From: Actinomycetota bacterium
Lineage (GTDB): Bacteria > Actinomycetota > Acidimicrobiia > Acidimicrobiales > Ilumatobacteraceae
Length of the DNA: 61,119 nucleotides
NCBI GenBank assembly: GCA_005790505.1
Contig: SXUP01000030.1
Coordinates: 1 to 61,119, forward strand
Direction of reading: 5' to 3'
The position numbers and the translations under genes were made by a program. Within the stretch, counting starts at the first letter, position 1. Each line of letters begins with the position of its first letter. The notes beneath the pieces were generated by a model. It had not been told where the DNA came from. It was given only the letters and a program-made list of their open reading frames with translations, and did not search any database. This document shows positions 1 through 61,119 of this stretch, in pieces.

Positions 1-38
1 CTTGGCAAGGTGATGCTCTACCACTGAGCCACATCCGC
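1..38 (-). tRNA. tRNA-Gly(GCC), partial (5' half)
   Basis: On the minus strand the tRNA starts with GCGGATGT at 38, followed by the D-arm GGCTCAGTGGTAGAGC and an anticodon loop TTGCCAA, giving anticodon GCC (positions 6 to 4). The window edge cuts the gene within the anticodon stem, so the T-arm and 3' acceptor strand are missing. The identity rests on the anticodon and on the typical glycine 5' sequence. Confidence 0.9.
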
Positions 39-61
39 GTGGAGCCTTTAGGCTAGCAAAG

Positions 62-82
62 AAAAGTCAACGCGAGACTTTT
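62..82 (-). terminator. weak hairpin, possible terminator of the DMT transporter operon
   Basis: AAAAGTC at 62-68 and GACTTTT at 76-82 form a 7-bp stem with a 7-nt loop. It lies about 110 nt downstream of the transporter gene and upstream of the tRNA on the same strand. The stem is AT-rich, so termination is only a possibility. Confidence 0.3.
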
Positions 83-193
83 TAGTTGAGTTTTACCCAT
101 TGTGCTCATTGGGTTTTCCCTGACATTGTCACAAGACAAGCAATAAACACAGCCTAATAACTGTGCCTGCAGTTCAGTTCTGGAGATGATTTA

Positions 194-1144
194 TTACGAA
201 AGCAGCGGATCAACTGATGGCGTGATGACGTCATGTCCAGAGTCGACAGAACCCCGATAGCTGTGCAATAAAGCACCTAGTGCTCCGAGAACGATGCCCG
301 CTCCTAGGATCTGCATTGGACGCAATATTTGATCGAAGATCATCCAAGCACCAATTGTTGATATCACGGGACTTGCCAGTCCAAGTAGCGAAGCAAGGGT
401 CACGTCAATGTGTTTCTGCGCCCATGTCATCAATCCATGTCCGAGAATTCCAGGAATTAGGGCCATCAATGAAACCAACAGCCAATCTTTTGAATTCATC
501 GCCCCCAAGTCGCTGCGTGACAAGAAAGTCCACGGCACAACCACCACTGATGACCAAGAAAAAACACACGCCAAGAATGTCCAGGAATGAATACCTGAGT
601 TGCGCAAATGCTTAGCCATCAAAAAATAAATTGTCCAAATAACGACATTGGCACCTGCTAAGAGGTCACCTTTGGCGCTGGCTCCACTCGTCGAGGCTGC
701 AGCCAAGACCACGATTAATACTCCCCCGAACGCAACCGTGGCATGAAATAATCTGACAGCACGCCACTGCTCGCCAAATAATCGCGGAGCAACGAGTAAC
801 ACTAATGCTGGCTGAAGGGTCGTAATGAGGGTTGCATTGGCGATGCTTGTCAATTTGATCGAGGCGAAACCGGTCAGCATTGACAAGCCAAATAAAACAC
901 CTGGAATTGCTGTTTTCTTGATTAAGTCAAGAGAAAATTTTCCACCTGTCCAGAACGCAATCAGGATCATCAGCGGCACACCGAGGGCAAGCCGATAAAA
1001 AACTAACGTCGACGTCGGCACAGACATCCCGCGAGTCATCAAAGGACCAATTCCCCATGCGAGAACCGCGACTATGGCTCCAAGAACAGGAAGGTCATTT
1101 CGTGTCGACCCAGCGGCGCGGGCACGCACGAACATTGAGGTCAT
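194..1144 (-). CDS. EamA/DMT-family transporter
   Basis: A 316-residue polytopic membrane protein with about ten hydrophobic segments arranged as two EamA repeats (roughly residues 18-150 and 160-293), the normal architecture and length of the drug/metabolite transporter superfamily. These are secondary carriers in the cytoplasmic membrane for small metabolites, often as exporters; the substrate cannot be read from the sequence. Its ATG overlaps the stop of the small gene upstream by ATGA, so translation is probably coupled, and it is the last gene of a three-gene unit starting at 1774. Confidence 0.88.
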   Translation of the reverse strand: MTSMFVRARAAGSTRNDLPVLGAIVAVLAWGIGPLMTRGMSVPTSTLVFYRLALGVPLMILIAFWTGGKFSLDLIKKTAIPGVLFGLSMLTGFASIKLTSIANATLITTLQPALVLLVAPRLFGEQWRAVRLFHATVAFGGVLIVVLAAASTSGASAKGDLLAGANVVIWTIYFLMAKHLRNSGIHSWTFLACVFSWSSVVVVPWTFLSRSDLGAMNSKDWLLVSLMALIPGILGHGLMTWAQKHIDVTLASLLGLASPVISTIGAWMIFDQILRPMQILGAGIVLGALGALLHSYRGSVDSGHDVITPSVDPLLS

Positions 1145-1362
1145 GTGTTTGGTGGACGCATGTCAATTCGCAAGACAAGCACACCATCTTCAATCGTCGC
1201 AACCGAATCGCCGATTATTGCAAAGTCCCTGAAATCAGTCTCGGCTTGAGCGATGAAGTGTTGTCGTTCGTCGCCCGCTACCGGCGGTAAAGGTCTCTTA
1301 CGCACTGCTGCTGCCCGATCTTTGTATCGAGCAATCATTTCTTCAGGATTAAATGTGGACAT
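1141..1362 (-). CDS. small conserved-looking hypothetical protein (73 aa)
   Basis: A 73-residue soluble protein beginning MSTFNPEEMIARYKDRA. The N-terminal half is charged and helical-looking (ARYKDRAAAVRKRPLPP) and the C-terminal half looks like beta strands ending in VLVLRIDMRPPNT. I do not recognise a named family. It looks genuine because it sits 1 nt after the gene upstream and overlaps the DMT transporter by ATGA, all on one strand. Confidence 0.7.
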   Translation of the reverse strand: MSTFNPEEMIARYKDRAAAVRKRPLPPVAGDERQHFIAQAETDFRDFAIIGDSVATIEDGVLVLRIDMRPPNT

Positions 1363-1363
1363 T

Positions 1364-1774
1364 TTAATCCGCCCCTTTTCTGTGTTGTCGTTGAATTAGT
1401 GGGTCAATTAAGTCTGGGACTGATTGAGCAACATTTACAATTTCAAACGCATCGTCATCGTGTGAGAAAGAATCGACAACTTCTTTTTCGGGCTCCGACG
1501 CGGGCTCACGACTCAGGATTAGTGGAGCCACAATGTTGTCAATTATCTCAGCACTCGGAGGGCGAAATTTATTGAGTAATGCAATTCTCGTTTGTGAGTC
1601 AGCCCGACTGAACTTTCGATCTTGCATAATTTCAAGAGGGGCGAGCGCCTCTGGATCAACGAGAGATGCTCGCCAAAACGACAAGGTGGCAAAAATAAGG
1701 ACCACCCCAAACAAAATGAGTCCAAAGCCCAGAATGTTGACAACAAACTGAGATCCCAGCAGAGCAAAAGACAT
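1364..1774 (-). CDS. small membrane-anchored hypothetical protein (136 aa)
   Basis: A 136-residue protein with one N-terminal transmembrane helix (about residues 8-32, VVNILGFGLILFGVVLIFA) followed by a charged cytoplasmic-type domain rich in Asp and Glu with several predicted helices (FRPPSAEIIDNIVAPLILS). It is the first gene of a tight operon with the 73-aa protein and the DMT transporter. It starts 42 bp from the divergent gene at 1817. No function can be assigned. Confidence 0.7.
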   Translation of the reverse strand: MSFALLGSQFVVNILGFGLILFGVVLIFATLSFWRASLVDPEALAPLEIMQDRKFSRADSQTRIALLNKFRPPSAEIIDNIVAPLILSREPASEPEKEVVDSFSHDDDAFEIVNVAQSVPDLIDPLIQRQHRKGAD

Positions 1775-1816
1775 GCCCTATTCTCTCACGGCAATGCTTT
1801 AAATCATGGACACGGC

Positions 1817-2221
1817 GTGAGAGACTTACCGCCTGTGGAAAACTTCCTGACGGCTACCGCATTCTTGGGCGCACTCAGCATGCTGGCTTGGTATCTGCAA
1901 ACACACGAGGCCCACTGGAGTTCGCGAGACGGAACTCGTTTTACTTGTCGCGTTCATGCCGTTGACGAACGCGGAACGACACTCGGTAGATGGAGAGATG
2001 CACGAGCCAACATAACATCCGATGGCGTGGTCAACCTCCGATTGCGAGGTCTCAGGAAACGCGAGATTCAGGGTGTCTGGACCCTCACTGGTGCAGTTCC
2101 AGACCCTCCGAAGGGAAAAAACTTGTATCTCCTGCGTCAGTCAAATCTCTTGGTACTGCGGGTGCCAAGCACAAGCAGGTGTATCGCACCACTTAATGCT
2201 TTATTGGCGCAATCTAATTGA
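1817..2221 (+). CDS. hypothetical protein with N-terminal membrane helix (134 aa)
   Basis: Reading from GTG at 1817 gives 134 residues: one hydrophobic helix (FLTATAFLGALSMLAWYL, about residues 10-27), then a beta-rich domain with many Arg and Lys (RFTCRVHAVD, VNLRLRGLRK). An alternative GTG start is at 1835. An upstream extension exists but would run through the divergent gene, so it is rejected. A TATTCT box at 1779-1784 could serve as -10. The stop overlaps the 3' end of metX by 8 bp. No family recognised. Confidence 0.6.
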   Translation: MRDLPPVENFLTATAFLGALSMLAWYLQTHEAHWSSRDGTRFTCRVHAVDERGTTLGRWRDARANITSDGVVNLRLRGLRKREIQGVWTLTGAVPDPPKGKNLYLLRQSNLLVLRVPSTSRCIAPLNALLAQSN

Positions 2222-3413
2222 ATGCCTCCTGCAGATCAAGCAAAAATCTTGAGATCTCGACGCTGATTTTCGTTGTTTCAATCAAGAATCCATCGTGACC
2301 CTCAGGACTTGATATTTGAGTGTATTTTGTCAGTGAATGACGCCCTCTCACGCTTTCATGCAGTAACTCCTGTTGGTACGCAGGATACAAAATGTCACTG
2401 TCAATACCAAGTGTCAGCGTTGGTACTGTAATGCGACTCATTGCCCTACCAACGCCCCCACGTCCCCTTCCAACATCGTGAAGGTCCATTGCTTTGCCAA
2501 TATACAAATAACTATTCGCATCAAAGCGGCGGATTAGTTTGTCGCCGTGGTACTCAAGATAATTTTCAACTTCAAAGCGATCAAAGAGGTCAACTCCATC
2601 ACTGTGGAAGTTTGTGTCGCATTGTTCCCGACCAAATTTTTCGTTGAAACGGTTGTCGGTTCGAAAAGTCACTTGTGCAATCATTCGTGCGATTGCCAGA
2701 CCATGCCAGGGCCCCTGATCCGGTGCAGCCCCGTAATAATCACCATTGTTCCAAAGTGGATCCATCAACAGCGCACGACGCCCAATGGCACCCCACGCAA
2801 TTTGTTGGGCACTTGACTCAATGCATGTAGCAATCGGCACGATTGACTTCACTCTTTGCGGATATGTGATTGCCCATTCCAGCACTTGCATCCCGCCCAT
2901 TGATCCACCAATGACACTGTGCCAAGCCTTGATCCCCAGTGAGTCAGTCAACCATGCTTGAGCGCGGACCATATCGCGGACTGTGACCGCGGGAAAACGC
3001 AATGCATACGGAGCACCGTCGTCGGGATGGGGTGATGCGGGGCCAGTCGAGCCTTGACAGCCACCCAAAACATTGCTGCACACCACAAAATATTTATTTG
3101 TATCAACGGCTTGCCCTGGCCCGACGACGCCCTCCCACCAACCAGGAGTGGGATGCCCATGCTCTGCTTCTCCTGCTACGTGGCTATCGCCAGTCCATGC
3201 ATGACAAATAAGAATTGCATTCGACTGATCTGCATTCAGCGTTCCCCATGTTTCATAAGCGAGTGTCACATCACGAAGTGATGCGCCACTGTCCAAAGTA
3301 AAAGGCCTTTGAGTTGCGAATGTAAAAAAAGATCGATGCCCGACAGCGTCACCTTGCAGCCACGCTCCCGTCGCTGCATAAGGGGTGCCCGTGTGCTGAT
3401 TGGTATTGCGCAT
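2214..3413 (-). CDS. metX: homoserine O-acetyltransferase
   Basis: Transfers the acetyl group of acetyl-CoA to homoserine, the activating step of methionine synthesis by sulfhydrylation, in the cytosol. It is an alpha/beta-hydrolase-fold protein of 399 residues, slightly longer than the usual 370-380. The nucleophile elbow GGSMGGMQ gives Ser171, and Asp340 (SDILYP) and His373 (SPEGHDG) complete the triad. ATG at 3413 is preceded by AGGGAG at good spacing. The 163-bp leader contains a SAM-type riboswitch, which supports the methionine role independently of homology. No metY is in the window. Some MetX-fold enzymes use succinyl-CoA; acetyl is the default by family. Confidence 0.93.
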   Translation of the reverse strand: MRNTNQHTGTPYAATGAWLQGDAVGHRSFFTFATQRPFTLDSGASLRDVTLAYETWGTLNADQSNAILICHAWTGDSHVAGEAEHGHPTPGWWEGVVGPGQAVDTNKYFVVCSNVLGGCQGSTGPASPHPDDGAPYALRFPAVTVRDMVRAQAWLTDSLGIKAWHSVIGGSMGGMQVLEWAITYPQRVKSIVPIATCIESSAQQIAWGAIGRRALLMDPLWNNGDYYGAAPDQGPWHGLAIARMIAQVTFRTDNRFNEKFGREQCDTNFHSDGVDLFDRFEVENYLEYHGDKLIRRFDANSYLYIGKAMDLHDVGRGRGGVGRAMSRITVPTLTLGIDSDILYPAYQQELLHESVRGRHSLTKYTQISSPEGHDGFLIETTKISVEISRFLLDLQEAFN

Positions 3414-3414
3414 G

Positions 3415-3459
3415 AAAACTCCCTAGGACTGTTACTAATTCTCTCATCAGGAAAGTTTT
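3415..3459 (-). promoter_or_regulatory. putative SD-sequestering hairpin of the metX riboswitch
   Basis: On the minus strand AAAACTTTCC (3459 to 3450) can pair with GGGAGTTTT (3423 to 3415), which contains the Shine-Dalgarno sequence of metX. The nearby GGGCTG could alternatively pair with CAGCCC in the aptamer. This suggests translational control, but the alternative folds are my own reading. Confidence 0.45.
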
Positions 3460-3465
3460 ACAGCC

Positions 3466-3562
3466 CGTTGTTCCGCCGAGGCGGAACCACATCCCCATCG
3501 TGAAATGGGCTGGCACCGTACGGCTCGCACCCCGGTTGCCGGACCTGTCGGTCTCTCTTAAT
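3466..3562 (-). ncRNA. SAM-responsive riboswitch (SAM-I/SAM-IV clan) controlling metX
   Basis: The metX leader contains the hallmark core of SAM-binding riboswitches on the minus strand: a small hairpin GACC-GACA-GGTC directly followed by CGGCAACC, then GGTGCCA, then a hairpin CCCAT-TTCACG-ATGGG, and a strong 7-bp hairpin with loop CTCG (GTTCCGCCTCGGCGGAAC, 3487 to 3470). The order CGGCAACC...GGTGCCA is shared by SAM-I, SAM-IV and the SAM-I/IV variants. The compact P2 and missing long kink-turn helix suggest a SAM-IV or I/IV-variant form. Its placement before metX fits repression by S-adenosylmethionine. Confidence 0.78.
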
Positions 3563-3576
3563 GCGACAGAACTACC

Positions 3577-4443
3577 TTAGCGGTAGTCGGCTTCGTTGGA
3601 GAGATGTTTATCAAGACCAACAACCGCCGTGAACTCGTCAAAGGGCAATAATCGGTCAAGATGGCCTCGCAAAGTACCCTCCGTGGCAAGAATTTGAAGG
3701 CTTTGCGAGATTGCCCGTGCCATTGAGAAGAGACTCGTCAAGGGAGACACGATGAGATTAAATCCGAGAGCCGATAGTTCTGCGGGGGTAAGCAATGGGG
3801 TTTTACCAGTCTCGACCATGTTGGCAACCAAAGAGATATCGGTTAGCGCTGCCGCAATCGCCTCTAGTTCTGCAACCGATTGAGGTGCCTCAATGAAGAG
3901 TGCATCTACCCCCGTGTCGCGTGCCATCTTTGCCCGCTCAATCGCTTCGTCAAGACCCTCAACGCCGCGCGCGTCAGTGCGCGCCGTGATGTGTAATGAC
4001 TCACCATGATCCACCGCCGCACGTAACTTAGCGAGCCACTCTTGACGGGGCACAACTTGCTTGCCGTCCATATGACCACATTTTTTTGGCCACATCTGAT
4101 CTTCAAGGAATATTCCAGCCGCACCTGCAAGTTGGCAAAGTTCAACGGTTCGAATGACATTGCTGGGGTTGCCGTAGCCAGTGTCCGCGTCAACAACTAC
4201 ATTCACGTCTGGCACTGCAGCACAAACTCTTCGTGCAACGTCGGCCATCTCTATTTGAGTCACTAGTCCGATATCTGGCTCTCCGAGCAATGTTGCCGAG
4301 ACACAGAACCCAGACATGAAAACCGTGTTGAAGCCGGCATCACGACTGAGTAATGCCGACAATGGATCCCAGACGCCAGGCATCAACACTGATTCGCCGT
4401 TGCCCAAACGGTGACGCAAGTTATTTGCGTGATTAGAACTCAT
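3577..4443 (-). CDS. isocitrate lyase/PEP mutase superfamily enzyme (lyase type)
   Basis: A 288-residue (beta/alpha)8 enzyme of the ICL/PEPM superfamily. The metal-binding motif DADTGYGN is at 85-92, and the flexible-loop motif KKCGH at 120-124 carries the catalytic Cys122 found in C-C bond lyases (isocitrate and 2-methylisocitrate lyases) rather than in phosphonopyruvate mutases. The short length resembles 2-methylisocitrate lyase and oxaloacetate/carboxyphosphonoenolpyruvate-type members. Its ATG overlaps the acyl-CoA synthetase stop (ATGA), so both are likely co-translated and act on one acid-catabolic route. The exact substrate (methylisocitrate, dimethylmalate, oxaloacetate) is undetermined. 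Confidence 0.8.
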   Translation of the reverse strand: MSSNHANNLRHRLGNGESVLMPGVWDPLSALLSRDAGFNTVFMSGFCVSATLLGEPDIGLVTQIEMADVARRVCAAVPDVNVVVDADTGYGNPSNVIRTVELCQLAGAAGIFLEDQMWPKKCGHMDGKQVVPRQEWLAKLRAAVDHGESLHITARTDARGVEGLDEAIERAKMARDTGVDALFIEAPQSVAELEAIAAALTDISLVANMVETGKTPLLTPAELSALGFNLIVSPLTSLFSMARAISQSLQILATEGTLRGHLDRLLPFDEFTAVVGLDKHLSNEADYR

Positions 4444-6062
4444 GGTGCACCAATCGATGATTCTGCCAGTTCCCTCAGACGCTTGTAATCAACCTTGCCA
4501 TTTGCTGCACGACCAATCGTGCTAACCACCACCATGTTTCGTGGCGCTTTGTAGGCGGCAAGTGATTTCTTGACATGAGCATTTAGCTCGTCAAAAGAAA
4601 CCGACTGTTGGGTCTCGAATTCAACAACTCCACAAATAGTTTCACCAAAGCGCTTATCAGCCAGACCAACGGCGACTGCATCGCGGACTGCAGGGTGAGT
4701 CTTCATTGCTTCTTCAACTTCTTCGGGGAAAACCTTTTCACCGCCTGTGTTGATACAAACAGAACCACGACCGAGTAGGTGCACCGATCCATCAGCGTTG
4801 ACCTCGGCCCAATCCCCCGGGACACTCCAGCGACGCCCCTCAAAAATTCTGAAAGTCTGCGTGGTCTTTACTTCGTCTTTGTAATACCCCAGCGGGATTG
4901 CGCCGCCAACTGCAACGACACCACTTTTTCCACTGCCCGGCTGCACGCGATCGCCATCTTCAGTAAACACAGCACAATTAGGGCCAAGCACAAACTGGGC
5001 GGTCTTTTGGGCTGCGCCCTTTACACTCATTGATCCGCCGAGACCAACAGCTTCGGACGAACCGAGGCTGTCGAACAAGATTGTTGTTGGCATGTGCACA
5101 AGTAAGCCTTGTTTATTTTCGTGTTGCCACATCACCCCAGACGAAGCAATCATGACAACACTGCTGAGATCATATTTTTCCGGGTGAGCGTCAAGTTCTT
5201 CTAGCATCGGGCCAGCAAAAGCCTGTCCGACGATAACGACGATGTTTGCGGCGCTATCTTGAACTGTCTGCCACAAGGCAGGCACATCAAAACTGCGATT
5301 TGAAAGCGTCACAAGACATCCACCACCAGCAAGAGTGTTTAGTGCCATAAATTGCCCCGTCCCATGCATAAGTGGGCATGCGACCAACGTTCGCAATCCA
5401 GCAATTTGGGGGTCGAGTCTCTCCAGAAGTTCTTCAATATTGTCGACGGGAGCAATACCGGCTGGGGCATTGCCGCCAGACCCCAAAACGTTATATAAAT
5501 CGTTTTGACGCCACATCACACCCTTTGGCATTCCTGTGGTGCCCCCGGTGTAGAGCAACAAGAGATCGTCCCCTGAAAGCGGAACTTCGGGCTCTAAATC
5601 AGGGACGACTCGCGACGCAACATCTTCATATTTAATTGCCCATGCTGGAACAGTCGTCACCGAGTCACTCACCATGTACCAGCGCTTAACTTTTGGCAAC
5701 CGAGCACGAATACCATCAATCAACTCGGCGAAAACACCATGAAACACGACCGCTTCAGCATCTGCATTGTCAAATAGATATACAATTTCTTCAGCGCCGT
5801 AGCGATAGTTGGTATTGATAGGTGCACACCCAGCCAAAAAGGCTGCGAACATTGTCTCAAGATATTCAGGTGAGTTGTACAAATAACAAGAAACCTTGGA
5901 TTGGTGACCAAGTCCAGACTCCAGCAAGTCTGTGGCAAGAGCGTTGGCACGTTGATGCAAAGTACCCCATGTTTGGGTGACTCCAGAATGAATCTGTGCC
6001 GGCCGATTAGGTGCTTTTTTGGCGTTAGCCCTAAAGATAAGCCCGAAGTTCCAGTCCGTCAT
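4440..6062 (-). CDS. acyl-CoA synthetase (AMP-forming, FadD type)
   Basis: An ANL-superfamily ligase that adenylates a carboxylic acid and transfers it to CoA. From ATG at 6062 it has 540 residues. The P-loop LLYTGGTTGMPKG lies at about 170-182, followed by GSSEAVG, GDWAEVN, the hinge-region GRGSVCINTGGEKVFPEEVE, and the C-terminal catalytic lysine motif NGKVDYKRL. I chose this start because AGGGGA sits 5 nt upstream; a 17-residue upstream extension lacks family similarity. It is coupled by ATGA to the ICL-type lyase. The substrate is probably a fatty or branched/cyclic acid; not resolved. Confidence 0.88.
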   Translation of the reverse strand: MTDWNFGLIFRANAKKAPNRPAQIHSGVTQTWGTLHQRANALATDLLESGLGHQSKVSCYLYNSPEYLETMFAAFLAGCAPINTNYRYGAEEIVYLFDNADAEAVVFHGVFAELIDGIRARLPKVKRWYMVSDSVTTVPAWAIKYEDVASRVVPDLEPEVPLSGDDLLLLYTGGTTGMPKGVMWRQNDLYNVLGSGGNAPAGIAPVDNIEELLERLDPQIAGLRTLVACPLMHGTGQFMALNTLAGGGCLVTLSNRSFDVPALWQTVQDSAANIVVIVGQAFAGPMLEELDAHPEKYDLSSVVMIASSGVMWQHENKQGLLVHMPTTILFDSLGSSEAVGLGGSMSVKGAAQKTAQFVLGPNCAVFTEDGDRVQPGSGKSGVVAVGGAIPLGYYKDEVKTTQTFRIFEGRRWSVPGDWAEVNADGSVHLLGRGSVCINTGGEKVFPEEVEEAMKTHPAVRDAVAVGLADKRFGETICGVVEFETQQSVSFDELNAHVKKSLAAYKAPRNMVVVSTIGRAANGKVDYKRLRELAESSIGAP

Positions 6063-6236
6063 GATGTCCCCTTTTTTAATCTTGCCACCTCCAACCGTAG
6101 CAAGGGGCACCACTATTTCTTCCTTGGTTCATCGGTGGGATGGCGTATTTGCGCTGATACCGTATTGCATCTCTCAGCGGGCGGAGTTGAGGTTGGCGCG
6201 TTTTGCGTGCTCAAATGTGGCTTTCCCATCGCCCGA

Positions 6237-6242
6237 TAGATT
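6237..6242 (+). promoter_or_regulatory. -10 box TAGATT, leaderless promoter
   Basis: TAGATT ends 6 nt before ATG 6249, which would place the transcription start on the A of the start codon. There is no Shine-Dalgarno sequence. Confidence 0.55.
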
Positions 6243-6248
6243 ATTGCG

Positions 6249-6527
6249 ATGCGTGACTTACCCGCTCCAAGTCAACGCCCTCGACAACTCAATAAAAATG
6301 ATGTCGAGACGCTTCTTCGTAATTACGATACAAATCCTGTTTTGGCACTCACCACCGCATTGCAAATTGTGCTGGGTCTGCCTTTTGGTTCGTGGTCTGA
6401 CCTAATACTTGCAATGCCTATCGCCGATAGTCGCCAGCACCACCTCATCGCTCATGATCCTCATCATCTTGACCAACTAGCCAAAGAACTCAACGAACTT
6501 CGCGGATTGAATTTCATATTGCAATAA
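6249..6527 (+). CDS. small hypothetical protein (92 aa)
   Basis: A 92-residue protein with a helical central segment (NDVETLLRNYDTNPVLALTT), a mixed hydrophobic region and a His-rich segment (DSRQHHLIAHDPHHLDQLAK). I do not recognise the family. It is accepted as real because it fills the gap between two opposite genes exactly, stops 2 bp before the convergent DCC gene, and its ATG is placed 6 nt after a TAGATT -10 box. Function unknown. Confidence 0.6.
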   Translation: MRDLPAPSQRPRQLNKNDVETLLRNYDTNPVLALTTALQIVLGLPFGSWSDLILAMPIADSRQHHLIAHDPHHLDQLAKELNELRGLNFILQ

Positions 6528-6529
6528 TG

Positions 6530-6892
6530 TCACTCTGGTATCGGGTCTCCGCGAAAACGCCGCCTGTTTTCTGCCACCCAACGGTAGGCGCGTTGCAGGA
6601 TCGGGCGTATTCCGGGCAAAAACATAAGTCGCCCAACAATGTTCCACGGCAAACCCGCGACAATCAAAACACGCGCAGCCGCATCTGACCCTGATGCAAT
6701 CGCACCCGTGGGCCCAACCCACTGTACGGCGGCCATACATTGTTCCGCAGTCAGACCTAATGCTGCCAGGTCTGTTTGCTGCCAAGCGACTGATTCAGGA
6801 TGACGTTTGAAATGATTCATATACCGAATCCACCTTCGACAAAAGCCACATTGTCCATCAAATACGATCAGGCCTCTTGAATCAGGATTCAT
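6530..6892 (-). CDS. DCC-family thiol-disulfide oxidoreductase-like protein (YuxK/DUF393)
   Basis: A 120-residue protein starting with the thioredoxin-like strand and motif GLIVFDGQCGFCRRW; Cys15 and Cys18 form the CxxC redox pair. The rest (LPGIRPILQRAYRWVAENRRRF) is the usual DCC C-terminal helix. The family is assumed to exchange thiol-disulfide bonds, but a specific partner is unknown. Its ATG overlaps the stop of the alpha-mannosidase (ATGA), so it is the last gene of the kinase-mannosidase-DCC operon. Confidence 0.87.
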   Translation of the reverse strand: MNPDSRGLIVFDGQCGFCRRWIRYMNHFKRHPESVAWQQTDLAALGLTAEQCMAAVQWVGPTGAIASGSDAAARVLIVAGLPWNIVGRLMFLPGIRPILQRAYRWVAENRRRFRGDPIPE

Positions 6893-9800
6893 TGTGTAAA
6901 GCGTAGAGTCCGAATCTCAAACGGACGCATTGTGAGTACAATTGATTCATCGCGGATGGGTATTGCGGACAAAATATCTTCCAAAATATTTGATTCGTGT
7001 GCGGATGACAGATTCGTGTTGCCACCCGAAGTTCCGAGCACCTGTATCTTGCCTGTAATTCGGTCACCAGTCGTTTCCCAAAGTCTGACGACGATATCGC
7101 CAGAATCATCATGGGCATATTTGACGGCCTCCACGACAACTCCGACTAAGTCGTGCTTGATATACGCATCAATGCGAGATTCACCCTGTATTGCGTAAAC
7201 AGGATCGGTGACTAGGTGTGCCTGCGCCTCAAGTCCGGCGGCAAAGGCTTCTCCTGCATTGATCCAGTAGGTCCATTGCAGAGTCTGTTCACCCCGATCC
7301 GCCACAGGGTCAGGAAAACGAGGCGACCTCAATAACGACATGCAAAGCGAGTCGCCTCGAACATCAAAGCCGTGCGCACCTGCGCTCATGAGTGCGACGC
7401 CAAAATGTGGTTCACCAACATGAACGTACCGATGGGCACATACTTCGAATTTTGCGGTGTCCCATGATGTATTGGCGTGTCGTGGACGCTCGATGTGGCC
7501 AAACTGGGTGCCACATGTTGCAACTAGTGCATGTATGTCGAGCGGTGTTTGCACCTGCAATCGAGTCTCATCGTGGTTCCAGAGAACATGCAGTTCGTTG
7601 CTCACCGTTGCCCGATCGGCATAAAACATGATGTCGTGGGAAAAGTGTGATGGACCGACCTCGCAGAATCGGCGCAACACTGCCATCAATGGACCTGACT
7701 CAATGAGTTCAACAGACCAACCCTCGATCGCAGTACCGTCACCCCGCGTATCTGGCTCGTCAATGTCCCACGCGTCATATTCGGCTGGTTGATCAGTTCG
7801 TAATACCAAGCAATTGATAGCAGCGTTAGCGGGCACGATGTCTCGGCGCGACGTCATCTCCACCAAAGAATCGATTTCTCCAGTCGGAGAGAGATGCATT
7901 GTGACAAGGCCATTTGACATCGTCGTACCCGCCGCATCATGCACCACATCCACGGCGTGTTCAGGCGCCACAGCAACACCAATGGAAACACGAATAGGGA
8001 CCGCGCTCAGCGCAGGCACACTGCAGATAAAAGCGATTTGGCCAGAAGACAAACGCTGAACCATTGATGTTTGGTCGTCTTGATGAACGATGAGACTCTC
8101 TGATCTGCTGAGTCCGATCAGTCCAGTGGGCAGATCTGAAATGACGACCCCACAGTGGTCGAATGACGATGCATTAATTACTGTCAGACAATATTGTTCG
8201 TCAGTGGCATTGATGGCCCCTACCGAAATCGCGCGGGCTTCCAAAATTACATCACTCAATATTCGCTCTGCATCCTGATGCACCCATGTAATCGACGATC
8301 CCGGCAGGATGTCGTGGAACTGTTGAGTTAAGAGGTTTTGCCACTGCTGCGTCAAATTTGGATTACTCGTGTTGGTTGAGACACTCCAGAGTTCTGCCTC
8401 ACGAAGTGCTCTTTCGGCACCTTGACAGGCTTGCTTTGTCTTGACTTGTGAAGTCAAAGTCCCCCGATGCTTTTCAAGATACATTTCGCCGACCCAAACC
8501 GGCGCTACTTCTCCCGATGCAGCGTTTACTTCTGCAAAGAAATCAGAGGGGGAACCAGTGCGAACCCTTGGGACTCCGCTCACATCTGCGAGCAAGCGTG
8601 TTCGCTCTACCATCTCATCAGTTGGACCGCCGCCCCCATCCCCATGTCCAAAACAAGACAATGATGTCTCAGAAATTGCGTGATCAAGATAGTTCCTGGC
8701 AGCGAATCGCAACTGTGATGGGGTATTTATCGCGTTATAGGTTTCAACTGGGCTGAAATGAGTCAGTACGCGTGAGCCATCAAGACCTTGCCACCAAAAT
8801 AAATGATGCGGAAAAACATTTGTTTCGTTCCAGGAAAGCTTTTGAGTGAAGAAATATGAACATCCTGACTGTGACACGATTTGTGGCAACGCTGCTGGGT
8901 ACCCAAAGTCATCGGGCAAAAAAGCAACATCGGTTCTAAAACCAAACCACTCTTCAAAAAAACTCTGTCCGTATAAAAACTGACGACACAAGCTCTCCCC
9001 ACCGCTTAAGTTGAGGTCTGCTTCTACCCACATTCCTCCCACTGGTGACCATTGAGCGTCAGCGACAAGACGTTGTATCTGGGCAAACAACTCAGGATGA
9101 TCTAATCGAACCCATTCATAGTGCTGCGCTTGAGAGGCGCTAAAAACATGCTGCGGATGCCGACGCGCCATTCCAGTCGCATTGACAAATGTTCGGGCTG
9201 CTTTGCGGCGAGTTTCTCGCAACGGCCACAACCACGCAGTATCAAGATGCGCATGTCCAGTAGCCACGATTTGATGACTCACATCACCATTTTGCAGTGC
9301 CAGCACATCGGCAAGAATCTCTGTTGCTCGTTGCGCACCCAGCGACATGTGAGCGATGTCCATGCTTGCGATTGAATCCTCAAGCGCACGAATTGTTGCC
9401 CCCCACATTGGATCGTTGCTAGACAAATCAGTTGCAAGATCAAGAACGGTGTCAAATATCAGGGCCAATTGCTCCATTGAGATGAGACGACGTTCTAGTT
9501 GTGCAATGCCGAGGCGGTACAAAGGCGTCAGCGGAGATGTCGCAGGATCGGCGTATGGTGTAATCACGGGACCGTTCAACTCTTTGCCAACGCCAAGATT
9601 TGACACCATTGGTGTTGTGGCGACTTCAAGATAAAACTCAAGATCTTCTCCAGGCGTTGCGACCTCAAGCACGAATCGACGGCGGTCAGGTTGAATTGCC
9701 TGCACTGGCTGACCATGCTGATAGAGCATCGCCTCAACTTGAAACCCGTCATAATTGCCGATGAAGCCGAGATCCAGATGCACGGCAACCTTGGCTATCG

Positions 9801-10056
9801 CCGTGTTGATGTCCCAATTTTTTGGAATATGGCCACGCAGAATAAACCACCGTGTGTGCCACGCTGGAGCAATTGAGGAGCCAAGCAAAAAGGGTTGATA
9901 GACAAAATTTTTGGCTTCTTCAAAGCTCACGGGCTCAAAATTTGCAGCCGCAGCCCAGACTTCAAGATCAGCGATATTGGACGTCACTTGGGGGCGAATC
10001 CGTTCGTTGAGGATTCTTCGACACCTAGTCAGGGTTGGACTGAGTTTGGGACTCAT
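6889..10056 (-). CDS. alpha-mannosidase, glycoside hydrolase family 38
   Basis: Hydrolyses terminal alpha-mannosyl residues with retention. The 1055-residue length is normal for bacterial/lysosomal-type GH38. The metal site begins with GHAHLDTAW (267-275, His268 and Asp272). LPDDFGYPAALPQI (380-393) matches the nucleophile segment, with Asp382 as the likely nucleophile. A further zinc-ligand region is FGHGDGGGGPTDEM. The middle helical domain and C-terminal beta-sandwich domains follow. No signal peptide is visible, so it appears cytosolic, consistent with turnover of imported or intracellular mannosides. Its start overlaps the upstream kinase stop (TGATG), and its stop overlaps the DCC gene. 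Confidence 0.92.
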   Translation of the reverse strand: MSPKLSPTLTRCRRILNERIRPQVTSNIADLEVWAAAANFEPVSFEEAKNFVYQPFLLGSSIAPAWHTRWFILRGHIPKNWDINTAIAKVAVHLDLGFIGNYDGFQVEAMLYQHGQPVQAIQPDRRRFVLEVATPGEDLEFYLEVATTPMVSNLGVGKELNGPVITPYADPATSPLTPLYRLGIAQLERRLISMEQLALIFDTVLDLATDLSSNDPMWGATIRALEDSIASMDIAHMSLGAQRATEILADVLALQNGDVSHQIVATGHAHLDTAWLWPLRETRRKAARTFVNATGMARRHPQHVFSASQAQHYEWVRLDHPELFAQIQRLVADAQWSPVGGMWVEADLNLSGGESLCRQFLYGQSFFEEWFGFRTDVAFLPDDFGYPAALPQIVSQSGCSYFFTQKLSWNETNVFPHHLFWWQGLDGSRVLTHFSPVETYNAINTPSQLRFAARNYLDHAISETSLSCFGHGDGGGGPTDEMVERTRLLADVSGVPRVRTGSPSDFFAEVNAASGEVAPVWVGEMYLEKHRGTLTSQVKTKQACQGAERALREAELWSVSTNTSNPNLTQQWQNLLTQQFHDILPGSSITWVHQDAERILSDVILEARAISVGAINATDEQYCLTVINASSFDHCGVVISDLPTGLIGLSRSESLIVHQDDQTSMVQRLSSGQIAFICSVPALSAVPIRVSIGVAVAPEHAVDVVHDAAGTTMSNGLVTMHLSPTGEIDSLVEMTSRRDIVPANAAINCLVLRTDQPAEYDAWDIDEPDTRGDGTAIEGWSVELIESGPLMAVLRRFCEVGPSHFSHDIMFYADRATVSNELHVLWNHDETRLQVQTPLDIHALVATCGTQFGHIERPRHANTSWDTAKFEVCAHRYVHVGEPHFGVALMSAGAHGFDVRGDSLCMSLLRSPRFPDPVADRGEQTLQWTYWINAGEAFAAGLEAQAHLVTDPVYAIQGESRIDAYIKHDLVGVVVEAVKYAHDDSGDIVVRLWETTGDRITGKIQVLGTSGGNTNLSSAHESNILEDILSAIPIRDESIVLTMRPFEIRTLRFTQ

Positions 10057-11117
10057 CAGATCAGTGACAATGTTTCGCTATCTAGGGCGTGCTGAATATG
10101 ACGCGTGGCCATCGCCGTGAACATCTGATCACCGCGCTCAGTGCGCTGCACGATTTGAGATGCCACCACGCTCATCAAAACTCCGGCCGCTGCTTCTCGG
10201 CGATAAAGCCGATGAACCCAGGCTGGATCAACATCGACTCCCCGGGACTGAAGCCCAGAAATATAACGATCTACGAGTTGTCGCTCATATGCGCGGCGAT
10301 CCTGCAGCACAAGACCCGCCCCGATGAAGTAAGCCAGATCGGCAATTCCGTTCCCGTGCCCCGGGGTCTGCCAATCAACGACGACACAGCGTGCACCACC
10401 GCGAGCAGAAGCGAACAGCATATTGTCCAAACGAAAGTCCCCATGGATAAGCGTGAAAGGTTCTTCTCGCTCGCAGACATAAGGAGTCAATATTTTTTCG
10501 AGCTGATCCACAAAATCTATTCCAGCATCACCACAGGTGGCCGAAATCGCATCACCAAAGGTGGCCAAAAATGCAGTCTTTACCCCGCTGTACATCATTT
10601 GCAACGTCATCGCGTCCTCTGCCGTTGCGCGGCGCTGCAGAAAATCAACATCCCATAGCGTTGGATCATTCCACCGAGGACCATGCAATGCCACCAATTC
10701 ATCAATGGCAGCCTCTGCGTGATTGAGTCCACATCCAATGATCTGATTTCCTTGTTCTGCGGGGGACATATCCTCAAGAACGATTACAAAATCACCGGCG
10801 GTCTCGTGCCAATCAGCAAAAAAACAGCGTGGTGCTTTGATATCAACTGTTGCTGCAAGATGATTATAAAATTTAACCTCACGCTCGTAATTGCGCAAGG
10901 TGATTCCTGTGAATCTACTTGTGGGATCATTTGATGCCAACTTCACAACAACTGATGAGGGCACTCCTGGGGAATCTGAAAATAGCGGTACACGCAGATT
11001 CATTCCCACAAGGCCGTCACCAATGGCAGATGAAATTCCAGCAGTCACGGATTGGCCAAAGATGCTCGACCACCACTCGTCCGTCAAATTCTCTCGGGTA
11101 TATTCCAAAGTTGTCAC
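10056..11117 (-). CDS. APH-fold phosphotransferase (ecdysteroid/choline-kinase-like)
   Basis: A 353-residue kinase-like protein. The catalytic loop IHGDFRLDNML and the following metal-binding VVDWQTPGHGNG are the Brenner motif and DFG-equivalent of aminoglycoside-phosphotransferase-fold enzymes, and VVKLASND carries the ATP-binding lysine. I set the start at GTG 11117 because TACCGT ends 6 nt upstream; an in-frame ATG at 11207 would add 30 polar residues and overlap surf1. It is followed without gap by alpha-mannosidase, so a small-molecule or sugar substrate linked to mannosides is possible but unproven. Confidence 0.82.
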   Translation of the reverse strand: MTTLEYTRENLTDEWWSSIFGQSVTAGISSAIGDGLVGMNLRVPLFSDSPGVPSSVVVKLASNDPTSRFTGITLRNYEREVKFYNHLAATVDIKAPRCFFADWHETAGDFVIVLEDMSPAEQGNQIIGCGLNHAEAAIDELVALHGPRWNDPTLWDVDFLQRRATAEDAMTLQMMYSGVKTAFLATFGDAISATCGDAGIDFVDQLEKILTPYVCEREEPFTLIHGDFRLDNMLFASARGGARCVVVDWQTPGHGNGIADLAYFIGAGLVLQDRRAYERQLVDRYISGLQSRGVDVDPAWVHRLYRREAAAGVLMSVVASQIVQRTERGDQMFTAMATRHIQHALDSETLSLI

Positions 11118-11123
11118 ACTATG

Positions 11124-11129
11124 ACGGTA
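11124..11129 (-). promoter_or_regulatory. -10 box TACCGT, leaderless promoter of the kinase-mannosidase operon
   Basis: TACCGT (11129 to 11124, minus strand) is separated by 6 nt from GTG 11117. The equivalent -35 zone (about 11147-11152) overlaps the -10 box of surf1. Confidence 0.55.
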
Positions 11130-11149
11130 GTCCGATGCTTTCTCCGCAC

Positions 11150-11155
11150 TACCTT
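11150..11155 (+). promoter_or_regulatory. -10 box TACCTT of surf1
   Basis: TACCTT ends 10 nt before ATG 11166, predicting a leader of about 4 nt. It lies back-to-back with the kinase promoter only 20 bp away. Confidence 0.45.
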
Positions 11156-11165
11156 TGGATTGACC

Positions 11166-11894
11166 ATGTATCGCTTTCTTCTTCGCCCGCGCTGGATTCT
11201 GTTGCACCTCTTGGCGGGCATCATGGTTGTTTTACTGGTGAATCTAGGTTTTTGGCAACTTCATCGACTTGACCAGCGGCAAACCTTTAATTCCCTTGTG
11301 CGCTCAAATAGTTCGGCATCAGTCACCCCCCTTGAATCGATCTTGACGGCCAAAACAACCCCAGAGGCAGTTGAATGGCGACCTGTCACGGTTACCGGTT
11401 CATATCTCGTTGATGATGCCTTTACCGTTGTAAATAAATCACAAAATGGCGCAGCAGGTGTCAACTCTGTCGTGCCGTTGCGAACAACAACGGGGCTCAC
11501 CGTCCTAATCAACAGAGGTTTCATTCCGCTGGCGCAATCCGTGCCTCCTCCTCCTGGGTCGATTGTCAGTGTCACTGGATTTCTCCGAAGGTCTCAGACC
11601 CGATCCTTTGGCGGTGCGATTGACGCTTCCATCGGTGTTGTTTTGGAATGGCAGCGCATTGATATCCCGCGTATTGATGCACAGTTTGATGGTGACCTTG
11701 CGCCAATGTACATCCAGCGACTTGATTCAAATCCGCGCGAGGGAGAATGGCCAGCGCGAGTAATCAATCCAACCCTGGATAACGGAACACATCTCTCGTA
11801 CGCAGTTCAATGGTTCTTTTTTTCAGCCTGCATTGTTGGCGGCTGGGCGTTTGTCGTTCACCGAAGAATTAAGAGCGACAAAAGTCCAAAATAA
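11166..11894 (+). CDS. SURF1-family cytochrome oxidase assembly protein
   Basis: A 242-residue membrane protein assisting assembly of heme-copper cytochrome c oxidase. It has the family topology: one helix near the N terminus (WILLHLLAGIMVVLLVNLGF), directly followed by WQLHRLDQR, a long extracytoplasmic domain including the typical VVPLRTTTGLTVLINRGFIP and PPPGSIVSVTGFLR segments, and a C-terminal helix after HLSYAVQWFFFSACIV. ATG 11166 is preferred over upstream in-frame starts because it directly precedes the first helix and follows a -10 box. The 3' end overlaps the convergent GMC oxidoreductase by 26 bp. The oxidase genes are not in the window. Confidence 0.9.
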   Translation: MYRFLLRPRWILLHLLAGIMVVLLVNLGFWQLHRLDQRQTFNSLVRSNSSASVTPLESILTAKTTPEAVEWRPVTVTGSYLVDDAFTVVNKSQNGAAGVNSVVPLRTTTGLTVLINRGFIPLAQSVPPPPGSIVSVTGFLRRSQTRSFGGAIDASIGVVLEWQRIDIPRIDAQFDGDLAPMYIQRLDSNPREGEWPARVINPTLDNGTHLSYAVQWFFFSACIVGGWAFVVHRRIKSDKSPK

Positions 11895-13224
11895 AACCGG
11901 CAATTCGCGAGGCGAGCATTGTGACGGGCAGATTTGTATTTGCTCTCGGAATCTTTGGAAATACCGAAGCATCCGCTACCCACAAACCAGACGTACCATG
12001 GACTTGCCCGCGATGGGATACCACTGCAAGAGCATCTTCGAACTCCCCCATGCGACACGTTCCAACAGGATGAGACTGATGCCCCAAATTTGACATCAGC
12101 CATGAGTCAAGTTCATTATCTTGCATTTCAAGCAACACGCCACAAGGTGTCGCCTTGTCATCGCAGGTCCAGTCCAACCCAAGTTTACTCAAACCACCCG
12201 TAGCCACCAGTTTGGCTGCCTGGCGGACGAGTGACCGAAAAGCCTGCCTGTCGCGCTGATCACTCAGCATGTTGAATTGTATCTTCACGTCAGACCCGTC
12301 GGTACTGATTTTGCCTCGGGACCATACATGAGTCAACGCCACGCCGAGTCCGCCCAACGTGCGTGATGTATCGCCGACATAGTTATAGGCCATGATTTGT
12401 CCAGCATCAGCAACACCATCAATTTCAATAAATGCGTGCGCTGTCACGACAAAACCGTCTGCAGCAGGTGCGTTGAGCACTGTACCAAGCATCACTGCGG
12501 GATGATCCTGAAGACCAGAACCAATTGCTGGTCTTGCAATGTCACTCGCCCATAAAATCTGAGGTGTCACTAATGCACCTCCACAAAGCACCACGAGATC
12601 AGCAGGTATTATGTTTCCCTCGCTGAGTTCTACTCCGACTGCTTTCCCATCTTTTATGACAACTCGCGAGACCGTTGCGTTGAGGCGGACTTCTAAAGCA
12701 CCCTTCCGTGAATCTTGGTCTAAAAACATTGCCGCAGATTGACGTCCGTTGTGCCACGCAAGTGGAGACCGTTGCGCTTGCGGAATGCACTCGAGCAACG
12801 CGGCACCCATTATTCCCAGTTCATCATCGTTTGGCCGATGTAATGCCAAGGGCAAGCCGTCGAACGCTTGCGCAACACTCGCCCACGCCCACTCTGTGCA
12901 CCCAAATTCTCGTGCCCATTCGTTGTAGCCGTCTGCATGACCCGGGAGCGACACCATGGCATTGATCGCACTACCACCACCCAACCCTTTTGCCTGAAGA
13001 TAATTTGCTGTTGAGGAGGTCTCTGTCAGTGATACCTGCAGATGACTTATTGAGTCGTCTTTATTTTTTAACACCTGAAAAAAGTCTCGATCCTGACCAT
13101 TGCCCAAATCAGCGCCTGCTTCCAGCAAAACCACGGAGATGTTTTCATCCATTGCCAATGAACCTGCCACCGTGCAACCAGCAGTGCCTCCACCCACCAC
13201 AACGACCGTGCGCAGGGAAGACAT
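11869..13224 (-). CDS. GMC-family FAD-dependent oxidoreductase
   Basis: A 451-residue flavoprotein with an N-terminal Rossmann motif (VVVVGGGTAGCTVAGSLA, 6-23) and the GMC signature region GLGGGSAINAMVSLPG. The active-site motif HPVGTCRMG begins at His385, with a later Asn in NTNLPVTMLASRIA. It oxidises an alcohol group on an unknown substrate. At 451 residues it is shorter than the usual 500-560 of choline-dehydrogenase-like enzymes, closer to small actinobacterial members. It lies 5 bp behind the histidine phosphatase and is the last gene of the moxR-VWA-phosphatase-GMC unit. No secretion signal is visible. Confidence 0.88.
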   Translation of the reverse strand: MSSLRTVVVVGGGTAGCTVAGSLAMDENISVVLLEAGADLGNGQDRDFFQVLKNKDDSISHLQVSLTETSSTANYLQAKGLGGGSAINAMVSLPGHADGYNEWAREFGCTEWAWASVAQAFDGLPLALHRPNDDELGIMGAALLECIPQAQRSPLAWHNGRQSAAMFLDQDSRKGALEVRLNATVSRVVIKDGKAVGVELSEGNIIPADLVVLCGGALVTPQILWASDIARPAIGSGLQDHPAVMLGTVLNAPAADGFVVTAHAFIEIDGVADAGQIMAYNYVGDTSRTLGGLGVALTHVWSRGKISTDGSDVKIQFNMLSDQRDRQAFRSLVRQAAKLVATGGLSKLGLDWTCDDKATPCGVLLEMQDNELDSWLMSNLGHQSHPVGTCRMGEFEDALAVVSHRGQVHGTSGLWVADASVFPKIPRANTNLPVTMLASRIAGFILDFCRS

Positions 13225-13229
13225 GTTTG

Positions 13230-13901
13230 TTATTTCCCGGAGGACTCGCTATGAATCAATGTTGACGCTGGTAGTCCAGCGAGATGCGAGGAGTCGTTAT
13301 AACGATGCAACTGCCATTTATTCGGACCCACATGAACGATTTCCGTTATGGCTGTGTTGAGCGTATAAATGTCAAACCCCCCGACCGGGGGCACATTCAA
13401 GGCGCGTCGCAAACTTGCGTCTATGACTCCGCCGTGACAAAACACGACCACTGTTTTGCCTTCGTATTGGCTTGTTGCCTTGAAAACAGCTCCGCGCACG
13501 CGATGGCTGAATTCAGCGACTGTTTCTCCGCCACGAAAAGTGACTCCATCGGGATCACCGCTCCAGTCCACATGTCCAAATCGAGCCACGAAATCGGCAT
13601 ACTTCATTCCGTCACATTCGGGACCAGGATCGTGCTCTCCCCATGCGGCATCAACCTGCACTGGTAAACTTCCAAGCCCTGGCGCCACGATGTTGGCCGT
13701 TTCAAGTGCTCGCGGATACCTACTAGAAATAATGACGTCTGGTTGAATTTCGCCGCTCGACAAAAACCTGTCTCTCAATCTCTCAGCCTGCTGGCGACCA
13801 AGTGGCGATAGTCCAGTACAGGATCGGGGACCTCCGAGTATTCGTTTGACGGTCACTTGTGACTCACCGTGACGAATTAGGACTAGACGTGTGTTACTCA
13901 T
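13230..13901 (-). CDS. histidine phosphatase family protein (phosphoglycerate mutase-like)
   Basis: A 223-residue cytosolic phosphatase. RHGES at 10-14 contains the phosphorylated His11, and VFCHGGVIDA carries the second catalytic histidine; DPGPECDGMKYADF contributes the acidic proton donor region. Members act on varied phosphomonoesters, so the substrate is open. It overlaps the VWA gene upstream by ATGA and is followed closely by the GMC oxidoreductase, suggesting co-expression with the MoxR/VWA pair. Confidence 0.87.
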   Translation of the reverse strand: MSNTRLVLIRHGESQVTVKRILGGPRSCTGLSPLGRQQAERLRDRFLSSGEIQPDVIISSRYPRALETANIVAPGLGSLPVQVDAAWGEHDPGPECDGMKYADFVARFGHVDWSGDPDGVTFRGGETVAEFSHRVRGAVFKATSQYEGKTVVVFCHGGVIDASLRRALNVPPVGGFDIYTLNTAITEIVHVGPNKWQLHRYNDSSHLAGLPASTLIHSESSGK

Positions 13902-15328
13902 GCCAGTTTCTCCACAAAAGATTCAAGTTGTCGCATATTTCGACACTCATAAACACCATCGGTAAAGGTTCCGTATTCACCAACTATTGAGTCACCAGTA
14001 TTCCAGTAGGACTTGGGTTCAGGATTTAGCCAGTAGACATGTCGGGCTTTCTGACGCATTTCTTTTACTACCCACGAACCAGAGGCATGATAATTATTGC
14101 GCGCATCACCCAACAAAAGAACGGTCGTCTTGGGTCCTATTTCCTTGCCGAACTTGTTCCAAAAAACCTCAAAAGCATGACCGTAATCGCTGTGTCCGTC
14201 GACCCAGATGACATCTGCCTCCGTGTTGACTCGCTGAATCGCCACGCTGATGTCTTCCGTGTTCCGAAAATACTCAGTCACCTCATCAAGGCCGTCAATA
14301 AAAACAAATGAACGCACTTTTGAGAATTGTCCCTGAATCGCATACACCAACATCAGGGTAAATCGGGCAAACGCCGCAACACTGCCGGAAATATCAGCCA
14401 CCACCATCAACTCTGGCTTTGCTGGCCGCGGATACTTGAATTGTGGATCTGCAGGCACTCCGCCGTAGCTCAAACTGTGTCGCACCGTGCTGCGAAAGTC
14501 CAATGGTCCTTTGCGTCCGTGGCGACGTTTGCGAGCAAGCCGTGCCGCTAATTTTCGGGTGAGGGGTTGCAGAGCCTTTTTTAAATTCTGCATCTCGTCT
14601 CGACTGGCATGCATGAACTCGACATCTTCTGGCAGGGGCTTGCGCAACGTTTTGGCCATCGCCTCGACTCCTCGATCGGCAACTAAACGGCGGCGAATTT
14701 CAGATTCAATTTCTTGCTTGAATTTTTCAATCTGATCTTCGTGTTCATCTCTCTCGAGGCGTTCTTCAAGCGCAGTCAATTCCCCGCCCACTTCTTGACG
14801 ACTTATTTCCATCAACTTCTCAAGCATCGCCTCCAAATCCAAATTGCGCAATGTTCTGTAGAGGTAATAGGTCCCACCAACAGGCCGTCCAGGCTCCATG
14901 CCAGCGAACCGCTGCACCGCTTGCCGAGCAAGGGCACGCATCATTGCTTGATCTCCCGCCATCAGGGCTTTCATCAAAATACTCATCAATTCTTCTGCGG
15001 ATAGTCCTTCCATGCCGCCAGAACTACCGTTGGCCTCTCCTTGACGCTGTTGTTCTTGCATCTCACGCCAGAATTCGTCGGCATCCTTGTCCCCGTCAAT
15101 TGCGTATTCTGCCCCACGCAAACTGAAATAGACCTCAAACACCGTCTCGAAAGAACGCCAATGAGAATTATTTTTGACCAGTGTTGCTCCGAGTGCATAC
15201 TTAAATGCATCTCGATCTTCCATCGGAATGTGCTTGATTGCCTCCATGGCATCAAGATTTTCGGTGAGGCTCACTGGCAGACCTGCATTGCGCAATTCTG
15301 TGATGAAGCCCGATAAAAGATCGAGCAT
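13898..15328 (-). CDS. CoxE-like von Willebrand factor A domain protein
   Basis: A 476-residue protein of the CoxE/VWA type. The N-terminal half is helical and charged (LRNAGLPVSLTENLDAMEAI; many Glu/Arg), and the C-terminal half has a VWA fold with the MIDAS motif VVADISGSVAAF, followed by SYGHAFEVF and LLLGDARNNY. Such proteins work with MoxR AAA+ ATPases as chaperones that insert metal or mature enzyme complexes, for example in CO dehydrogenase loci. Here the moxR gene is 12 bp upstream. No coxLMS genes are present, so the client is unknown. It overlaps the downstream phosphatase by ATGA. Confidence 0.88.
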   Translation of the reverse strand: MLDLLSGFITELRNAGLPVSLTENLDAMEAIKHIPMEDRDAFKYALGATLVKNNSHWRSFETVFEVYFSLRGAEYAIDGDKDADEFWREMQEQQRQGEANGSSGGMEGLSAEELMSILMKALMAGDQAMMRALARQAVQRFAGMEPGRPVGGTYYLYRTLRNLDLEAMLEKLMEISRQEVGGELTALEERLERDEHEDQIEKFKQEIESEIRRRLVADRGVEAMAKTLRKPLPEDVEFMHASRDEMQNLKKALQPLTRKLAARLARKRRHGRKGPLDFRSTVRHSLSYGGVPADPQFKYPRPAKPELMVVADISGSVAAFARFTLMLVYAIQGQFSKVRSFVFIDGLDEVTEYFRNTEDISVAIQRVNTEADVIWVDGHSDYGHAFEVFWNKFGKEIGPKTTVLLLGDARNNYHASGSWVVKEMRQKARHVYWLNPEPKSYWNTGDSIVGEYGTFTDGVYECRNMRQLESFVEKLA

Positions 15329-15340
15329 TGGTCTCCTTGT

Positions 15341-16207
15341 TTACTTGTCGATCGAAAGTTCTTTGGCAGCCTTGGCGATATCGGATTGATATTTCAACAA
15401 AATATGAAGAGTCTCTTTTGCCTGTTCTGCTTCAATGTATTCGATTCCAAGCAATACAAGAGTCCGAGCCCAGTCGATTGTCTCGCTTACTGAAGGAGCT
15501 TTTTTAAGATCTAACTGGCGGATACTGCGCACGATGCGCGCGATTTGATCTGCAAGGTTCTCAGAAATACCTTCAACACGCGTGAGCACAATCTCTTTTT
15601 CGCGTTCCATGTCCGGGTAGTCCACGTGCAAGAAAAGACAACGTCGCTTCAAAGCCTCTGACAATTCACGAGTGTTGTTTGAAGTCAAAAACACCAACGG
15701 GATTTGCTTCGCCTGGATAGTGCCTAATTCAGGAATCGATACTTGATACTCGGATAAAATTTCAAGCAGCAAAGCCTCAGTCTCAACCTCGACACGATCA
15801 ACTTCGTCAATCAACAAAACAACAGGATCATTGCTAGTGATGGCTTCAAGAAGTGGTCTTGTCAGCAAAAAGTCTTCGCCAAAAATGTCATCGTGTACAT
15901 CTTCCCACGAGTCGGATTTTCGATCAGCCTGAATTCGCAACAACTGCTTTTTGTAGTTCCACTCATAAAGCGCTTTAGATTCATCAAGACCTTCATAACA
16001 TTGCAGGCGGATGAGTCTGGCACCCGTGAAGTCAGCAACGCTTTTGGCGAGTTGAGTCTTGCCCGTGCCTGCTGGACCCTCCACAAGGACTGGTTTCCCC
16101 AGCCGCTCGGCTAAAAAAACCACACCAGCAATACCATCATCGGCCAAATAATTAACGTCCTTGAGGCCTTGGCGGACGGTCTGTACTGATTCAAGGCGGT
16201 GGTTCAT
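15341..16207 (-). CDS. MoxR-family AAA+ ATPase
   Basis: A 288-residue AAA+ ATPase. Walker A is GPAGTGKTQ near residue 40, Walker B is VVLLIDEVDR, sensor 1 is VFLTSNNTRELSEALKRRC with the arginine-finger region after it, and the lid contains APSVSETIDWARTL. MoxR proteins act with VWA partners to remodel or activate client complexes; the CoxE-like partner is next in the operon. The start is preceded by TACGGT (16222 to 16217) with 9 nt to ATG, which predicts a 2-3 nt leader. Confidence 0.9.
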   Translation of the reverse strand: MNHRLESVQTVRQGLKDVNYLADDGIAGVVFLAERLGKPVLVEGPAGTGKTQLAKSVADFTGARLIRLQCYEGLDESKALYEWNYKKQLLRIQADRKSDSWEDVHDDIFGEDFLLTRPLLEAITSNDPVVLLIDEVDRVEVETEALLLEILSEYQVSIPELGTIQAKQIPLVFLTSNNTRELSEALKRRCLFLHVDYPDMEREKEIVLTRVEGISENLADQIARIVRSIRQLDLKKAPSVSETIDWARTLVLLGIEYIEAEQAKETLHILLKYQSDIAKAAKELSIDK

Positions 16208-16269
16208 AAGAACTCAACCGTACTAGGAGCAACAGAACTGGTATCAGTCAGGCGAACCTATTGTGCCTC

Positions 16270-16275
16270 TACGCT
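16270..16275 (+). promoter_or_regulatory. -10 box TACGCT, leaderless promoter of murJ
   Basis: TACGCT followed by 6 nt and then ATG 16282. This also decides the start against an upstream TTG at 16261. Confidence 0.55.
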
Positions 16276-16281
16276 CGTACT

Positions 16282-17898
16282 ATGTTTCGAGACACGGTGG
16301 TCGTTGCCATCGGCACGGCCATCTCGCGCCTCACAGGACTTTTGCGCATCATCGTATTCGGAGTGATAATCGGTCAAACTGCTCTGGCTGACGCATTTGA
16401 CGGAGCCAATAATTCACCAAACTCAATCTATGAGTTACTCGTGGGTGGTGTACTGGCTGCGGGGCTGGTCCCACTTTTTACACAACTCGCCTCTCAACAA
16501 AAAGATGCAGACGACGACGAGGGAACCCAGGCAGTAGTAACTGTTTCACTCATTGCCCTTATCGCGGCCACCGTAGTGGCAATCGCGGCAGCACCTCTTA
16601 TTTTCAGAATGTTTTCCCTGAATCCAAGTAGCTCTGTAAGTGCGTCTCAGTTTCGAAATGTCGGAACCGTGATGACAAGAATCTTTTTGATTCAAATATT
16701 TTTCTATGGATTGACCGCAATCGCAACTGCCTTGCTCAATGCTCGACGGCGCTTCGTGGCGGCTGCTTGGGCACCAGTGCTGTCCAACCTTGTTATTATT
16801 TCATCATTGCTTGTTATTCCGTTCACTCGGGACGGAACACCAACTCTTGATGACGCCCTCAACGATAAAACATTTTTTTTACTCCTGACACTCGGATCTA
16901 CCGCAGGCATCGCCGCCATGGCGATAGTGCTTATACCTGCCTTGAGAGTTGCGGGATTTAAATGGCGTTTCACGCCACAGTTCAAACACCCAGCAGTTCG
17001 TTCACTCGCACGCCTGTCGGCATGGACATTTGGCTACGTCATAACAAACCAGATTGCGTTAATCGCGATTAAAAACCTCGCAAGGCCTGGAAGCGGTGAC
17101 CAAGATGCCTATAGCAAAGCATTTACTTTCTTCATGCTCCCTCATGGCCTGCTGGCTATTTCGATTGCCACGACTTTTGTACCTGAACTAGCTCGACGCG
17201 TCCAAGAATCTGACAGGGATGGATTTGCAACATGGATGACAAGTGGATTGCGCTGGATCGGCCTATTGACTCTGCCAGCGTCGGCAGGAATGCTGATTTT
17301 ATCGCACCCCATCGTGAGTGCTCTGCTGGAACACGGTCACTTTGACTCTGCTGCAGCCACCAATACTGCTCGCGCCCTTTCTGGTTTTGCCATCGGACTT
17401 GTTGGATTTTCAATTTACATTTTCACTCTGCGTGGTTTTTACTCTCATCAAGACACCCGTACGCCATTTTTTATAAATCTGTTCGAAAATACAATCAATA
17501 TTATTCTTGCCATTCTGCTCGTTGACCGTCACGGGGTATTCGGGCTTGGACTTGCTTTTGGTATTGCATATTCGATCTCTGCTGTGTTGGCAATCGCAAT
17601 TTTACATACTCGTTATGCGGCAATAAAGTGGGCTTCCCTGGGTCTGCTTTTCTGGCGAGCAGTAGTTGCAACGTGCGCCATGGCTGCTGTACTGCAACTC
17701 ATGCAAGTCAGACTTGAGTCGATCTCATCGCTTGCCCGCTTTGGTGAGGTCTTTTTATGTATCACTGCAGGATTGATTATTTATATCGGCGGTCTATACG
17801 CGTTGCGAATTCCAGAAATACGCAAACTTAAGGCTCATTTGGTGGCAAGTGCAACGACGGCGCAATCACCCTATGTTGCTGATGATCAAAATCTATAG
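16282..17898 (+). CDS. murJ: MurJ-type lipid II flippase
   Basis: A polytopic protein of 538 residues with about 14 hydrophobic helices, the MOP-superfamily MurJ/MviN architecture. It opens with VVVAIGTAISRLTGLLRII and DAFDGANNSPNSIYELLVGG, which is the characteristic MurJ N-terminal region. It moves lipid II across the cytoplasmic membrane for peptidoglycan synthesis. Start chosen at ATG 16282 because of the leaderless promoter immediately upstream. It converges on proB with only 2 bp between stops. It lacks the long C-terminal pseudokinase/extracellular part seen in mycobacterial MviN. Confidence 0.92.
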   Translation: MFRDTVVVAIGTAISRLTGLLRIIVFGVIIGQTALADAFDGANNSPNSIYELLVGGVLAAGLVPLFTQLASQQKDADDDEGTQAVVTVSLIALIAATVVAIAAAPLIFRMFSLNPSSSVSASQFRNVGTVMTRIFLIQIFFYGLTAIATALLNARRRFVAAAWAPVLSNLVIISSLLVIPFTRDGTPTLDDALNDKTFFLLLTLGSTAGIAAMAIVLIPALRVAGFKWRFTPQFKHPAVRSLARLSAWTFGYVITNQIALIAIKNLARPGSGDQDAYSKAFTFFMLPHGLLAISIATTFVPELARRVQESDRDGFATWMTSGLRWIGLLTLPASAGMLILSHPIVSALLEHGHFDSAAATNTARALSGFAIGLVGFSIYIFTLRGFYSHQDTRTPFFINLFENTINIILAILLVDRHGVFGLGLAFGIAYSISAVLAIAILHTRYAAIKWASLGLLFWRAVVATCAMAAVLQLMQVRLESISSLARFGEVFLCITAGLIIYIGGLYALRIPEIRKLKAHLVASATTAQSPYVADDQNL

Positions 17899-17900
17899 AA

Positions 17901-18986
17901 TTACAAAATAACCAAATCATCTCGATGCACGACTTCTATCGTGCCGGAATTGTCGATATCGGAACTGCGCTTGCCCTGACTTTGTTCTACTTGTGTCATT
18001 GACATCGCCGTCATTCCGCGGGCGAAGGCAACGCCTTCTTGGTCGCAGATCTCAATCGTAGCTCCAGCAGCAAAATCGCCCGACACACCGACCACGCCAG
18101 CTGGCAACAACGACGTGCCGCGCTCAATCATTGCCGCTCGGGCACCCGCGTCGACAACAACCTTTCCTTCTACTTCAGAGGCAAAGGCAATCCATAACTT
18201 GCGTGCCGACAACTGACGGTCGTGAGGTAGGAATCGGGTACCGATCTCATCGTCGCCGGCGATAACACGCGCAATCACGTCAGGTGCTTCTGCAGAGGCA
18301 ATGACCGCAACTACGCCCGACCACGACGCAATTCGTGCCGCAGCAATTTTTGAGGCCATTCCACCGCTTCCGCGATCTGTACCGGATTCTTGGGCATCAA
18401 CCTGCAAAAGACGGTCATCAGCACTGACAACCCGAATTATTTCAGCCGTTGGATCAGTGTGGGGGTTGGCGGTGTATAAACCATTGGTATCGGTGAGCAG
18501 GAGCAAAACATCTGCCGAAACCAGATGAGAAACTAATGCTGACAAATGATCATTGTCGCCGTATCTGATTTCGTTGTTGGCAATCGCATCATTTTCATTG
18601 GTAATTGGTATGCAGCCAAGTTCAAGAAGTTTCAGCATGGTACTACGTGCGTGTAGATATTGGGTGCGGTCGACGAAATCATGGGGCACCAGCAACACTT
18701 GGGCGACCTGATGGCCATATTGACCAAATTCGGCCGCATACGCCGCCATCAATTGTGGTTGTCCAACTGCAGACAGAGCCTGCAACGAGAGGACGTCAGT
18801 TGGTCGGCGACTAAGACTCAAGCCAGCGATGCCGAGCGCAACAGCACCAGATGTCACGAGAATTACTTCGTGCCCCGCAGTCTTGACTTGGGAAATCTGT
18901 CTTGCGATTACTTCAACTACATCGTGTCGCAACACGCCAGCATCATTGGTCAGCGAGGAAGTTCCAATTTTGACAACAATTTTCAT
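17901..18986 (-). CDS. proB: glutamate 5-kinase
   Basis: Phosphorylates glutamate on the gamma-carboxyl, first step of proline synthesis. From ATG 18986 it has 361 residues: an amino-acid-kinase domain (MKIVVKIGTSSLTND..., VTSGAVALG, TNENDAIANNEIRYGDND, TDTNGLYTANP, GTDRGSGGMASKI) and a C-terminal PUA domain (KVVVDAGARAAMIERGTSLL). The 146-residue in-frame extension upstream runs antisense-like through obg and is not protein B. It follows obg by 10 bp, the conserved actinobacterial obg-proB order. proA does not follow; murJ is convergent instead. Confidence 0.95.
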   Translation of the reverse strand: MKIVVKIGTSSLTNDAGVLRHDVVEVIARQISQVKTAGHEVILVTSGAVALGIAGLSLSRRPTDVLSLQALSAVGQPQLMAAYAAEFGQYGHQVAQVLLVPHDFVDRTQYLHARSTMLKLLELGCIPITNENDAIANNEIRYGDNDHLSALVSHLVSADVLLLLTDTNGLYTANPHTDPTAEIIRVVSADDRLLQVDAQESGTDRGSGGMASKIAAARIASWSGVVAVIASAEAPDVIARVIAGDDEIGTRFLPHDRQLSARKLWIAFASEVEGKVVVDAGARAAMIERGTSLLPAGVVGVSGDFAAGATIEICDQEGVAFARGMTAMSMTQVEQSQGKRSSDIDNSGTIEVVHRDDLVIL

Positions 18987-18996
18987 CTCTACAGAC

Positions 18997-20247
18997 TCAC
19001 ATATCCGGGATGTATTCGAAACTGAATTCTGCAATCCACACCACATCGCCTGCTTTGGCACCTGCACGGGCCAGAAGTTTGGGTACGCCGAGCTTGGTGA
19101 GGCGGTCGTCAATATAATTGAGAGACTCAGGACTAGATACGTCATTGAGGGCAACGGCACGCAAAGCTGTGCGGCCAAAAACGCGGAACTCGTCGTCACT
19201 GATTCTTTCAACCCAACTGCCATCAGGCTCTGGACGCATGATGACGGTAGCTTCAAAAACCGGTTCTTGACCCCTGGCTTGTTGCACGAGGTTTGCGAGT
19301 TTGCCCACAATCGTTTGGACGTTGGCACGAGTGATGGCTGACATGTGTTCATGGGTCCACTCGGCAATAACTTGATCACTCGCGCTGTCATCTTTGGTGC
19401 CGACCACCAAAGATGGCCTATCAAGTAGTTCTGGGCGATATTGCCCGATCTCGTGGCGCAAGGTATCGAGTTGTTCTTGCGGAGAAATTGCCTCCATCGG
19501 ATCCAGGTCGATTAGATAGCACAGCACGCGAGCACGCTCCACATGGCGTAAAAATTGGTGTCCTAATCCACGACCTTCGCTTGCTCCCTCGATTAGTCCA
19601 GGGATATCTGCCATCACGAATTCAGTTGCACTGTCTAGACGCACGACACCAAGATGAGGTTCAAGAGTTGTGAACGGATAATTGGCAATCTTTGGTTTCG
19701 CAGCAGATACGACACTTATGAAAGTGCTCTTGCCGGCGTTTGGAAAACCGACCAATGCCACATCAGCCATCAACTTGAGTTCAAGCCGCATCCACCGCTC
19801 GGCGCCATGTTCACCTTGTTCGGCAAAACTTGGAGCACGTCGGCGGTTGGTCATAAATCGTGCATTGCCTCGTCCGCCTCTTCCACCCGCTGCTGCAAGC
19901 CATTTATCTCCGTGGTTAACTAGGTCAGCAAGAATTTCACCGCTGTAGAGGTCACGGGCGATGGTTCCTTCAGGAACGGCGACGATTAAATCTGCTCCAC
20001 GTTTGCCGTGCAAATCTTTGCCCTTACCGTGCACACCATTGGCACCACTGCGGTGCGGATGATCTCGAAAGGCCAACAGCGATGCTGCATTTCGATCTGC
20101 GACAAGCCACACGTCTCCGCCTTTGCCACCATCTCCACCATTTGGCCCCCCAAAAGCCTCGGGGCCCTCACGTCGAAAACTTACGCAGCCAGCACCACCA
20201 TCTCCGCCCTTGGCATTTAATTGCGCCTCGTCAACGAATGCACTCAC
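18997..20247 (-). CDS. obgE: GTPase Obg/CgtA
   Basis: A ribosome-associated GTPase involved in 50S assembly and stress control. From GTG 20247 it has 416 residues: the glycine-rich Obg domain (FVDEAQLNAKGGDGGAGCVS through about 157), the G domain (G1 GFPNAGKST, G3 DIPGLIEGA, G4 GTKD), and the C-terminal OCT domain (VERISDDEFRVFGR). I chose GTG 20247 because TAGCCT lies 7 nt upstream and because the Obg domain starts right there; the in-frame upstream extension is low-complexity. It precedes proB. Confidence 0.95.
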   Translation of the reverse strand: MSAFVDEAQLNAKGGDGGAGCVSFRREGPEAFGGPNGGDGGKGGDVWLVADRNAASLLAFRDHPHRSGANGVHGKGKDLHGKRGADLIVAVPEGTIARDLYSGEILADLVNHGDKWLAAAGGRGGRGNARFMTNRRRAPSFAEQGEHGAERWMRLELKLMADVALVGFPNAGKSTFISVVSAAKPKIANYPFTTLEPHLGVVRLDSATEFVMADIPGLIEGASEGRGLGHQFLRHVERARVLCYLIDLDPMEAISPQEQLDTLRHEIGQYRPELLDRPSLVVGTKDDSASDQVIAEWTHEHMSAITRANVQTIVGKLANLVQQARGQEPVFEATVIMRPEPDGSWVERISDDEFRVFGRTALRAVALNDVSSPESLNYIDDRLTKLGVPKLLARAGAKAGDVVWIAEFSFEYIPDM

Positions 20248-20254
20248 ACCTGTC

Positions 20255-20260
20255 AGGCTA
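20255..20260 (-). promoter_or_regulatory. -10 box TAGCCT, leaderless promoter of obg
   Basis: TAGCCT (20260 to 20255) followed by 7 nt and GTG 20247. Confidence 0.5.
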
Positions 20261-20300
20261 TCGGTGACACAGTCTCCACATCCCTGGTCCAAGCGTGACC

Positions 20301-20306
20301 TATCGT
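20301..20306 (+). promoter_or_regulatory. -10 box TATCGT, leaderless promoter of the dGTPase gene
   Basis: TATCGT, 6 nt (GTTTAC), then ATG 20313; no Shine-Dalgarno sequence. Confidence 0.55.
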
Positions 20307-20312
20307 GTTTAC

Positions 20313-21464
20313 ATGGCAAATCAAGAGATTGTTCCAACCGAGCAGACCAAGCGATCTCGTGATTGGGCTGCCACGATGATTGGCCATACGACTCCCGACA
20401 TTCGCTTGGCACATGCTGATTCGTGGGCGGGCCCAGGCAGTACGGACATCGCCGATCGATTTGCCCGCGAACAAGCCGAAACCGCGACGCTTGCCCCGCA
20501 TGCAACTGCGGCCACTTCCTCGGGAACTCGGGCGATTGCAGAAGAGCCCGATCAATACCGAACTTGTTTTGAGCGCGATCGTGATCGCATTTTGCATGCC
20601 TCTGCGTTTCGCCGCCTCTCGGGCAAAACTCAGGTTTTTGTTTTCCCTCACGACCATCAACGCACGCGCCTCACACATGCCCTTGAGGTGGCCCAAGTAG
20701 CAGTATCGGTGGCCAAAGCATTGCGGTTAAATGTTGCCCTCACGGAAGCGATTGCCCTTGGCCATGACTGCGGACATGGCCCTGGGGGTCATGCCAGTGA
20801 AGACGCGCTTTCGCCTTATATCGAGGGTGGTTACGACCACGCCGTCTGGGGATCAGACGTTGTTTTGCTCCCACTCAATCTTTGTTCTCAGACACTTGAC
20901 GGTATTCGCAATCACAGTTGGTCGCGTCCTGCACCGAGCACACCCGAGGGAGAGGTCGTCAGTTGGGCCGACCGAATTGCTTATGTGTGCCACGACTTCG
21001 AAGACTCTGTCGCTGCCGGACTCGTCACCCCCGCACAACTTCCCGACATCGTTCGCACCCGCTGCGGTGAAAGACGTGGTCGACAACTGCACACTTTCAT
21101 CAACTCCATGATTCAGGCAACTGCGACCACGGGCCTCATCGGTATGGTCCCAGACACAGCAGACGCACTCGCTGCCTTTCGACAATTCAACTACGACCAA
21201 GTTTATTTGCGTCCTGACTCCCAAGTTCAAGCGCAGGCAGTTATCGACCTACTGCGCTCTCTCGTAGACCATTTTGCATCCAACCCGCGCGACCTACCAG
21301 AGGCTGCCGATTTTTTACCCGCCGACCCCAACAGCATGATGGCTGTGCGCAATGCGGTTACTTATGTTGGCGGAATGACGGATCGTTTTGCGTGTCGACA
21401 AGCAGTGACATTGCTCGATTACAACGTTTCCAAATTGCCACAAGGCATCGACACCATCATGTGA
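20313..21464 (+). CDS. dgt: deoxyguanosinetriphosphate triphosphohydrolase-like protein (HD domain)
   Basis: An HD-superfamily hydrolase that cleaves dNTPs to nucleoside and triphosphate, affecting dNTP pools. From ATG 20313 it has 383 residues. The family signature RDRDRILHASAFRRLSGKTQ precedes the first metal-binding His (RTRLTHALEVAQVA), the HD pair is LGHDCGHGPGGHASED, and a later Asp lies in SWADRIAYVCHDFED. It is inserted on the opposite strand between rpmA and obg, genes that are usually adjacent. The start agrees with the -10 box; a 6-residue longer GTG/ATG start is also in frame. Confidence 0.93.
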   Translation: MANQEIVPTEQTKRSRDWAATMIGHTTPDIRLAHADSWAGPGSTDIADRFAREQAETATLAPHATAATSSGTRAIAEEPDQYRTCFERDRDRILHASAFRRLSGKTQVFVFPHDHQRTRLTHALEVAQVAVSVAKALRLNVALTEAIALGHDCGHGPGGHASEDALSPYIEGGYDHAVWGSDVVLLPLNLCSQTLDGIRNHSWSRPAPSTPEGEVVSWADRIAYVCHDFEDSVAAGLVTPAQLPDIVRTRCGERRGRQLHTFINSMIQATATTGLIGMVPDTADALAAFRQFNYDQVYLRPDSQVQAQAVIDLLRSLVDHFASNPRDLPEAADFLPADPNSMMAVRNAVTYVGGMTDRFACRQAVTLLDYNVSKLPQGIDTIM

Positions 21465-21479
21465 GCCCCGCGGTTCGAG

Positions 21480-21734
21480 TTAAATAAATGGCAGTACGTC
21501 GACTACTTTGCGGCCGCGGCGCTCGCCCCATTTGACATTGCCGGCGACAAGTGCAAACAGGGTGTCGTCTTTGCCTTTGCCCACATTTTTACCGGGATGA
21601 ACAGTGGTGCCACGCTGACGCACGAGAATGGTCCCGGCATTGATGCTGGTTCCATCAAAAACTTTTACCCCCAAACGCTGAGCGTTTGAGTCACGACCAT
21701 TTCGCGTCGAGCCGCCGCCTTTTGTCTTGGACAT
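21480..21734 (-). CDS. rpmA: 50S ribosomal protein L27
   Basis: An 84-residue ribosomal protein near the peptidyl-transferase centre. The N terminus [20 protein letters not shown] is the L27 signature, and [20 protein letters not shown] follows. It lacks the N-terminal extension that needs protease processing in Firmicutes. It lies 6 bp behind rplU. Confidence 0.97.
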
Positions 21735-21740
21735 TTGGTG

Positions 21741-22052
21741 TCAGCCTTTCAAGATTGAAGTAATTTCAACAACAGAATATTGCTGACGATGCCCATAACG
21801 ACGATGGTGATTCGTGCGTCGCTTGTATGTGAAGCCGTCAATTTTGGGTCCCTTGGCGGTTCCAACAACTCGACCTGTAACGGAAGCACCTTTGAGTTGT
21901 TCTGGTGTTGCCAGAATGGCGTCACCGTCAACGAGCATGATTGGACGAAGCGACACTTCCGTGCCGTCCTCGACATGCAAGAGTTCAACCTGAACCTGTT
22001 GACCCTGGGCTACTTTTTCTTGCTTGCCACCTGATGCGATTACTGCGTACAT
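21741..22052 (-). CDS. rplU: 50S ribosomal protein L21
   Basis: A 103-residue protein starting MYAVIASGGKQEKVAQGQ, with the L21 C-terminal KRRTNHHRRYGHRQQYS binding signature. It is first in the rplU-rpmA pair, with its own promoter in the 93-bp gap after the RNase E/G gene. Confidence 0.97.
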   Translation of the reverse strand: MYAVIASGGKQEKVAQGQQVQVELLHVEDGTEVSLRPIMLVDGDAILATPEQLKGASVTGRVVGTAKGPKIDGFTYKRRTNHHRRYGHRQQYSVVEITSILKG

Positions 22053-22063
22053 AACGATTGAAA

Positions 22064-22093
22064 ACTCTATCTCTGTAATTGATGAAATGACAA
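22064..22093 (-). promoter_or_regulatory. rplU-rpmA promoter (TTGTCA-18-TAGAGT)
   Basis: On the minus strand TTGTCA (22093 to 22088) and TAGAGT (22069 to 22064) are spaced by 18 nt. The -10 box ends 11 nt before ATG 22052, predicting a leader of about 5 nt. Confidence 0.6.
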
Positions 22094-22145
22094 TGTCCCG
22101 TTCACCAGATTCTGCTTATTTTGGAAAATACCCGTGATTTTGGCT

Positions 22146-23909
22146 TCAGTTCAGAAGCTCATAATCCACTTTGACACCACGCCCTTCACAGTCGGGGCAC
22201 GGTTCGGTAAAAGAGTTCAGCAAACCCTCACCGATTCGCTTGCGGGTCATCTCGACGAGGCCAAGGTCTGAGATATCAAACACCTGAGTGCGGGTCTTAT
22301 CCCTGCTGAGGGCGATCTTGAATGATTCCAGCACCTTCTTGCGATTGTCCTTGATCTCCATATCAATGAAGTCAATGACAATGATCCCACCAATATCTCG
22401 AAGACGCAACTGATGCGCGACCTCTTCGGCTGCTTCTAAGTTGTTGCGAAATACGGTTTCTTCAAGACTGGTAGAACCGACATTTTTGCCGGTGTTTACA
22501 TCGATCACCGTCAAAGCTTCTGTGTGCTCGATAATCAATGAGCCGCCCGATGGTAACCACACTTTCTTATCAAGGGCCTTGTGAAGTTGCTCATGCACAT
22601 GGTGCGTCTCGAATAAAGACAAAGTTTGGGCGGCGACGTCGTAGTACTCAATTCGGTCGACTAGTTCTGGATTAAATGCTCCGACATAGTCTCTGACATC
22701 TTCATACAGACGAAGATCATCAATGATTACCCCGCGATGTTCCCCGGTGAACTCCTCACGTATCACCCTCACTGCAAGTTCGGGCTCACGATATAGAAGT
22801 GTCGGGACTTTGGCGTTTTTGGCTTTTTCTTCAATAATCTTCCACTGCTCAACGAGACGCGTCATGTCCGCAGTCAACTCTTGCTCTGTTGCGTGTTCAG
22901 CCGCAGTGCGCAAAATAACACCATGTTCTTCGGGCTTGACACGATCAAGAATTGACCGCAATCTACGGCGCTCGGAGTCTGACAGCCTCTTGGAAATGCC
23001 ATAGGCCTTGCTGTTGGGAATCAAGACAACGAACCGACCCGGCAGAGACACTTCTTGAGTCAGTCGAGCACCTTTTGCCGCAATTGGATTTTTTGTGACC
23101 TGACACAAAATCATTTGGCTTGATCGCAGAATTTGTTCAATTCGCGCTTCTGGGGCTCCTTCGACATCTTCTTGATCAAATTGCACATCCCCGCGATACA
23201 ACACCGCATTTTTAGGAGTAGCAATGTCAACAAACGCCGCTTCCATTCCTGGCAAAACATTTTGCACTCGCCCTAGATAAATATTTCCGTGAATCTGGGC
23301 TACGTCGTCGGCTGGTCTGCTGACATAATGCTCAATCAGGCTTCGTCCTTCAAGAACTGCGACTTGAGTAATGCCGCCGCGCACTTGGACACACATGAAG
23401 TATCGGCCCACAGGACGACCATTTCGCTCACGACCACGACGTCGCTCGATGATGCTGGCATCAGTCTCGATAGGTGTTTTCTTGGACCCCGAGCCAGATC
23501 CCGCCCGATTGCGATTGCGATTGCGTCCGCCCCGGCGATTGCGCTTTCGTGAGGTGCTTGTAGGCGATTCCTCAGCGACTGACGGCTGGTTACTTTGGGC
23601 GTTGCTTGGAGAACTGGATCCGCGAGGCTGCTCAACCGGCGGGCGAGGCGCTGGTCGAGTGTCGCCTATTTGAGGTCGCCGCACAAGCGACTGTTGGGCA
23701 ACTTCTGGGTCTTGGACGCGACCTTCATGAGGAGGGTCGGGCAGTTCACTTGGATCAATCGTGGCGCGCGCCGACTCGTCTTGGACTTCTCCAGACTCAT
23801 CTGAATCCAAAGCAGAGCCATCAATTGCTGGTCGCTTGGAACGATTTTTGCCACCACGAGAACCGCGACGACGCTTTTGTGCAGGTGTAGCACCGCTTGG
23901 GGTGTCCAT
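22146..23909 (-). CDS. rne: ribonuclease E/G
   Basis: Endoribonuclease for mRNA decay and rRNA processing, 587 residues. Residues 1-165 are a disordered, Arg/Pro/Ser-rich extension (RKRNRRGGRNRNRNRAG). The catalytic core follows: an S1 domain (GNIYLGRVQNVLPGMEAAFVDI), the 5' sensor and RNase H-like regions, the metal-binding aspartates in TVIDVNTGK and IVIDFIDME, and the Zn-link CPDCEGRG near the C terminus. It ends soon after the Zn-link, so the C-terminal scaffold seen in many actinobacterial RNase E proteins is missing; disordered binding regions lie only at the N terminus. Good Shine-Dalgarno AAGGGA before ATG 23909. Confidence 0.93.
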   Translation of the reverse strand: MDTPSGATPAQKRRRGSRGGKNRSKRPAIDGSALDSDESGEVQDESARATIDPSELPDPPHEGRVQDPEVAQQSLVRRPQIGDTRPAPRPPVEQPRGSSSPSNAQSNQPSVAEESPTSTSRKRNRRGGRNRNRNRAGSGSGSKKTPIETDASIIERRRGRERNGRPVGRYFMCVQVRGGITQVAVLEGRSLIEHYVSRPADDVAQIHGNIYLGRVQNVLPGMEAAFVDIATPKNAVLYRGDVQFDQEDVEGAPEARIEQILRSSQMILCQVTKNPIAAKGARLTQEVSLPGRFVVLIPNSKAYGISKRLSDSERRRLRSILDRVKPEEHGVILRTAAEHATEQELTADMTRLVEQWKIIEEKAKNAKVPTLLYREPELAVRVIREEFTGEHRGVIIDDLRLYEDVRDYVGAFNPELVDRIEYYDVAAQTLSLFETHHVHEQLHKALDKKVWLPSGGSLIIEHTEALTVIDVNTGKNVGSTSLEETVFRNNLEAAEEVAHQLRLRDIGGIIVIDFIDMEIKDNRKKVLESFKIALSRDKTRTQVFDISDLGLVEMTRKRIGEGLLNSFTEPCPDCEGRGVKVDYELLN

Positions 23910-24037
23910 TTAAAATCCCTTCCCACGTCGCACCAAAAGGCGCGCCATGCTGGGCCGATGGCTGCCAAAATGGCGCCATTTACCCAAACGATCGTTAGGA
24001 CCTTGTTGTCCTCTGCCCTTCAGGTTACCTGAGGCGA

Positions 24038-25213
24038 CTAGCGAAAACGGCGCATATGGACGTTCTGGACAATCCCGACCATGATCGCAAAAGCCACCGT
24101 ATGGGAACCCCCGTAACTGACAAAAGGTAATGGAACCCCCGTAACTGGCATTAATCCCATCGTCATTCCAATATTTTGGAATGCCTGCCACAAAATCATC
24201 GTAAATACGCCGGCGCAGAGAAAGCGACCAAAACGGTCCTTGGCCATTTGGGCGATGCGCATGATTCGCCACAAAATAACCCCCAAAATCGACAGGACAA
24301 CAAGGCACCCGATCAGCCCGAATTGCTCTCCGACAGCCGAAAAAACGAAATCTGTTGACTGCACTGGAATAAAGGCGCCGTTGGTCAAAGGACCTTTGAG
24401 ATATCCCTTGCCAAAAACTCCTCCGTTGGCAACTGCGCGTTTGGCAAAGCGAACTTGATAGACGATCGTTTGCAAACGTCCCTCATCTGAGTTCTGATTA
24501 AAGAAAGCCGTTATTCGACGGAGTTGATAGTTGCTCACCACTCCAGCCGCGACAGCTCCTGTTATTGACACAATCGCCAGACTCGAAACAAAAATAATAT
24601 TTCGCATTCGCGCTCCGGCCACCAACATCACGCCCATTGCACACGCAACTAGCACTGACGCTGAACCCAAGTCGGGCTCGACCGTGATCAGTGCGGCAGG
24701 AATTCCAACCAACATTAAACCTTGGATAAAACGCTCATATGAAACAGTGTCTGAATCATCATCTGCCAAAAAACTTGCCAACATCACCAGCATCGCCACT
24801 TTGGCAAATTCTGATGGCTGCAGTGAAACTGGACCCAAATTGAATGAAAGTCGTGCACCGCCCGTGGCGGCCCCAGCAACAAGAACGAGCACCAGCAAAA
24901 TATTTGTTCCAACATAGAACAATGTTGCATTCCCTCGGATTTGACCCCCGTAATCAAGCGCCATGACAAAAGCCAACATCACCGCCGCAAAGATGACGAA
25001 AATGACTTGACGCTGAAGAAAGTAAAATGGATCTAAGCCCCTGTTCAAAAGCCGAGGGCGAGTGGCTGAATAGACGATGACGGCGCCAATGCTCGTTTGA
25101 GCAATGACCGCCGCCATCAGGATCCAGTCAATATTTCGACTTGGTTCGCCATAACTTCGGCGCACGTTGCCAAGACCTGAGTCTGCGGCGCGTTCAAAAA
25201 GTGCAAAAGCCAT
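24038..25213 (-). CDS. rodA: RodA/FtsW-family peptidoglycan glycosyltransferase
   Basis: A SEDS-family polymerase of 391 residues with about ten membrane helices. It acts with PBP2 in elongation of the cell wall. Conserved elements include EPDLGSASVLVACAMGVMLVAG and the C-terminal GMTMGLMPVTGVPLPFVSYGGS, the SEDS signature. Its ATG overlaps the mrdA stop (TAATG), so synthesis with the cognate PBP is coupled. It is followed by the RNase E/G gene after 128 bp. Confidence 0.95.
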   Translation of the reverse strand: MAFALFERAADSGLGNVRRSYGEPSRNIDWILMAAVIAQTSIGAVIVYSATRPRLLNRGLDPFYFLQRQVIFVIFAAVMLAFVMALDYGGQIRGNATLFYVGTNILLVLVLVAGAATGGARLSFNLGPVSLQPSEFAKVAMLVMLASFLADDDSDTVSYERFIQGLMLVGIPAALITVEPDLGSASVLVACAMGVMLVAGARMRNIIFVSSLAIVSITGAVAAGVVSNYQLRRITAFFNQNSDEGRLQTIVYQVRFAKRAVANGGVFGKGYLKGPLTNGAFIPVQSTDFVFSAVGEQFGLIGCLVVLSILGVILWRIMRIAQMAKDRFGRFLCAGVFTMILWQAFQNIGMTMGLMPVTGVPLPFVSYGGSHTVAFAIMVGIVQNVHMRRFR

Positions 25214-27378
25214 TAATCACGCACCGTTGATCCGCTACCAACAAGGCAAAGTGGATTTCTCAGTGATTGCGCAGTCGCCGGAGCGACACTGCTGCGATCG
25301 AGTGGATCCGCAGGGACCACTGTGTCGGGGCGGATGCGTCCTGCAAGCGCTGTGAAAATACATTTCACCACTGGTGCTGCAGCCCGCGATCCGTAACCAC
25401 TTTTTTCTAAATACGCGTAAATTGAATACGGTTTATCGGGATTTTTGCTGAATGCCCCAAAGGCAGACGAGTCATTCCAAGGAAGATTTCCAAATCCTTG
25501 CGCCGTACCCGTCTTTCCAGCCAAAGGAATAACAGCCTTGGGGTAACTTTTGAACAGTCTTTCCCCTGTTGTTGAGTGATAGATATCTGATCTCACTCCA
25601 GGCCCATTTATTACGCGAGTTAAACCTTCCACGATTGGATCTCGAATCTCTGCAGGCATATTCATGTCACGATTTACAACAGGATCCAACAAGTCAATGA
25701 TGACTACTCCAGTACCAAAATTAAGTCGTCCAGATTTTGCAACCTGAGTTCCCGAAGCCCAAACAGAACGAACCACCTTTGGTCGCAAAACCAATCCGCC
25801 GTTAGCGAGCGCACCATAAGCAACAGCCATCTGCAGAGGGGTTGCCGACATCAAGCCTTGGCCGATGGAAAATTGAACATTGTCGCCAACGTAATAACTG
25901 CGACCTTCATCCTCTGTGATCGCCCCTACCGCGGCCAACCGTTTTTTCAAATCTTTACTTGGCACTGTTCCAACGAATTCATATGGAAGGTCAATCTCAG
26001 TTGGTGAACCAAACCCAAATTGACGCACTTCTTCTTCAAGCACTGGACGGTTTCCACGCTCCGAAAAAATTTCTTCTCCAATTTTATAAAAAAAGACATC
26101 TGATGACACCGCAAGCGCATCGACCACATTGACTCGGCCATAGCGACAGGGAGCACCATTTCCGCAGGTTGCATTTTTGAAAACGCATTTGACATTAAGT
26201 TGGCACCGCTCTTCGGGGATACTCGTCAACTGATAATAACCATCGTCTTTTAGGTAGTAATCCGTGCCACCAACCAATTGTCCTGAGTGCAAGGCTGCGT
26301 AGGCAACGAAAGGTTTGAATGACGAGCCCAAGTTATAGCGACCTGAAATGGCGCGATTGACCAATATTGATTGATCTGGATCATTGTTCAAAGGAAAAAT
26401 CTGTCCAAATTTTTCTCCACTGATTCCCGAATTAAACCAGCGATTATCAAAATTTGGATAACTCGCCATCGCCAATACCTCTCCAGTGTCATGATTTAGC
26501 ACGACTGCAGACCCGGCAGGGGCCTTGTAATAAGTCACTGGCGGATACTTGGGATCGGGCACTCCGTCCAACATCACGGTTGCTGCTTCAGTGCGACGCC
26601 GAACCAACAATTCTGTTTGTAGTGCTTGCTCGGTGAATTGTTGAATTTCAAGATCTATTGAGAGTTGCACATCATTTCCCGGCACTGGCTCTTTGCGATC
26701 TAGTTCTCGCAAAACATTGCCGAGTGAATCGACTTCGTACTTCACGAAGCCTGGAACACCGCGCAACTGGTACTCGTAGGTCTGTTCAACCCCAAATTGA
26801 CCTACTCGTGCATTCGGGTCGTACCCCAAATTTTTGTACATCGAAATGTCATTTGGTTTGATCGCGCCTAAAAAGCCGACGACATGGCTCGCCATCGGGG
26901 CATAGGGATATTCTCGACGCCAATCTTCGCGCACATCAACCCCGGGATAATCTTCCGAGCGTTCCCGCAAAAAAATTCCGATATCTTCGGCTACACCTTC
27001 TTTCAACGTGACAGGCTGAAGTGGGTCATACTTTTTGCTCTGAAATTGTTTCTCAAGATCCTGAGCGGTCATGTTTAAGACGCCAGACAATCTGTCCCAC
27101 ATCTGCTGTCGCGGCAGGTCTCTAGCAATCACCAACCGATCAATGGTGATCGTCAAAATTCGTTGATTGTCTGCCAAGATGCGTCCCTTCAAATCGGCAA
27201 TTCGTCCTCGCTCGGGGACCAGCTTCACCGTACGCGTGCGAACTTCTCTCACTCGCTCTTGCAGTCCCTGAGCATCAACTGTTTGTAAAAACCACAAACG
27301 CACCGTAAGTAAGCCAATTAAAATTAGCGACACGGATCCGAGGACTGCCAGTCTTGAGCGTGCAGGCCTGTCGGTCAC
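25213..27378 (-). CDS. mrdA: penicillin-binding protein 2 (class B, transpeptidase)
   Basis: Elongation-specific DD-transpeptidase of 721 residues from GTG 27378, which overlaps the mreD stop. It has an N-terminal membrane helix (about 10-32), a dimerisation/pedestal domain (ERGRIADLKGRILADN) and the penicilloyl-serine domain with SSFK (nucleophile Ser352), SSD at 425-427 and KTG at 622-624. Between SxxK and SxD there is a short loop with four cysteines (392, 398, 405, 411), reminiscent of the zinc site of some PBP2 proteins. Partner of RodA and MreBCD encoded alongside. Confidence 0.95.
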   Translation of the reverse strand: MTDRPARSRLAVLGSVSLILIGLLTVRLWFLQTVDAQGLQERVREVRTRTVKLVPERGRIADLKGRILADNQRILTITIDRLVIARDLPRQQMWDRLSGVLNMTAQDLEKQFQSKKYDPLQPVTLKEGVAEDIGIFLRERSEDYPGVDVREDWRREYPYAPMASHVVGFLGAIKPNDISMYKNLGYDPNARVGQFGVEQTYEYQLRGVPGFVKYEVDSLGNVLRELDRKEPVPGNDVQLSIDLEIQQFTEQALQTELLVRRRTEAATVMLDGVPDPKYPPVTYYKAPAGSAVVLNHDTGEVLAMASYPNFDNRWFNSGISGEKFGQIFPLNNDPDQSILVNRAISGRYNLGSSFKPFVAYAALHSGQLVGGTDYYLKDDGYYQLTSIPEERCQLNVKCVFKNATCGNGAPCRYGRVNVVDALAVSSDVFFYKIGEEIFSERGNRPVLEEEVRQFGFGSPTEIDLPYEFVGTVPSKDLKKRLAAVGAITEDEGRSYYVGDNVQFSIGQGLMSATPLQMAVAYGALANGGLVLRPKVVRSVWASGTQVAKSGRLNFGTGVVIIDLLDPVVNRDMNMPAEIRDPIVEGLTRVINGPGVRSDIYHSTTGERLFKSYPKAVIPLAGKTGTAQGFGNLPWNDSSAFGAFSKNPDKPYSIYAYLEKSGYGSRAAAPVVKCIFTALAGRIRPDTVVPADPLDRSSVAPATAQSLRNPLCLVGSGSTVRD

Positions 27379-27896
27379 AGTCCAGCCTTGCTTGGCTCAG
27401 TCAACACAAAGCGGCACAGACTCGTCGCGGGAACGGTAACCGCGGCGTTTGTGAGCCCCACGACTAGCGCGACGACAATAATCTGTCGACTCATCACGCC
27501 CTCGCGACCCACGATGGTGAGCGCGACAGGCATCAGCAACATGCCAAGTCCTGACGACATTCCCCCTAATAACATTCGCGTCCACCAAGTGGGTTCATGG
27601 ACGAATGCGTTCGCGGTGCCAGCAATGTAACCAACAATCGCAAAGACCACCGCTCCAAGCCCGAGTGGTGAACTAAGCACGAGGTCGTACATCATTCCAA
27701 TGGCAAAGCCAGCAATTGCCCCCACTTCTGAACCACGTGCCAAACCACTGCTCGTCGCAAGCAGCAACATGACTTGTAAACAAACGCCGAACGGACGCAT
27801 CGTATTAAAAATAGTTGTCTGAAACGAGAGCACAACAAGCGCCAACAAAAACAATCGGGTGGCAGGCTTCTGGGCGATTATGAGGATCATGTTCAT
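27375..27896 (-). CDS. mreD: rod shape-determining protein MreD
   Basis: A 173-residue membrane protein with five or six hydrophobic segments, small size and position between mreC and mrdA that are diagnostic of MreD; primary sequence conservation in this family is low. It links MreC to the elongasome. Its ATG overlaps the mreC stop (ATGA) and its stop overlaps the mrdA start (GTGA). Confidence 0.88.
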   Translation of the reverse strand: MNMILIIAQKPATRLFLLALVVLSFQTTIFNTMRPFGVCLQVMLLLATSSGLARGSEVGAIAGFAIGMMYDLVLSSPLGLGAVVFAIVGYIAGTANAFVHEPTWWTRMLLGGMSSGLGMLLMPVALTIVGREGVMSRQIIVVALVVGLTNAAVTVPATSLCRFVLTEPSKAGL

Positions 27897-28999
27897 GGTG
27901 CTCCCGGCCGTTCCGTTGATGGCTGATAAAGCAAAACACGAACAAAGTTTAGCGAATCAAGATTCGCCGCTACTTTGACCTCAAGTAGTGGACCAAGCGT
28001 TCCCGTGCGCGAGATTATTCGCGACACAGTTCCCACGACAATGTCTGGAGGAGCAAGAGATGTAGCTCCTCCCGAAGACACAATGGGAGATCCAACATAA
28101 ACAGATCCAAAACGCGGCTGATTTTCGATAAAACGCACGATTGGGGTCCGCAATATCCCCCGACCTTCGAGAGCTCCTGTCTCGCGTAGTGGCAGGTTTG
28201 CTCCTGGCGGAACGGTGATCTGTGAATCATTGCCCTGTCCGGGACGGATGTCTCCTACAGACGCGTCATCTGGAGATGGATTTATCTGCGAGGTGCTAGG
28301 AATCGTTGCGACAGTAACGCCCGGCGTGAACCCTGAAATAGTATTTTTGGGGGCAATGGTCGTCGTGGTTGTAGAAGTTGTAGAAGTTGTTGTTGTGGTT
28401 TGTGCTGACTCAGGCCCCAAGACAGGAACCGTGACTACGGGAGGCGGTTGATTGACGATTTTAACCGAAAGTGAATAGGCGGGATCAGTAATGAGCATGA
28501 CAACAGCCCGATCATCAAGAGATTCAGTGACCTTGCCAATCAAACCTGCCGCATTTAGCACCGGCATTCCAACCCTGATCCCACATCGTCTACCCTGATT
28601 AATCTCGACTGTCTGAGAAAAGTTTGATGGAGATTGGCCGACAACCTGACCTGTGCAGGAATCAATACCGGCAAGAGTTGGTAGCCCATTAAGTGCAAGT
28701 AATTCTTGTGCTTCGCGCACACCAGCAATGTTGGCGATAGTTGCTCCCTCTTGGCGCGCAATCAAATCTTTTAGGCGCTTATTTTCTTTTGATACATCGC
28801 CATAGTCTGTCATTCCATGCCAAATGTTGTTGATCGGCGTCGTGATGACGCGGGTCGCTCCTTCAACAGGTTGAAAAATTACTCCGAACAATCGTCTTAA
28901 ACCTGATACTGGAAAACTGTCGCGCAAATCCATCGTGATCAGCAGTATTGAAGTCAATGCAAGTATTGCAATGACGCGTTGGCGCGACAATCCTCCCAT
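27893..28999 (-). CDS. mreC: rod shape-determining protein MreC with Thr-rich insertion
   Basis: A 368-residue elongasome scaffold: N-terminal membrane helix (8-24), coiled-coil (ENKRLKDLIARQE, 72-84) and extracytoplasmic beta domains with conserved GMPVLNAAGLIGKV and SSGGATSLAPPDIVVGTV. Between the two beta halves, about residues 185-272, lies a low-complexity insertion including a run of Thr with few Ser (201-214) and a Pro/Asp-rich stretch. Typical MreC proteins are 270-300 residues. The insertion is extracytoplasmic by topology. It lies 14 bp behind mreB. Confidence 0.93.
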   Translation of the reverse strand: MGGLSRQRVIAILALTSILLITMDLRDSFPVSGLRRLFGVIFQPVEGATRVITTPINNIWHGMTDYGDVSKENKRLKDLIARQEGATIANIAGVREAQELLALNGLPTLAGIDSCTGQVVGQSPSNFSQTVEINQGRRCGIRVGMPVLNAAGLIGKVTESLDDRAVVMLITDPAYSLSVKIVNQPPPVVTVPVLGPESAQTTTTTSTTSTTTTTIAPKNTISGFTPGVTVATIPSTSQINPSPDDASVGDIRPGQGNDSQITVPPGANLPLRETGALEGRGILRTPIVRFIENQPRFGSVYVGSPIVSSGGATSLAPPDIVVGTVSRIISRTGTLGPLLEVKVAANLDSLNFVRVLLYQPSTERPGAP

Positions 29000-29013
29000 G
29001 AGAATGCTCGTCC

Positions 29014-30051
29014 CTAATACTCAAGGCTTGGCGAGGCTGTAGTGCTACTCATCGCCTCGATGTTTTCCAGTGCTCGCCCTGAACCAATCACGACAGCATA
29101 AAGAGGATTAGATGAGATGTAGCACGGCATTCCCGTCTCTCGTGTAACACGATCCGTGAGTCCCGCTAGTAACGCCCCTCCCCCAGACAAGTAGATTCCC
29201 CGATCCATGATGTCGGCAGATAGTTCTGGTGGAGTGCGGTCAAGGGTTGCTTTTATGACATCAACGATTGATGTCAACTGTTCGGCAATCGCCTCGCGCA
29301 CATTTTCTGAACTGATTTCAATCGTCTGTGGCAATCCAGACACCGTGTTCCTGCCACCGATATCGGCATTTAGTTCTTGCGTCAGTCGGGTTGCAGAACC
29401 CATTTGAATTTTGATTTCTTCTGCCGTGTTTTCACCAATGTCGAGGGAAAATTCCCGACGCACATAAGCAATAATCGCTGCATCAATTTCATCACCGGCA
29501 ACGCGGATACTTTGAGACACCACGATTCCGCCTAAGGAGACCACGGCAACCTCTGTCGTTCCCCCTCCGATGTCGACGATCATATTGCCACTCGGCTCGT
29601 GTACTGGTAAATCGGCTCCAATGGCTGCGGCCATCGGCTCTTCGATGATATGCACAGGTTTACGGGCACCTGCATACTCAGCCGCGTCCTGGACTGCTCT
29701 TTGCTCGACACCCGTGATACCCGACGGAACACAAATAATCATGCGCGGCTTACTCCAGCGACTATTGGACACTTGCTGGATGAAATATCTCAACATTTTC
29801 TCACAGGTGTCAAAATCTGAAATCACTCCATCTTTTAGAGGTCTCACCACCTTGATATTGGCTGGAGTTCGCCCCAGCATCCGTTTTGCCTCTGCCCCGA
29901 CTGCAACTGGTCTGCCATCGCGAATATCAATGGCTACGACCGAAGGTTCATTCAGCACAATTCCCTGTCCCCGAACGTAAACCAAGGTATTGGCGGTTCC
30001 AAGATCAATGGCGATATCTCGCCCGATGGATAAGGGATTTTTACGGCTCAT
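29014..30051 (-). CDS. mreB: cell shape protein MreB (actin-like)
   Basis: A 345-residue bacterial actin that forms membrane-associated filaments guiding cell-wall elongation. Motifs: phosphate 1 DLGTANTLVYVRG, ANKPSVV-like LNEPSVVAID, phosphate 2 IVDIGGGTTEVAVVS, and the adenosine motif YLSGGGALLAGL. It is the first gene of mreBCD-mrdA-rodA, pointing to a rod-shaped or elongating cell. A TACACT box (30105 to 30100) about 50 nt upstream may be the -10. Confidence 0.97.
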   Translation of the reverse strand: MSRKNPLSIGRDIAIDLGTANTLVYVRGQGIVLNEPSVVAIDIRDGRPVAVGAEAKRMLGRTPANIKVVRPLKDGVISDFDTCEKMLRYFIQQVSNSRWSKPRMIICVPSGITGVEQRAVQDAAEYAGARKPVHIIEEPMAAAIGADLPVHEPSGNMIVDIGGGTTEVAVVSLGGIVVSQSIRVAGDEIDAAIIAYVRREFSLDIGENTAEEIKIQMGSATRLTQELNADIGGRNTVSGLPQTIEISSENVREAIAEQLTSIVDVIKATLDRTPPELSADIMDRGIYLSGGGALLAGLTDRVTRETGMPCYISSNPLYAVVIGSGRALENIEAMSSTTASPSLEY

Positions 30052-30117
30052 AAGGTGTGGTCTTGGGCCAGCATTGTCCTGCTCGCCTAGGTTCTCCCAA
30101 GTGTAGTGACGAACCCG

Positions 30118-30528
30118 CTATAGGCGAGGGAAAAAGATACCCAACTCGCGCGCCGCCGAATCGGCAGAATCACTTCCGTGTACAAGATTTTCGGTGAATT
30201 CTGTGCCTAAATCCCCGCGGATTGTGCCTGGAGAAGCCGTGCGGGGATTCGTGGCACCCATCATTGACCTGACGATTTCCCACGTGTCGGCGGGACCCTC
30301 TACCGCCATCGCAACAACAGGACCCCTCGACATGAATGCCACGAGGTCGGCATAAAAACCTTTTTCTCGATGCTCTTCGTAATGACGCGCCAGGATCTCG
30401 GCATCGAGTGAGCGCAATTCCATCGCAACGATGAGTAGCCCTTTTTTTTCGAAGCGAGACACGATGTTTCCGATCAAGCCACGCTCAACAGCGTCTGGTT
30501 TCAATAAAACAAGGGTGCGAGACGTCAT
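30118..30528 (-). CDS. ndk: nucleoside diphosphate kinase
   Basis: A 136-residue enzyme transferring gamma-phosphate between nucleoside triphosphates and diphosphates by a phosphohistidine intermediate. The N terminus SRTLVLLKPDAVERGLIGNI and the active-site NLVHGSDSADSA (His in NxxHGSDS) are diagnostic, and the length is standard. It sits between folC and mreB and has its own leaderless promoter. Confidence 0.97.
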   Translation of the reverse strand: MTSRTLVLLKPDAVERGLIGNIVSRFEKKGLLIVAMELRSLDAEILARHYEEHREKGFYADLVAFMSRGPVVAMAVEGPADTWEIVRSMMGATNPRTASPGTIRGDLGTEFTENLVHGSDSADSAARELGIFFPRL

Positions 30529-30534
30529 GGGAAC

Positions 30535-30540
30535 AGGATA
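30535..30540 (-). promoter_or_regulatory. -10 box TATCCT, leaderless promoter of ndk
   Basis: TATCCT (30540 to 30535), 6 nt, then ATG 30528. Confidence 0.55.
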
Positions 30541-30567
30541 ATTGGAAAATATCGCATTTTGACAGCC

Positions 30568-31863
30568 TCAGGGCAGGATAAGTCGCAAATGCGGTCGTGC
30601 TGCGCCGACTACATAGAGCGAACCAGCAATCAAAATCGCATCATCGGATGACGCATCTTGCACGGCACGATCACAGGCCTCTTGCACCGAACGCTCCACC
30701 ACCACGTCCGAGCAGCCAAGCCCCTGAGCAGCCAGTGCAATTTCTTCCCCACTGCGTGCTCTAGGTGACGGGGCTGTGCAGCAAATAACCAAGTCAAATT
30801 CGTCAGTGCGAAGAGCTGACAGCGTGTCATTAATATCTCTGCCCTGCAGTGCGCCGACAATCAGGATTCGCCTTCCGGGTGGATCAAAATCCTCAAAAAA
30901 TACCTGAGCGCAAACATCAGCTCCTGCTGGATTATGAGCACCATCCAAAATAACGAGTGGTTGATACCCGACAATCTCAAACCGTCCGGGCATACTCACG
31001 TTGGCGAACGCCTCTTCAACAGTTTCAAAATGCAATGGAGCCCGAAAGAACTCCTCCACTGCCATCAACGCAACTGCTGCATTTTCACCTTGATGGGCAC
31101 CGTGCAGGGGTAAATACAATTCAGCAAAATCACCGCGTTGAGTCCGAATATGTAAAAGTCTCCCACCCAATGCGAGTTGATTATCAAGGACACTAAAATC
31201 CTCGTCCATTATGAGAATTTGATCACTTGTCTCTTTACGAAAAATATCAACAAGGCTTGATCGTGTCTCGCCACTCACAACAGACGAATCATGCTTGATG
31301 ATGCCGGCTTTCTCGCGTGCGATGTCAGAAAGTTCAGGACCGGCGAACTCCGTATGGTCAAGGGCAATGTTGGTAATCACTGCAACATCAGCATTGACGA
31401 CGTTGGTGGCGTCCCACCTTCCGAGCATGCCGACTTCAATCACCCCAACATCAACGGCATTATCGGCAAACCATCGAAAAGCTGCCACAGTGACAATCTC
31501 AAAATAACTTGGTCTCACACCAGCCAGTACCTCTGCATCGGCTACCGATGCAACAGCATCTCCAAATTCCTCATCAGAAATTGCTTCACCGTCAATCGCC
31601 AATCGTTCGTTTATTTTCTCTAAATGGGGGCTGGAGTAGGTGCCTACACGCAGGCCATGGGCCATCAGTAACTTAGTAATGATTTGACTTGTTGATCCCT
31701 TGCCATTTGTCCCGGTGACATGGACAATCTTGAAGAGCTTGTGTGGATCATCCAAGACAGCCAATAGCCGAAGAGTTTTATCAAGTGATGGTGATTCAAT
31801 TCGCCCCGTCTTTTCGTATGACGCGTGCTCTTCGAGATAACGCAGAGCGTCGGCAAACAGCAC
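30568..31863 (-). CDS. folC: bifunctional folylpolyglutamate/dihydrofolate synthase
   Basis: Adds glutamate to dihydropteroate and folates, 431 residues. It has the P-loop VHVTGTNGKGSTSQ, the Mur-ligase-type central domain (NIALDHTEFAGPELSDIAREKAGI) and the C-terminal ligase domain (ILDGAHNPAGADV). The GTG start at 31863 is 2 nt after the clpX stop, so translation is probably coupled to clpX. It precedes ndk as is common in actinobacteria; valS, often between clpX and folC, is absent. Confidence 0.95.
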   Translation of the reverse strand: MLFADALRYLEEHASYEKTGRIESPSLDKTLRLLAVLDDPHKLFKIVHVTGTNGKGSTSQIITKLLMAHGLRVGTYSSPHLEKINERLAIDGEAISDEEFGDAVASVADAEVLAGVRPSYFEIVTVAAFRWFADNAVDVGVIEVGMLGRWDATNVVNADVAVITNIALDHTEFAGPELSDIAREKAGIIKHDSSVVSGETRSSLVDIFRKETSDQILIMDEDFSVLDNQLALGGRLLHIRTQRGDFAELYLPLHGAHQGENAAVALMAVEEFFRAPLHFETVEEAFANVSMPGRFEIVGYQPLVILDGAHNPAGADVCAQVFFEDFDPPGRRILIVGALQGRDINDTLSALRTDEFDLVICCTAPSPRARSGEEIALAAQGLGCSDVVVERSVQEACDRAVQDASSDDAILIAGSLYVVGAARPHLRLILP

Positions 31864-31865
31864 GA

Positions 31866-33146
31866 TTACGAGGCGGCACGCCGCGGACGGGCAACACGGC
31901 TTGGGCCACGCAACACCAACTCTGGCTTGGTTTTTTCGATCACGTTTTCGATGTCCATTATTACTTTGGCGATATCTGTGCGACTTGGTAATTCATACAT
32001 GGTGTCCAGCAGTATCTCCTCCAAAATGGAACGCAGACCGCGCGCGCCCGTTCCACGCTTCAGTGCCAAATCTGCAATAGCCCCGAGCGCTGCAGCCGTA
32101 AATTCAAGTTCGACATCTTCAAACTCGAATAGTTTTTGATACTGCTTCACAAGAGAATTCTTGGGAACAGTAAGAATTTCCATTAAGGCAGCGCGATCAA
32201 GTGAATTGACTGCCCCGACCATTGGTAATCGACCAACGAATTCAGGGATCATTCCAAACTTCAGCAGATCTTCGGGCAACACCTGTGCAAACAAGTCGCC
32301 CGGATCTTTTTCTGCTTTGGATTTGACTGTGCCGTGGAATCCGACACCTTTGTGGCCAATTCGCTGTTCAATAATTTGTTCGAGACCAGCAAATGCCCCA
32401 CCACAAATAAACAAAACATTGGTGGTGTCAATTTGAATGAACTCTTGATGTGGATGCTTCCGTCCACCCTGAGGTGGCACCGACGCAACCGTTCCTTCCA
32501 AGATCTTGAGTAGTGCTTGTTGCACGCCCTCACCCGAAACATCTCGGGTGATACTTGGATTCTCCGATTTGCGGGCAACTTTATCGATTTCGTCGATGTA
32601 CACGATCCCAGCTTCAGCTTTTTTTACATCAAAGTCTGCGGCCTGCAACAATTTCAATAAAATATTTTCAACGTCTTCTCCGACATAACCAGCTTCCGTG
32701 AGTGCCGTTGCATCTGCGATTGCAAACGGCACATTCAACAGACGTGCCAAAGTTTGTGCCATATGGGTTTTACCGCAACCAGTTGGACCCAGAAGTAAGA
32801 TATTGCTTTTCGCTAATTCAACTTCGTCGCGACGACTACTGCTTTGCTGCTGGTATTGCAAGCGACGATAGTGATGGAAAACAGCAACAGCCAAGACTTT
32901 TTTTGCATGGTCTTGCCCAACGACGTACTGATCCAGGAAGGCTCTTGTCTCTTGTGGGGTCGGGAGTACTTCAAATCGAACGTCTCCTTTTTCGGCCAAT
33001 TCTTCTTCGATGATTTCGTTGCACAGATCAACGCACTCATCACATATGTAGACACCCGGTCCGGCGATGAGTTTTTTGACATGTTTCTGCGACTTTCCGC
33101 AGAACGAGCACTTCAGAATCTCTCCTGAGTCTCCAAATTTGGCCAC
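31866..33146 (-). CDS. clpX: ATP-dependent Clp protease ATP-binding subunit ClpX
   Basis: AAA+ unfoldase of 426 residues feeding substrates to ClpP. An N-terminal zinc-binding domain (CSFCGKSQ...YICDEC), Walker A GPTGCGKT, Walker B IVYIDEID, the pore loop GYVGEDVE and the IGF-type ClpP contact ([10 protein letters not shown]) are seen. GTG 33146 follows AGAGG at proper spacing. It lies 20 bp behind clpP. Confidence 0.97.
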
Positions 33147-33166
33147 GAGGCACCTCTCGGTTGTGG

Positions 33167-33793
33167 TCAGCGAATAGGGCCAGAGCGGTCCGTTAACTGA
33201 CGCGATGTAATCACATCATCGATAATGCCATACGCGAGGGCCTCATTTGCTTCCATTACGAAATCTCGGTCCGTATCAACATGAACCCGTTCAGGGGTTT
33301 GGCCTGTGTGGAACGACAAAACCTCCTCCAGAAGGTCTCTCATCCGCATTATCTCACGGGCGGCAATTTCGAGGTCAGTCACCTGGCCGTACCCGACCTG
33401 TCCATAGGGCTGGTGCAACATCACACGGCTGTGCGGCAAGGCCAACCGCTTTCCCTTGGTTCCGGCCGCCAGCAGAACCGCTGCAGCTGAAGCCGCTTGT
33501 CCGAGGCAGATAGTGGCAATATCATTTTTGATAAATTGCATCGTGTCGTAAATGGCAAATAGTGCCGTGATGTCTCCACCCGGGCTATTGATGTAGATGT
33601 TGATATCGCGATCAGGGTTTTCACTCTCAAGATGGATCAATTGCGCGCACATCAAGTTGGCAATCGTGTCATCAATGGGTGTGCCTAGAAAAATAATATT
33701 TTCTTTGAGCAACTTGCTATAGAGGTCATAGACACGCTCGCCACGACTCGTCTGTTCGGTCACGCTTGGTACGTAGTAGTTCTGGATATTCAT
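33167..33793 (-). CDS. clpP: ATP-dependent Clp protease proteolytic subunit
   Basis: A 208-residue serine protease subunit that forms the ClpXP chamber. Active-site Ser102 lies in [11 protein letters not shown], His127 in VMLHQP, and the Asp in HVDTDRDF (about 173-177). Its ATG overlaps the trigger-factor stop (ATGA). Most actinobacteria carry a tandem clpP1-clpP2 pair at this locus; here there is only one gene, directly followed by clpX. Confidence 0.96.
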
Positions 33794-35145
33794 TCTGTCG
33801 CCTCAATGTCTTCGTGTTCATGTTCGTGTTCGTGCTGCCCTAAGACTAGGTCACGATCCATAGTTTTGCCGTCGGCATCTACATACTCCACATTGTGGAG
33901 CAACCAATCCAAAGTCTTGGACTTGCGCATTTGAGAAACGAGGTCCAAAACTGCATCGTTTTGTTCATACGCCTGGCGCACTTTGTCTGGTGACTGCTTC
34001 ACCTGTTCAGCGATAATCCGATATTCAGATTCAATTTCATCATCGGTTACCTCAATCTGTTGGGCTACGCCAACCGCCCTTAGTGCAAGATCGACCTTGA
34101 CGGCTTTTTGCGACTGGACCCTGAGACCCTCAAGGAACGACTCTGGATTCTGACCAGTCGCCGAAAGCCACTGGTCGAGGGCTATTCCTTGCTTTTGAAA
34201 TTGCGCAATAGTGTTTTTTACTCGACTTTGAAAATCATTATTGACCATCGACTCAGGAGCCTCAATGTCTACAAGTTCGGCAAGAGCATCGGTTACTTTT
34301 TCCATCACCGAATTTCGCATCTGATTTAGTCGACCCGTCGTGAGTCGCTCAAGGGTGAAATCTTTCCACGCAGCGACGGAATCAAATTCAGGAATTGTAT
34401 TTTGCACCCACTCATCGGTTAACTCGGGTAAATCAAGGGTCTGCACCTTTTGTACCTTCACCACGAAATCTGCTGGTATCTCAGTTCCGTTTGGTGTCGC
34501 AGTGAAAAGAAGTTCTGCGCCGGCAACGGCGCCGATTAGTTCATCATCAAACCCCGGGGCAACCCAACCACGACCAATTTCATAGGTCCAGTCCTCGGTG
34601 TTGAGACCAGCTACTGGCTCACCATCTCTCTGGCCTGCTAGATCGACAATCACATAATCACCAGATTGTGCCGCACGATCAACGTCTGTCAACACGCCAT
34701 GCCGACGACGCTCACCAAGAATCACTTCTTCTAAATCTTCATCCGTGACTTTGGGTGACGACAGTTCAACGCGCAGCCCCGTGTAGCCAGGGACAGTGAT
34801 CTCCGGGCGGATCTCACAAGTTGCATCAAATTTTACAATGCCTTGTTCTTGACCTTCTTTTAATTCGACGTCTGGCGTGGCGACAATGTCCACATCATGC
34901 TCACGCACAGCACGACTGAGGAACTCAGGAATCGCATCCTGAATCGCTTGAGTGCGAGCGGCACCTATACCGATGCGAGCCTCCACCACCTGGCGGGGAG
35001 CCTTGCCGGGTCGAAATCCAGGCAGACGAAGTTCCTTGCCAATCTTGCGAAAAGCAGCATCAATCTCGCGATCTACTTCGGCTTCTTCGATCTCAATACT
35101 TAGCCTTACTTTGTTGCCCTCTAGGGCTTCGAGAGTACTTTTCAC
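33790..35145 (-). CDS. tig: trigger factor (ribosome-associated chaperone) with His-Glu tail
   Basis: A folding chaperone and peptidyl-prolyl isomerase at the ribosome exit, 451 residues from GTG 35145. The ribosome-binding signature [17 protein letters not shown] lies in the N-terminal domain, followed by the FKBP-like domain ([11 protein letters not shown]) and helical C-terminal domain. The protein ends with an alternating HEHEHEHE segment, a likely metal-binding tail. TACACT (35160 to 35155) lies 9 nt before the start; a GTG at 35172 is also in frame but would be upstream of that promoter. Heads the tig-clpP-clpX-folC unit. Confidence 0.94.
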
Positions 35146-35154
35146 AGGATTCAG

Positions 35155-35160
35155 AGTGTA
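35155..35160 (-). promoter_or_regulatory. -10 box TACACT of tig
   Basis: TACACT ends 9 nt before GTG 35145; predicted leader 2-3 nt. It lies downstream of the alternative start at 35172, arguing against it. Confidence 0.45.
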
Positions 35161-35234
35161 TCGGCGGCGCACTCAGGGTGCTTACTTGTTCGATTGCCTC
35201 GCTAGTTGAGTGGGTAATCAGCAAGACTGTGGTC

Positions 35235-35504
35235 ATGCCACTTTGGAAACCACATGCGCTTGCCCATCCTCACGAGGGACAAATTGACCTCAAACTTGGA
35301 GACTCCGTCATATCCACGGTTGAACTTGACGGCGTTGCGATTGGCACTGAGGGAAAAGTTGTGTTGGCGAACGGCTTTAATTGGCAGCGTTATCGCGTTT
35401 TATTCGTGACAGGTCACGAGCACGGCGACCTTGATCAACGTCATCTTGCCCCAATCGGAAAAACAGCACGCCGCATAACACGCGCGGCGAAGCGGGCTCT
35501 TTAA
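35235..35504 (+). CDS. small hypothetical protein (89 aa)
   Basis: From ATG 35235 an 89-residue basic protein with many His and short beta-strand-like segments (DLKLGDSVISTVELDGVAIG, GKVVLANGFNWQRYRVLFV) and an Arg/Lys-rich C terminus (TARRITRAAKRAL). It may form a small beta-barrel, but I know no family. It lies between the divergent tig gene and tRNA-Pro. AAGACT placed 6 nt before the ATG is a weak -10 candidate. Confidence 0.6.
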   Translation: MPLWKPHALAHPHEGQIDLKLGDSVISTVELDGVAIGTEGKVVLANGFNWQRYRVLFVTGHEHGDLDQRHLAPIGKTARRITRAAKRAL

Positions 35505-35508
35505 GCGG

Positions 35509-35514
35509 TAGATT
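35509..35514 (+). promoter_or_regulatory. -10 box TAGATT for tRNA-Pro and the PPOX gene
   Basis: TAGATT ends 10 nt before the tRNA 5' nucleotide, predicting a start about 4 nt upstream of the mature 5' end. No separate promoter can fit between the tRNA and the next gene. Confidence 0.45.
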
Positions 35515-35524
35515 CTTTTTTTAC

Positions 35525-35598
35525 CGGGGAGTGGCGCAGCTTGGTAGCGCGCCTGGTTTGGGACCAGGAGGCCGGGGGTTCGAGTCCCCCCTCCCCGA
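35525..35598 (+). tRNA. tRNA-Pro(UGG)
   Basis: A complete cloverleaf: acceptor CGGGGAG/CTCCCCG, D-arm GCGC/GCGC, anticodon stem CCTGG/CCAGG with loop TTTGGGA (anticodon TGG), T-arm GGGGG-TTCGAGT-CCCCC, discriminator A at 35598. CCA is not encoded (ACA follows is part of the next gene's start region). The start codon of the following gene is at 35600, only 1 nt after the mature tRNA. Confidence 0.97.
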
Positions 35599-35599
35599 C

Positions 35600-35995
35600 A
35601 TGGTTAATCAGATTGATGGGGCAAAATACATAGCGTTTTCTTCGTTGAAAACAGACGGAACGCCGGTTTCGACGGCCGTTTGGGTGGTCCCTTTTGATGA
35701 TGGATACGGCTTCACCACAGGGGCATCCGCCTACAAAGTTGGCCGAATAAAGCGCAACCCCGCCATCACTGTCGCTGTTTGCGACCGCAGCGGCAAAGTC
35801 ATGGATGGTGCGACCATTTATTGCGGCATGGCCCATGTTTTAGATAGCAACTCCTCTGAACAGGTTGCTCGCGCCATCCGCTCTAAATACTTTGTTTTGG
35901 GGCGCCTACTTCAGTTCTATAGCGTTGTGATCGGGGTGATTAAGCCATCCCGCCGAATCGGCGAAACCGCAATAAAATTCGTAATCGATAATTAA
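35600..35995 (+). CDS. PPOX-class F420-dependent enzyme (Rv2061-like)
   Basis: A 131-residue split beta-barrel flavin/deazaflavin-binding protein. The pattern AFSSLKTDGTPVSTAVWVVP, TGASAYKVGRIKRNPAITVAVCD and KYFVLGRLLQFY matches actinobacterial PPOX proteins that bind coenzyme F420 (Rv2061 type). It probably reduces an unknown substrate. ATG 35600 follows the tRNA-Pro 3' end by 1 nt; the apparent longer reading frame only translates the tRNA. There is no room for a Shine-Dalgarno sequence outside the tRNA, so the mRNA is probably translated leaderless after tRNA processing. Confidence 0.85.
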   Translation: MVNQIDGAKYIAFSSLKTDGTPVSTAVWVVPFDDGYGFTTGASAYKVGRIKRNPAITVAVCDRSGKVMDGATIYCGMAHVLDSNSSEQVARAIRSKYFVLGRLLQFYSVVIGVIKPSRRIGETAIKFVIDN

Positions 35996-36031
35996 TTTCA
36001 TCATTCATGGGTTTTTTGGAAAATCAAGCGT

Positions 36032-36107
36032 TATTGTGCTAGGGCACTTCGGTGCGCCCATTGGTACACACCGGTATCTGTGGCTTTATCCCCCAAATGG
36101 AGATTTT
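36032..36107 (+). promoter_or_regulatory. promoter and structured leader of the DEAD-box helicase
   Basis: TATTGT at 36032-36037 could be a -10, giving a leader of about 65 nt. It would begin with the hairpin GGGCAC-TTCG-GTGCGCCC at about 36042-36059, one bulged base, with a UUCG tetraloop. A Shine-Dalgarno GGAG precedes ATG 36108. Helicases of this family often have regulated leaders; the structure here is my reading. Confidence 0.4.
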
Positions 36108-37484
36108 ATGGCGGACGCTCGTCCCCTTTCATTTGCAGACCTCGGTCTGCCTGCGCCCCTTCTCGCCGTTCTCGTCGAACAGGGCATCGCTACACCCTTC
36201 CCGATTCAGGTGGCAGCAATTCCTGATGCGCTTGCTGGGCGCGACACCCTGGGTCGCGGTCGAACAGGATCAGGCAAGACACTCTCTTTTGTATTGCCGT
36301 TGCTCGCCCGTCTCGATGAGTCAAATTTTGAGCGTCGCCCCAACTCACCGCGTGCGGTGATTCTGGTTCCTACGCGCGAATTGGCCAACCAAGTTCGCGA
36401 CGTACTTGCGCCATTTGCGCGCGCACTGCACATGCGGTTCACGACCGTTTACGGAGGTGTCGCCTATAACGGACAAATACAAGCGATGCGAGATGGCGTA
36501 GACGTCGTCGTTGCTTGCCCTGGCCGACTAGTTGACCTCATGGAATCAGGTCATGTTCGCATGGATGACGCCGAGGTAACTGTGCTTGACGAGGCAGACC
36601 ACATGGCTGATCTTGGATTCTTGCAACATGTCAAGCAAATTCTTGATGACACGCCAAAAGATTGCCAGCGGCTTTTGTTTTCGGCAACTCTTGACCGCGG
36701 AATTGCCGGACTTGTCAGGTCTTATCTCAATAATCCTGTCACTCACGAAGTTGACTCAGACCATCACCAGATAGACGAGATGGAACATCATGTGTTGCAC
36801 GTAAATACAGATACCCGCGTTGCTGTCATCGCCGATTTGTGCGCAGCCCCCGGTAAATCACTTGTCTTCACTCGTACCAAGCACGGGGCTAAGCGCCTTA
36901 CAGAACAACTCATCAAAGCAGGTGTTCCGACCCTTGAATTGCACGGCAACTTGTCTCAAGCGGTGCGCGCCAAAAACCTCGCCGCTTATTCATCGGGAAA
37001 AATTGAGACCCTCGTTGCCACAGATATCGCCGCTCGCGGAATCCACGTTGATGACATCGCCATTGTTATTCATGCCGATCCTCCAGAAGAGCACAAGGCA
37101 TTTTTGCATCGTTCCGGTCGCACTGCTCGCGCCGGGGCATCAGGTACCGTCATCACGATGATGACCGATCAGCAGCGTCGCTCTGTCAAAAGACTCACTC
37201 AAGAAGCAGGCATCAACGCAACCACCACCAAAGTGGCTCCAGAAGATACGTTCTTGCAGACACTTGCTCCCGGTGAGCGAGTATTCCGTGAAATGCCAAT
37301 CGTTGAAGACCCACGGGGCCCCCGTCGTGAAGGTGGTCGTCGTTCAGGTGGCAGTCGTTCAGGTGGCAATCGTTCAGGTGGCAATCGTTCAGGTGGCGGT
37401 GGCTACGGTGCCAATCGTGGCGGACCACGTCGTTCAGGTGGCAGAGAACGTTCTTCATCTTCGCGCCCTGCTCGCACTCAATAA
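36108..37484 (+). CDS. DEAD-box RNA helicase with C-terminal RSGG repeats
   Basis: ATP-dependent RNA helicase of 458 residues from ATG 36108. Q motif (FADLGLPAPL...FPIQ), motif I GRGRTGSGKT (49-58), Ia PTRELANQV, II DEAD, III SAT, V TDIAARGIHVDD and VI HRSGRTARAG are all present. The C-terminal 60 residues are Arg/Gly/Ser repeats of the unit RSGGN, encoded by tandem 15-bp repeats, and probably bind RNA. Likely involved in ribosome assembly or mRNA decay in the cold. SD GGAG supports the start rather than an in-frame GTG further upstream. Confidence 0.92.
   Translation: MADARPLSFADLGLPAPLLAVLVEQGIATPFPIQVAAIPDALAGRDTLGRGRTGSGKTLSFVLPLLARLDESNFERRPNSPRAVILVPTRELANQVRDVLAPFARALHMRFTTVYGGVAYNGQIQAMRDGVDVVVACPGRLVDLMESGHVRMDDAEVTVLDEADHMADLGFLQHVKQILDDTPKDCQRLLFSATLDRGIAGLVRSYLNNPVTHEVDSDHHQIDEMEHHVLHVNTDTRVAVIADLCAAPGKSLVFTRTKHGAKRLTEQLIKAGVPTLELHGNLSQAVRAKNLAAYSSGKIETLVATDIAARGIHVDDIAIVIHADPPEEHKAFLHRSGRTARAGASGTVITMMTDQQRRSVKRLTQEAGINATTTKVAPEDTFLQTLAPGERVFREMPIVEDPRGPRREGGRRSGGSRSGGNRSGGNRSGGGGYGANRGGPRRSGGRERSSSSRPARTQ
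37336..37398 (+). repeat. tandem 15-bp coding repeats in the helicase tail
   Basis: About four imperfect copies of a unit CGTTCAGGTGGCAAT encoding RSGGN/RSGGS. In frame, so copy number changes would alter tail length without frameshift. Confidence 0.8.
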
Positions 37485-37492
37485 GTAAATCC

Positions 37493-38515
37493 ATGCGCGT
37501 CATCGCGGGCATGAGTGATCGAATCGCTCTATGCGACACAGCAAAATATGCGCAACGAGTCGAGGCTCTTGGCTACGACATTTTGCATGTCCCTGAAACT
37601 ATTCACGACTCAATGGCCGTGGCGTTGCTGGCACTTGAACACACAACGACCTTGCGCGTCCAAACAAGCCTGACCCTCGCATTTCCGCGCAGTCCAATGT
37701 TGTTAGCCCTGCAAGCGTGGGATCTGTCGCAGATGAGTGGCGGAAGATTCGACCTTGGCCTTGGCACCCAAATCAAACAAAACATCGAGGGTCGCTTTGG
37801 CGTGCCTTGGACATCTCCCATCGAACGCATGTCCGACTATGTCGCAGTTATTCGGGCTTGTTGGAATTCATTCACCACGGGCGAAGCGCTCAATGTGCAA
37901 ACTGATAACTACAAACTCAATCGCCTCCAACCTTTTTTCAATCCAGGTCCGCTCCCCCACGATTCACCGAAAATTTGGTTGGGGGGTGTCAATGAAAAAG
38001 CCTGTGTACTTGGTGGCGCAATTGCGGACGGCTTTGTAACGCATCCAACAAACTCACACCCCCGATTTCTGCGCGAGCGCTGCCTCCCTGCGTTGCGAAA
38101 AGGTCAGCAATCTGCTGGTCGCCTCGCAAGCGAGATCCCAATAGTTGGCGCAATTCCTATCGCGTTGGGTCGAACACGGGACGAACTTGATGCGAGTCGT
38201 CAGCATCAACGTGCCGTGCTTGCTTTTTTATATTCAACACCCGCCTACCGCCGAACACTTGAATTATTCGGCTGGCAGGAATTGGGCGAAAAACTTCAAC
38301 AGATGACTCGTGCGAACGACTGGTCACAACTCGGCACTCTCCTGACCGAAGATATTTTTGACGCATTGGTTCCCCAAGCAACATGGTCAGAGCTTCCTGA
38401 AGTTCTTTCATCATGGTTTTCAGGCTTGCTTGACGGTGTGCTGGTACAACCACCTGCAAATCCCGACCGAGATACAGAGTTCGCCTCAGTTATAACGGCT
38501 ATTGGTGGCATCTAA
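37493..38515 (+). CDS. LLM-class F420-dependent oxidoreductase (MSMEG_2256-like)
   Basis: A 340-residue luciferase-like TIM barrel. Typical features are SLTLAFPRSPMLLALQAWDLSQMSGGRFDLGLG, the F420/FMN pocket SGGRFDLGLGTQ, and IWLGGVNEKA. It probably transfers hydride from F420H2 to an unknown substrate. From memory it resembles the MSMEG_2256 subfamily, but I cannot run the model. It starts 8 bp after the helicase and is followed by the FMN oxidase gene. Confidence 0.85.
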   Translation: MRVIAGMSDRIALCDTAKYAQRVEALGYDILHVPETIHDSMAVALLALEHTTTLRVQTSLTLAFPRSPMLLALQAWDLSQMSGGRFDLGLGTQIKQNIEGRFGVPWTSPIERMSDYVAVIRACWNSFTTGEALNVQTDNYKLNRLQPFFNPGPLPHDSPKIWLGGVNEKACVLGGAIADGFVTHPTNSHPRFLRERCLPALRKGQQSAGRLASEIPIVGAIPIALGRTRDELDASRQHQRAVLAFLYSTPAYRRTLELFGWQELGEKLQQMTRANDWSQLGTLLTEDIFDALVPQATWSELPEVLSSWFSGLLDGVLVQPPANPDRDTEFASVITAIGGI

Positions 38516-38536
38516 AGGATTAAAAGCAACTTGCGG

Positions 38537-38542
38537 TAGTTT
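38537..38542 (+). promoter_or_regulatory. -10 box TAGTTT, leaderless promoter
   Basis: TAGTTT, 6 nt, then GTG 38549. Confidence 0.5.
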
Positions 38543-38548
38543 CTTGTC

Positions 38549-39766
38549 GTGGGCATTTTCCGTAATTTACAGAGCGTGATTCGCTTCAGGAAACCCCAAT
38601 TTTCTCGTAGGCGACGGAGGTTTGAACGAGCGGCAAATATCGACGACCTCAGGGCGATTGCCAAGCGGCGATTGCCAGGGGGAATATTTGACTACATCGA
38701 TGGTGCCGCCGAAGACGAATGGAGCGCGCGCAACAATGTGCAGGCCTACTCCCAAATAGAACTCTGCCCTCGCATCTTGCGTGACGTGAGTGCTGTCGAT
38801 ACAAGCACGACACTTTTGGGTCGCAAAATATCACTTCCATTTATGCTTGGTCCAACAGGATTCTCCCGCATTGCTCAGTCTCAGGGAGAACTTGCTGTCG
38901 CAAGAGTCGCGGACAAATTTGAGCTGGTGTATTGCCATTCAACTCTGGCCACTCGTTCAATCGAGGAAGTCTCTGCCGTCTCGAATGGTCAACAATGGTT
39001 TCAGGTCTATATGTGGAAAGACCGAGCAATGCTGCGCGATATCTTGCAACGGCTTCGGGCTTGCGGATATACGGCATTAGCTCTCACTGTGGACACCGCA
39101 GTTTTCGGGCGACGTGAACGCGATGTTCGCCGAGGATTCACATTGCCTCCCAAGATCGGTCTTGACACCATCCTTGACGGAATTCGTCACCCTTCTTGGA
39201 CATGGGATTTTATTCGCAATGAACCGATTACATTTGCCAACGTTGCAACTGATTCTCGGGGGGCAGGCGGATCTGCCGTCTCCTTGTCGGCATATGTAAA
39301 CGAGCAATTTGACCCTTCAATTACATGGGATGCAGTTGAGTGGCTCCAAGCGGAGTGGAATGGTCCTCTTTTCATAAAGGGCATTCAGTCCACCGATGAC
39401 GCCGTCATCGCTTCCAAGATTGGTGTCACTGGAATCATGATTTCCAATCATGGTGGTCGACAATTAGATGGATCACCTGCACCAATCGACCTCATTGAGC
39501 CGACTGCTCAACTCGTGCAGGGTCAACTAATAATTATCTGTGAGGGCGGTATTCGTCGTGGCTCTGATATTTTCAAAGCGATTGCATTGGGCGCCGATAT
39601 TTGTTCGATTGGTCGCGCGCACTTCTATGGGCTTGGTGCTGCGGGCGAACAAGGAGTGGAGCGTGCTATTGAAATGCTCAAGGATGAATTGTCCCGAACG
39701 ATGGCACTAACGGGGGTCACGACAATTTCTGAGATCACTCGTGATTTGGTGCGAATCAGGCAATAG
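38549..39766 (+). CDS. FMN-dependent alpha-hydroxyacid oxidase/dehydrogenase (LldD-like)
   Basis: A 405-residue TIM-barrel flavoenzyme that oxidises L-2-hydroxy acids (lactate, glycolate, mandelate type) to 2-oxo acids. Key segments: GGIFDYIDGAAEDE near the N terminus, FMLGPTGFSR, WFQVYMWKDR, LTVDTAVFGRRERDVRRGF, the catalytic SNHGGRQLDGSPAPI with active His, and CEGGIRRGSDIFKAIALGADICSIGR for phosphate binding. A loop around residues 180-250 is membrane-contact-like. Its precise substrate is uncertain. GTG 38549 is placed 6 nt after TAGTTT. Confidence 0.9.
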   Translation: MGIFRNLQSVIRFRKPQFSRRRRRFERAANIDDLRAIAKRRLPGGIFDYIDGAAEDEWSARNNVQAYSQIELCPRILRDVSAVDTSTTLLGRKISLPFMLGPTGFSRIAQSQGELAVARVADKFELVYCHSTLATRSIEEVSAVSNGQQWFQVYMWKDRAMLRDILQRLRACGYTALALTVDTAVFGRRERDVRRGFTLPPKIGLDTILDGIRHPSWTWDFIRNEPITFANVATDSRGAGGSAVSLSAYVNEQFDPSITWDAVEWLQAEWNGPLFIKGIQSTDDAVIASKIGVTGIMISNHGGRQLDGSPAPIDLIEPTAQLVQGQLIIICEGGIRRGSDIFKAIALGADICSIGRAHFYGLGAAGEQGVERAIEMLKDELSRTMALTGVTTISEITRDLVRIRQ

Positions 39767-39767
39767 A

Positions 39768-40523
39768 TCAGATTTGTTTCTGCCAATGTTGGATAAGAAC
39801 ATCAGCCGCTCCAACTGGGTCTGCAATCATCCACCAGTGACCAAGACCTTCTAGCATCACGGATCGTGCGCCACAACTAGCGGCCATATCAACTGCCATT
39901 TGCGGAGTACCTGCGTATGGGTCGTCTGTTGGAATAATCACAAGGCCGTTTGATTGCTGCGTAAGCGCGAGTCTGGTTCCAAGTTTGCTCATTGCAGGCT
40001 GAATAGCAGAGCGATAAAGCGACAAGATACAGCGACCCATTTCTTTGGTCAACGCTGGCGCAACATCTCGGGCAATTCCATCTGTCATTCCCAAGCTAGT
40101 CAGCACAGCAACCTTGTCTGTTTCTGACATATCAATAAAACCACCTAATAGTTCCTCACCTACAACTGGGGTTTGCCACACCTGGGCACCGTCATGCCAT
40201 TCATAACTGGCATGCAAAAGTCCCCCGCAATCTGTAGCCCATGAGCGCACCAGTTCACTTCGAGACGCAACGACGCCAAATACGTGTCCCGCACCCCAAT
40301 CATGGCCGACAAGATCAATCGTCCCCCCAAGTTTTTCAAGTTCTTCAGTCAGCCACGCACAATAATCATCTTGCGTTGCATGCCAGTCACTCGAAGTTGT
40401 GGTCCCAAAGCCTGGCGGAGAAAGCAAAATTACGTCGTTGATGCCACGCTTTTTCAATTCAACCACCACGAGACTCCAGATTGCACTGGTCTCAGGAACA
40501 CCGTGAACAAAAACCTTGGTCAT
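39768..40523 (-). CDS. alpha/beta hydrolase (GHDWG type)
   Basis: A 251-residue alpha/beta hydrolase. The nucleophile elbow VGHDWGAGHVFG places Asp (GHDWG) as the likely nucleophile, as in epoxide hydrolases and haloalkane dehalogenases, and LEGLGHWWMIADP gives the C-terminal catalytic His. ATG 40523 overlaps the BVMO stop (ATGA). Together with a Baeyer-Villiger monooxygenase one would expect an esterase (Ser nucleophile), so the Asp suggests a different bond, or a noncanonical esterase. Substrate unknown. Confidence 0.85.
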   Translation of the reverse strand: MTKVFVHGVPETSAIWSLVVVELKKRGINDVILLSPPGFGTTTSSDWHATQDDYCAWLTEELEKLGGTIDLVGHDWGAGHVFGVVASRSELVRSWATDCGGLLHASYEWHDGAQVWQTPVVGEELLGGFIDMSETDKVAVLTSLGMTDGIARDVAPALTKEMGRCILSLYRSAIQPAMSKLGTRLALTQQSNGLVIIPTDDPYAGTPQMAVDMAASCGARSVMLEGLGHWWMIADPVGAADVLIQHWQKQI

Positions 40524-42001
40524 GACCTTAGAACAACCTCAGGGGCGGTAAAAAGCATGACGCCATCTTCGATTGGGGCCTTACGAAACATCTTCTTGTC
40601 GGCACCATAGTTTTGGGGATTAATCCACGGGGCATGATCACCCTGCCTTGGCATCAGGTGCATCGTTCGCTCCATATAGCCAGATGAGAATCCGTCGATC
40701 CATGATCTGGGGGTCATTGCATGATCCTCTTGACGCAGTTGCGGAGTGCACTGCAACGTCCGAGTTTTTTTCATGTGATTTAACAGCCGACAGACATACT
40801 CACATGTCAGATCAGAACGCAGTGTCCAAGAAGCATTTATATAACCAAATGACGATGCCATATTTGGAACTCCTGAGTACGAGCATCCCTTGTATGTCCA
40901 CGTCTTGGCAAAATCTACCAACTGACCGTCAACGACGAATTCCATTTCTCCGAGTGTCACCATCTGGAGACCAGTTGCCGTCACAATAATGTCGGCCTCA
41001 AGGTGCTGACCGGATGCAAGTTGGATTCCGGTCGGAGTGAAATTTTGTATTTGATCAGTCACCACCGACGCTCTGCCTTTGCGGATGGCCCTAAATAAAT
41101 CACTATTTGGAACCAAGCAAAGACGCTGATCCCAAGGGTTATAACTAGGGGTGAAATGGGTGTCCACGTCATAGTCGGGTCCCAATTCTGCTCTAACCAA
41201 TCCTAAAAGTTGTGCCTTAACTTTTTCGGGCTCAGTACGAGTTTTTTTGTAGACAATCTGTTGCATCGTGGTGTTTTTCAAACGAGTCAACCGATACGCC
41301 AGTTTTGCAGGCAAAAATTTACGGAGCTTGTCGGCAACGGGGTCATGGTCAGGGCGTGAGACGACGTATGTTGGCGAGCGCTGCAGCATCGTGACATGAC
41401 GAGCAGTAGATGTCATCGCCGGCACTAGTGTCATGGCCGTAGCCCCAGAACCAATCACCACAACATTTTTGTCTTCATAGGCCAAATCGGCTGGCCACTT
41501 CTGCGGATGCACGATTGTTCCTTCAAAACTTTCTACACCGACAAATTCTGGCGTGAAGCCTTTTTTATAACTGTAATAACCCGAGCACATAAAAAGGTAA
41601 TTGCAAGTAAATACAGAATCTTGTTCGGTGTTTTTGTCTACTGTGTGCACCGACCACCGTGCATCAACACTTGACCACTCGGCCCGTGATGCAAGACATC
41701 CAAATCTAATATGACCATCAATGCCGTTCTCTTTTGCCGTCTCTCTGAGGTAAGCCAGTATTGCTGGACCATCAGCGATTGACTTCGCTTCCGTCCACGG
41801 CTTGAATCTGTAGCCCAGGGTGTGCATATCGCTGTCAGATCTGACTCCCGGATAACGAAACAGATCCCATGTTCCGCCGAGATTTTGGCGCCCCTCCAGA
41901 ATCACATACGTGCGATCGGGGCACATCGTCTGCAAGTGATAGGCAGCACCGATGCCAGAAAGACCCGCTCCGATTACTACAACATCAAAATGTTCGCTCA
42001 T
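40520..42001 (-). CDS. flavin-containing Baeyer-Villiger-type monooxygenase
   Basis: A 493-residue FAD/NADPH monooxygenase. FAD motif VVVIGAGLSGIGAAYHL near residue 7, GGTWDLFRYPGVRSDSDM, the BVMO fingerprint FEGTIVHPQKWP and the NADPH Rossmann motif VVVIGSGATAMTLVPAM are present. It inserts oxygen into ketones (giving esters or lactones) or oxidises N/S atoms. It is translationally coupled to an alpha/beta hydrolase, a classical pairing for ketone breakdown. Confidence 0.92.
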   Translation of the reverse strand: MSEHFDVVVIGAGLSGIGAAYHLQTMCPDRTYVILEGRQNLGGTWDLFRYPGVRSDSDMHTLGYRFKPWTEAKSIADGPAILAYLRETAKENGIDGHIRFGCLASRAEWSSVDARWSVHTVDKNTEQDSVFTCNYLFMCSGYYSYKKGFTPEFVGVESFEGTIVHPQKWPADLAYEDKNVVVIGSGATAMTLVPAMTSTARHVTMLQRSPTYVVSRPDHDPVADKLRKFLPAKLAYRLTRLKNTTMQQIVYKKTRTEPEKVKAQLLGLVRAELGPDYDVDTHFTPSYNPWDQRLCLVPNSDLFRAIRKGRASVVTDQIQNFTPTGIQLASGQHLEADIIVTATGLQMVTLGEMEFVVDGQLVDFAKTWTYKGCSYSGVPNMASSFGYINASWTLRSDLTCEYVCRLLNHMKKTRTLQCTPQLRQEDHAMTPRSWIDGFSSGYMERTMHLMPRQGDHAPWINPQNYGADKKMFRKAPIEDGVMLFTAPEVVLRS

Positions 42002-42087
42002 CTATGGGCTTTCTGGGAAATAAATAAATCTCTTCGACAATACTTGGCAAAATCAAAATTGAACCAGTCGTCCGACCTGTCTCGTAT

Positions 42088-43818
42088 CTACTTCTGACCG
42101 TGCCGAACAAGTTCGCCAGGCGTGGCTCCCGTGCATTGACCATCCACAAACGTGATCTCGCCATTGACGATTGTCCAACGCCAACCAATCGCTTTTTGTA
42201 TACGCCGCCATGCTCCTGCAGGCCAGTCAAAGGCGCGTTCGGTCGGCAGAAGAGCAAGTTCTTCAAGGTCGTAGACAACAATGTCGGCAGGTTTGCCGAT
42301 TTCAATCGTCCCGCGATCATTGAGTCCCGCTACTTGAGCCGTGTAAGCCGATAGTCGCCAATGAGCCTCTTCTAATTGCATCACTTTGTGATCGCGCACC
42401 CATGTTGCCAAAAACTCCGTGGGATAAGAGCCAGTTGTCAAGAACTTCGTGTGGGCCCCCCCATCTGATAAACCCGGAACTGCATAAGGCGCGGTTGCAA
42501 TCTCTTTCATCACAGTCGGATCAATGTCTCTGGGTTTACTTTGCCATCCCGCACTGAGATTTGAGGCCAGAGAAATATCCAAAAATGCATCGATCGGATG
42601 ACAACTCAGGCCTTGTGCAATCTCGGCCACCGTATGTCCTTCCCATCTGCGTATCTCTGGATCATCCACGGTGACGTAAGCAAGCAAAAGATCAAGAAGC
42701 GATACACCAAGTCGTTCCTCGCGCTCTTGGGTCCCTCCGCCTGCAAGTGGGGCCTTACCACTCGCCCATTCTTCATGAAGTGCTAACCGTCGAATCGGGT
42801 CGCGCATTTTTTCAGCACGCTCAGCAATCGTTCCCATCGTCAGATCTCGCCACAGGGCCGATGAGTCAAAAAGATTCCAGTCTTCAAGTGTAAATTCATA
42901 GTTGATTGAACAAGTCACTGCTTGTGCGACGATGCGATTTCCACGAGCGTTTGTGTTGGCCAACCACTCGATGACTTTTTTATACGACTGTGCCGGCGCG
43001 CCATGCTGATCCGTTGTCGGTGCTAAAACATTGTAGATAACAGGACGTCCACTGTGAGAAGCCAATAGATCTGCCGACTGGATATCACCAATCATTTGAA
43101 TGCCCCCTGTGCCGATGCGACCAAGTGCTTCCGCCAAGAAAACTAAATCTGTTTCTGCCATCAGGTCGGTTATCATCGGCGTCCCGTCATGGTCACGCTG
43201 AATAGAACCCCTTCCGAGTAGTTGAGCAGACCACCCGCACGCACCAGCAGTCATCGCCTCTTTCAAGAGTCGCTCCACTTCATGACGCTCTGGCACTGTC
43301 ATGGGACGTGATTTAGCTTCTTCAACTGAACCCATTACCCAAACCAGCAGTGGGTTGATTCCAACAAAAGCCATCACGTTTACACCCTTTGGTGTGCGCG
43401 CAATCGAATCAAGAAATTCGGGATATGTCTCCCAATCCCAAGGCATTCCTTCTTCCATGCACTCAAGGGGAACCGCTTCATTGCGCGCCATTGTCTGCAT
43501 CGCTCGCACGCGTTGCTCTTGTCGCACTGGAGCAAATCCAAACCCACAGTTGCCCACGACGACGCTCGTCACGCCATGCCAGCCTGAGATCGTGCACCAC
43601 GGATCCCAAAAAACTTGGGAGTCATAATGGGTGTGGAGGTCCACAACGCCGGGGGCAACTATGAGCCCATCAGCCTGTATTTCTTGATCTCCCTCGCCGA
43701 CGGCGATTCGCCCGACGGACGCCACAACACCATCACGAATACCAATATCAGCGCAATATCTAGGAGTCCGCCGTCCGTCAATGACTGTTCCACCTCGAAT
43801 GACTATGTCGTATTTCAT
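42088..43818 (-). CDS. amidohydrolase family protein (N-acyl-D-amino-acid deacylase-like)
   Basis: A 576-residue metal-dependent hydrolase of the D-aminoacylase branch. It has the urease-like strand KYDIVIRGGTVIDG, metal-binding APGVVDLHTHYDSQVFWDPW, VVVGNCGFGFAP, and a C-terminal metal-ligand region GLSDGGAHTKFL, ending in the usual sandwich domain (IEIGKPADIVVYD). Substrates of this branch include N-acyl-D-amino acids and dihydropyrimidine-type compounds; here unknown. TAAGGT lies 6 nt before ATG 43818, but AAGG could also act as a Shine-Dalgarno. Confidence 0.88.
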   Translation of the reverse strand: MKYDIVIRGGTVIDGRRTPRYCADIGIRDGVVASVGRIAVGEGDQEIQADGLIVAPGVVDLHTHYDSQVFWDPWCTISGWHGVTSVVVGNCGFGFAPVRQEQRVRAMQTMARNEAVPLECMEEGMPWDWETYPEFLDSIARTPKGVNVMAFVGINPLLVWVMGSVEEAKSRPMTVPERHEVERLLKEAMTAGACGWSAQLLGRGSIQRDHDGTPMITDLMAETDLVFLAEALGRIGTGGIQMIGDIQSADLLASHSGRPVIYNVLAPTTDQHGAPAQSYKKVIEWLANTNARGNRIVAQAVTCSINYEFTLEDWNLFDSSALWRDLTMGTIAERAEKMRDPIRRLALHEEWASGKAPLAGGGTQEREERLGVSLLDLLLAYVTVDDPEIRRWEGHTVAEIAQGLSCHPIDAFLDISLASNLSAGWQSKPRDIDPTVMKEIATAPYAVPGLSDGGAHTKFLTTGSYPTEFLATWVRDHKVMQLEEAHWRLSAYTAQVAGLNDRGTIEIGKPADIVVYDLEELALLPTERAFDWPAGAWRRIQKAIGWRWTIVNGEITFVDGQCTGATPGELVRHGQK

Positions 43819-43824
43819 CTTTGT

Positions 43825-43830
43825 ACCTTA
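43825..43830 (-). promoter_or_regulatory. -10 box TAAGGT upstream of the amidohydrolase
   Basis: TAAGGT (43830 to 43825), 6 nt, ATG 43818. Ambiguous, since AAGG might be a Shine-Dalgarno sequence. Confidence 0.4.
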
Positions 43831-43852
43831 GTCATTGCCTGAATTTGCCCCG

Positions 43853-43880
43853 TTGAGACACAGGCGGCTCTCGCTAGAAT
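43853..43880 (+). promoter_or_regulatory. tRNA-Gly promoter TTGAGA-16-TAGAAT
   Basis: TTGAGA at 43853-43858 and TAGAAT at 43875-43880, spacer 16 nt, 10 nt before the tRNA gene. Confidence 0.65.
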
Positions 43881-43890
43881 TATCGGTCTC

Positions 43891-43962
43891 GCGGGTGTAG
43901 CTCAATGGCTAGAGTCCGAGTTTTCCAAACTCGTTATGAGGGTTCGATCCCCTTCACCCGCT
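43891..43962 (+). tRNA. tRNA-Gly(UCC)
   Basis: Acceptor GCGGGTG/CACCCGC, D-arm GCTC/GAGT, anticodon stem CGAGT/ACTCG with loop TTTCCAA (anticodon TCC), T-arm GAGGG-TTCGATC-CCCTT, discriminator T. Length 72 nt. It stops 1 nt before the convergent Rieske gene's stop codon. Confidence 0.96.
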
Positions 43963-43963
43963 C

Positions 43964-45124
43964 TCATTTCCTTTTTTCCGCTCGCCCTTGGATTTTGACC
44001 GCCATTGTCTCGTGATAGCGATGAATCTTGCATTCGCGCTCAGACAAGATGTTCTGTGTATAGCCACTTGAATTCTTTGTACGGGCAAGTTGTTCATAAA
44101 TGGCAATGTCTTCGGCAACAACCCCCTTTAGTGCTTGCCAATGTGCCTGCATTTTGGCAAAGTATGTTGCGTACTCGGGATCGTTCATATCGCCCGGATA
44201 AATCAATTGCCAGCACAGAAATTTTGTCCTATCAACACCAATAGGCACTGGATTAAAAACTTGAATGTGCTCAGGGTTGCAATTAAATACGGTATTTGGA
44301 AAAACTACATAGTGGCAAATAGCGTTTTTGTGGTGGTCGTAGTCCTCGTCCCACTGATTCATCTTGTCTGGTCGTGGCACGAAGCACATGTAATTGTCCC
44401 CGACAAAATGAAACGATGCACTCCTGCATGCCTTCACAAATTCCGGGGGTGAGTGATGCAATTGGCTGACGTGATAGATCTCGTTGAAACCATCAACAAT
44501 TGCCTTGTAGTTGACTGGCACATCAAATTCAAGAACCTCGTGCAGAACCATGTCCTGCATCTTAAAAGCACCCAAGTCAGAGGTGATCTCAGGACCGATT
44601 GATTGCAACAATGGATCTGCTTCTTCTGGACCCAGCAAGTTGATCCATACCCAGCCACCCCATTCACCAACGGCGACTTGCTTGGCACGCACATCTTGCA
44701 GATGTTGATCTGAAAAATCTTCCCGCTCAGGAACACCGACTAGTTTTCCGGTCGTGTCGTACACCCAGCCGTGATATGGACATGTAAACCGTCGCGCCCC
44801 ACAACCTTTTTGTTCGGTGACAATTGCAACCCCACGGTGCTGACAAACATTATGAAATGCATTGAGCGATCCATCAGGTTGACGAGAAACAACAACTGTT
44901 TCTCCGTGACCTTCAAAACTCAACCAGTCACCCGCAGTCACTACATGCTCGGAGCGACCTGCAATGATCCAATGAGCCCCTAAAACATGTTCGCGCTCAA
45001 GTTCGTATTGAATGGAATCGGAATATGGGGTTCGACTCATCACGCTCGGTCCGTAGTCGGGCACATTTTTAATCTGTGGTCCCACTCGCGCTGGAAGGTC
45101 TCCTCTTGTTGGCGTGTGAACCAC
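43964..45124 (-). CDS. Rieske [2Fe-2S] ring-hydroxylating oxygenase, alpha subunit
   Basis: A 386-residue oxygenase. Rieske cluster ligands are Cys94/His96 (CQHRG) and Cys115/His118 (CPYHGW). The catalytic domain has DGFNEIYHVSQLHH, the mononuclear iron site with its bridging Asp region. It probably hydroxylates or demethylates an aromatic or cyclic substrate, needing ferredoxin and reductase that are not encoded here. No beta subunit follows, so it is an alpha-only type. GTG 45124 with GGGGA upstream. Confidence 0.9.
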   Translation of the reverse strand: MVHTPTRGDLPARVGPQIKNVPDYGPSVMSRTPYSDSIQYELEREHVLGAHWIIAGRSEHVVTAGDWLSFEGHGETVVVSRQPDGSLNAFHNVCQHRGVAIVTEQKGCGARRFTCPYHGWVYDTTGKLVGVPEREDFSDQHLQDVRAKQVAVGEWGGWVWINLLGPEEADPLLQSIGPEITSDLGAFKMQDMVLHEVLEFDVPVNYKAIVDGFNEIYHVSQLHHSPPEFVKACRSASFHFVGDNYMCFVPRPDKMNQWDEDYDHHKNAICHYVVFPNTVFNCNPEHIQVFNPVPIGVDRTKFLCWQLIYPGDMNDPEYATYFAKMQAHWQALKGVVAEDIAIYEQLARTKNSSGYTQNILSERECKIHRYHETMAVKIQGRAEKRK

Positions 45125-45193
45125 TTAGTTTCCCCATTCAATGAAATGACGATGTTCCCTGCGGAACTTCAATACTGCTTTAGTTTGTCACGA

Positions 45194-45218
45194 CTTGCGC
45201 TGCGTCGCTCTACGCAAG
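45194..45218 (-). terminator. inverted repeat downstream of the SnoaL-like gene
   Basis: CTTGCG at 45194-45199 and CGCAAG at 45213-45218 enclose a 13-nt loop. It lies between the SnoaL-like gene and the Rieske gene on the same strand. There is no clear U-tract, so it may be a weak terminator or an operator. Confidence 0.35.
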
Positions 45219-45230
45219 GCCGTCAGTTCG

Positions 45231-46214
45231 TTAGGTCGTGCGGTATCGCAAGATGTCGTCAGTCGTGATACTTGAGCCGGCAGCAAGGCTGGCCGCCTGC
45301 ACTGCTGGGTCCGACAGTGGTGCCGTATCTAGATAGTCGGCTGCGTATACCACCCACCCATCAACAGATCGACGCACGCTCGTGCCACGCGTGATTGGAA
45401 CACGAGCACCATCTGGCTGTATCGCCATCTGCACCCACTCCTGCACCATTACCGAACCATTATCTAAGCGAGGTCCGATTGGGGCAAACTCAACATCACC
45501 AACTCGGGGCATGATGTCGCATAACCAATCGCGGATTGCCTCACGCCCGTGGAATTCACCAAAAATAGGATCGTGATAAACAGAATCTGTGATGTGAAAG
45601 GTACGTGCATCGGCTTCAAAATCAGTCTCACGAACCAAGGTGCTGGCGGTTTGCATGTTGATTGGCCACTCCACGGTTGGGAAGGGCGGCAGTGGCGCAG
45701 GTTCAAGTCCTGACTCAACTGGAGGTGGCTGACGAAACGATCCAGTGTCGTATACATCACAGGCCCATGTGATCCATCCATCTCGATAGCGACGGACACT
45801 GACGCCTCGCGACAGAGGAATTTTTTCATCGCCCAGATTGGCAAACATTTGCCATTCATCAACAGTGGAAACCCCATCCTCTTCATCAAAGATCACCGGC
45901 TTCTCTGTGGGAACGAAATCTATGAATTCAATCTCGGCCATCGTGGGCACAAGCCATTGTCGAATCTCTCGCTGGCCATAAAACGCACCATAAATCGCAT
46001 CGAAATACAGCGAGCCAGTCGGCGCCATAAAGTCTGCCATCAATTGAATCCCGAGTCGCCCGAGATCGGGGTGACTAAGTGCTGCCAGCATGCCCTCGGG
46101 GTCAAGTCCACTTGCCTCTGCAACAAAGCGGTTCAAGTCTGCTGTCTTGCCCGTCATCAGCGCGACATACTCTTTGACGAATTCATCTACTTTGATGTTT
46201 GATTTCGTATTCAC
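45231..46214 (-). CDS. double SnoaL-like (NTF2-fold) domain protein
   Basis: A 327-residue protein with two copies of an NTF2-like/SnoaL fold, roughly residues 60-165 and 195-300. The duplicated pattern is clear: YFDAIYGAFYGQREIRQWLV against YHDPIFGEFHGREAIRDWLC, and SRGVSVRRYRDGWITWACDVYDT against TRGTSVRRSVDGWVVYAADYLDT. Such domains act as ketosteroid-isomerase-like enzymes or hydroxylases; catalytic residues cannot be assigned. The neighbouring Rieske gene on the same strand (107 bp downstream) suggests one pathway. GTG 46214 has GGGGG upstream. Confidence 0.8.
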   Translation of the reverse strand: MNTKSNIKVDEFVKEYVALMTGKTADLNRFVAEASGLDPEGMLAALSHPDLGRLGIQLMADFMAPTGSLYFDAIYGAFYGQREIRQWLVPTMAEIEFIDFVPTEKPVIFDEEDGVSTVDEWQMFANLGDEKIPLSRGVSVRRYRDGWITWACDVYDTGSFRQPPPVESGLEPAPLPPFPTVEWPINMQTASTLVRETDFEADARTFHITDSVYHDPIFGEFHGREAIRDWLCDIMPRVGDVEFAPIGPRLDNGSVMVQEWVQMAIQPDGARVPITRGTSVRRSVDGWVVYAADYLDTAPLSDPAVQAASLAAGSSITTDDILRYRTT

Positions 46215-46279
46215 TGCACAACCCCCATTTTGTGACTACCAGACAAACACTAGCCGCAATAATGCGTCACAATACTTAG

Positions 46280-46693
46280 GTGGACAACCCCAATGACTTG
46301 CGAACCCCTGGGAATCTGGTCGTACCAGAGTCAGCCCTCATTTGGTCTTTTGCCCGTTCTCGGGGGACTGGTGGTCAACATGTCAATAAAACTTCTTCAA
46401 AAGCAATTCTCACGGTCGTCGTCAATGAAGTCATCGGCACCGATGAAAAACTTAAACGACTGCGCGCCACGTTAGATGATGAAATCCGAATCACTCGCCA
46501 GACAAGTCGTAGTCAATGGCGCAATCGCCAACTGTGCCTTGCTGAACTAGCAAAAATTCTCGATACCGCTGCTAGCCCTCCTGCACCGCGTCGCCGAAAA
46601 TCTCTCCCCACTCGTGGTTCTGTCGAGCGCAGGCTGACAACTAAGCGTAAAGACAGTGAAAAAAAGACGTTGCGACGAACCAAAGATTGGTGA
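46280..46693 (+). CDS. arfB: ArfB-like peptidyl-tRNA hydrolase (class I release-factor domain)
   Basis: A 137-residue rescue factor related to YaeJ/ArfB that frees ribosomes stalled at mRNA ends. The catalytic GGQ (31-33) is in SRGTGGQHVNKTSSKA, followed by SQWRNRQLCLAELAKIL and a long basic C-terminal tail (KRKDSEKKTLRRTKDW) that inserts into the mRNA channel. Length matches the family. GTG 46280 has no strong Shine-Dalgarno sequence; its gene ends 20 bp before the Ddn-like gene. Confidence 0.92.
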   Translation: MDNPNDLRTPGNLVVPESALIWSFARSRGTGGQHVNKTSSKAILTVVVNEVIGTDEKLKRLRATLDDEIRITRQTSRSQWRNRQLCLAELAKILDTAASPPAPRRRKSLPTRGSVERRLTTKRKDSEKKTLRRTKDW

Positions 46694-46700
46694 TTCCTAG

Positions 46701-46706
46701 TATTGT
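46701..46706 (+). promoter_or_regulatory. -10 box TATTGT, leaderless promoter
   Basis: TATTGT, 7 nt, then GTG 46714. Confidence 0.5.
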
Positions 46707-46713
46707 TCTAACT

Positions 46714-47145
46714 GTGCCAAGTGATGCATTACTCAAGACAATGAACATTCTTCACAGATCAATTCTCAAGATGTCAGCAGGTAAAAAAGGTTGGAACGCC
46801 GGCAATATGCCCGTGCTTAAACTAACGACAACTGGCCGCAAGTCCGGTGCGCCTCGGATGGTGATGCTGACATCACCAATTCAGCATGGCGATTGCATCG
46901 TCATCGTGGCGTCGCGGGGCGGAGACGACCAACATCCCGCGTGGCTCCTCAATCTTCGGGAAAATCCGATCGTAGAAGTACAAACCAAAGAACTTGCCAA
47001 GCACAAGCGCCAGGCACGAATTGCCAACGCAACAGAACGTGCCGTCATGTGGCCCATAATTATCCAAAAGTACAAGGGCTACGCGGCTTACCAGGGAAAG
47101 ACCGAGCGAGAAATACCACTCGTTCTTCTTGATCCGATTGTCTGA
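46714..47145 (+). CDS. deazaflavin (F420)-dependent nitroreductase family protein (Ddn-like)
   Basis: A 143-residue protein of the Ddn/DUF385 family, F420H2-dependent reductases of quinones and nitro compounds at the membrane surface. Family elements are VLKLTTTGRKSGAPRMVMLT, ASRGGDDQHPAWLLNLRENP and RAVMWPIIIQKYKGYAAYQGKTEREIPLVLLD. The start GTG 46714 is chosen by the -10 box; an in-frame GTG at 46687 adds 9 residues. It lies 4 bp before the LLM gene. Confidence 0.9.
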   Translation: MPSDALLKTMNILHRSILKMSAGKKGWNAGNMPVLKLTTTGRKSGAPRMVMLTSPIQHGDCIVIVASRGGDDQHPAWLLNLRENPIVEVQTKELAKHKRQARIANATERAVMWPIIIQKYKGYAAYQGKTEREIPLVLLDPIV

Positions 47146-47149
47146 GTCC

Positions 47150-48178
47150 ATGTTTGATGAATTAGGTTTTTATACCCTCGCTGGCGCACCTCAAACTTCA
47201 CGCGCCATGCTTGACGAGATTCGCGACGCCGAGAAGCTCGGAATCGGAACAGCGTTCATCTCTGAACGCTTCAATATCAAAGAAGCAGCAACTCTTTCAG
47301 GTGCCGCTGCTGCAATTTCATCTTCCATTAAAATTGCCACTGCCGCAACCAATCACACCACGCGCCACCCAATCGTTACGGCGGCATGGGCTTCAACCAT
47401 GCACAACATTTCGGGTGGACGTTTCAGTCTCGGAATTGGTCGCGGCATTGATCTGATGTTCAACGCATTTGGAATTCCACTCGCGACGACTTCGTCAATG
47501 GAGTCTTTTGCTGGCTTGATGCGTCAACTGTGGCGAGGAGAAACTGTCTTTAATTATTCAGACATCACAGGTTCGTATCCGGTTTTGCGCCTTGATCCTT
47601 CATTTGATCTAGATATTCCACTCACACTCACGGCCTTTGGTCCAAAAACTCTTGAGTTGGGGGGTCGTTGTTTTGACCACATCGTGCTGCACACTTTTTT
47701 CACAGATGAAACAACACATCGTGCCGTAAAGACGGTGAAGCGCGCGGCTGAACAAGCGGGCCGCGATCCGTCAACAGTCAAAGTATGGTCATGCTTTGCA
47801 ACCATTGGAGATCACATTGATCCAGCACTTCGTCTCAAGAAAACCGTTGGTCGGCTCGCAACTTATTTGCAGGCCTACGGCGATCTAATGGTGCGAACGA
47901 ACGACTGGGATCCGGGAGTCCTTGCTCGTTTCAGAGCCGATCAACTCGTATCAACATTTCCTGGTGCGATCGACTCCACCGCAACGACCGCTCAACTTGA
48001 GCATGTGGCGTCTCTTATTCCAACCCAATGGTTAGAGTCGTCTGCCACAGGTACGCCAACGCAATGCGCGATGGCGGTTCGTCGGCAGATGGACCTTGGA
48101 TGTGATGGTGTAATCCTGCACGGTGCCACTCCGACAGAGTTGCGACCCATCATTGACGCCTACGCTTTGACGGCATAA
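47150..48178 (+). CDS. LLM-class F420-dependent oxidoreductase (MSMEG_2249-like)
   Basis: A 342-residue luciferase-like TIM barrel beginning FDELGFYTLAGAPQTSRAML; ATG 47150 is 4 nt behind the Ddn-like gene. It has ISERFNIKEAATLSGAAAA, TAATNHTTRHPIVTAAWASTM and SGGRFSLGIGRGIDLMF. It resembles, from memory, the MSMEG_2249 subfamily. It forms a unit with the Ddn-like gene, thiolase and kinase. Confidence 0.85.
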   Translation: MFDELGFYTLAGAPQTSRAMLDEIRDAEKLGIGTAFISERFNIKEAATLSGAAAAISSSIKIATAATNHTTRHPIVTAAWASTMHNISGGRFSLGIGRGIDLMFNAFGIPLATTSSMESFAGLMRQLWRGETVFNYSDITGSYPVLRLDPSFDLDIPLTLTAFGPKTLELGGRCFDHIVLHTFFTDETTHRAVKTVKRAAEQAGRDPSTVKVWSCFATIGDHIDPALRLKKTVGRLATYLQAYGDLMVRTNDWDPGVLARFRADQLVSTFPGAIDSTATTAQLEHVASLIPTQWLESSATGTPTQCAMAVRRQMDLGCDGVILHGATPTELRPIIDAYALTA

Positions 48179-48202
48179 TAAAAAACTGATTGAAAGGCTC
48201 CC

Positions 48203-49432
48203 ATGACACAAGAAGCATGGATTATTGATGCTGTGCGCTCTCCACGAGGCAAAGGAAAAGAGACCGGCTCACTGCATCCCATTCACCCGCAACGCATCTT
48301 GGCTCAGGTACTCAATGCGCTTCGTGACCGCAATCACCTTGAAACTGCCGATGTAGATGACGTTGTCATGGGATGTGGTGCCGGAAGCGGCGACCACTCA
48401 ATGGACATTGCGCGAATGGCCGCCCTCGACGCAGGCTGGTCTCTCGATGCTCCCGGTGTAACACTCAATCGCTTTTGTGGATCGGGCCAGCAAGCAGTCA
48501 ATTTTGCAGCAATGGGAGTTCTCTCGGGTTTTCAAGATGTTGTCGTTGGCGGCGGCGTGGAATCAATGTCGCGTCCAGCACCAATGCATGTTGACGGCTT
48601 CACGGCAAACAACAATCACTTACGGGATATCTACGCAATGGTCGCCCAGGGAATCAGCGCCGACTTAATCGCAACAATTGAAGGCTTCACCCGCCAACAA
48701 TGTGATCAACTTGCCATCGATAGTCAAAATCGAGCACAGGTCGCAATCGCCGAGGGTCGTTTTGAAAAATCACTCGTACCGATTCATACTGATGAAGGTG
48801 TTCTTGCCCTTGATCACGATGAGTTTCCTCGTCCCGGCACGACAATGGCCGATTTAGCCAAATTGACACCCAGTTTCGAGGCCATGGGCGCCAGAGTTCG
48901 CACCGGAGAAACTCTTAGTGTCGACCAAACCGCCATGCTGGCGTATCCTCATATCAAAGAAATCCATCACATGCATCATGCAGGTAATTCTTCTGGAGTT
49001 GTTGATGGTGCATCTGCGGTATTGGTCACTTCTCCCCAGTACGCGCGCGCCCACGGGCTTACACCTCGAGCACGAATCATTATGACTGCAGTCGCGGGAA
49101 CCGAGCCCGTCATCATGCTCACCGCACCTGGCCCCGCAGCCGAGCGTGCGATAAAAAAAGCTGGAATGACCTTTGATGACATCGATCTTTTCGAGGTGAA
49201 CGAAGCATTCGCTTCCGTGGTGCTGAAATTTCTCAAAGATACTGGAGTCAACTGGGACAAGGTCAATGTCAATGGGGGCGCAATGGCACTAGGCCATCCA
49301 ATCGGTGCAACCGGCGGAATGTTGATCGGCACATTGTTGGATGAACTCGAGCGGCGCAATTTGTCAACCGGTCTTGTAACCATGTGCACTGGCGGCGGTA
49401 TGGGCACTGCCACCATTATCGAACGTATCTAG
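48203..49432 (+). CDS. thiolase (acetyl-CoA C-acyltransferase)
   Basis: A 409-residue thiolase performing beta-ketoacyl-CoA cleavage or its reverse. The nucleophilic Cys92 is in NRFCGSGQQAVNFA, the second site in NEAFASVVLKFL, the catalytic His in NGGAMALGHPIGATGG, and the final Cys in CTGGGMG (near 395). The Shine-Dalgarno GAAAGG precedes ATG 48203. Probably the last step of a CoA-linked ring or chain breakdown. Confidence 0.93.
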   Translation: MTQEAWIIDAVRSPRGKGKETGSLHPIHPQRILAQVLNALRDRNHLETADVDDVVMGCGAGSGDHSMDIARMAALDAGWSLDAPGVTLNRFCGSGQQAVNFAAMGVLSGFQDVVVGGGVESMSRPAPMHVDGFTANNNHLRDIYAMVAQGISADLIATIEGFTRQQCDQLAIDSQNRAQVAIAEGRFEKSLVPIHTDEGVLALDHDEFPRPGTTMADLAKLTPSFEAMGARVRTGETLSVDQTAMLAYPHIKEIHHMHHAGNSSGVVDGASAVLVTSPQYARAHGLTPRARIIMTAVAGTEPVIMLTAPGPAAERAIKKAGMTFDDIDLFEVNEAFASVVLKFLKDTGVNWDKVNVNGGAMALGHPIGATGGMLIGTLLDELERRNLSTGLVTMCTGGGMGTATIIERI

Positions 49433-49439
49433 TCGCACG

Positions 49440-50480
49440 ATGAGCGACGCCAGTATCGAGGCCATCGACACCCGCGTCCTGCAGTCATGGATGGATGCTC
49501 GCAACCTCGGGCACGGGGACATATCGGATATTTCATTCATTGCTGGTGGCACTCAAAACATGTTGATGCGCTTTCGACGCGAAGCAGATGTGTACGTTTT
49601 TCGTCGCCCCCCAATGCACAAACGAGCAAACAGCGATGAAACCATGCGCCGTGAGGCACGGGTTCTTGGCGCACTAAGAAACACAGATGTCCCACATCCC
49701 CGTCTCATTGCCGCCGAATCGGACGAAAATATTCTTGGAGCGGCGTTTTATCTCATGGAGTGTGTTGATGGATTCAACGCAAATCTTGAGATGCCAGAGC
49801 CGCATCGCAGTGATACTTCGATGCAATATGCCATGGGATTATCCATGGTTGAATCAATTGCATCTTTGTCGAAGGTCGATCCAGCAAATGTGGGAATTTT
49901 AAATCTTGGCAAAGCAGAAGGATGGATAGAAAGACAGGCTCCTAGATGGAAATCCCACCTAGACGGATACACGGCATTTGACAATTACTCCAAATCAGAC
50001 ATCGGAGACGTTGAGATGGTCGCGGGGTGGCTTTCCAAGCATTCACCACCCACAATGCAAGTCGGCATAATCCATGGTGATTTTCATTTTTCAAATGTCC
50101 TGATCCGGCGCGATGCTGGTGCGCTTGCTGCCATCGTCGACTGGGAACTAGCCACTATTGGTGATCCTTTGCTTGATCTGGCTCACCTCCTCGTGACTTG
50201 GCCAGGCAACTCCACGATGAGATCGCCGTCCTTGGAAGAAGTAAACTTGCCGAGTCCAGATGAAATCATTGCCCATTACGCTCGGCAAACAAACAGGGAC
50301 TTGACGCATCTTGCTTGGTTTCAAGTTCTTGGGGCTTATCGTCTTGGAATTATTTTGGAAGGCACAAACGCGCGCGCTGGTGCAGGACTCGCCCCACGAC
50401 AGACTGGCGATTTACTTCATGAGACTGCCGTCAGCCTGCTTGCCCACGCTTCTGCGTTGATTCAAGAAAACAGCATCTAA
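49440..50480 (+). CDS. APH-fold phosphotransferase (ACAD10/11-like kinase)
   Basis: A 346-residue aminoglycoside-phosphotransferase-fold protein. The catalytic loop IIHGDFHFSNVLI and VDWELATIGDPLLDLAH are close to the kinase domain of ACAD10/ACAD11, which phosphorylates 4-hydroxyacyl-CoAs in their degradation. FRRPPMHKRANSDETMRREAR carries the ATP lysine region. It follows the thiolase by 7 bp, fitting such a role, but no acyl-CoA dehydrogenase is here. Confidence 0.85.
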   Translation: MSDASIEAIDTRVLQSWMDARNLGHGDISDISFIAGGTQNMLMRFRREADVYVFRRPPMHKRANSDETMRREARVLGALRNTDVPHPRLIAAESDENILGAAFYLMECVDGFNANLEMPEPHRSDTSMQYAMGLSMVESIASLSKVDPANVGILNLGKAEGWIERQAPRWKSHLDGYTAFDNYSKSDIGDVEMVAGWLSKHSPPTMQVGIIHGDFHFSNVLIRRDAGALAAIVDWELATIGDPLLDLAHLLVTWPGNSTMRSPSLEEVNLPSPDEIIAHYARQTNRDLTHLAWFQVLGAYRLGIILEGTNARAGAGLAPRQTGDLLHETAVSLLAHASALIQENSI

Positions 50481-50512
50481 ATTCTTTGCTTCGGTTGCGC
50501 GTTTAAATAATT

Positions 50513-51538
50513 TTAGCGTCTTAGTCGCCTGATTATTTCTCTGGCTCCATACCTTGCTCCTTGGCGTTCCCTGGCGACAAGCCATTGCTCGTGAACTTGT
50601 TGCTCAAGTTCACTTACTTTTGTCTGCAACTCCGTGGCAACAACACCGAGCCGGGTAGAAACTTCTCGGATATATCGAACCATCTTTGTTTCGCGAGAAG
50701 TCAAAACAACCGAATCCAGATTTTCAGGAAATTTTTGAATTGGATACGTTGAATCTGCAAAATCACTCTGCCACCATTGTTCAATCAGCATTGCTGCACG
50801 GGCTGAAACAACATCCGTATAATGCACTCTTAATCCTTCATTGAGCCTTTTGAGTTGCAGTGGTTTGTTTGCGCGCTTCCCAAGGGCGCCAGCAAAATCG
50901 GCCAACTCTCCATCTTTTTCAACTTGCAAGACATGAGTCAGTCCAATGACGCCGGGTCGAAGCGCATCAGCCTGTGACCTGAAATGATCGTCTTGATTCA
51001 CCAAAAAAGGCTCTTCTGATATTTTGTCCATGAACAAAGCAAATGTCGCCCCAAGATCAATGCAATCGTCGACAAGAACATCCTCAAAAGATTCATAGGT
51101 CCCAATTTCTGAACTTGGGGCTCGCATCAAAACTCGATTTTCCCAACTCGAATACATTCGCGCATATGGATTCCGAATCGCGCCAACTCGCCACCAGTCA
51201 TCCGCCTGCAAAATATGTTGCTGTTCATCTGGCTCTAGTTCCCGAAACAACTTCAGCCCGCTGACGATTGGGTTATGGATTGTATGTGCCCGAGTTACGG
51301 CGGCTGTCGTAAGAGTTTCAATCGCCTTAGTGTTGAGGCTTCCTTCGGCCTCAGCCAGCAAAAATTTGAGGGCGGTGCAAGCGGCTTTGGTGGTTGGAAG
51401 GTACAAAATTTTGAGTTTTGGTGCCACGAGTGCCGCTGGTATGAGCATTCCTTCAGGGCTCAAGGGCGGCACGGTAGGTGGCGCCGGAATCGGAGGCGTT
51501 GCTTCTCTGGAAATAGGTCTCTTGCTCATCAGCCTCAT
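50513..51538 (-). CDS. sulfotransferase family 2 protein
   Basis: A 341-residue protein with PAPS-binding motifs of carbohydrate sulfotransferases: the 5'-phosphosulfate loop YLPTTKAACTALK (47-58) and the 3'-phosphate motif VGAIRNPYARMYSSWENRV. The N terminus is Pro-rich and the C terminus is a coiled-coil-like and basic tail (QQVHEQWLVARERQGARYGAR). A sulfated surface glycan or small metabolite is a plausible product. An alternative start three codons downstream is equally possible. Convergent with the kinase gene. Confidence 0.82.
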   Translation of the reverse strand: MRLMSKRPISREATPPIPAPPTVPPLSPEGMLIPAALVAPKLKILYLPTTKAACTALKFLLAEAEGSLNTKAIETLTTAAVTRAHTIHNPIVSGLKLFRELEPDEQQHILQADDWWRVGAIRNPYARMYSSWENRVLMRAPSSEIGTYESFEDVLVDDCIDLGATFALFMDKISEEPFLVNQDDHFRSQADALRPGVIGLTHVLQVEKDGELADFAGALGKRANKPLQLKRLNEGLRVHYTDVVSARAAMLIEQWWQSDFADSTYPIQKFPENLDSVVLTSRETKMVRYIREVSTRLGVVATELQTKVSELEQQVHEQWLVARERQGARYGAREIIRRLRR

Positions 51539-51655
51539 ATTTTGCCCTCATCTCCCCAAGTCCACAACGAAATGAGAAAAGATTGCACTCTGCAAGGATA
51601 AGCGACAGGAGAGATCCTTGCTCTGGCAATTTGTTTTGGGTGCCGTCCCTTGGTG

Positions 51656-51661
51656 TAGTGT
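51656..51661 (+). promoter_or_regulatory. -10 box TAGTGT of the ABC importer
   Basis: TAGTGT at 51656 with TTGTTT about 19 nt upstream. It predicts a leader of about 36 nt with AAAGGAGG. Confidence 0.35.
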
Positions 51662-51703
51662 TCGCTTACTGTTCAAGTGAACTATCAAATAAAGGAGGCT
51701 TTG

Positions 51704-53491
51704 ATGAAAACTCAAGTCCGAAAAAAGTATATTTCCAAAATAGGAATCGGAATTGCCCTTGCTCTTGGGGCATCGATTGTCCAGGTTGGAAGCGTCCAAG
51801 CCGCTCCGACTCCAACACGAGGGGGAACTCTCTCTGTTGCAATCACCGACTATATGGTTGGTTTTTGTCCTAACGACACAAACTCAAACTCGGCGTTGAT
51901 GCCGGTAAAACAAATAGGTGAAACACTTTTTGAACAAAGAGCAGATGGCCTTGTCGTGCCGTTCTTGGCAGAGTCGGCATCATCTAACGCTGACTTCACT
52001 TCCTGGCGGATCAAGACTCGCACAGGAATCAAGTTTTCCAATGGTGAAAAGTGGGATGCAGATGCGCTCATGATTAATATGAAAGCCGCTCGCGGACAAT
52101 TGAGTGGTGGTGGTAGCGCAGCATCAGACTCCGCGACGTCCAAAGTAAATCCCGCGGCAAGTTTGTTTCATGGCGCAAAATACGGCGGACTAGCGCCGGT
52201 TGCATGGGCGAACGCGAAAGCGGTAACGAAGGTGGACGATGTTACTGTGCAGTTTGATCTCAAGAGGCCAAATGCTGGCTTCAAGGAATTGTTGTACGGA
52301 TCTGGAAGAACCTTTATGCGTGCTCCTGCGATGTTCTTGCCCGAAAATAATCCAGGAACAAAATTGGCTGACATCAATTATCTTTGCTCCAAGCAGATGA
52401 TTGGCACCGGACCATTCAAGATGGCAATTGACGGAATGTCTGCCGACAAGGGGACAGTTACCGTGACGAAGAACGAAACATATTGGAGAAAAGATGCTGC
52501 CTCAGCAAAACTCCCCTACTTGGACAAAATCGTCTTCACGACTACCAAAGATGCAGGAACTCGTGTCAACGGGCTCAAGGCCAAAACAACCGATATGGCC
52601 TGGTTCACTGGAAACTCAGAATCACAGGCAATTCTTCGGGCTCAGAAGATTAAAAGTGTCAAAGTCAACCTCAGCAGCGCTGATTTTTATCCGCAACTCT
52701 GGTTCGTCGAGAACAAGGCACCGTTCAGCACTTTGAGTTGCCGTCAAGCCGTCTCTGCAGGATTAGACAGGGCAACATTTGCGGCCAAGCGGACGGGTGG
52801 CTTACTCAAGCCGTTGACTTCTATAATGGGCGACGGAAGTCCTGGTTACTCATCCAAAAACTTCATAACTTATGATGCAACCAAGGCCAAGGCCTACCTC
52901 GCAGAGTGCATAAAGGCCCTGGGGACAACGGAGCTTGCTTTCTCTGCACCGTTTGACACCGCCCCAGAAGCACAAAAAAATGGCCAGGAAATGGCTGCAC
53001 AATTGGCAAAAATTGGGATCAAAATGACTGTTTTGGCTGTTGAAACTTCATCCATCATCACCAATGTCTTTGCCAGTTCAGCAACAACTGGTTATCAAGC
53101 AGTTTGGTTTCAGGTGCTGGAAGGTCCAGGGATGCAGTTCAATTCGCTCTTTATGGCATCTACCAGCAACGGCTACTACGACTTGAGTGCAGACCTTTAC
53201 GGATCACTGAACACCTTGAACATCTCGAGGCACACAGACAAGGATTTCGATACGTTATGGTTTGCAGCGAGAGCACAGAAGCCTGGTAAGGCCCAAAACG
53301 ATGCGTACAAGTTGGCGATTGAACGGTGGCAATCACAGTCTCACTCGACATCCATACTAGGAGTTGCTTTTGCAGTCGCTACAACTGACAAGATTGCAGG
53401 AGCCTGCGGACTCAAGCTCCTCAGTGGTGGAACGGCTCGTTGTGTGAGTAACGGAGGAATATCTCTCGCCGGAGTGTCCAAGTCTAAGTAA
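51704..53491 (+). CDS. ABC transporter substrate-binding protein (family 5)
   Basis: A 595-residue extracytoplasmic peptide/nickel/opine-type binding protein. The signal peptide is MKTQVRKKYIS + IGIGIALALGASIV and cleavage is likely after VQA at about residue 33. There is no lipobox cysteine. The family-5 core follows (GGTLSVAITDYMVG, FRIKTRTGIKFSNGEKWDA-like WRIKTRTGIKFSNGEKWDA). ATG 51704 follows AAAGGAGG at 5 nt, the best ribosome-binding site in the window. First gene of a five-gene importer. Confidence 0.9.
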   Translation: MKTQVRKKYISKIGIGIALALGASIVQVGSVQAAPTPTRGGTLSVAITDYMVGFCPNDTNSNSALMPVKQIGETLFEQRADGLVVPFLAESASSNADFTSWRIKTRTGIKFSNGEKWDADALMINMKAARGQLSGGGSAASDSATSKVNPAASLFHGAKYGGLAPVAWANAKAVTKVDDVTVQFDLKRPNAGFKELLYGSGRTFMRAPAMFLPENNPGTKLADINYLCSKQMIGTGPFKMAIDGMSADKGTVTVTKNETYWRKDAASAKLPYLDKIVFTTTKDAGTRVNGLKAKTTDMAWFTGNSESQAILRAQKIKSVKVNLSSADFYPQLWFVENKAPFSTLSCRQAVSAGLDRATFAAKRTGGLLKPLTSIMGDGSPGYSSKNFITYDATKAKAYLAECIKALGTTELAFSAPFDTAPEAQKNGQEMAAQLAKIGIKMTVLAVETSSIITNVFASSATTGYQAVWFQVLEGPGMQFNSLFMASTSNGYYDLSADLYGSLNTLNISRHTDKDFDTLWFAARAQKPGKAQNDAYKLAIERWQSQSHSTSILGVAFAVATTDKIAGACGLKLLSGGTARCVSNGGISLAGVSKSK

Positions 53492-53503
53492 TCATCACCG
53501 ACT

Positions 53504-53539
53504 AAAGGGCGCCTAAGACCAAAGTCATAGGCGCCCTTT
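53504..53539 (+). terminator. strong hairpin after the substrate-binding protein gene
   Basis: AAAGGGCGCCTA (53504-53515) and TAGGCGCCCTTT (53528-53539) form a perfect 12-bp stem with a 12-nt loop. It can reduce read-through into the permease genes. Confidence 0.75.
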
Positions 53540-53594
53540 GTCAGGTCATTAGTGTTCTTGAATTGCTCAATTCCCCGATGGAATATTTCCCTTA

Positions 53595-54545
53595 ATGAAA
53601 AAATTGATCAATATTTTGACTCGACTCAGTCGGGTTGCGCTCATTTTGATGGGGGCAACTTTTCTTGTTTCCATTTTGGTCCGCCAATTGCCTGGAGACG
53701 TCGCTTTACTGATTAATCCCGTAGCATCCGCGGCTGAACGTGATGCAATACGCCATGAACTTGGTCTAGATCGGAATTATTTCTCGGCGTATCTGATGTG
53801 GCTATCTCAAATACTGAGGGGCGATTTCGGGATATTCATTTTTGGTGGAAAAGTTTTCCCAGTTATCAAGTCCGCGATACCCGCCACTTTGCAACTGATT
53901 TTCTACACGCAGATACTTGCCCTCGTCATCGCGATTCCACTCGGAGTCTTGAGTGCCTTCAAGCAGGGCACACGTTTTGACAAATTAACAAGCACAAGTT
54001 TATTTTCTTTGGCATCATTTCCAAACTTTGGTATTGGTTTAATACTCGCTGTAGTTGTGGGAGCCAATTTAGGAATTGTCCCGCCATCTGGATACATCAG
54101 AATCACCGAGGATTTGAGTCAACATTTCAAACTCATGTTGCTACCCGTTTTGACTCTGGCGGTTGGTCCAATTGCAACCTATACCCGGCTTCTCCGAGCT
54201 GAGGTGATTGCGACATTGCGCGAGGATTATGTCCTTCTAGCTAAATCAAAGGGAATTTCTGACAAGAGAATTCTCTTTCGTCACGTCTTAAGACCTTCGT
54301 CCACCACGCTCATGACATCGGCAGCATTAAGCATGGGAAATCTAATCGGTGGAGCACTCATAATTGAGATTATTTTCGTAATTCCTGGGCTTGGAACACA
54401 ACTTGCCAAAGCAATTGGAACACGGGAATTCTTCGCTATCCAGTCCTATGTTGCCATAATCGCAGTCTTCTTTCTTATTTTTAATTCGGTCGTCGACTCC
54501 TTGATCAATGCAGTTGACCCAAGAACGAGAAACCGTCGTGCTTAA
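53595..54545 (+). CDS. ABC transporter permease (DppB/OppB-like)
   Basis: A 316-residue inner membrane protein with six helices. The N-terminal LGLDRNYFSAYLMWLSQILRGDFG and the ATPase-contact loop (AEVIATLREDYVLLAKSKGISDKRILFRHVLRP) are the signatures of the DppB family. It works with the second permease and two ATPases. Its 3' end overlaps the next gene. Confidence 0.93.
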   Translation: MKKLINILTRLSRVALILMGATFLVSILVRQLPGDVALLINPVASAAERDAIRHELGLDRNYFSAYLMWLSQILRGDFGIFIFGGKVFPVIKSAIPATLQLIFYTQILALVIAIPLGVLSAFKQGTRFDKLTSTSLFSLASFPNFGIGLILAVVVGANLGIVPPSGYIRITEDLSQHFKLMLLPVLTLAVGPIATYTRLLRAEVIATLREDYVLLAKSKGISDKRILFRHVLRPSSTTLMTSAALSMGNLIGGALIIEIIFVIPGLGTQLAKAIGTREFFAIQSYVAIIAVFFLIFNSVVDSLINAVDPRTRNRRA

Positions 54546-55677
54546 AAATTCCCTTGGTGGCAAAATCGCATTATCTTGGCTCGGAACAATTATTTTTTGC
54601 GCAATCTTTGGTCCTCTATTGCCCATTGCCGGCATCGGACAAACTTTTAACGATGGAGTGCAATTAAAACCTTTCACCAATTGCGGGTTCATGGGTCCAC
54701 TCGCACAAAGCGTCTCGGGCACTTCCGATTCAGAAACATCAACCCAGCCCCAGGCCGACACTTCAGTTGTTGATGAATCAGCAACACAAGACACAGCCCC
54801 GATTGATACTGAGTCACTTCCTGGGTCAACAGTTGCACCTGCATTTGATGATGATGGTTTTACAGAGGAAACACTCCCCCCAGATCTGAGTGGCGAAAAC
54901 TCAGTAGATGCTGAACAACAGGAACGTGATCGGCAAGAGTTGATACGGTCCCTCCAGATGAGCAATCGATGTTTTATCTTTGGAACGACCACGGAGGGAA
55001 CTGATATTTTTGCGGCCCTCATTCACGGCACGCGAACTTCTCTTTCAATTTCGTTTCTTTCGGTATTCTTCGGGGGACTAATTGGATGTCTTCTTGGAAT
55101 TACTGCTGCTTACACACGCGGTTGGTTTGATCGCATCGTGTTTCTTGTCTTCAATATCATCCTCTCTATTCCGACCCTTGTTTTGGCGTTTGCGCTGATC
55201 GCAATTTTTGCAACTCCGCTGAGACCAGACGATACTGTGCCGGACAGCACAAAGATTAGAGTGCTGATTGGATCGCTAGTTATTATTCTTATCCCTCAAC
55301 TGGGCCGTATTGCCAGATCTGCAGCCCTGCAGTGGATCAATCGTGACTTTGTAATAGCCTCACGCTCAATCGGATCAAGCCATATATCAATTTTGTTCAA
55401 ACGAATTATACCCAATGTCTTGCCCTCGATCTTTGCCGTTGGTTTTTTGGCGCTCGGGGCGATCATCGTAATTGAGGGCTCACTCTCCCTTTTGGGAGTT
55501 GGCTTAAATAGCGGCAATAGTTGGGGGTCTCTTATTGCACGAAACTCTGGAGACTTCATCGACTACCCACATGTGGTTTATATTCCCGTCATCGTCATTG
55601 CCTTTACAGTTATCTCGGTAAACAAGATTGGTGATTTGATTCGTCAATCACTCGACAATCGAGAAGCCAAGATATGA
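54508..55677 (+). CDS. ABC transporter permease (DppC/OppC-like) with acidic insertion
   Basis: A 389-residue permease of the DppC family, normally about 290-300 residues. The core is recognisable: first helix (16-40), FGTTTEGTDIFAALIHGTRTSLSISF, and the ATPase-contact EAA loop (INRDFVIASRSIGSSHISILFKRIIPNVLPS). Between helix 1 and the core is an unusual insertion of about 90 residues rich in Ser, Thr, Asp and Glu, predicted outside the cell, with one Cys at each end (NCGFMG and NRCFIF). ATG 54508 and GTG 54538 are both possible starts. It overlaps the DppD gene by ATGA. Confidence 0.9.
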   Translation: MQLTQERETVVLKNSLGGKIALSWLGTIIFCAIFGPLLPIAGIGQTFNDGVQLKPFTNCGFMGPLAQSVSGTSDSETSTQPQADTSVVDESATQDTAPIDTESLPGSTVAPAFDDDGFTEETLPPDLSGENSVDAEQQERDRQELIRSLQMSNRCFIFGTTTEGTDIFAALIHGTRTSLSISFLSVFFGGLIGCLLGITAAYTRGWFDRIVFLVFNIILSIPTLVLAFALIAIFATPLRPDDTVPDSTKIRVLIGSLVIILIPQLGRIARSAALQWINRDFVIASRSIGSSHISILFKRIIPNVLPSIFAVGFLALGAIIVIEGSLSLLGVGLNSGNSWGSLIARNSGDFIDYPHVVYIPVIVIAFTVISVNKIGDLIRQSLDNREAKI

Positions 55678-56648
55678 CCGATTTACTTAAACTTGAAGAT
55701 TTCAGAGTGTCATTCAGCACACCTCGGGGTGATCTACATGCCGTTCGGAGCGTTGACCTGACGATTTTGAAGGGGGAGAGCGTCGGCATTGTTGGGGAAT
55801 CAGGATCTGGCAAAACAGTTTTATCAAGGGCAACAATGGGTTTGATGCCTTCAACAGCCACCCAGACTGGTTCAGCCTTTTTCAATGGCACCGACTTGTC
55901 CACTTTAAGCCGAGACGACCTGCGGAGTCATTGGGGCACAGGAATGGCCATGATCTTTCAAGATCCATTGACGTCATTAAACCCAGTGCGCCGCATCGGC
56001 TCCCAACTCACGGAAGGTCTCACGGTTCGACTTGGGATGGGACGCGAGCAGGCAAGGTCACGGGCGGTGGAACTTTTAGACCGAGTAAGAATTCCTGATC
56101 CTCTTGTCACAATGAAAAAGTACCCCGGGGAACTCTCCGGTGGAATGCGTCAACGCATAGTGATTGCGATCGCAATTGCCTGTACACCTGAACTTTTATT
56201 TGCAGATGAGCCGACGACTGCCCTTGATGTCACGGTGCAAGCACAAGTGCTTGAACTCCTAACGGAACTGCGTGCCGAGCGCAACATGACAATGGTTCTC
56301 GTAACGCACGATTTGGGTGTCGTGGCTGGTCATACAGATCGGGTCGTCGTAATGTATGCGGGACAAATAGTGGAAACAGCACCGACCAAAGACCTGTTTA
56401 GAAATATGAAAATGCCCTACACAGAAGCCCTTTTGAAATCAATTCCAAGGCTGGATCAACCGAGCGGACAACGACTGCAAGTTATTTCAGGTCGTCTCCC
56501 CGACCCCACAAAAACAGAACCTGGTTGCGCATTTGCGCCTCGTTGCACCTACGCAACCGATAAATGCAGGGCTGAGGCACCACCCCTGACAACAGCACCA
56601 AACGGGCACCAATACCGATGCTTTTTCCCAATCACAGGAGCGAACTGA
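55674..56648 (+). CDS. ABC transporter ATP-binding protein (DppD-like)
   Basis: A 324-residue ATPase: Walker A GESGSGKT, Q-loop FQDPLTSLNP, signature LSGGMRQR, Walker B LLFADEPTTALD, H-loop VTHDLGVV. The C-terminal oligopeptide-transporter motif with four cysteines (EPGCAFAPRCTYATDKCRAEAP and a later CFFP) is present, a probable iron-sulfur or structural site. Ends by overlapping the next ATPase (TGATG). Confidence 0.95.
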   Translation: MTDLLKLEDFRVSFSTPRGDLHAVRSVDLTILKGESVGIVGESGSGKTVLSRATMGLMPSTATQTGSAFFNGTDLSTLSRDDLRSHWGTGMAMIFQDPLTSLNPVRRIGSQLTEGLTVRLGMGREQARSRAVELLDRVRIPDPLVTMKKYPGELSGGMRQRIVIAIAIACTPELLFADEPTTALDVTVQAQVLELLTELRAERNMTMVLVTHDLGVVAGHTDRVVVMYAGQIVETAPTKDLFRNMKMPYTEALLKSIPRLDQPSGQRLQVISGRLPDPTKTEPGCAFAPRCTYATDKCRAEAPPLTTAPNGHQYRCFFPITGAN

Positions 56649-57640
56649 TGGCCGGAACAGGAAAGATACATCTTCGACCCCAAAGTAGCCCGATACTAAG
56701 CGTTCAAGACCTTGTCGTTAACTTCAAGGTTGACAGAAAGTCGTTTGTGAGCGCGGTAGCGGGAATTAGTTTTGACGTTTTACGCGGTGAGACACTGGCA
56801 ATTGTTGGTGAATCCGGTTGTGGTAAAACCACTCTGGGCAAAGCAATCATGCAATTGCCACGTCCGAAGGGTGGAACCATTGTTCTAGATGGTGAAGATA
56901 TCTCAAAGATGGACGGCAAAGACCTTCGTCTTGTTCGACCAAAAGTACAAATGATTTTCCAAGACGCGATTTCCTCTCTAGACCCCCGACTTCAGGTCAA
57001 AAATCTTATTGACGAACCATTGAAAGTATGGAAAAGGGGCAGCGCTGAAGAGAGGTCTGGACGCGTTGACAACTTGCTGGACGCGGTGGGTCTTGACCCA
57101 GCAATTGTGCGGGATCGCCGTTCATATGAATTTTCTGGTGGCCAATGTCAACGCATCAGCATTGCCCGAGCCATCGCCCTTGACCCAATGCTGCTGATCT
57201 GTGATGAGCCAGTCTCGGCCCTTGACGTAAGCGTTCAGGCGCAAATACTCAATCTCTTGCAGGACATGAAAAATAAACTAGGGCTCACCCTGATTTTTAT
57301 TTCCCATGACCTCGCAGTTGTCAAGGCAGTCAGTACCCGAGTTTTAGTGATGTATTTGGGCAAGATCTGCGAGATAGCAGATCCCGATGATCTTTACTTG
57401 AAGCCCGCTCATCATTACTCGCGAGCCCTCATCGCAGCCGTGCCAATCCCCAACCCTGAGGTCCAAGTTAATTTTGCACGACTTGGCGGCGAACCTCCAT
57501 CTTCAATCAACCCTCCCTCAGGGTGTCGGTTTCGCCCTCGGTGTTCGTCGGCAAGTGACAGATGCGCTGCAGAAGAACCAAAACTTCAAGAAATTGCGCC
57601 AGGCCATTTCGTTGCCTGCCATCATCCGATCGTTGACTAG
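56648..57640 (+). CDS. ABC transporter ATP-binding protein (DppF-like)
   Basis: A 330-residue ATPase from ATG 56648: Walker A GESGCGKTT, Q-loop FQDAISSLDPR, signature FSGGQCQR (SGGQ), Walker B LLICDEPVSALD, H-loop ISHDLAVVKA. It has the C-terminal SGCRFRPRCSSASDRCAAEEP cysteine motif. The stop TAG at 57638-57640 is convergent with the LLM gene stop in the palindrome CTAG. Confidence 0.95.
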   Translation: MAGTGKIHLRPQSSPILSVQDLVVNFKVDRKSFVSAVAGISFDVLRGETLAIVGESGCGKTTLGKAIMQLPRPKGGTIVLDGEDISKMDGKDLRLVRPKVQMIFQDAISSLDPRLQVKNLIDEPLKVWKRGSAEERSGRVDNLLDAVGLDPAIVRDRRSYEFSGGQCQRISIARAIALDPMLLICDEPVSALDVSVQAQILNLLQDMKNKLGLTLIFISHDLAVVKAVSTRVLVMYLGKICEIADPDDLYLKPAHHYSRALIAAVPIPNPEVQVNFARLGGEPPSSINPPSGCRFRPRCSSASDRCAAEEPKLQEIAPGHFVACHHPIVD

Positions 57641-58533
57641 TTTGCTTTCAACCCGAGCACATCTCGTACGATTTGGGCAACATCATTTGCCATTGCAGGG
57701 TCACTTGTTGCCGGGACAACAATAAATTCGTCAATACCGGCATCGCGCATTTCTATTAAGACATCTGCCAAGGCTTCAGGCGTAGAGAGATTCATTGACT
57801 CAGATAACTGAGTCGCAAACTCGGGTGAAAAAACCTGGAGATATTCATAGGCAAAAGCGCGAAGAGTTTCTTTTGCATCCTTACCAAGTGCCACAAAGCT
57901 GCCCGTTATGTGTCGGGGTACTTGGGTTCGCCCTGCAGATTGCCACGCCATATTTGTTGCACGCACTTGACGCTTGGCATCGGCACCGTCACCCAGCAAT
58001 GAAAATCCACTGACTCCTGTTGCCCACTGTGAGACCCGTGCCATTGACTTGGGTCCCATTGCGGATCCGTAGAGCGGTGGACCACCAGTCTGAAGTGGTT
58101 CAGGGCCGACTGCTTCTCCATCATCGGCAACACCTTGGGCCCACAGTCGCTTCACTTCACACACGGCGTCGTCAAGACGCTGGTGTCGATTCGTAAATGG
58201 TGAACCCACGGCAGAGTAATCCTGCCACCGTCCACCGACGCCAACGGCGACATCAAGTCGACCCCCGCTAAGAACATCAATTGTGGCAAGTTGTTTGGCG
58301 ATGAGCGCTGGCGAATGCCATGGCAACACAGCGACATTGATCATCACCCGAACCCGCTCTGTAGCGACTGCCGCCGCGGCACAAAGCGTGAGTCCCTCTA
58401 AGTTTCTAAATGTGATTCTCTCCCCTGCTGAGATGCTGGAAAACGGTCCATCGTCTGCCGCACTGCACCATTTCAAAACCGACGCACGATCAAGACCGCG
58501 AGCCATTTGAGGTAGTGCAAGTCCTACATCCAT
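57637..58533 (-). CDS. LLM-class F420-dependent oxidoreductase
   Basis: A 298-residue luciferase-like protein starting MDVGLALPQMARGLDRASVL. The 35-residue upstream in-frame extension is rejected. SGGRLDVAVGVGGRWQDY and RHQRLDDAVCEVKRLW are typical. Unknown substrate; TAGAGT lies 7 nt before ATG 58533. Confidence 0.85.
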   Translation of the reverse strand: MDVGLALPQMARGLDRASVLKWCSAADDGPFSSISAGERITFRNLEGLTLCAAAAVATERVRVMINVAVLPWHSPALIAKQLATIDVLSGGRLDVAVGVGGRWQDYSAVGSPFTNRHQRLDDAVCEVKRLWAQGVADDGEAVGPEPLQTGGPPLYGSAMGPKSMARVSQWATGVSGFSLLGDGADAKRQVRATNMAWQSAGRTQVPRHITGSFVALGKDAKETLRAFAYEYLQVFSPEFATQLSESMNLSTPEALADVLIEMRDAGIDEFIVVPATSDPAMANDVAQIVRDVLGLKAN

Positions 58534-58540
58534 CGCTATC

Positions 58541-58546
58541 ACTCTA
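58541..58546 (-). promoter_or_regulatory. -10 box TAGAGT, leaderless promoter
   Basis: TAGAGT (58546 to 58541), 7 nt, then ATG 58533. Confidence 0.5.
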
Positions 58547-58613
58547 TTCTTGAATGCCACATAAGTACTGCCTACGCCCCGACAACCCTTAGAGTGGGTT
58601 GACAAAGGAAAAC

Positions 58614-59828
58614 ATGCCCGGAAAATTCCTCCATCCATTCGCCAAGCCTGCTCGCGAAACTTTCATCACCATCGCTCGCGGTGATGGTGCACTGCTGTGG
58701 GACACAGACGGTCGTCAACTAATCGATGGAATGGCGAGTCTTTGGTACTGCGCCATCGGTCATGGGCGCGCCCAGATGGCCCAAGCAATCTCCAATCAAA
58801 TCACAACACTTGAGTCATATTCCGCATTTGATCCGTTTACAAACGCACCAGCAGATCAACTCGCAACGCGAATCTCCGACCTTTCGCCCTTACCTGATGC
58901 CCGAGTGTTCTTGTGTTCAAGTGGATCAGAGGCAATTGATAGCGCAATGAAAATGGCACGCCTTGCACATGTGCAGGCCGGACACCCCGAACGCACAATT
59001 ATCATTTCGCGGACGCGCGCTTATCACGGCACAAACTACGGTGGCACCAGCGCCCAGGGAATCGTGCCCAATAAAGTTGGCTATGGCACTCTCTTGGACG
59101 ATGTCATACAGGTCGATGCCGACGACATCGAAGCCTTGTCTCTTGTGATGTCCGAGTATGGCCCGAGATTGGCTGCTGTACTGGCTGAGCCAATACAAGG
59201 TGCGGGTGGTGTTTTCCCGCCTGATGCGGGCTATTTGACATCACTGCGCAAACTCTGCAACCAGCACGGAGCATATTTGATCTTTGATGAAGTAATCACT
59301 GCGTTTGGTCGTCTTGGCACTTGGTTTGGTGCGACCTACTACGACGTCAAACCCGACATGATCACATTTGCCAAAGCAGTGACATCTGGATACATTCCGC
59401 TTGGCGGCGTGATCGTTGGTGAACATGTTTGCGCCGCGCTCGAATCTGATTCAAATTTTTTCATGCGCCACGGCTACACCTACTCTGGACATGCAACTGC
59501 ATGTGTTGCAGCAATCACCAATTTGGATATTCTTGAAAACGAGGGTCTACTCCAGAGATCCGTACATATTGGCCATCGCCTTAAGTTGGGTCTTGAATCA
59601 CTTGCAGATGACGGAATTATCAGTCACGCCAGGGGTGAAGGTGCTGTTTGGGCGGCAGCGCTTAATCCAGATCAAGATGCCGTAAAAATCCGTGACCGCA
59701 TGCTTGAATTGGGGGCGATTACAAGGGCAATCAATGATGCCAATACATTTTGTCCACCACTCGTGATTACTGATTCTCAACTTGATTCCCTGATCGACAT
59801 TTTTGCCGCAGCGGCGAGTGGCAAGTAA
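58614..59828 (+). CDS. class III aminotransferase (omega-amino acid type)
   Basis: A 404-residue PLP enzyme from ATG 58614 with AAAGGA upstream. Glycine-rich phosphate loop LCSSGSEAIDSAMKMARL, the PLP-ring His in ISRTRAYHGTNYGGTSAQG, LIFDEVITAFGRLG and the Schiff-base lysine in TFAKAVTSGYIPLGG are present. Transfers an amino group from an omega- or beta-amino compound to pyruvate or similar. A TTG start 5 codons upstream is possible. It converges on the dehydrogenase gene, and the pair could process beta-alanine or taurine-like compounds to hydroxy acids. Confidence 0.93.
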   Translation: MPGKFLHPFAKPARETFITIARGDGALLWDTDGRQLIDGMASLWYCAIGHGRAQMAQAISNQITTLESYSAFDPFTNAPADQLATRISDLSPLPDARVFLCSSGSEAIDSAMKMARLAHVQAGHPERTIIISRTRAYHGTNYGGTSAQGIVPNKVGYGTLLDDVIQVDADDIEALSLVMSEYGPRLAAVLAEPIQGAGGVFPPDAGYLTSLRKLCNQHGAYLIFDEVITAFGRLGTWFGATYYDVKPDMITFAKAVTSGYIPLGGVIVGEHVCAALESDSNFFMRHGYTYSGHATACVAAITNLDILENEGLLQRSVHIGHRLKLGLESLADDGIISHARGEGAVWAAALNPDQDAVKIRDRMLELGAITRAINDANTFCPPLVITDSQLDSLIDIFAAAASGK

Positions 59829-59839
59829 TCAACACTTGC

Positions 59840-60709
59840 TCAGGTGGTGAGGCGTTTAACCAAACTGCTTGTGTCAAGACGGGTGTCACCCCGAGCCAAG
59901 AGATCTTCAAAATATGTTTGAACCAATTTGGTCACTGGAAGATCCGCCCCTATTCGAGCCGCTTCAGCGATGCAGTAATTGACATCCTTGACCATCCATT
60001 CAACAGCAAAACCGAAGTCAAATTTTTGATCAACCATGGTGTGACCACGGTTCTCCATCTGCCAACTCGCCGCAGCACCTTTGGAGATAACGTCAATCAC
60101 CTGATGAGCGTCAAGCCCGGCCTTCTGGGCAAACGAGACACCTTCTGCCAGGGCCTGCACAAGGCCTGTAATACAAATTTGATTGACCATTTTGGTGAGT
60201 TGTCCAGTGCCGACATCGCCCATTCGCATACATCGCGAAGAATACGCCTCGGCAATAACGGCAAACCGTGCAAAATCCTCGTCGGTTCTTGCGCCACACA
60301 TCACTGTGAGTACGCCGTTCACCGCACCCGCTTGACCACCAGACACGGGTGCATCAATGAAAATACCACCAGCATTTTCGATCAGTTGAGCCATTTCTCT
60401 GGCAAGTTCTGCACTTGTCGTGGTGTGATCAACTACAAGTGTTGAAGGTCGCAAGCCAGCAAGGATGCCTGTTGGAGATGTCACCACTTGGCGAACGTCA
60501 TCATCATTGCCGACACACATCATGATGACATCGCATTGTGACGCCAAATCGGCGGGGGTCTCACAAATTGTGCCGACATGGCTTTCAAGCCAAGTAGCGC
60601 TTCGCTGTCGGGTGCGGTTGTAGATGAAGACTTCGTGTCCAGCACCAACGAGATGTCCAGCCATCGGCGAGCCCATGACTCCGATGCCACAGAATCCAAT
60701 TTTTAACAC
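59840..60709 (-). CDS. 3-hydroxyisobutyrate dehydrogenase-family reductase
   Basis: A 289-residue NAD(P)-dependent beta-hydroxyacid dehydrogenase. Rossmann motif GFCGIGVMGSPMAGHLVGAG, substrate loop DAPVSGGQAGAVNGVLTVMCG, and catalytic Lys in GTGQLTKMVNQICITG. It oxidises 3-hydroxyisobutyrate, tartronate semialdehyde or succinic semialdehyde-like compounds. TATAGT (60724 to 60719) lies 9 nt before the GTG start. Confidence 0.92.
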   Translation of the reverse strand: MLKIGFCGIGVMGSPMAGHLVGAGHEVFIYNRTRQRSATWLESHVGTICETPADLASQCDVIMMCVGNDDDVRQVVTSPTGILAGLRPSTLVVDHTTTSAELAREMAQLIENAGGIFIDAPVSGGQAGAVNGVLTVMCGARTDEDFARFAVIAEAYSSRCMRMGDVGTGQLTKMVNQICITGLVQALAEGVSFAQKAGLDAHQVIDVISKGAAASWQMENRGHTMVDQKFDFGFAVEWMVKDVNYCIAEAARIGADLPVTKLVQTYFEDLLARGDTRLDTSSLVKRLTT

Positions 60710-60744
60710 GTCGGCACAACTATAAAGACGACTGCAATGGCGAC

Positions 60745-61119
60745 TTAGAAGTCGTCGTCGTCGTCATCTTCCTCTACTTTTTTTGGCGTTTCAGCTTTTT
60801 TCTTGGCAACTTTGGCTGGTCGGAGAACCCCACGCTCAAGAGCGGCATTTAAAAAGGCCTCTGCCTCTTCAGTTGAGACTTTCAGTGCCGGAGCAATTTC
60901 TGAAATCAGGTTAATTCGGGCGCGCTCATACATGGTGCGCTCTGCTGCTGACAATGAAGCATCGCGATTTCGGGCCGCCAGGTTGCGTACGACTTCGGCT
61001 ACTTGGTAGACATCACCACTCTTTAGTTTTTCTTGGTGGTTTTTGAAACGGCGCGACCAGTTGGCCGGCACCCGAGGGTCAGCCTTGGACAACACGCTAA
61101 CAAGATCTTCAAGTTCGTC
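60745..61119 (-). CDS. carD: CarD-family transcription regulator, partial (3' part)
   Basis: The gene enters from the right edge. The visible 124 codons encode the helical DNA-binding C-terminal domain: DELEDLVSVLSKADP, then NWSRRFKNHQEKLKSGDVYQVAEVVRNLA, ERTMYERARINLISEI and an acidic end EEDDDDDDF. The N-terminal RNA-polymerase-binding domain is outside the window. CarD binds the polymerase and stabilises open complexes, important where promoters are weak. The internal GTG/ATG at 61095 is not a start. Confidence 0.93.
   Translation of the reverse strand, partial: DELEDLVSVLSKADPRVPANWSRRFKNHQEKLKSGDVYQVAEVVRNLAARNRDASLSAAERTMYERARINLISEIAPALKVSTEEAEAFLNAALERGVLRPAKVAKKKAETPKKVEEDDDDDDF

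What the first reader, a model, noticed from the sequence alone, without database searches (positions are those of the whole stretch)
35505..35620. tRNA-Pro 3' end and a start codon are 1 nt apart: tRNA processing could make a leaderless mRNA
The mature tRNA-Pro(UGG) ends at 35598 (discriminator A) and the PPOX-type F420 gene starts at ATG 35600. The T-arm of the tRNA occupies the place where a ribosome-binding site would be, and no promoter fits between them. RNase Z cleavage after the discriminator would leave an mRNA beginning C-AUG, which fits the leaderless starts elsewhere in the window. Expression of the enzyme would then depend on tRNA maturation.
Basis: partly seen in the sequence, partly recalled or inferred. 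Interest (0 to 1): 0.6.

Follow-up and report, generated by a model that had tools for sequence, protein, structure and literature searches.

The report
tRNA excision makes leaderless bacterial mRNAs
In a group of freshwater bacteria several protein genes start one to six letters after a tRNA gene, a spacing kept across many species, so cutting out the tRNA probably creates the start of the messenger RNA, as in animal mitochondria.

Summary
It is not isolated. In the same genome, 7 of 33 scored tRNAs have a long ORF starting 1-6 nt after the discriminator. In relatives, tRNA-Leu(UAG)-racemase keeps 1-6 nt in 56 of 56 loci with that tRNA called, while spacer base and start codon vary; Ser(GGA)-TadA, Ala(UGC)-PurU and Leu(AAG)-pyruvate kinase do so in part of the relatives. 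Where PPOX spacing is open, 19 of 20 genes have a Shine-Dalgarno. All 74 scored CCA-less tRNA genes still encode C74; a cut after it, as mapped at some actinomycete tRNAs, would leave exactly 5'-AUG. Best reading: bacterial 'tRNA punctuation', leaderless mRNAs made by tRNA excision. Not shown: no transcript was mapped; nuclease and cut are inferred, and at several CCA-less Streptomyces tRNAs the mapped cut lies within a few nt downstream. PPOX tightness is not genus-wide: 20 of 26 same-genus loci have 23-59 nt. Ten literature searches of an open library found no bacterial precedent.

The parts
35509..35514 (+). TAGATT, putative -10 element of the tRNA-Pro/PPOX transcript
   Evidence: TANNNT beginning 16 nt before the tRNA; TAGATT or TAGGTT at the same place in G021, G022 and G028 (by eye); function not tested
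35525..35598 (+). tRNA-Pro(UGG), acceptor stem to discriminator A73
   Evidence: ARAGORN; Rfam RF00005 68.1 bits
35599..35599 (+). encoded C74, the only base between discriminator and start codon; cleavage proposed after it (or before it)
   Evidence: C74 in all CCA-less tRNA genes scored
35600..35995 (+). PPOX-class F420-dependent oxidoreductase-like gene (131 aa), start ATG 35600, no leader of its own, no Shine-Dalgarno in range
   Evidence: PF01243, TIGR03666; dN/dS 0.11 against G022 with dS near saturation, 0.10 between G021 and G022

Best explanation
tRNA-Pro(UGG) and the PPOX gene are transcribed together from the tRNA promoter. RNase P cuts the tRNA's 5' end; a tRNA 3' endonuclease (the RNase Z homologue is the candidate) cuts after C74 (or after A73), and the tRNA nucleotidyltransferase completes CCA. 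The same 3' cut creates the mRNA 5' end at the start codon (0 nt leader if after C74, 1 nt if after A73), with a 5' monophosphate, and ribosomes start on it in the leaderless mode. The same arrangement serves several other genes in this genome and its relatives: tRNA punctuation in a bacterium. Shown here: the anatomy, the absence of a promoter box or Shine-Dalgarno, purifying selection, the conserved spacing, the presence of an RNase Z homologue. Inferred: co-transcription, cut site, nuclease, 5' phosphate, leaderless initiation.
For: 1) In the own genome 7 of 33 scored tRNAs have the first ATG/GTG of an ORF of 120 aa or more 1-6 nt after the discriminator: PPOX, racemase-like, TadA-like, PurU, EamA transporter, acyltransferase, FMO-like; 6 of 35 in sister G022. 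2) tRNA-Leu(UAG)-racemase: 56 of 56 loci with the tRNA called have 1-6 nt, in five genera of the family and one genome of another family; within the 29 at 2 nt the second spacer base is T 19, A 7, G 2, C 1 and the start ATG 16, GTG 13. 3) TadA: 14 loci by script plus 2 by eye at 2 nt; in 13 of these 16 the A of CCA is the A of ATG. 4) PurU: 8 loci at 5 nt and 1 at 6; seven others have TACCCT 9 nt before GTG. 5) Pyruvate kinase: 6 loci at 3 nt. 6) The tight starts in these five families are all ATG or GTG, the codons that work leaderless in mycobacteria (PMC4633059, abstract and passages). 7) C74 in 74 of 74 CCA-less tRNA genes; cuts between the Cs of CCA in two actinomycetes (PMC3848588, PMC4681348, passages). 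8) RNase Z homologue, 286 aa with HLHSDH, NF000806 343 bits (cut-off 363), PDB RNase Z 1y44 E 1.6e-14. 9) dN/dS 0.04-0.13 in eight comparisons.
Against: No transcript 5' end was seen. Of 26 same-genus PPOX loci read, 20 have 23-59 nt leaders, so tightness is not required by the gene. In S. coelicolor several CCA-less tRNAs are cut within a few nt downstream of the 3' end, and some CCA tRNAs of P. acnes a few nt downstream; such a cut here would fall in or past the start codon. P. acnes leaderless mRNAs include 3% UUG starts, so the lack of TTG is a soft point. Relatives are not independent: on the racemase tree the states need only 2 (PPOX, three states), 1 (TadA) and 2 (PurU) changes. Of the 15 tight PPOX loci, 10 were found only by a pattern that allows only short spacers. 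G028 keeps the junction but its PPOX frame is broken; G022 keeps a PurU junction remnant without an intact gene there. C74 is also universal in G038, which lacks verified tight junctions. The RNase Z candidate is below the curated cut-offs and its best PDB match is named arylsulfatase. Leaders of 4-6 nt are not strictly leaderless.
Confidence: 0.72

Rival explanations
1. Genome compaction only: intergenic space was lost, the gene is read through from the tRNA promoter, and ribosomes start at an internal AUG beside an intact or partly unfolded tRNA.
For: The genomes with verified tight junctions surveyed are 1.9-2.0 Mb; in the 4.6 Mb relative G038 only 1 of 47 tRNAs qualifies, with a GC-rich open frame.
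Against: Compaction alone does not predict a narrow spacing with free sequence (56 of 56 Leu loci), ATG/GTG starts only, or the exchange of a tight junction for a Shine-Dalgarno leader or a leaderless-type promoter box. A folded tRNA would occupy the space a 30S subunit needs upstream of the start (general knowledge).
Confidence: 0.16
2. A promoter inside the tRNA starts a leaderless mRNA at ATG 35600.
For: Leaderless promoters are common in Actinobacteria, and trigger factor next door (GTG 35145, minus strand) has TACACT 9 nt before its start (spacing by eye).
Against: No TANNNT in the 40 nt before ATG 35600; no sigma-70-like site there; the sequence is fixed by the tRNA fold.
Confidence: 0.05
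3. The PPOX gene at this locus is barely expressed or dispensable, and the tight junction is a relic tolerated because of that.
For: G028 has the same junction with a broken frame; G022 lacks an intact PurU there but keeps the junction remnant.
Against: dN/dS 0.10-0.13 in three PPOX comparisons; TadA-like and pyruvate kinase genes, usually important, have the same arrangement.
Confidence: 0.07

Closest known systems
tRNA punctuation of animal mitochondria (Ojala, Montoya and Attardi 1981; seen only in a reference list, PMC5203842; content recalled)
   Same: tRNA excision defines mRNA 5' ends and leaves messages with no or almost no leader
   Different: Here a free-living bacterium; only some tRNAs, one gene each, apparently from local promoters; mostly CCA-less tRNA genes that keep C74
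Leaderless mRNAs of Actinobacteria made by transcription start at the start codon (PMC4633059 passages, PMC3890552 passages, PMC3848588 passages and section 14)
   Same: ATG/GTG at or next to the 5' end, no Shine-Dalgarno
   Different: 5' end would be made by tRNA processing and carry a monophosphate; no promoter box before the start
tRNA-mRNA co-transcripts in bacteria (8 tRNAs with protein genes in C. glutamicum, PMC3890552 passage)
   Same: tRNA and coding gene in one transcript
   Different: Spacing of 1-6 nt, so that the tRNA cut itself would set the mRNA start; spacing in C. glutamicum not looked at
Leaderless mRNAs made by a stress-induced toxin mRNase in E. coli (mentioned in PMC3848588 section 14)
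   Same: Leaderless mRNA made by cleavage
   Different: That mRNase is stress-induced and leaves 5'-hydroxyl ends; here ordinary tRNA maturation would do it

Membership tests
tRNA punctuation | tRNA 3' end at or within a few nt of the start codon, no room for a leader | tested here: met
tRNA punctuation | arrangement recurs at several genes and is kept in evolution | tested here: met
   7 of 33 tRNAs in G000; 56 of 56 Leu(UAG) loci with the tRNA called; TadA, PurU, pyruvate kinase and PPOX only in part of the relatives
tRNA punctuation | tRNA and mRNA come from one precursor cut by RNase P and RNase Z | not testable with these tools
   needs RNA; an RNase Z homologue is present
leaderless mRNA | 5' end at or within a few nt of ATG/GTG | not testable with these tools
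   predicted only; the tight starts counted are ATG/GTG
leaderless mRNA | no Shine-Dalgarno before the start | tested here: met
   the upstream 40 nt are tRNA; the AGGAGG there ends 28 nt before ATG, too far
promoter-made leaderless mRNA | -10 box about 6-10 nt before the start codon | tested here: not met
   no TANNNT in 40 nt
PPOX class F420-dependent oxidoreductase | match to the family model above cut-off | tested here: met
   TIGR03666 87.5 vs 84.9 bits; PF01243 34.9 vs 28.1 bits; F420 use not tested
RNase Z (candidate nuclease) | HxHxDH metallo-beta-lactamase protein matching RNase Z models above cut-off | tested here: inconclusive
   HLHSDH present; NF000806 343 bits, cut-off 363; TIGR02651 109 vs 293; PDB RNase Z 1y44 E 1.6e-14, best match an arylsulfatase entry E 7.5e-20

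The most novel reading that the evidence does not exclude
A lineage of freshwater Acidimicrobiia uses tRNA punctuation as a standing way to make mRNAs: for several tRNAs the maturation cut at C74 is also the mRNA start, including genes for TadA, PurU and, in one clade, pyruvate kinase. Where the A of the encoded CCA is the A of the AUG, keeping the whole encoded CCA on the tRNA and keeping the mRNA start are mutually exclusive, so cleavage plus CCA repair is forced if the gene is to be read; expression of these enzymes is tied to tRNA maturation flux.
Probability: 0.57. Interest if true: 0.85.

Novelty: new variant of a known kind. Interest (0 to 1): 0.74.

Why it matters
If true, a gene-expression layout taught as a mitochondrial peculiarity exists in free-living bacteria, as an alternative to promoters and Shine-Dalgarno leaders for making leaderless mRNAs. 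It would tie the supply of some proteins, one of them the tRNA-editing enzyme TadA, to the rate of tRNA maturation. It also makes a sharp test possible: mapped 5' ends at a few loci decide, and the spacing data say where those ends should be. It further suggests that in this order the tRNA 3' cut lies after C74, and that gene callers can start such genes inside the tRNA.

Tried and rejected
Promoter inside the tRNA: no TANNNT, no sigma-70-like site. Start codon elsewhere, and reading through the tRNA from GTG 35531: rejected because leadered homologues start at the aligned position. Mechanical 'first start' picks in SD-led PPOX loci (TTG at 3 nt in G011, GTG at 6 nt in G023 and G009, picks at 7-21 nt in G005, G003, G014 and G013) were not counted as tight, because the homologous ATG lies further down, behind a Shine-Dalgarno in all but G014. 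G027 PurU was likewise read from its GTG 36 nt down, not the TTG at 12. The tight ORFs of tRNA-Arg(CCG) and tRNA-Met in G001 and tRNA-Tyr in G038 were not verified by homology. TadA genes have a second in-frame ATG 18-33 nt further on; the first is preferred because in G001-type loci the promoter-like box lies 6 nt before the ATG at that protein position.

Rows dropped before counts: loci in which ARAGORN called no matching tRNA (PPOX 2 of 45, TadA 10 of 35, racemase 9 of 44, PurU 12 of 30; racemase 6 of 28 and pyruvate kinase 20 of 30). Of these, L226 (racemase), L194 and L210 (TadA) show the tight junction by eye, and L339 begins at the ATG. Two PurU loci with 634 and 784 nt were set aside. 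Five loci repeat genomes, judged by equal contig lengths, and were counted once; G048 is in both racemase sets and was counted once. PPOX locus L034 (G019) and the second copy L035 (G026) were fetched but their junctions were not analysed. One search translated the RNase Z stretch out of frame and gave nothing; the ORF listing replaced it. A second metallo-beta-lactamase protein (G000 C57) was listed but not pursued.

Literature: ten searches of the held open library listed no report of bacterial mRNAs whose start is set by tRNA 3' processing; only passages of eight papers were read, and most subscription papers and preprints are not held, so this is weak evidence of novelty. The tree is poorly resolved (11 of 32 inner branches starred), lacks G005, G011, G019, G025, G032 and G035, and cannot tell gain from loss. 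Not tried: structure prediction; metatranscriptomes (none on hand).

Full report
What is there. tRNA-Pro(UGG) occupies 35525-35598 with discriminator A35598; C35599 follows and the PPOX-type gene starts at ATG 35600. The gene (131 aa) matches PF01243 and TIGR03666 above cut-off. The 40 nt before the ATG are tRNA and hold no TANNNT; TAGATT begins 16 nt before the tRNA. The AGGAGG in the tRNA ends 28 nt before the ATG, too far for a Shine-Dalgarno. The start codon is well supported: in same-genus homologues that have a real leader, the protein begins at the aligned position (MPADLDSAKY against MVNQIDGAKY). The organism looks like an Ilumatobacteraceae-type freshwater actinobacterium: most titles of the named loci with this junction are Ilumatobacteraceae, Acidimicrobiaceae, Acidimicrobiia or acIV MAGs.

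The same junction in relatives. Of 61 genomes searched, 40 had a PPOX match. Of 30 loci read, ARAGORN found tRNA-Pro(UGG) in 28, upstream of the gene in all 28. G021 and G022 have C-GTG at the same place, G007 and G031 CTC-ATG; G028 has the C-GTG junction but a broken frame. A pattern search for short spacers in named genomes gave 15 loci, 10 of them new, with CC-ATG, CA-ATG or CAA-ATG; this search could not find long spacers, and one of the ten (L068) is cut off by the contig end. Of the 26 same-genus loci, 20 have encoded CCA and 23-59 nt before the homologous ATG, 19 of 20 with GGAG, GAGG or AGGA in the last 20 nt. Two further genera have 9 nt (G036) and 17 or 23 nt (G034). So tightness at this locus goes with loss of the leader and, in 13 of 15 unbroken tight loci, of the free-standing CCA; in two the CCA overlaps the ATG.

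A genome-wide pattern. Rfam found 34 tRNAs in the own genome, and 34 were read with their flanks. With the discriminator set by acceptor pairing, 33 could be scored: 7 have the first ATG/GTG of an ORF of at least 120 aa within 6 nt: Pro(UGG) 1, Leu(UAG) 2, Ser(GGA) 2, Gly(CCC) 3, Val(GAC) 4, Ala(UGC) 5, Lys(UUU) 6. Their products are PPOX, an alanine-racemase/D-threonine-aldolase-like protein (named from recall, no model run), a TadA-like deaminase (146 bits, cut-off 150), acyltransferase 3, an EamA transporter, formyltetrahydrofolate deformylase and an FMO-like oxidoreductase. Sister G022 has 6 of 35, G001 of the same genus 5 of 40 (two of them not verified), G038 of another family 1 of 47 (a GC-rich frame open to the stretch end). 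Fisher p is 0.007 for G000 against G038, a weak test because the genomes differ in size and compactness.

Spacing kept, sequence free. For tRNA-Leu(UAG)-racemase, all 56 loci with the tRNA called have 1-6 nt: 5 with 1, 29 with 2, 7 with 4, 4 with 5, 11 with 6. They cover the own genus, four other genera of the family (the genus of G034 has 4-6 nt in 22 of 22 with the tRNA called) and G048 of another family. The start taken is the first in-frame one; where others exist in the G034 genus they lie 43 nt or more down, inside the conserved N-terminal region. Among the 29 with 2 nt the second base is T 19, A 7, G 2, C 1, and the start codon ATG 16, GTG 13. Eight more distant members of the order (about 300-400 nt upstream read) and three others of G048's family have no tRNA called upstream. 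For tRNA-Ser(GGA)-TadA, 14 loci have exactly 2 nt by script and 2 more by eye; in 13 of these 16 the leader is CC and the A of CCA is the A of ATG. Eleven have 14-255 nt; in five of these TAGGTT lies 6 nt before ATG, a leaderless-promoter layout, and in two another gene seems to lie between. For tRNA-Ala(UGC)-PurU, 8 loci have 5 nt with three different sequences (CGTTT, CAACT, CCACT) and 1 has 6; seven have 30-36 nt, all with TACCCT 9 nt before GTG; two are far away. For tRNA-Leu(AAG)-pyruvate kinase, 6 of 30 loci have CCA-ATG or CAA-ATG, 1 has 65 nt, and 23 have no such neighbour or no tRNA called. The tight starts in these five families are all ATG or GTG. In mycobacteria an ATG or GTG at the 5' end is necessary and sufficient for leaderless translation and TTG is ineffective (PMC4633059, abstract and passages); in P. 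acnes 3% of leaderless starts are UUG (PMC3848588 section 14). The tight genes are under purifying selection: dN/dS 0.04-0.13 in eight comparisons, with dS near saturation for PPOX G000/G022.

How it probably works. One transcript from the tRNA promoter carries tRNA and gene; the tRNA's 3' cut is also the mRNA's 5' end. Where is the cut? All CCA-less tRNA genes scored still encode C74: 23 of 23 in G000, 21 of 21 in G022, 7 of 7 in G001, 23 of 23 in G038 (G000 and G022 are close relatives; one tRNA each in G000 and G001 could not be scored). In P. acnes and S. coelicolor, dRNA-seq shows cuts between the two Cs at CCA-encoding tRNAs: examples in P. acnes, most of the 12 in S. coelicolor (PMC3848588, PMC4681348, passages). 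A cut after C74 would leave exactly AUG here, N-AUG/N-GUG at most Leu(UAG) junctions of this genus and C-AUG at most tight TadA genes. Against this, other P. acnes CCA tRNAs are cut a few nt downstream and several CCA-less S. coelicolor tRNAs within a few nt downstream of the 3' end, followed by trimming; a cut there would damage the start codon, so the point has to be settled in this lineage. C74 is also present in G038, which lacks verified tight junctions, so it points to the cut, not to punctuation as such; it may also serve RNase P recognition (recalled). The candidate nuclease is an RNase Z homologue (286 aa, HLHSDH; NF000806 343 bits against a cut-off of 363; PDB RNase Z 1y44 at E 1.6e-14, though an arylsulfatase entry scores higher). 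P. acnes is reported to lack an obvious tRNase Z and yet to cut at its tRNA 3' ends, so another nuclease is possible. In B. subtilis RNase Z is stimulated by a U within 2 nt of the discriminator (PMC10100781 passage); only some of the junctions here have that.

What speaks against. No RNA data. The loci are related: on a racemase tree of 35 rows, with 11 of 32 inner branches well supported, the junction states change only 2 (PPOX, three states), 1 (TadA) and 2 (PurU) times. PPOX tightness is not genus-wide. Two junctions outlived their genes (PPOX in G028, PurU in G022), which shows that a junction can persist without an intact product.

Comparison and novelty. The layout works like the tRNA punctuation of animal mitochondria. 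Leaderless mRNAs are common in Actinobacteria (33% of mRNAs in C. glutamicum, PMC3890552, abstract passage) but in the passages read are ascribed to transcription start at the start codon; tRNA-mRNA co-transcripts are known (8 tRNAs in the same paper). Ten searches of the held library (listed under tried and rejected) showed no bacterial case in which tRNA excision sets the mRNA start; that library lacks most subscription papers. I rate it a new variant of a known kind.

Noticed in passing
G000, G022, G001, G038 tRNA genes (loci): Every scored tRNA gene without encoded CCA still encodes C74 (23/23, 21/21, 7/7, 23/23), suggesting that the 3' cut lies after C74 in this order.
   Followed up: yes
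window 35145-35143, minus strand: Trigger factor probably starts at this GTG ([10 protein letters not shown]...), with TACACT 9 nt upstream, a leaderless-promoter layout; the mechanical ORF start at 35172 then is too long.
   Followed up: partly
window 35531-35995: Mechanical 154-aa ORF that starts inside the tRNA (MAQLGSAPGLGPGG...); gene callers could misplace the start of this and similar genes.
   Followed up: yes
L061, L126, L147 (tRNA-Leu(CAA)): A 104-aa ORF starts at GTG 4-5 nt after the discriminator of tRNA-Leu(CAA) in G000, G022 and G001 (VINTLSPMGQRLL.../VIHTLTPMGQRLL...); too short for the 120-aa count, function not examined.
   Followed up: no
L092 (G022, tRNA-Ala(UGC)): PurU is absent or broken in G022 (only weak matches), yet the junction GTTTATG and about eight codons of its start remain after the tRNA.
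   Followed up: partly
L007/L078 (G028): PPOX gene broken (stops in the frame) behind a tRNA-Pro C-GTG junction like that of G021 and G022; real decay or assembly error not decided.
   Followed up: no
L074: Record titled Bifidobacterium breve MAG carries the freshwater Ilumatobacteraceae-type tRNA-Pro-PPOX junction, so the label looks wrong.
   Followed up: no
window 35178-35504: Small ORF (108 aa) that ends 20 nt before the tRNA; a similar end (LAREAKRA-like) is seen upstream of the tRNA in several relatives, by eye; no Pfam or NCBIfam match.
   Followed up: partly
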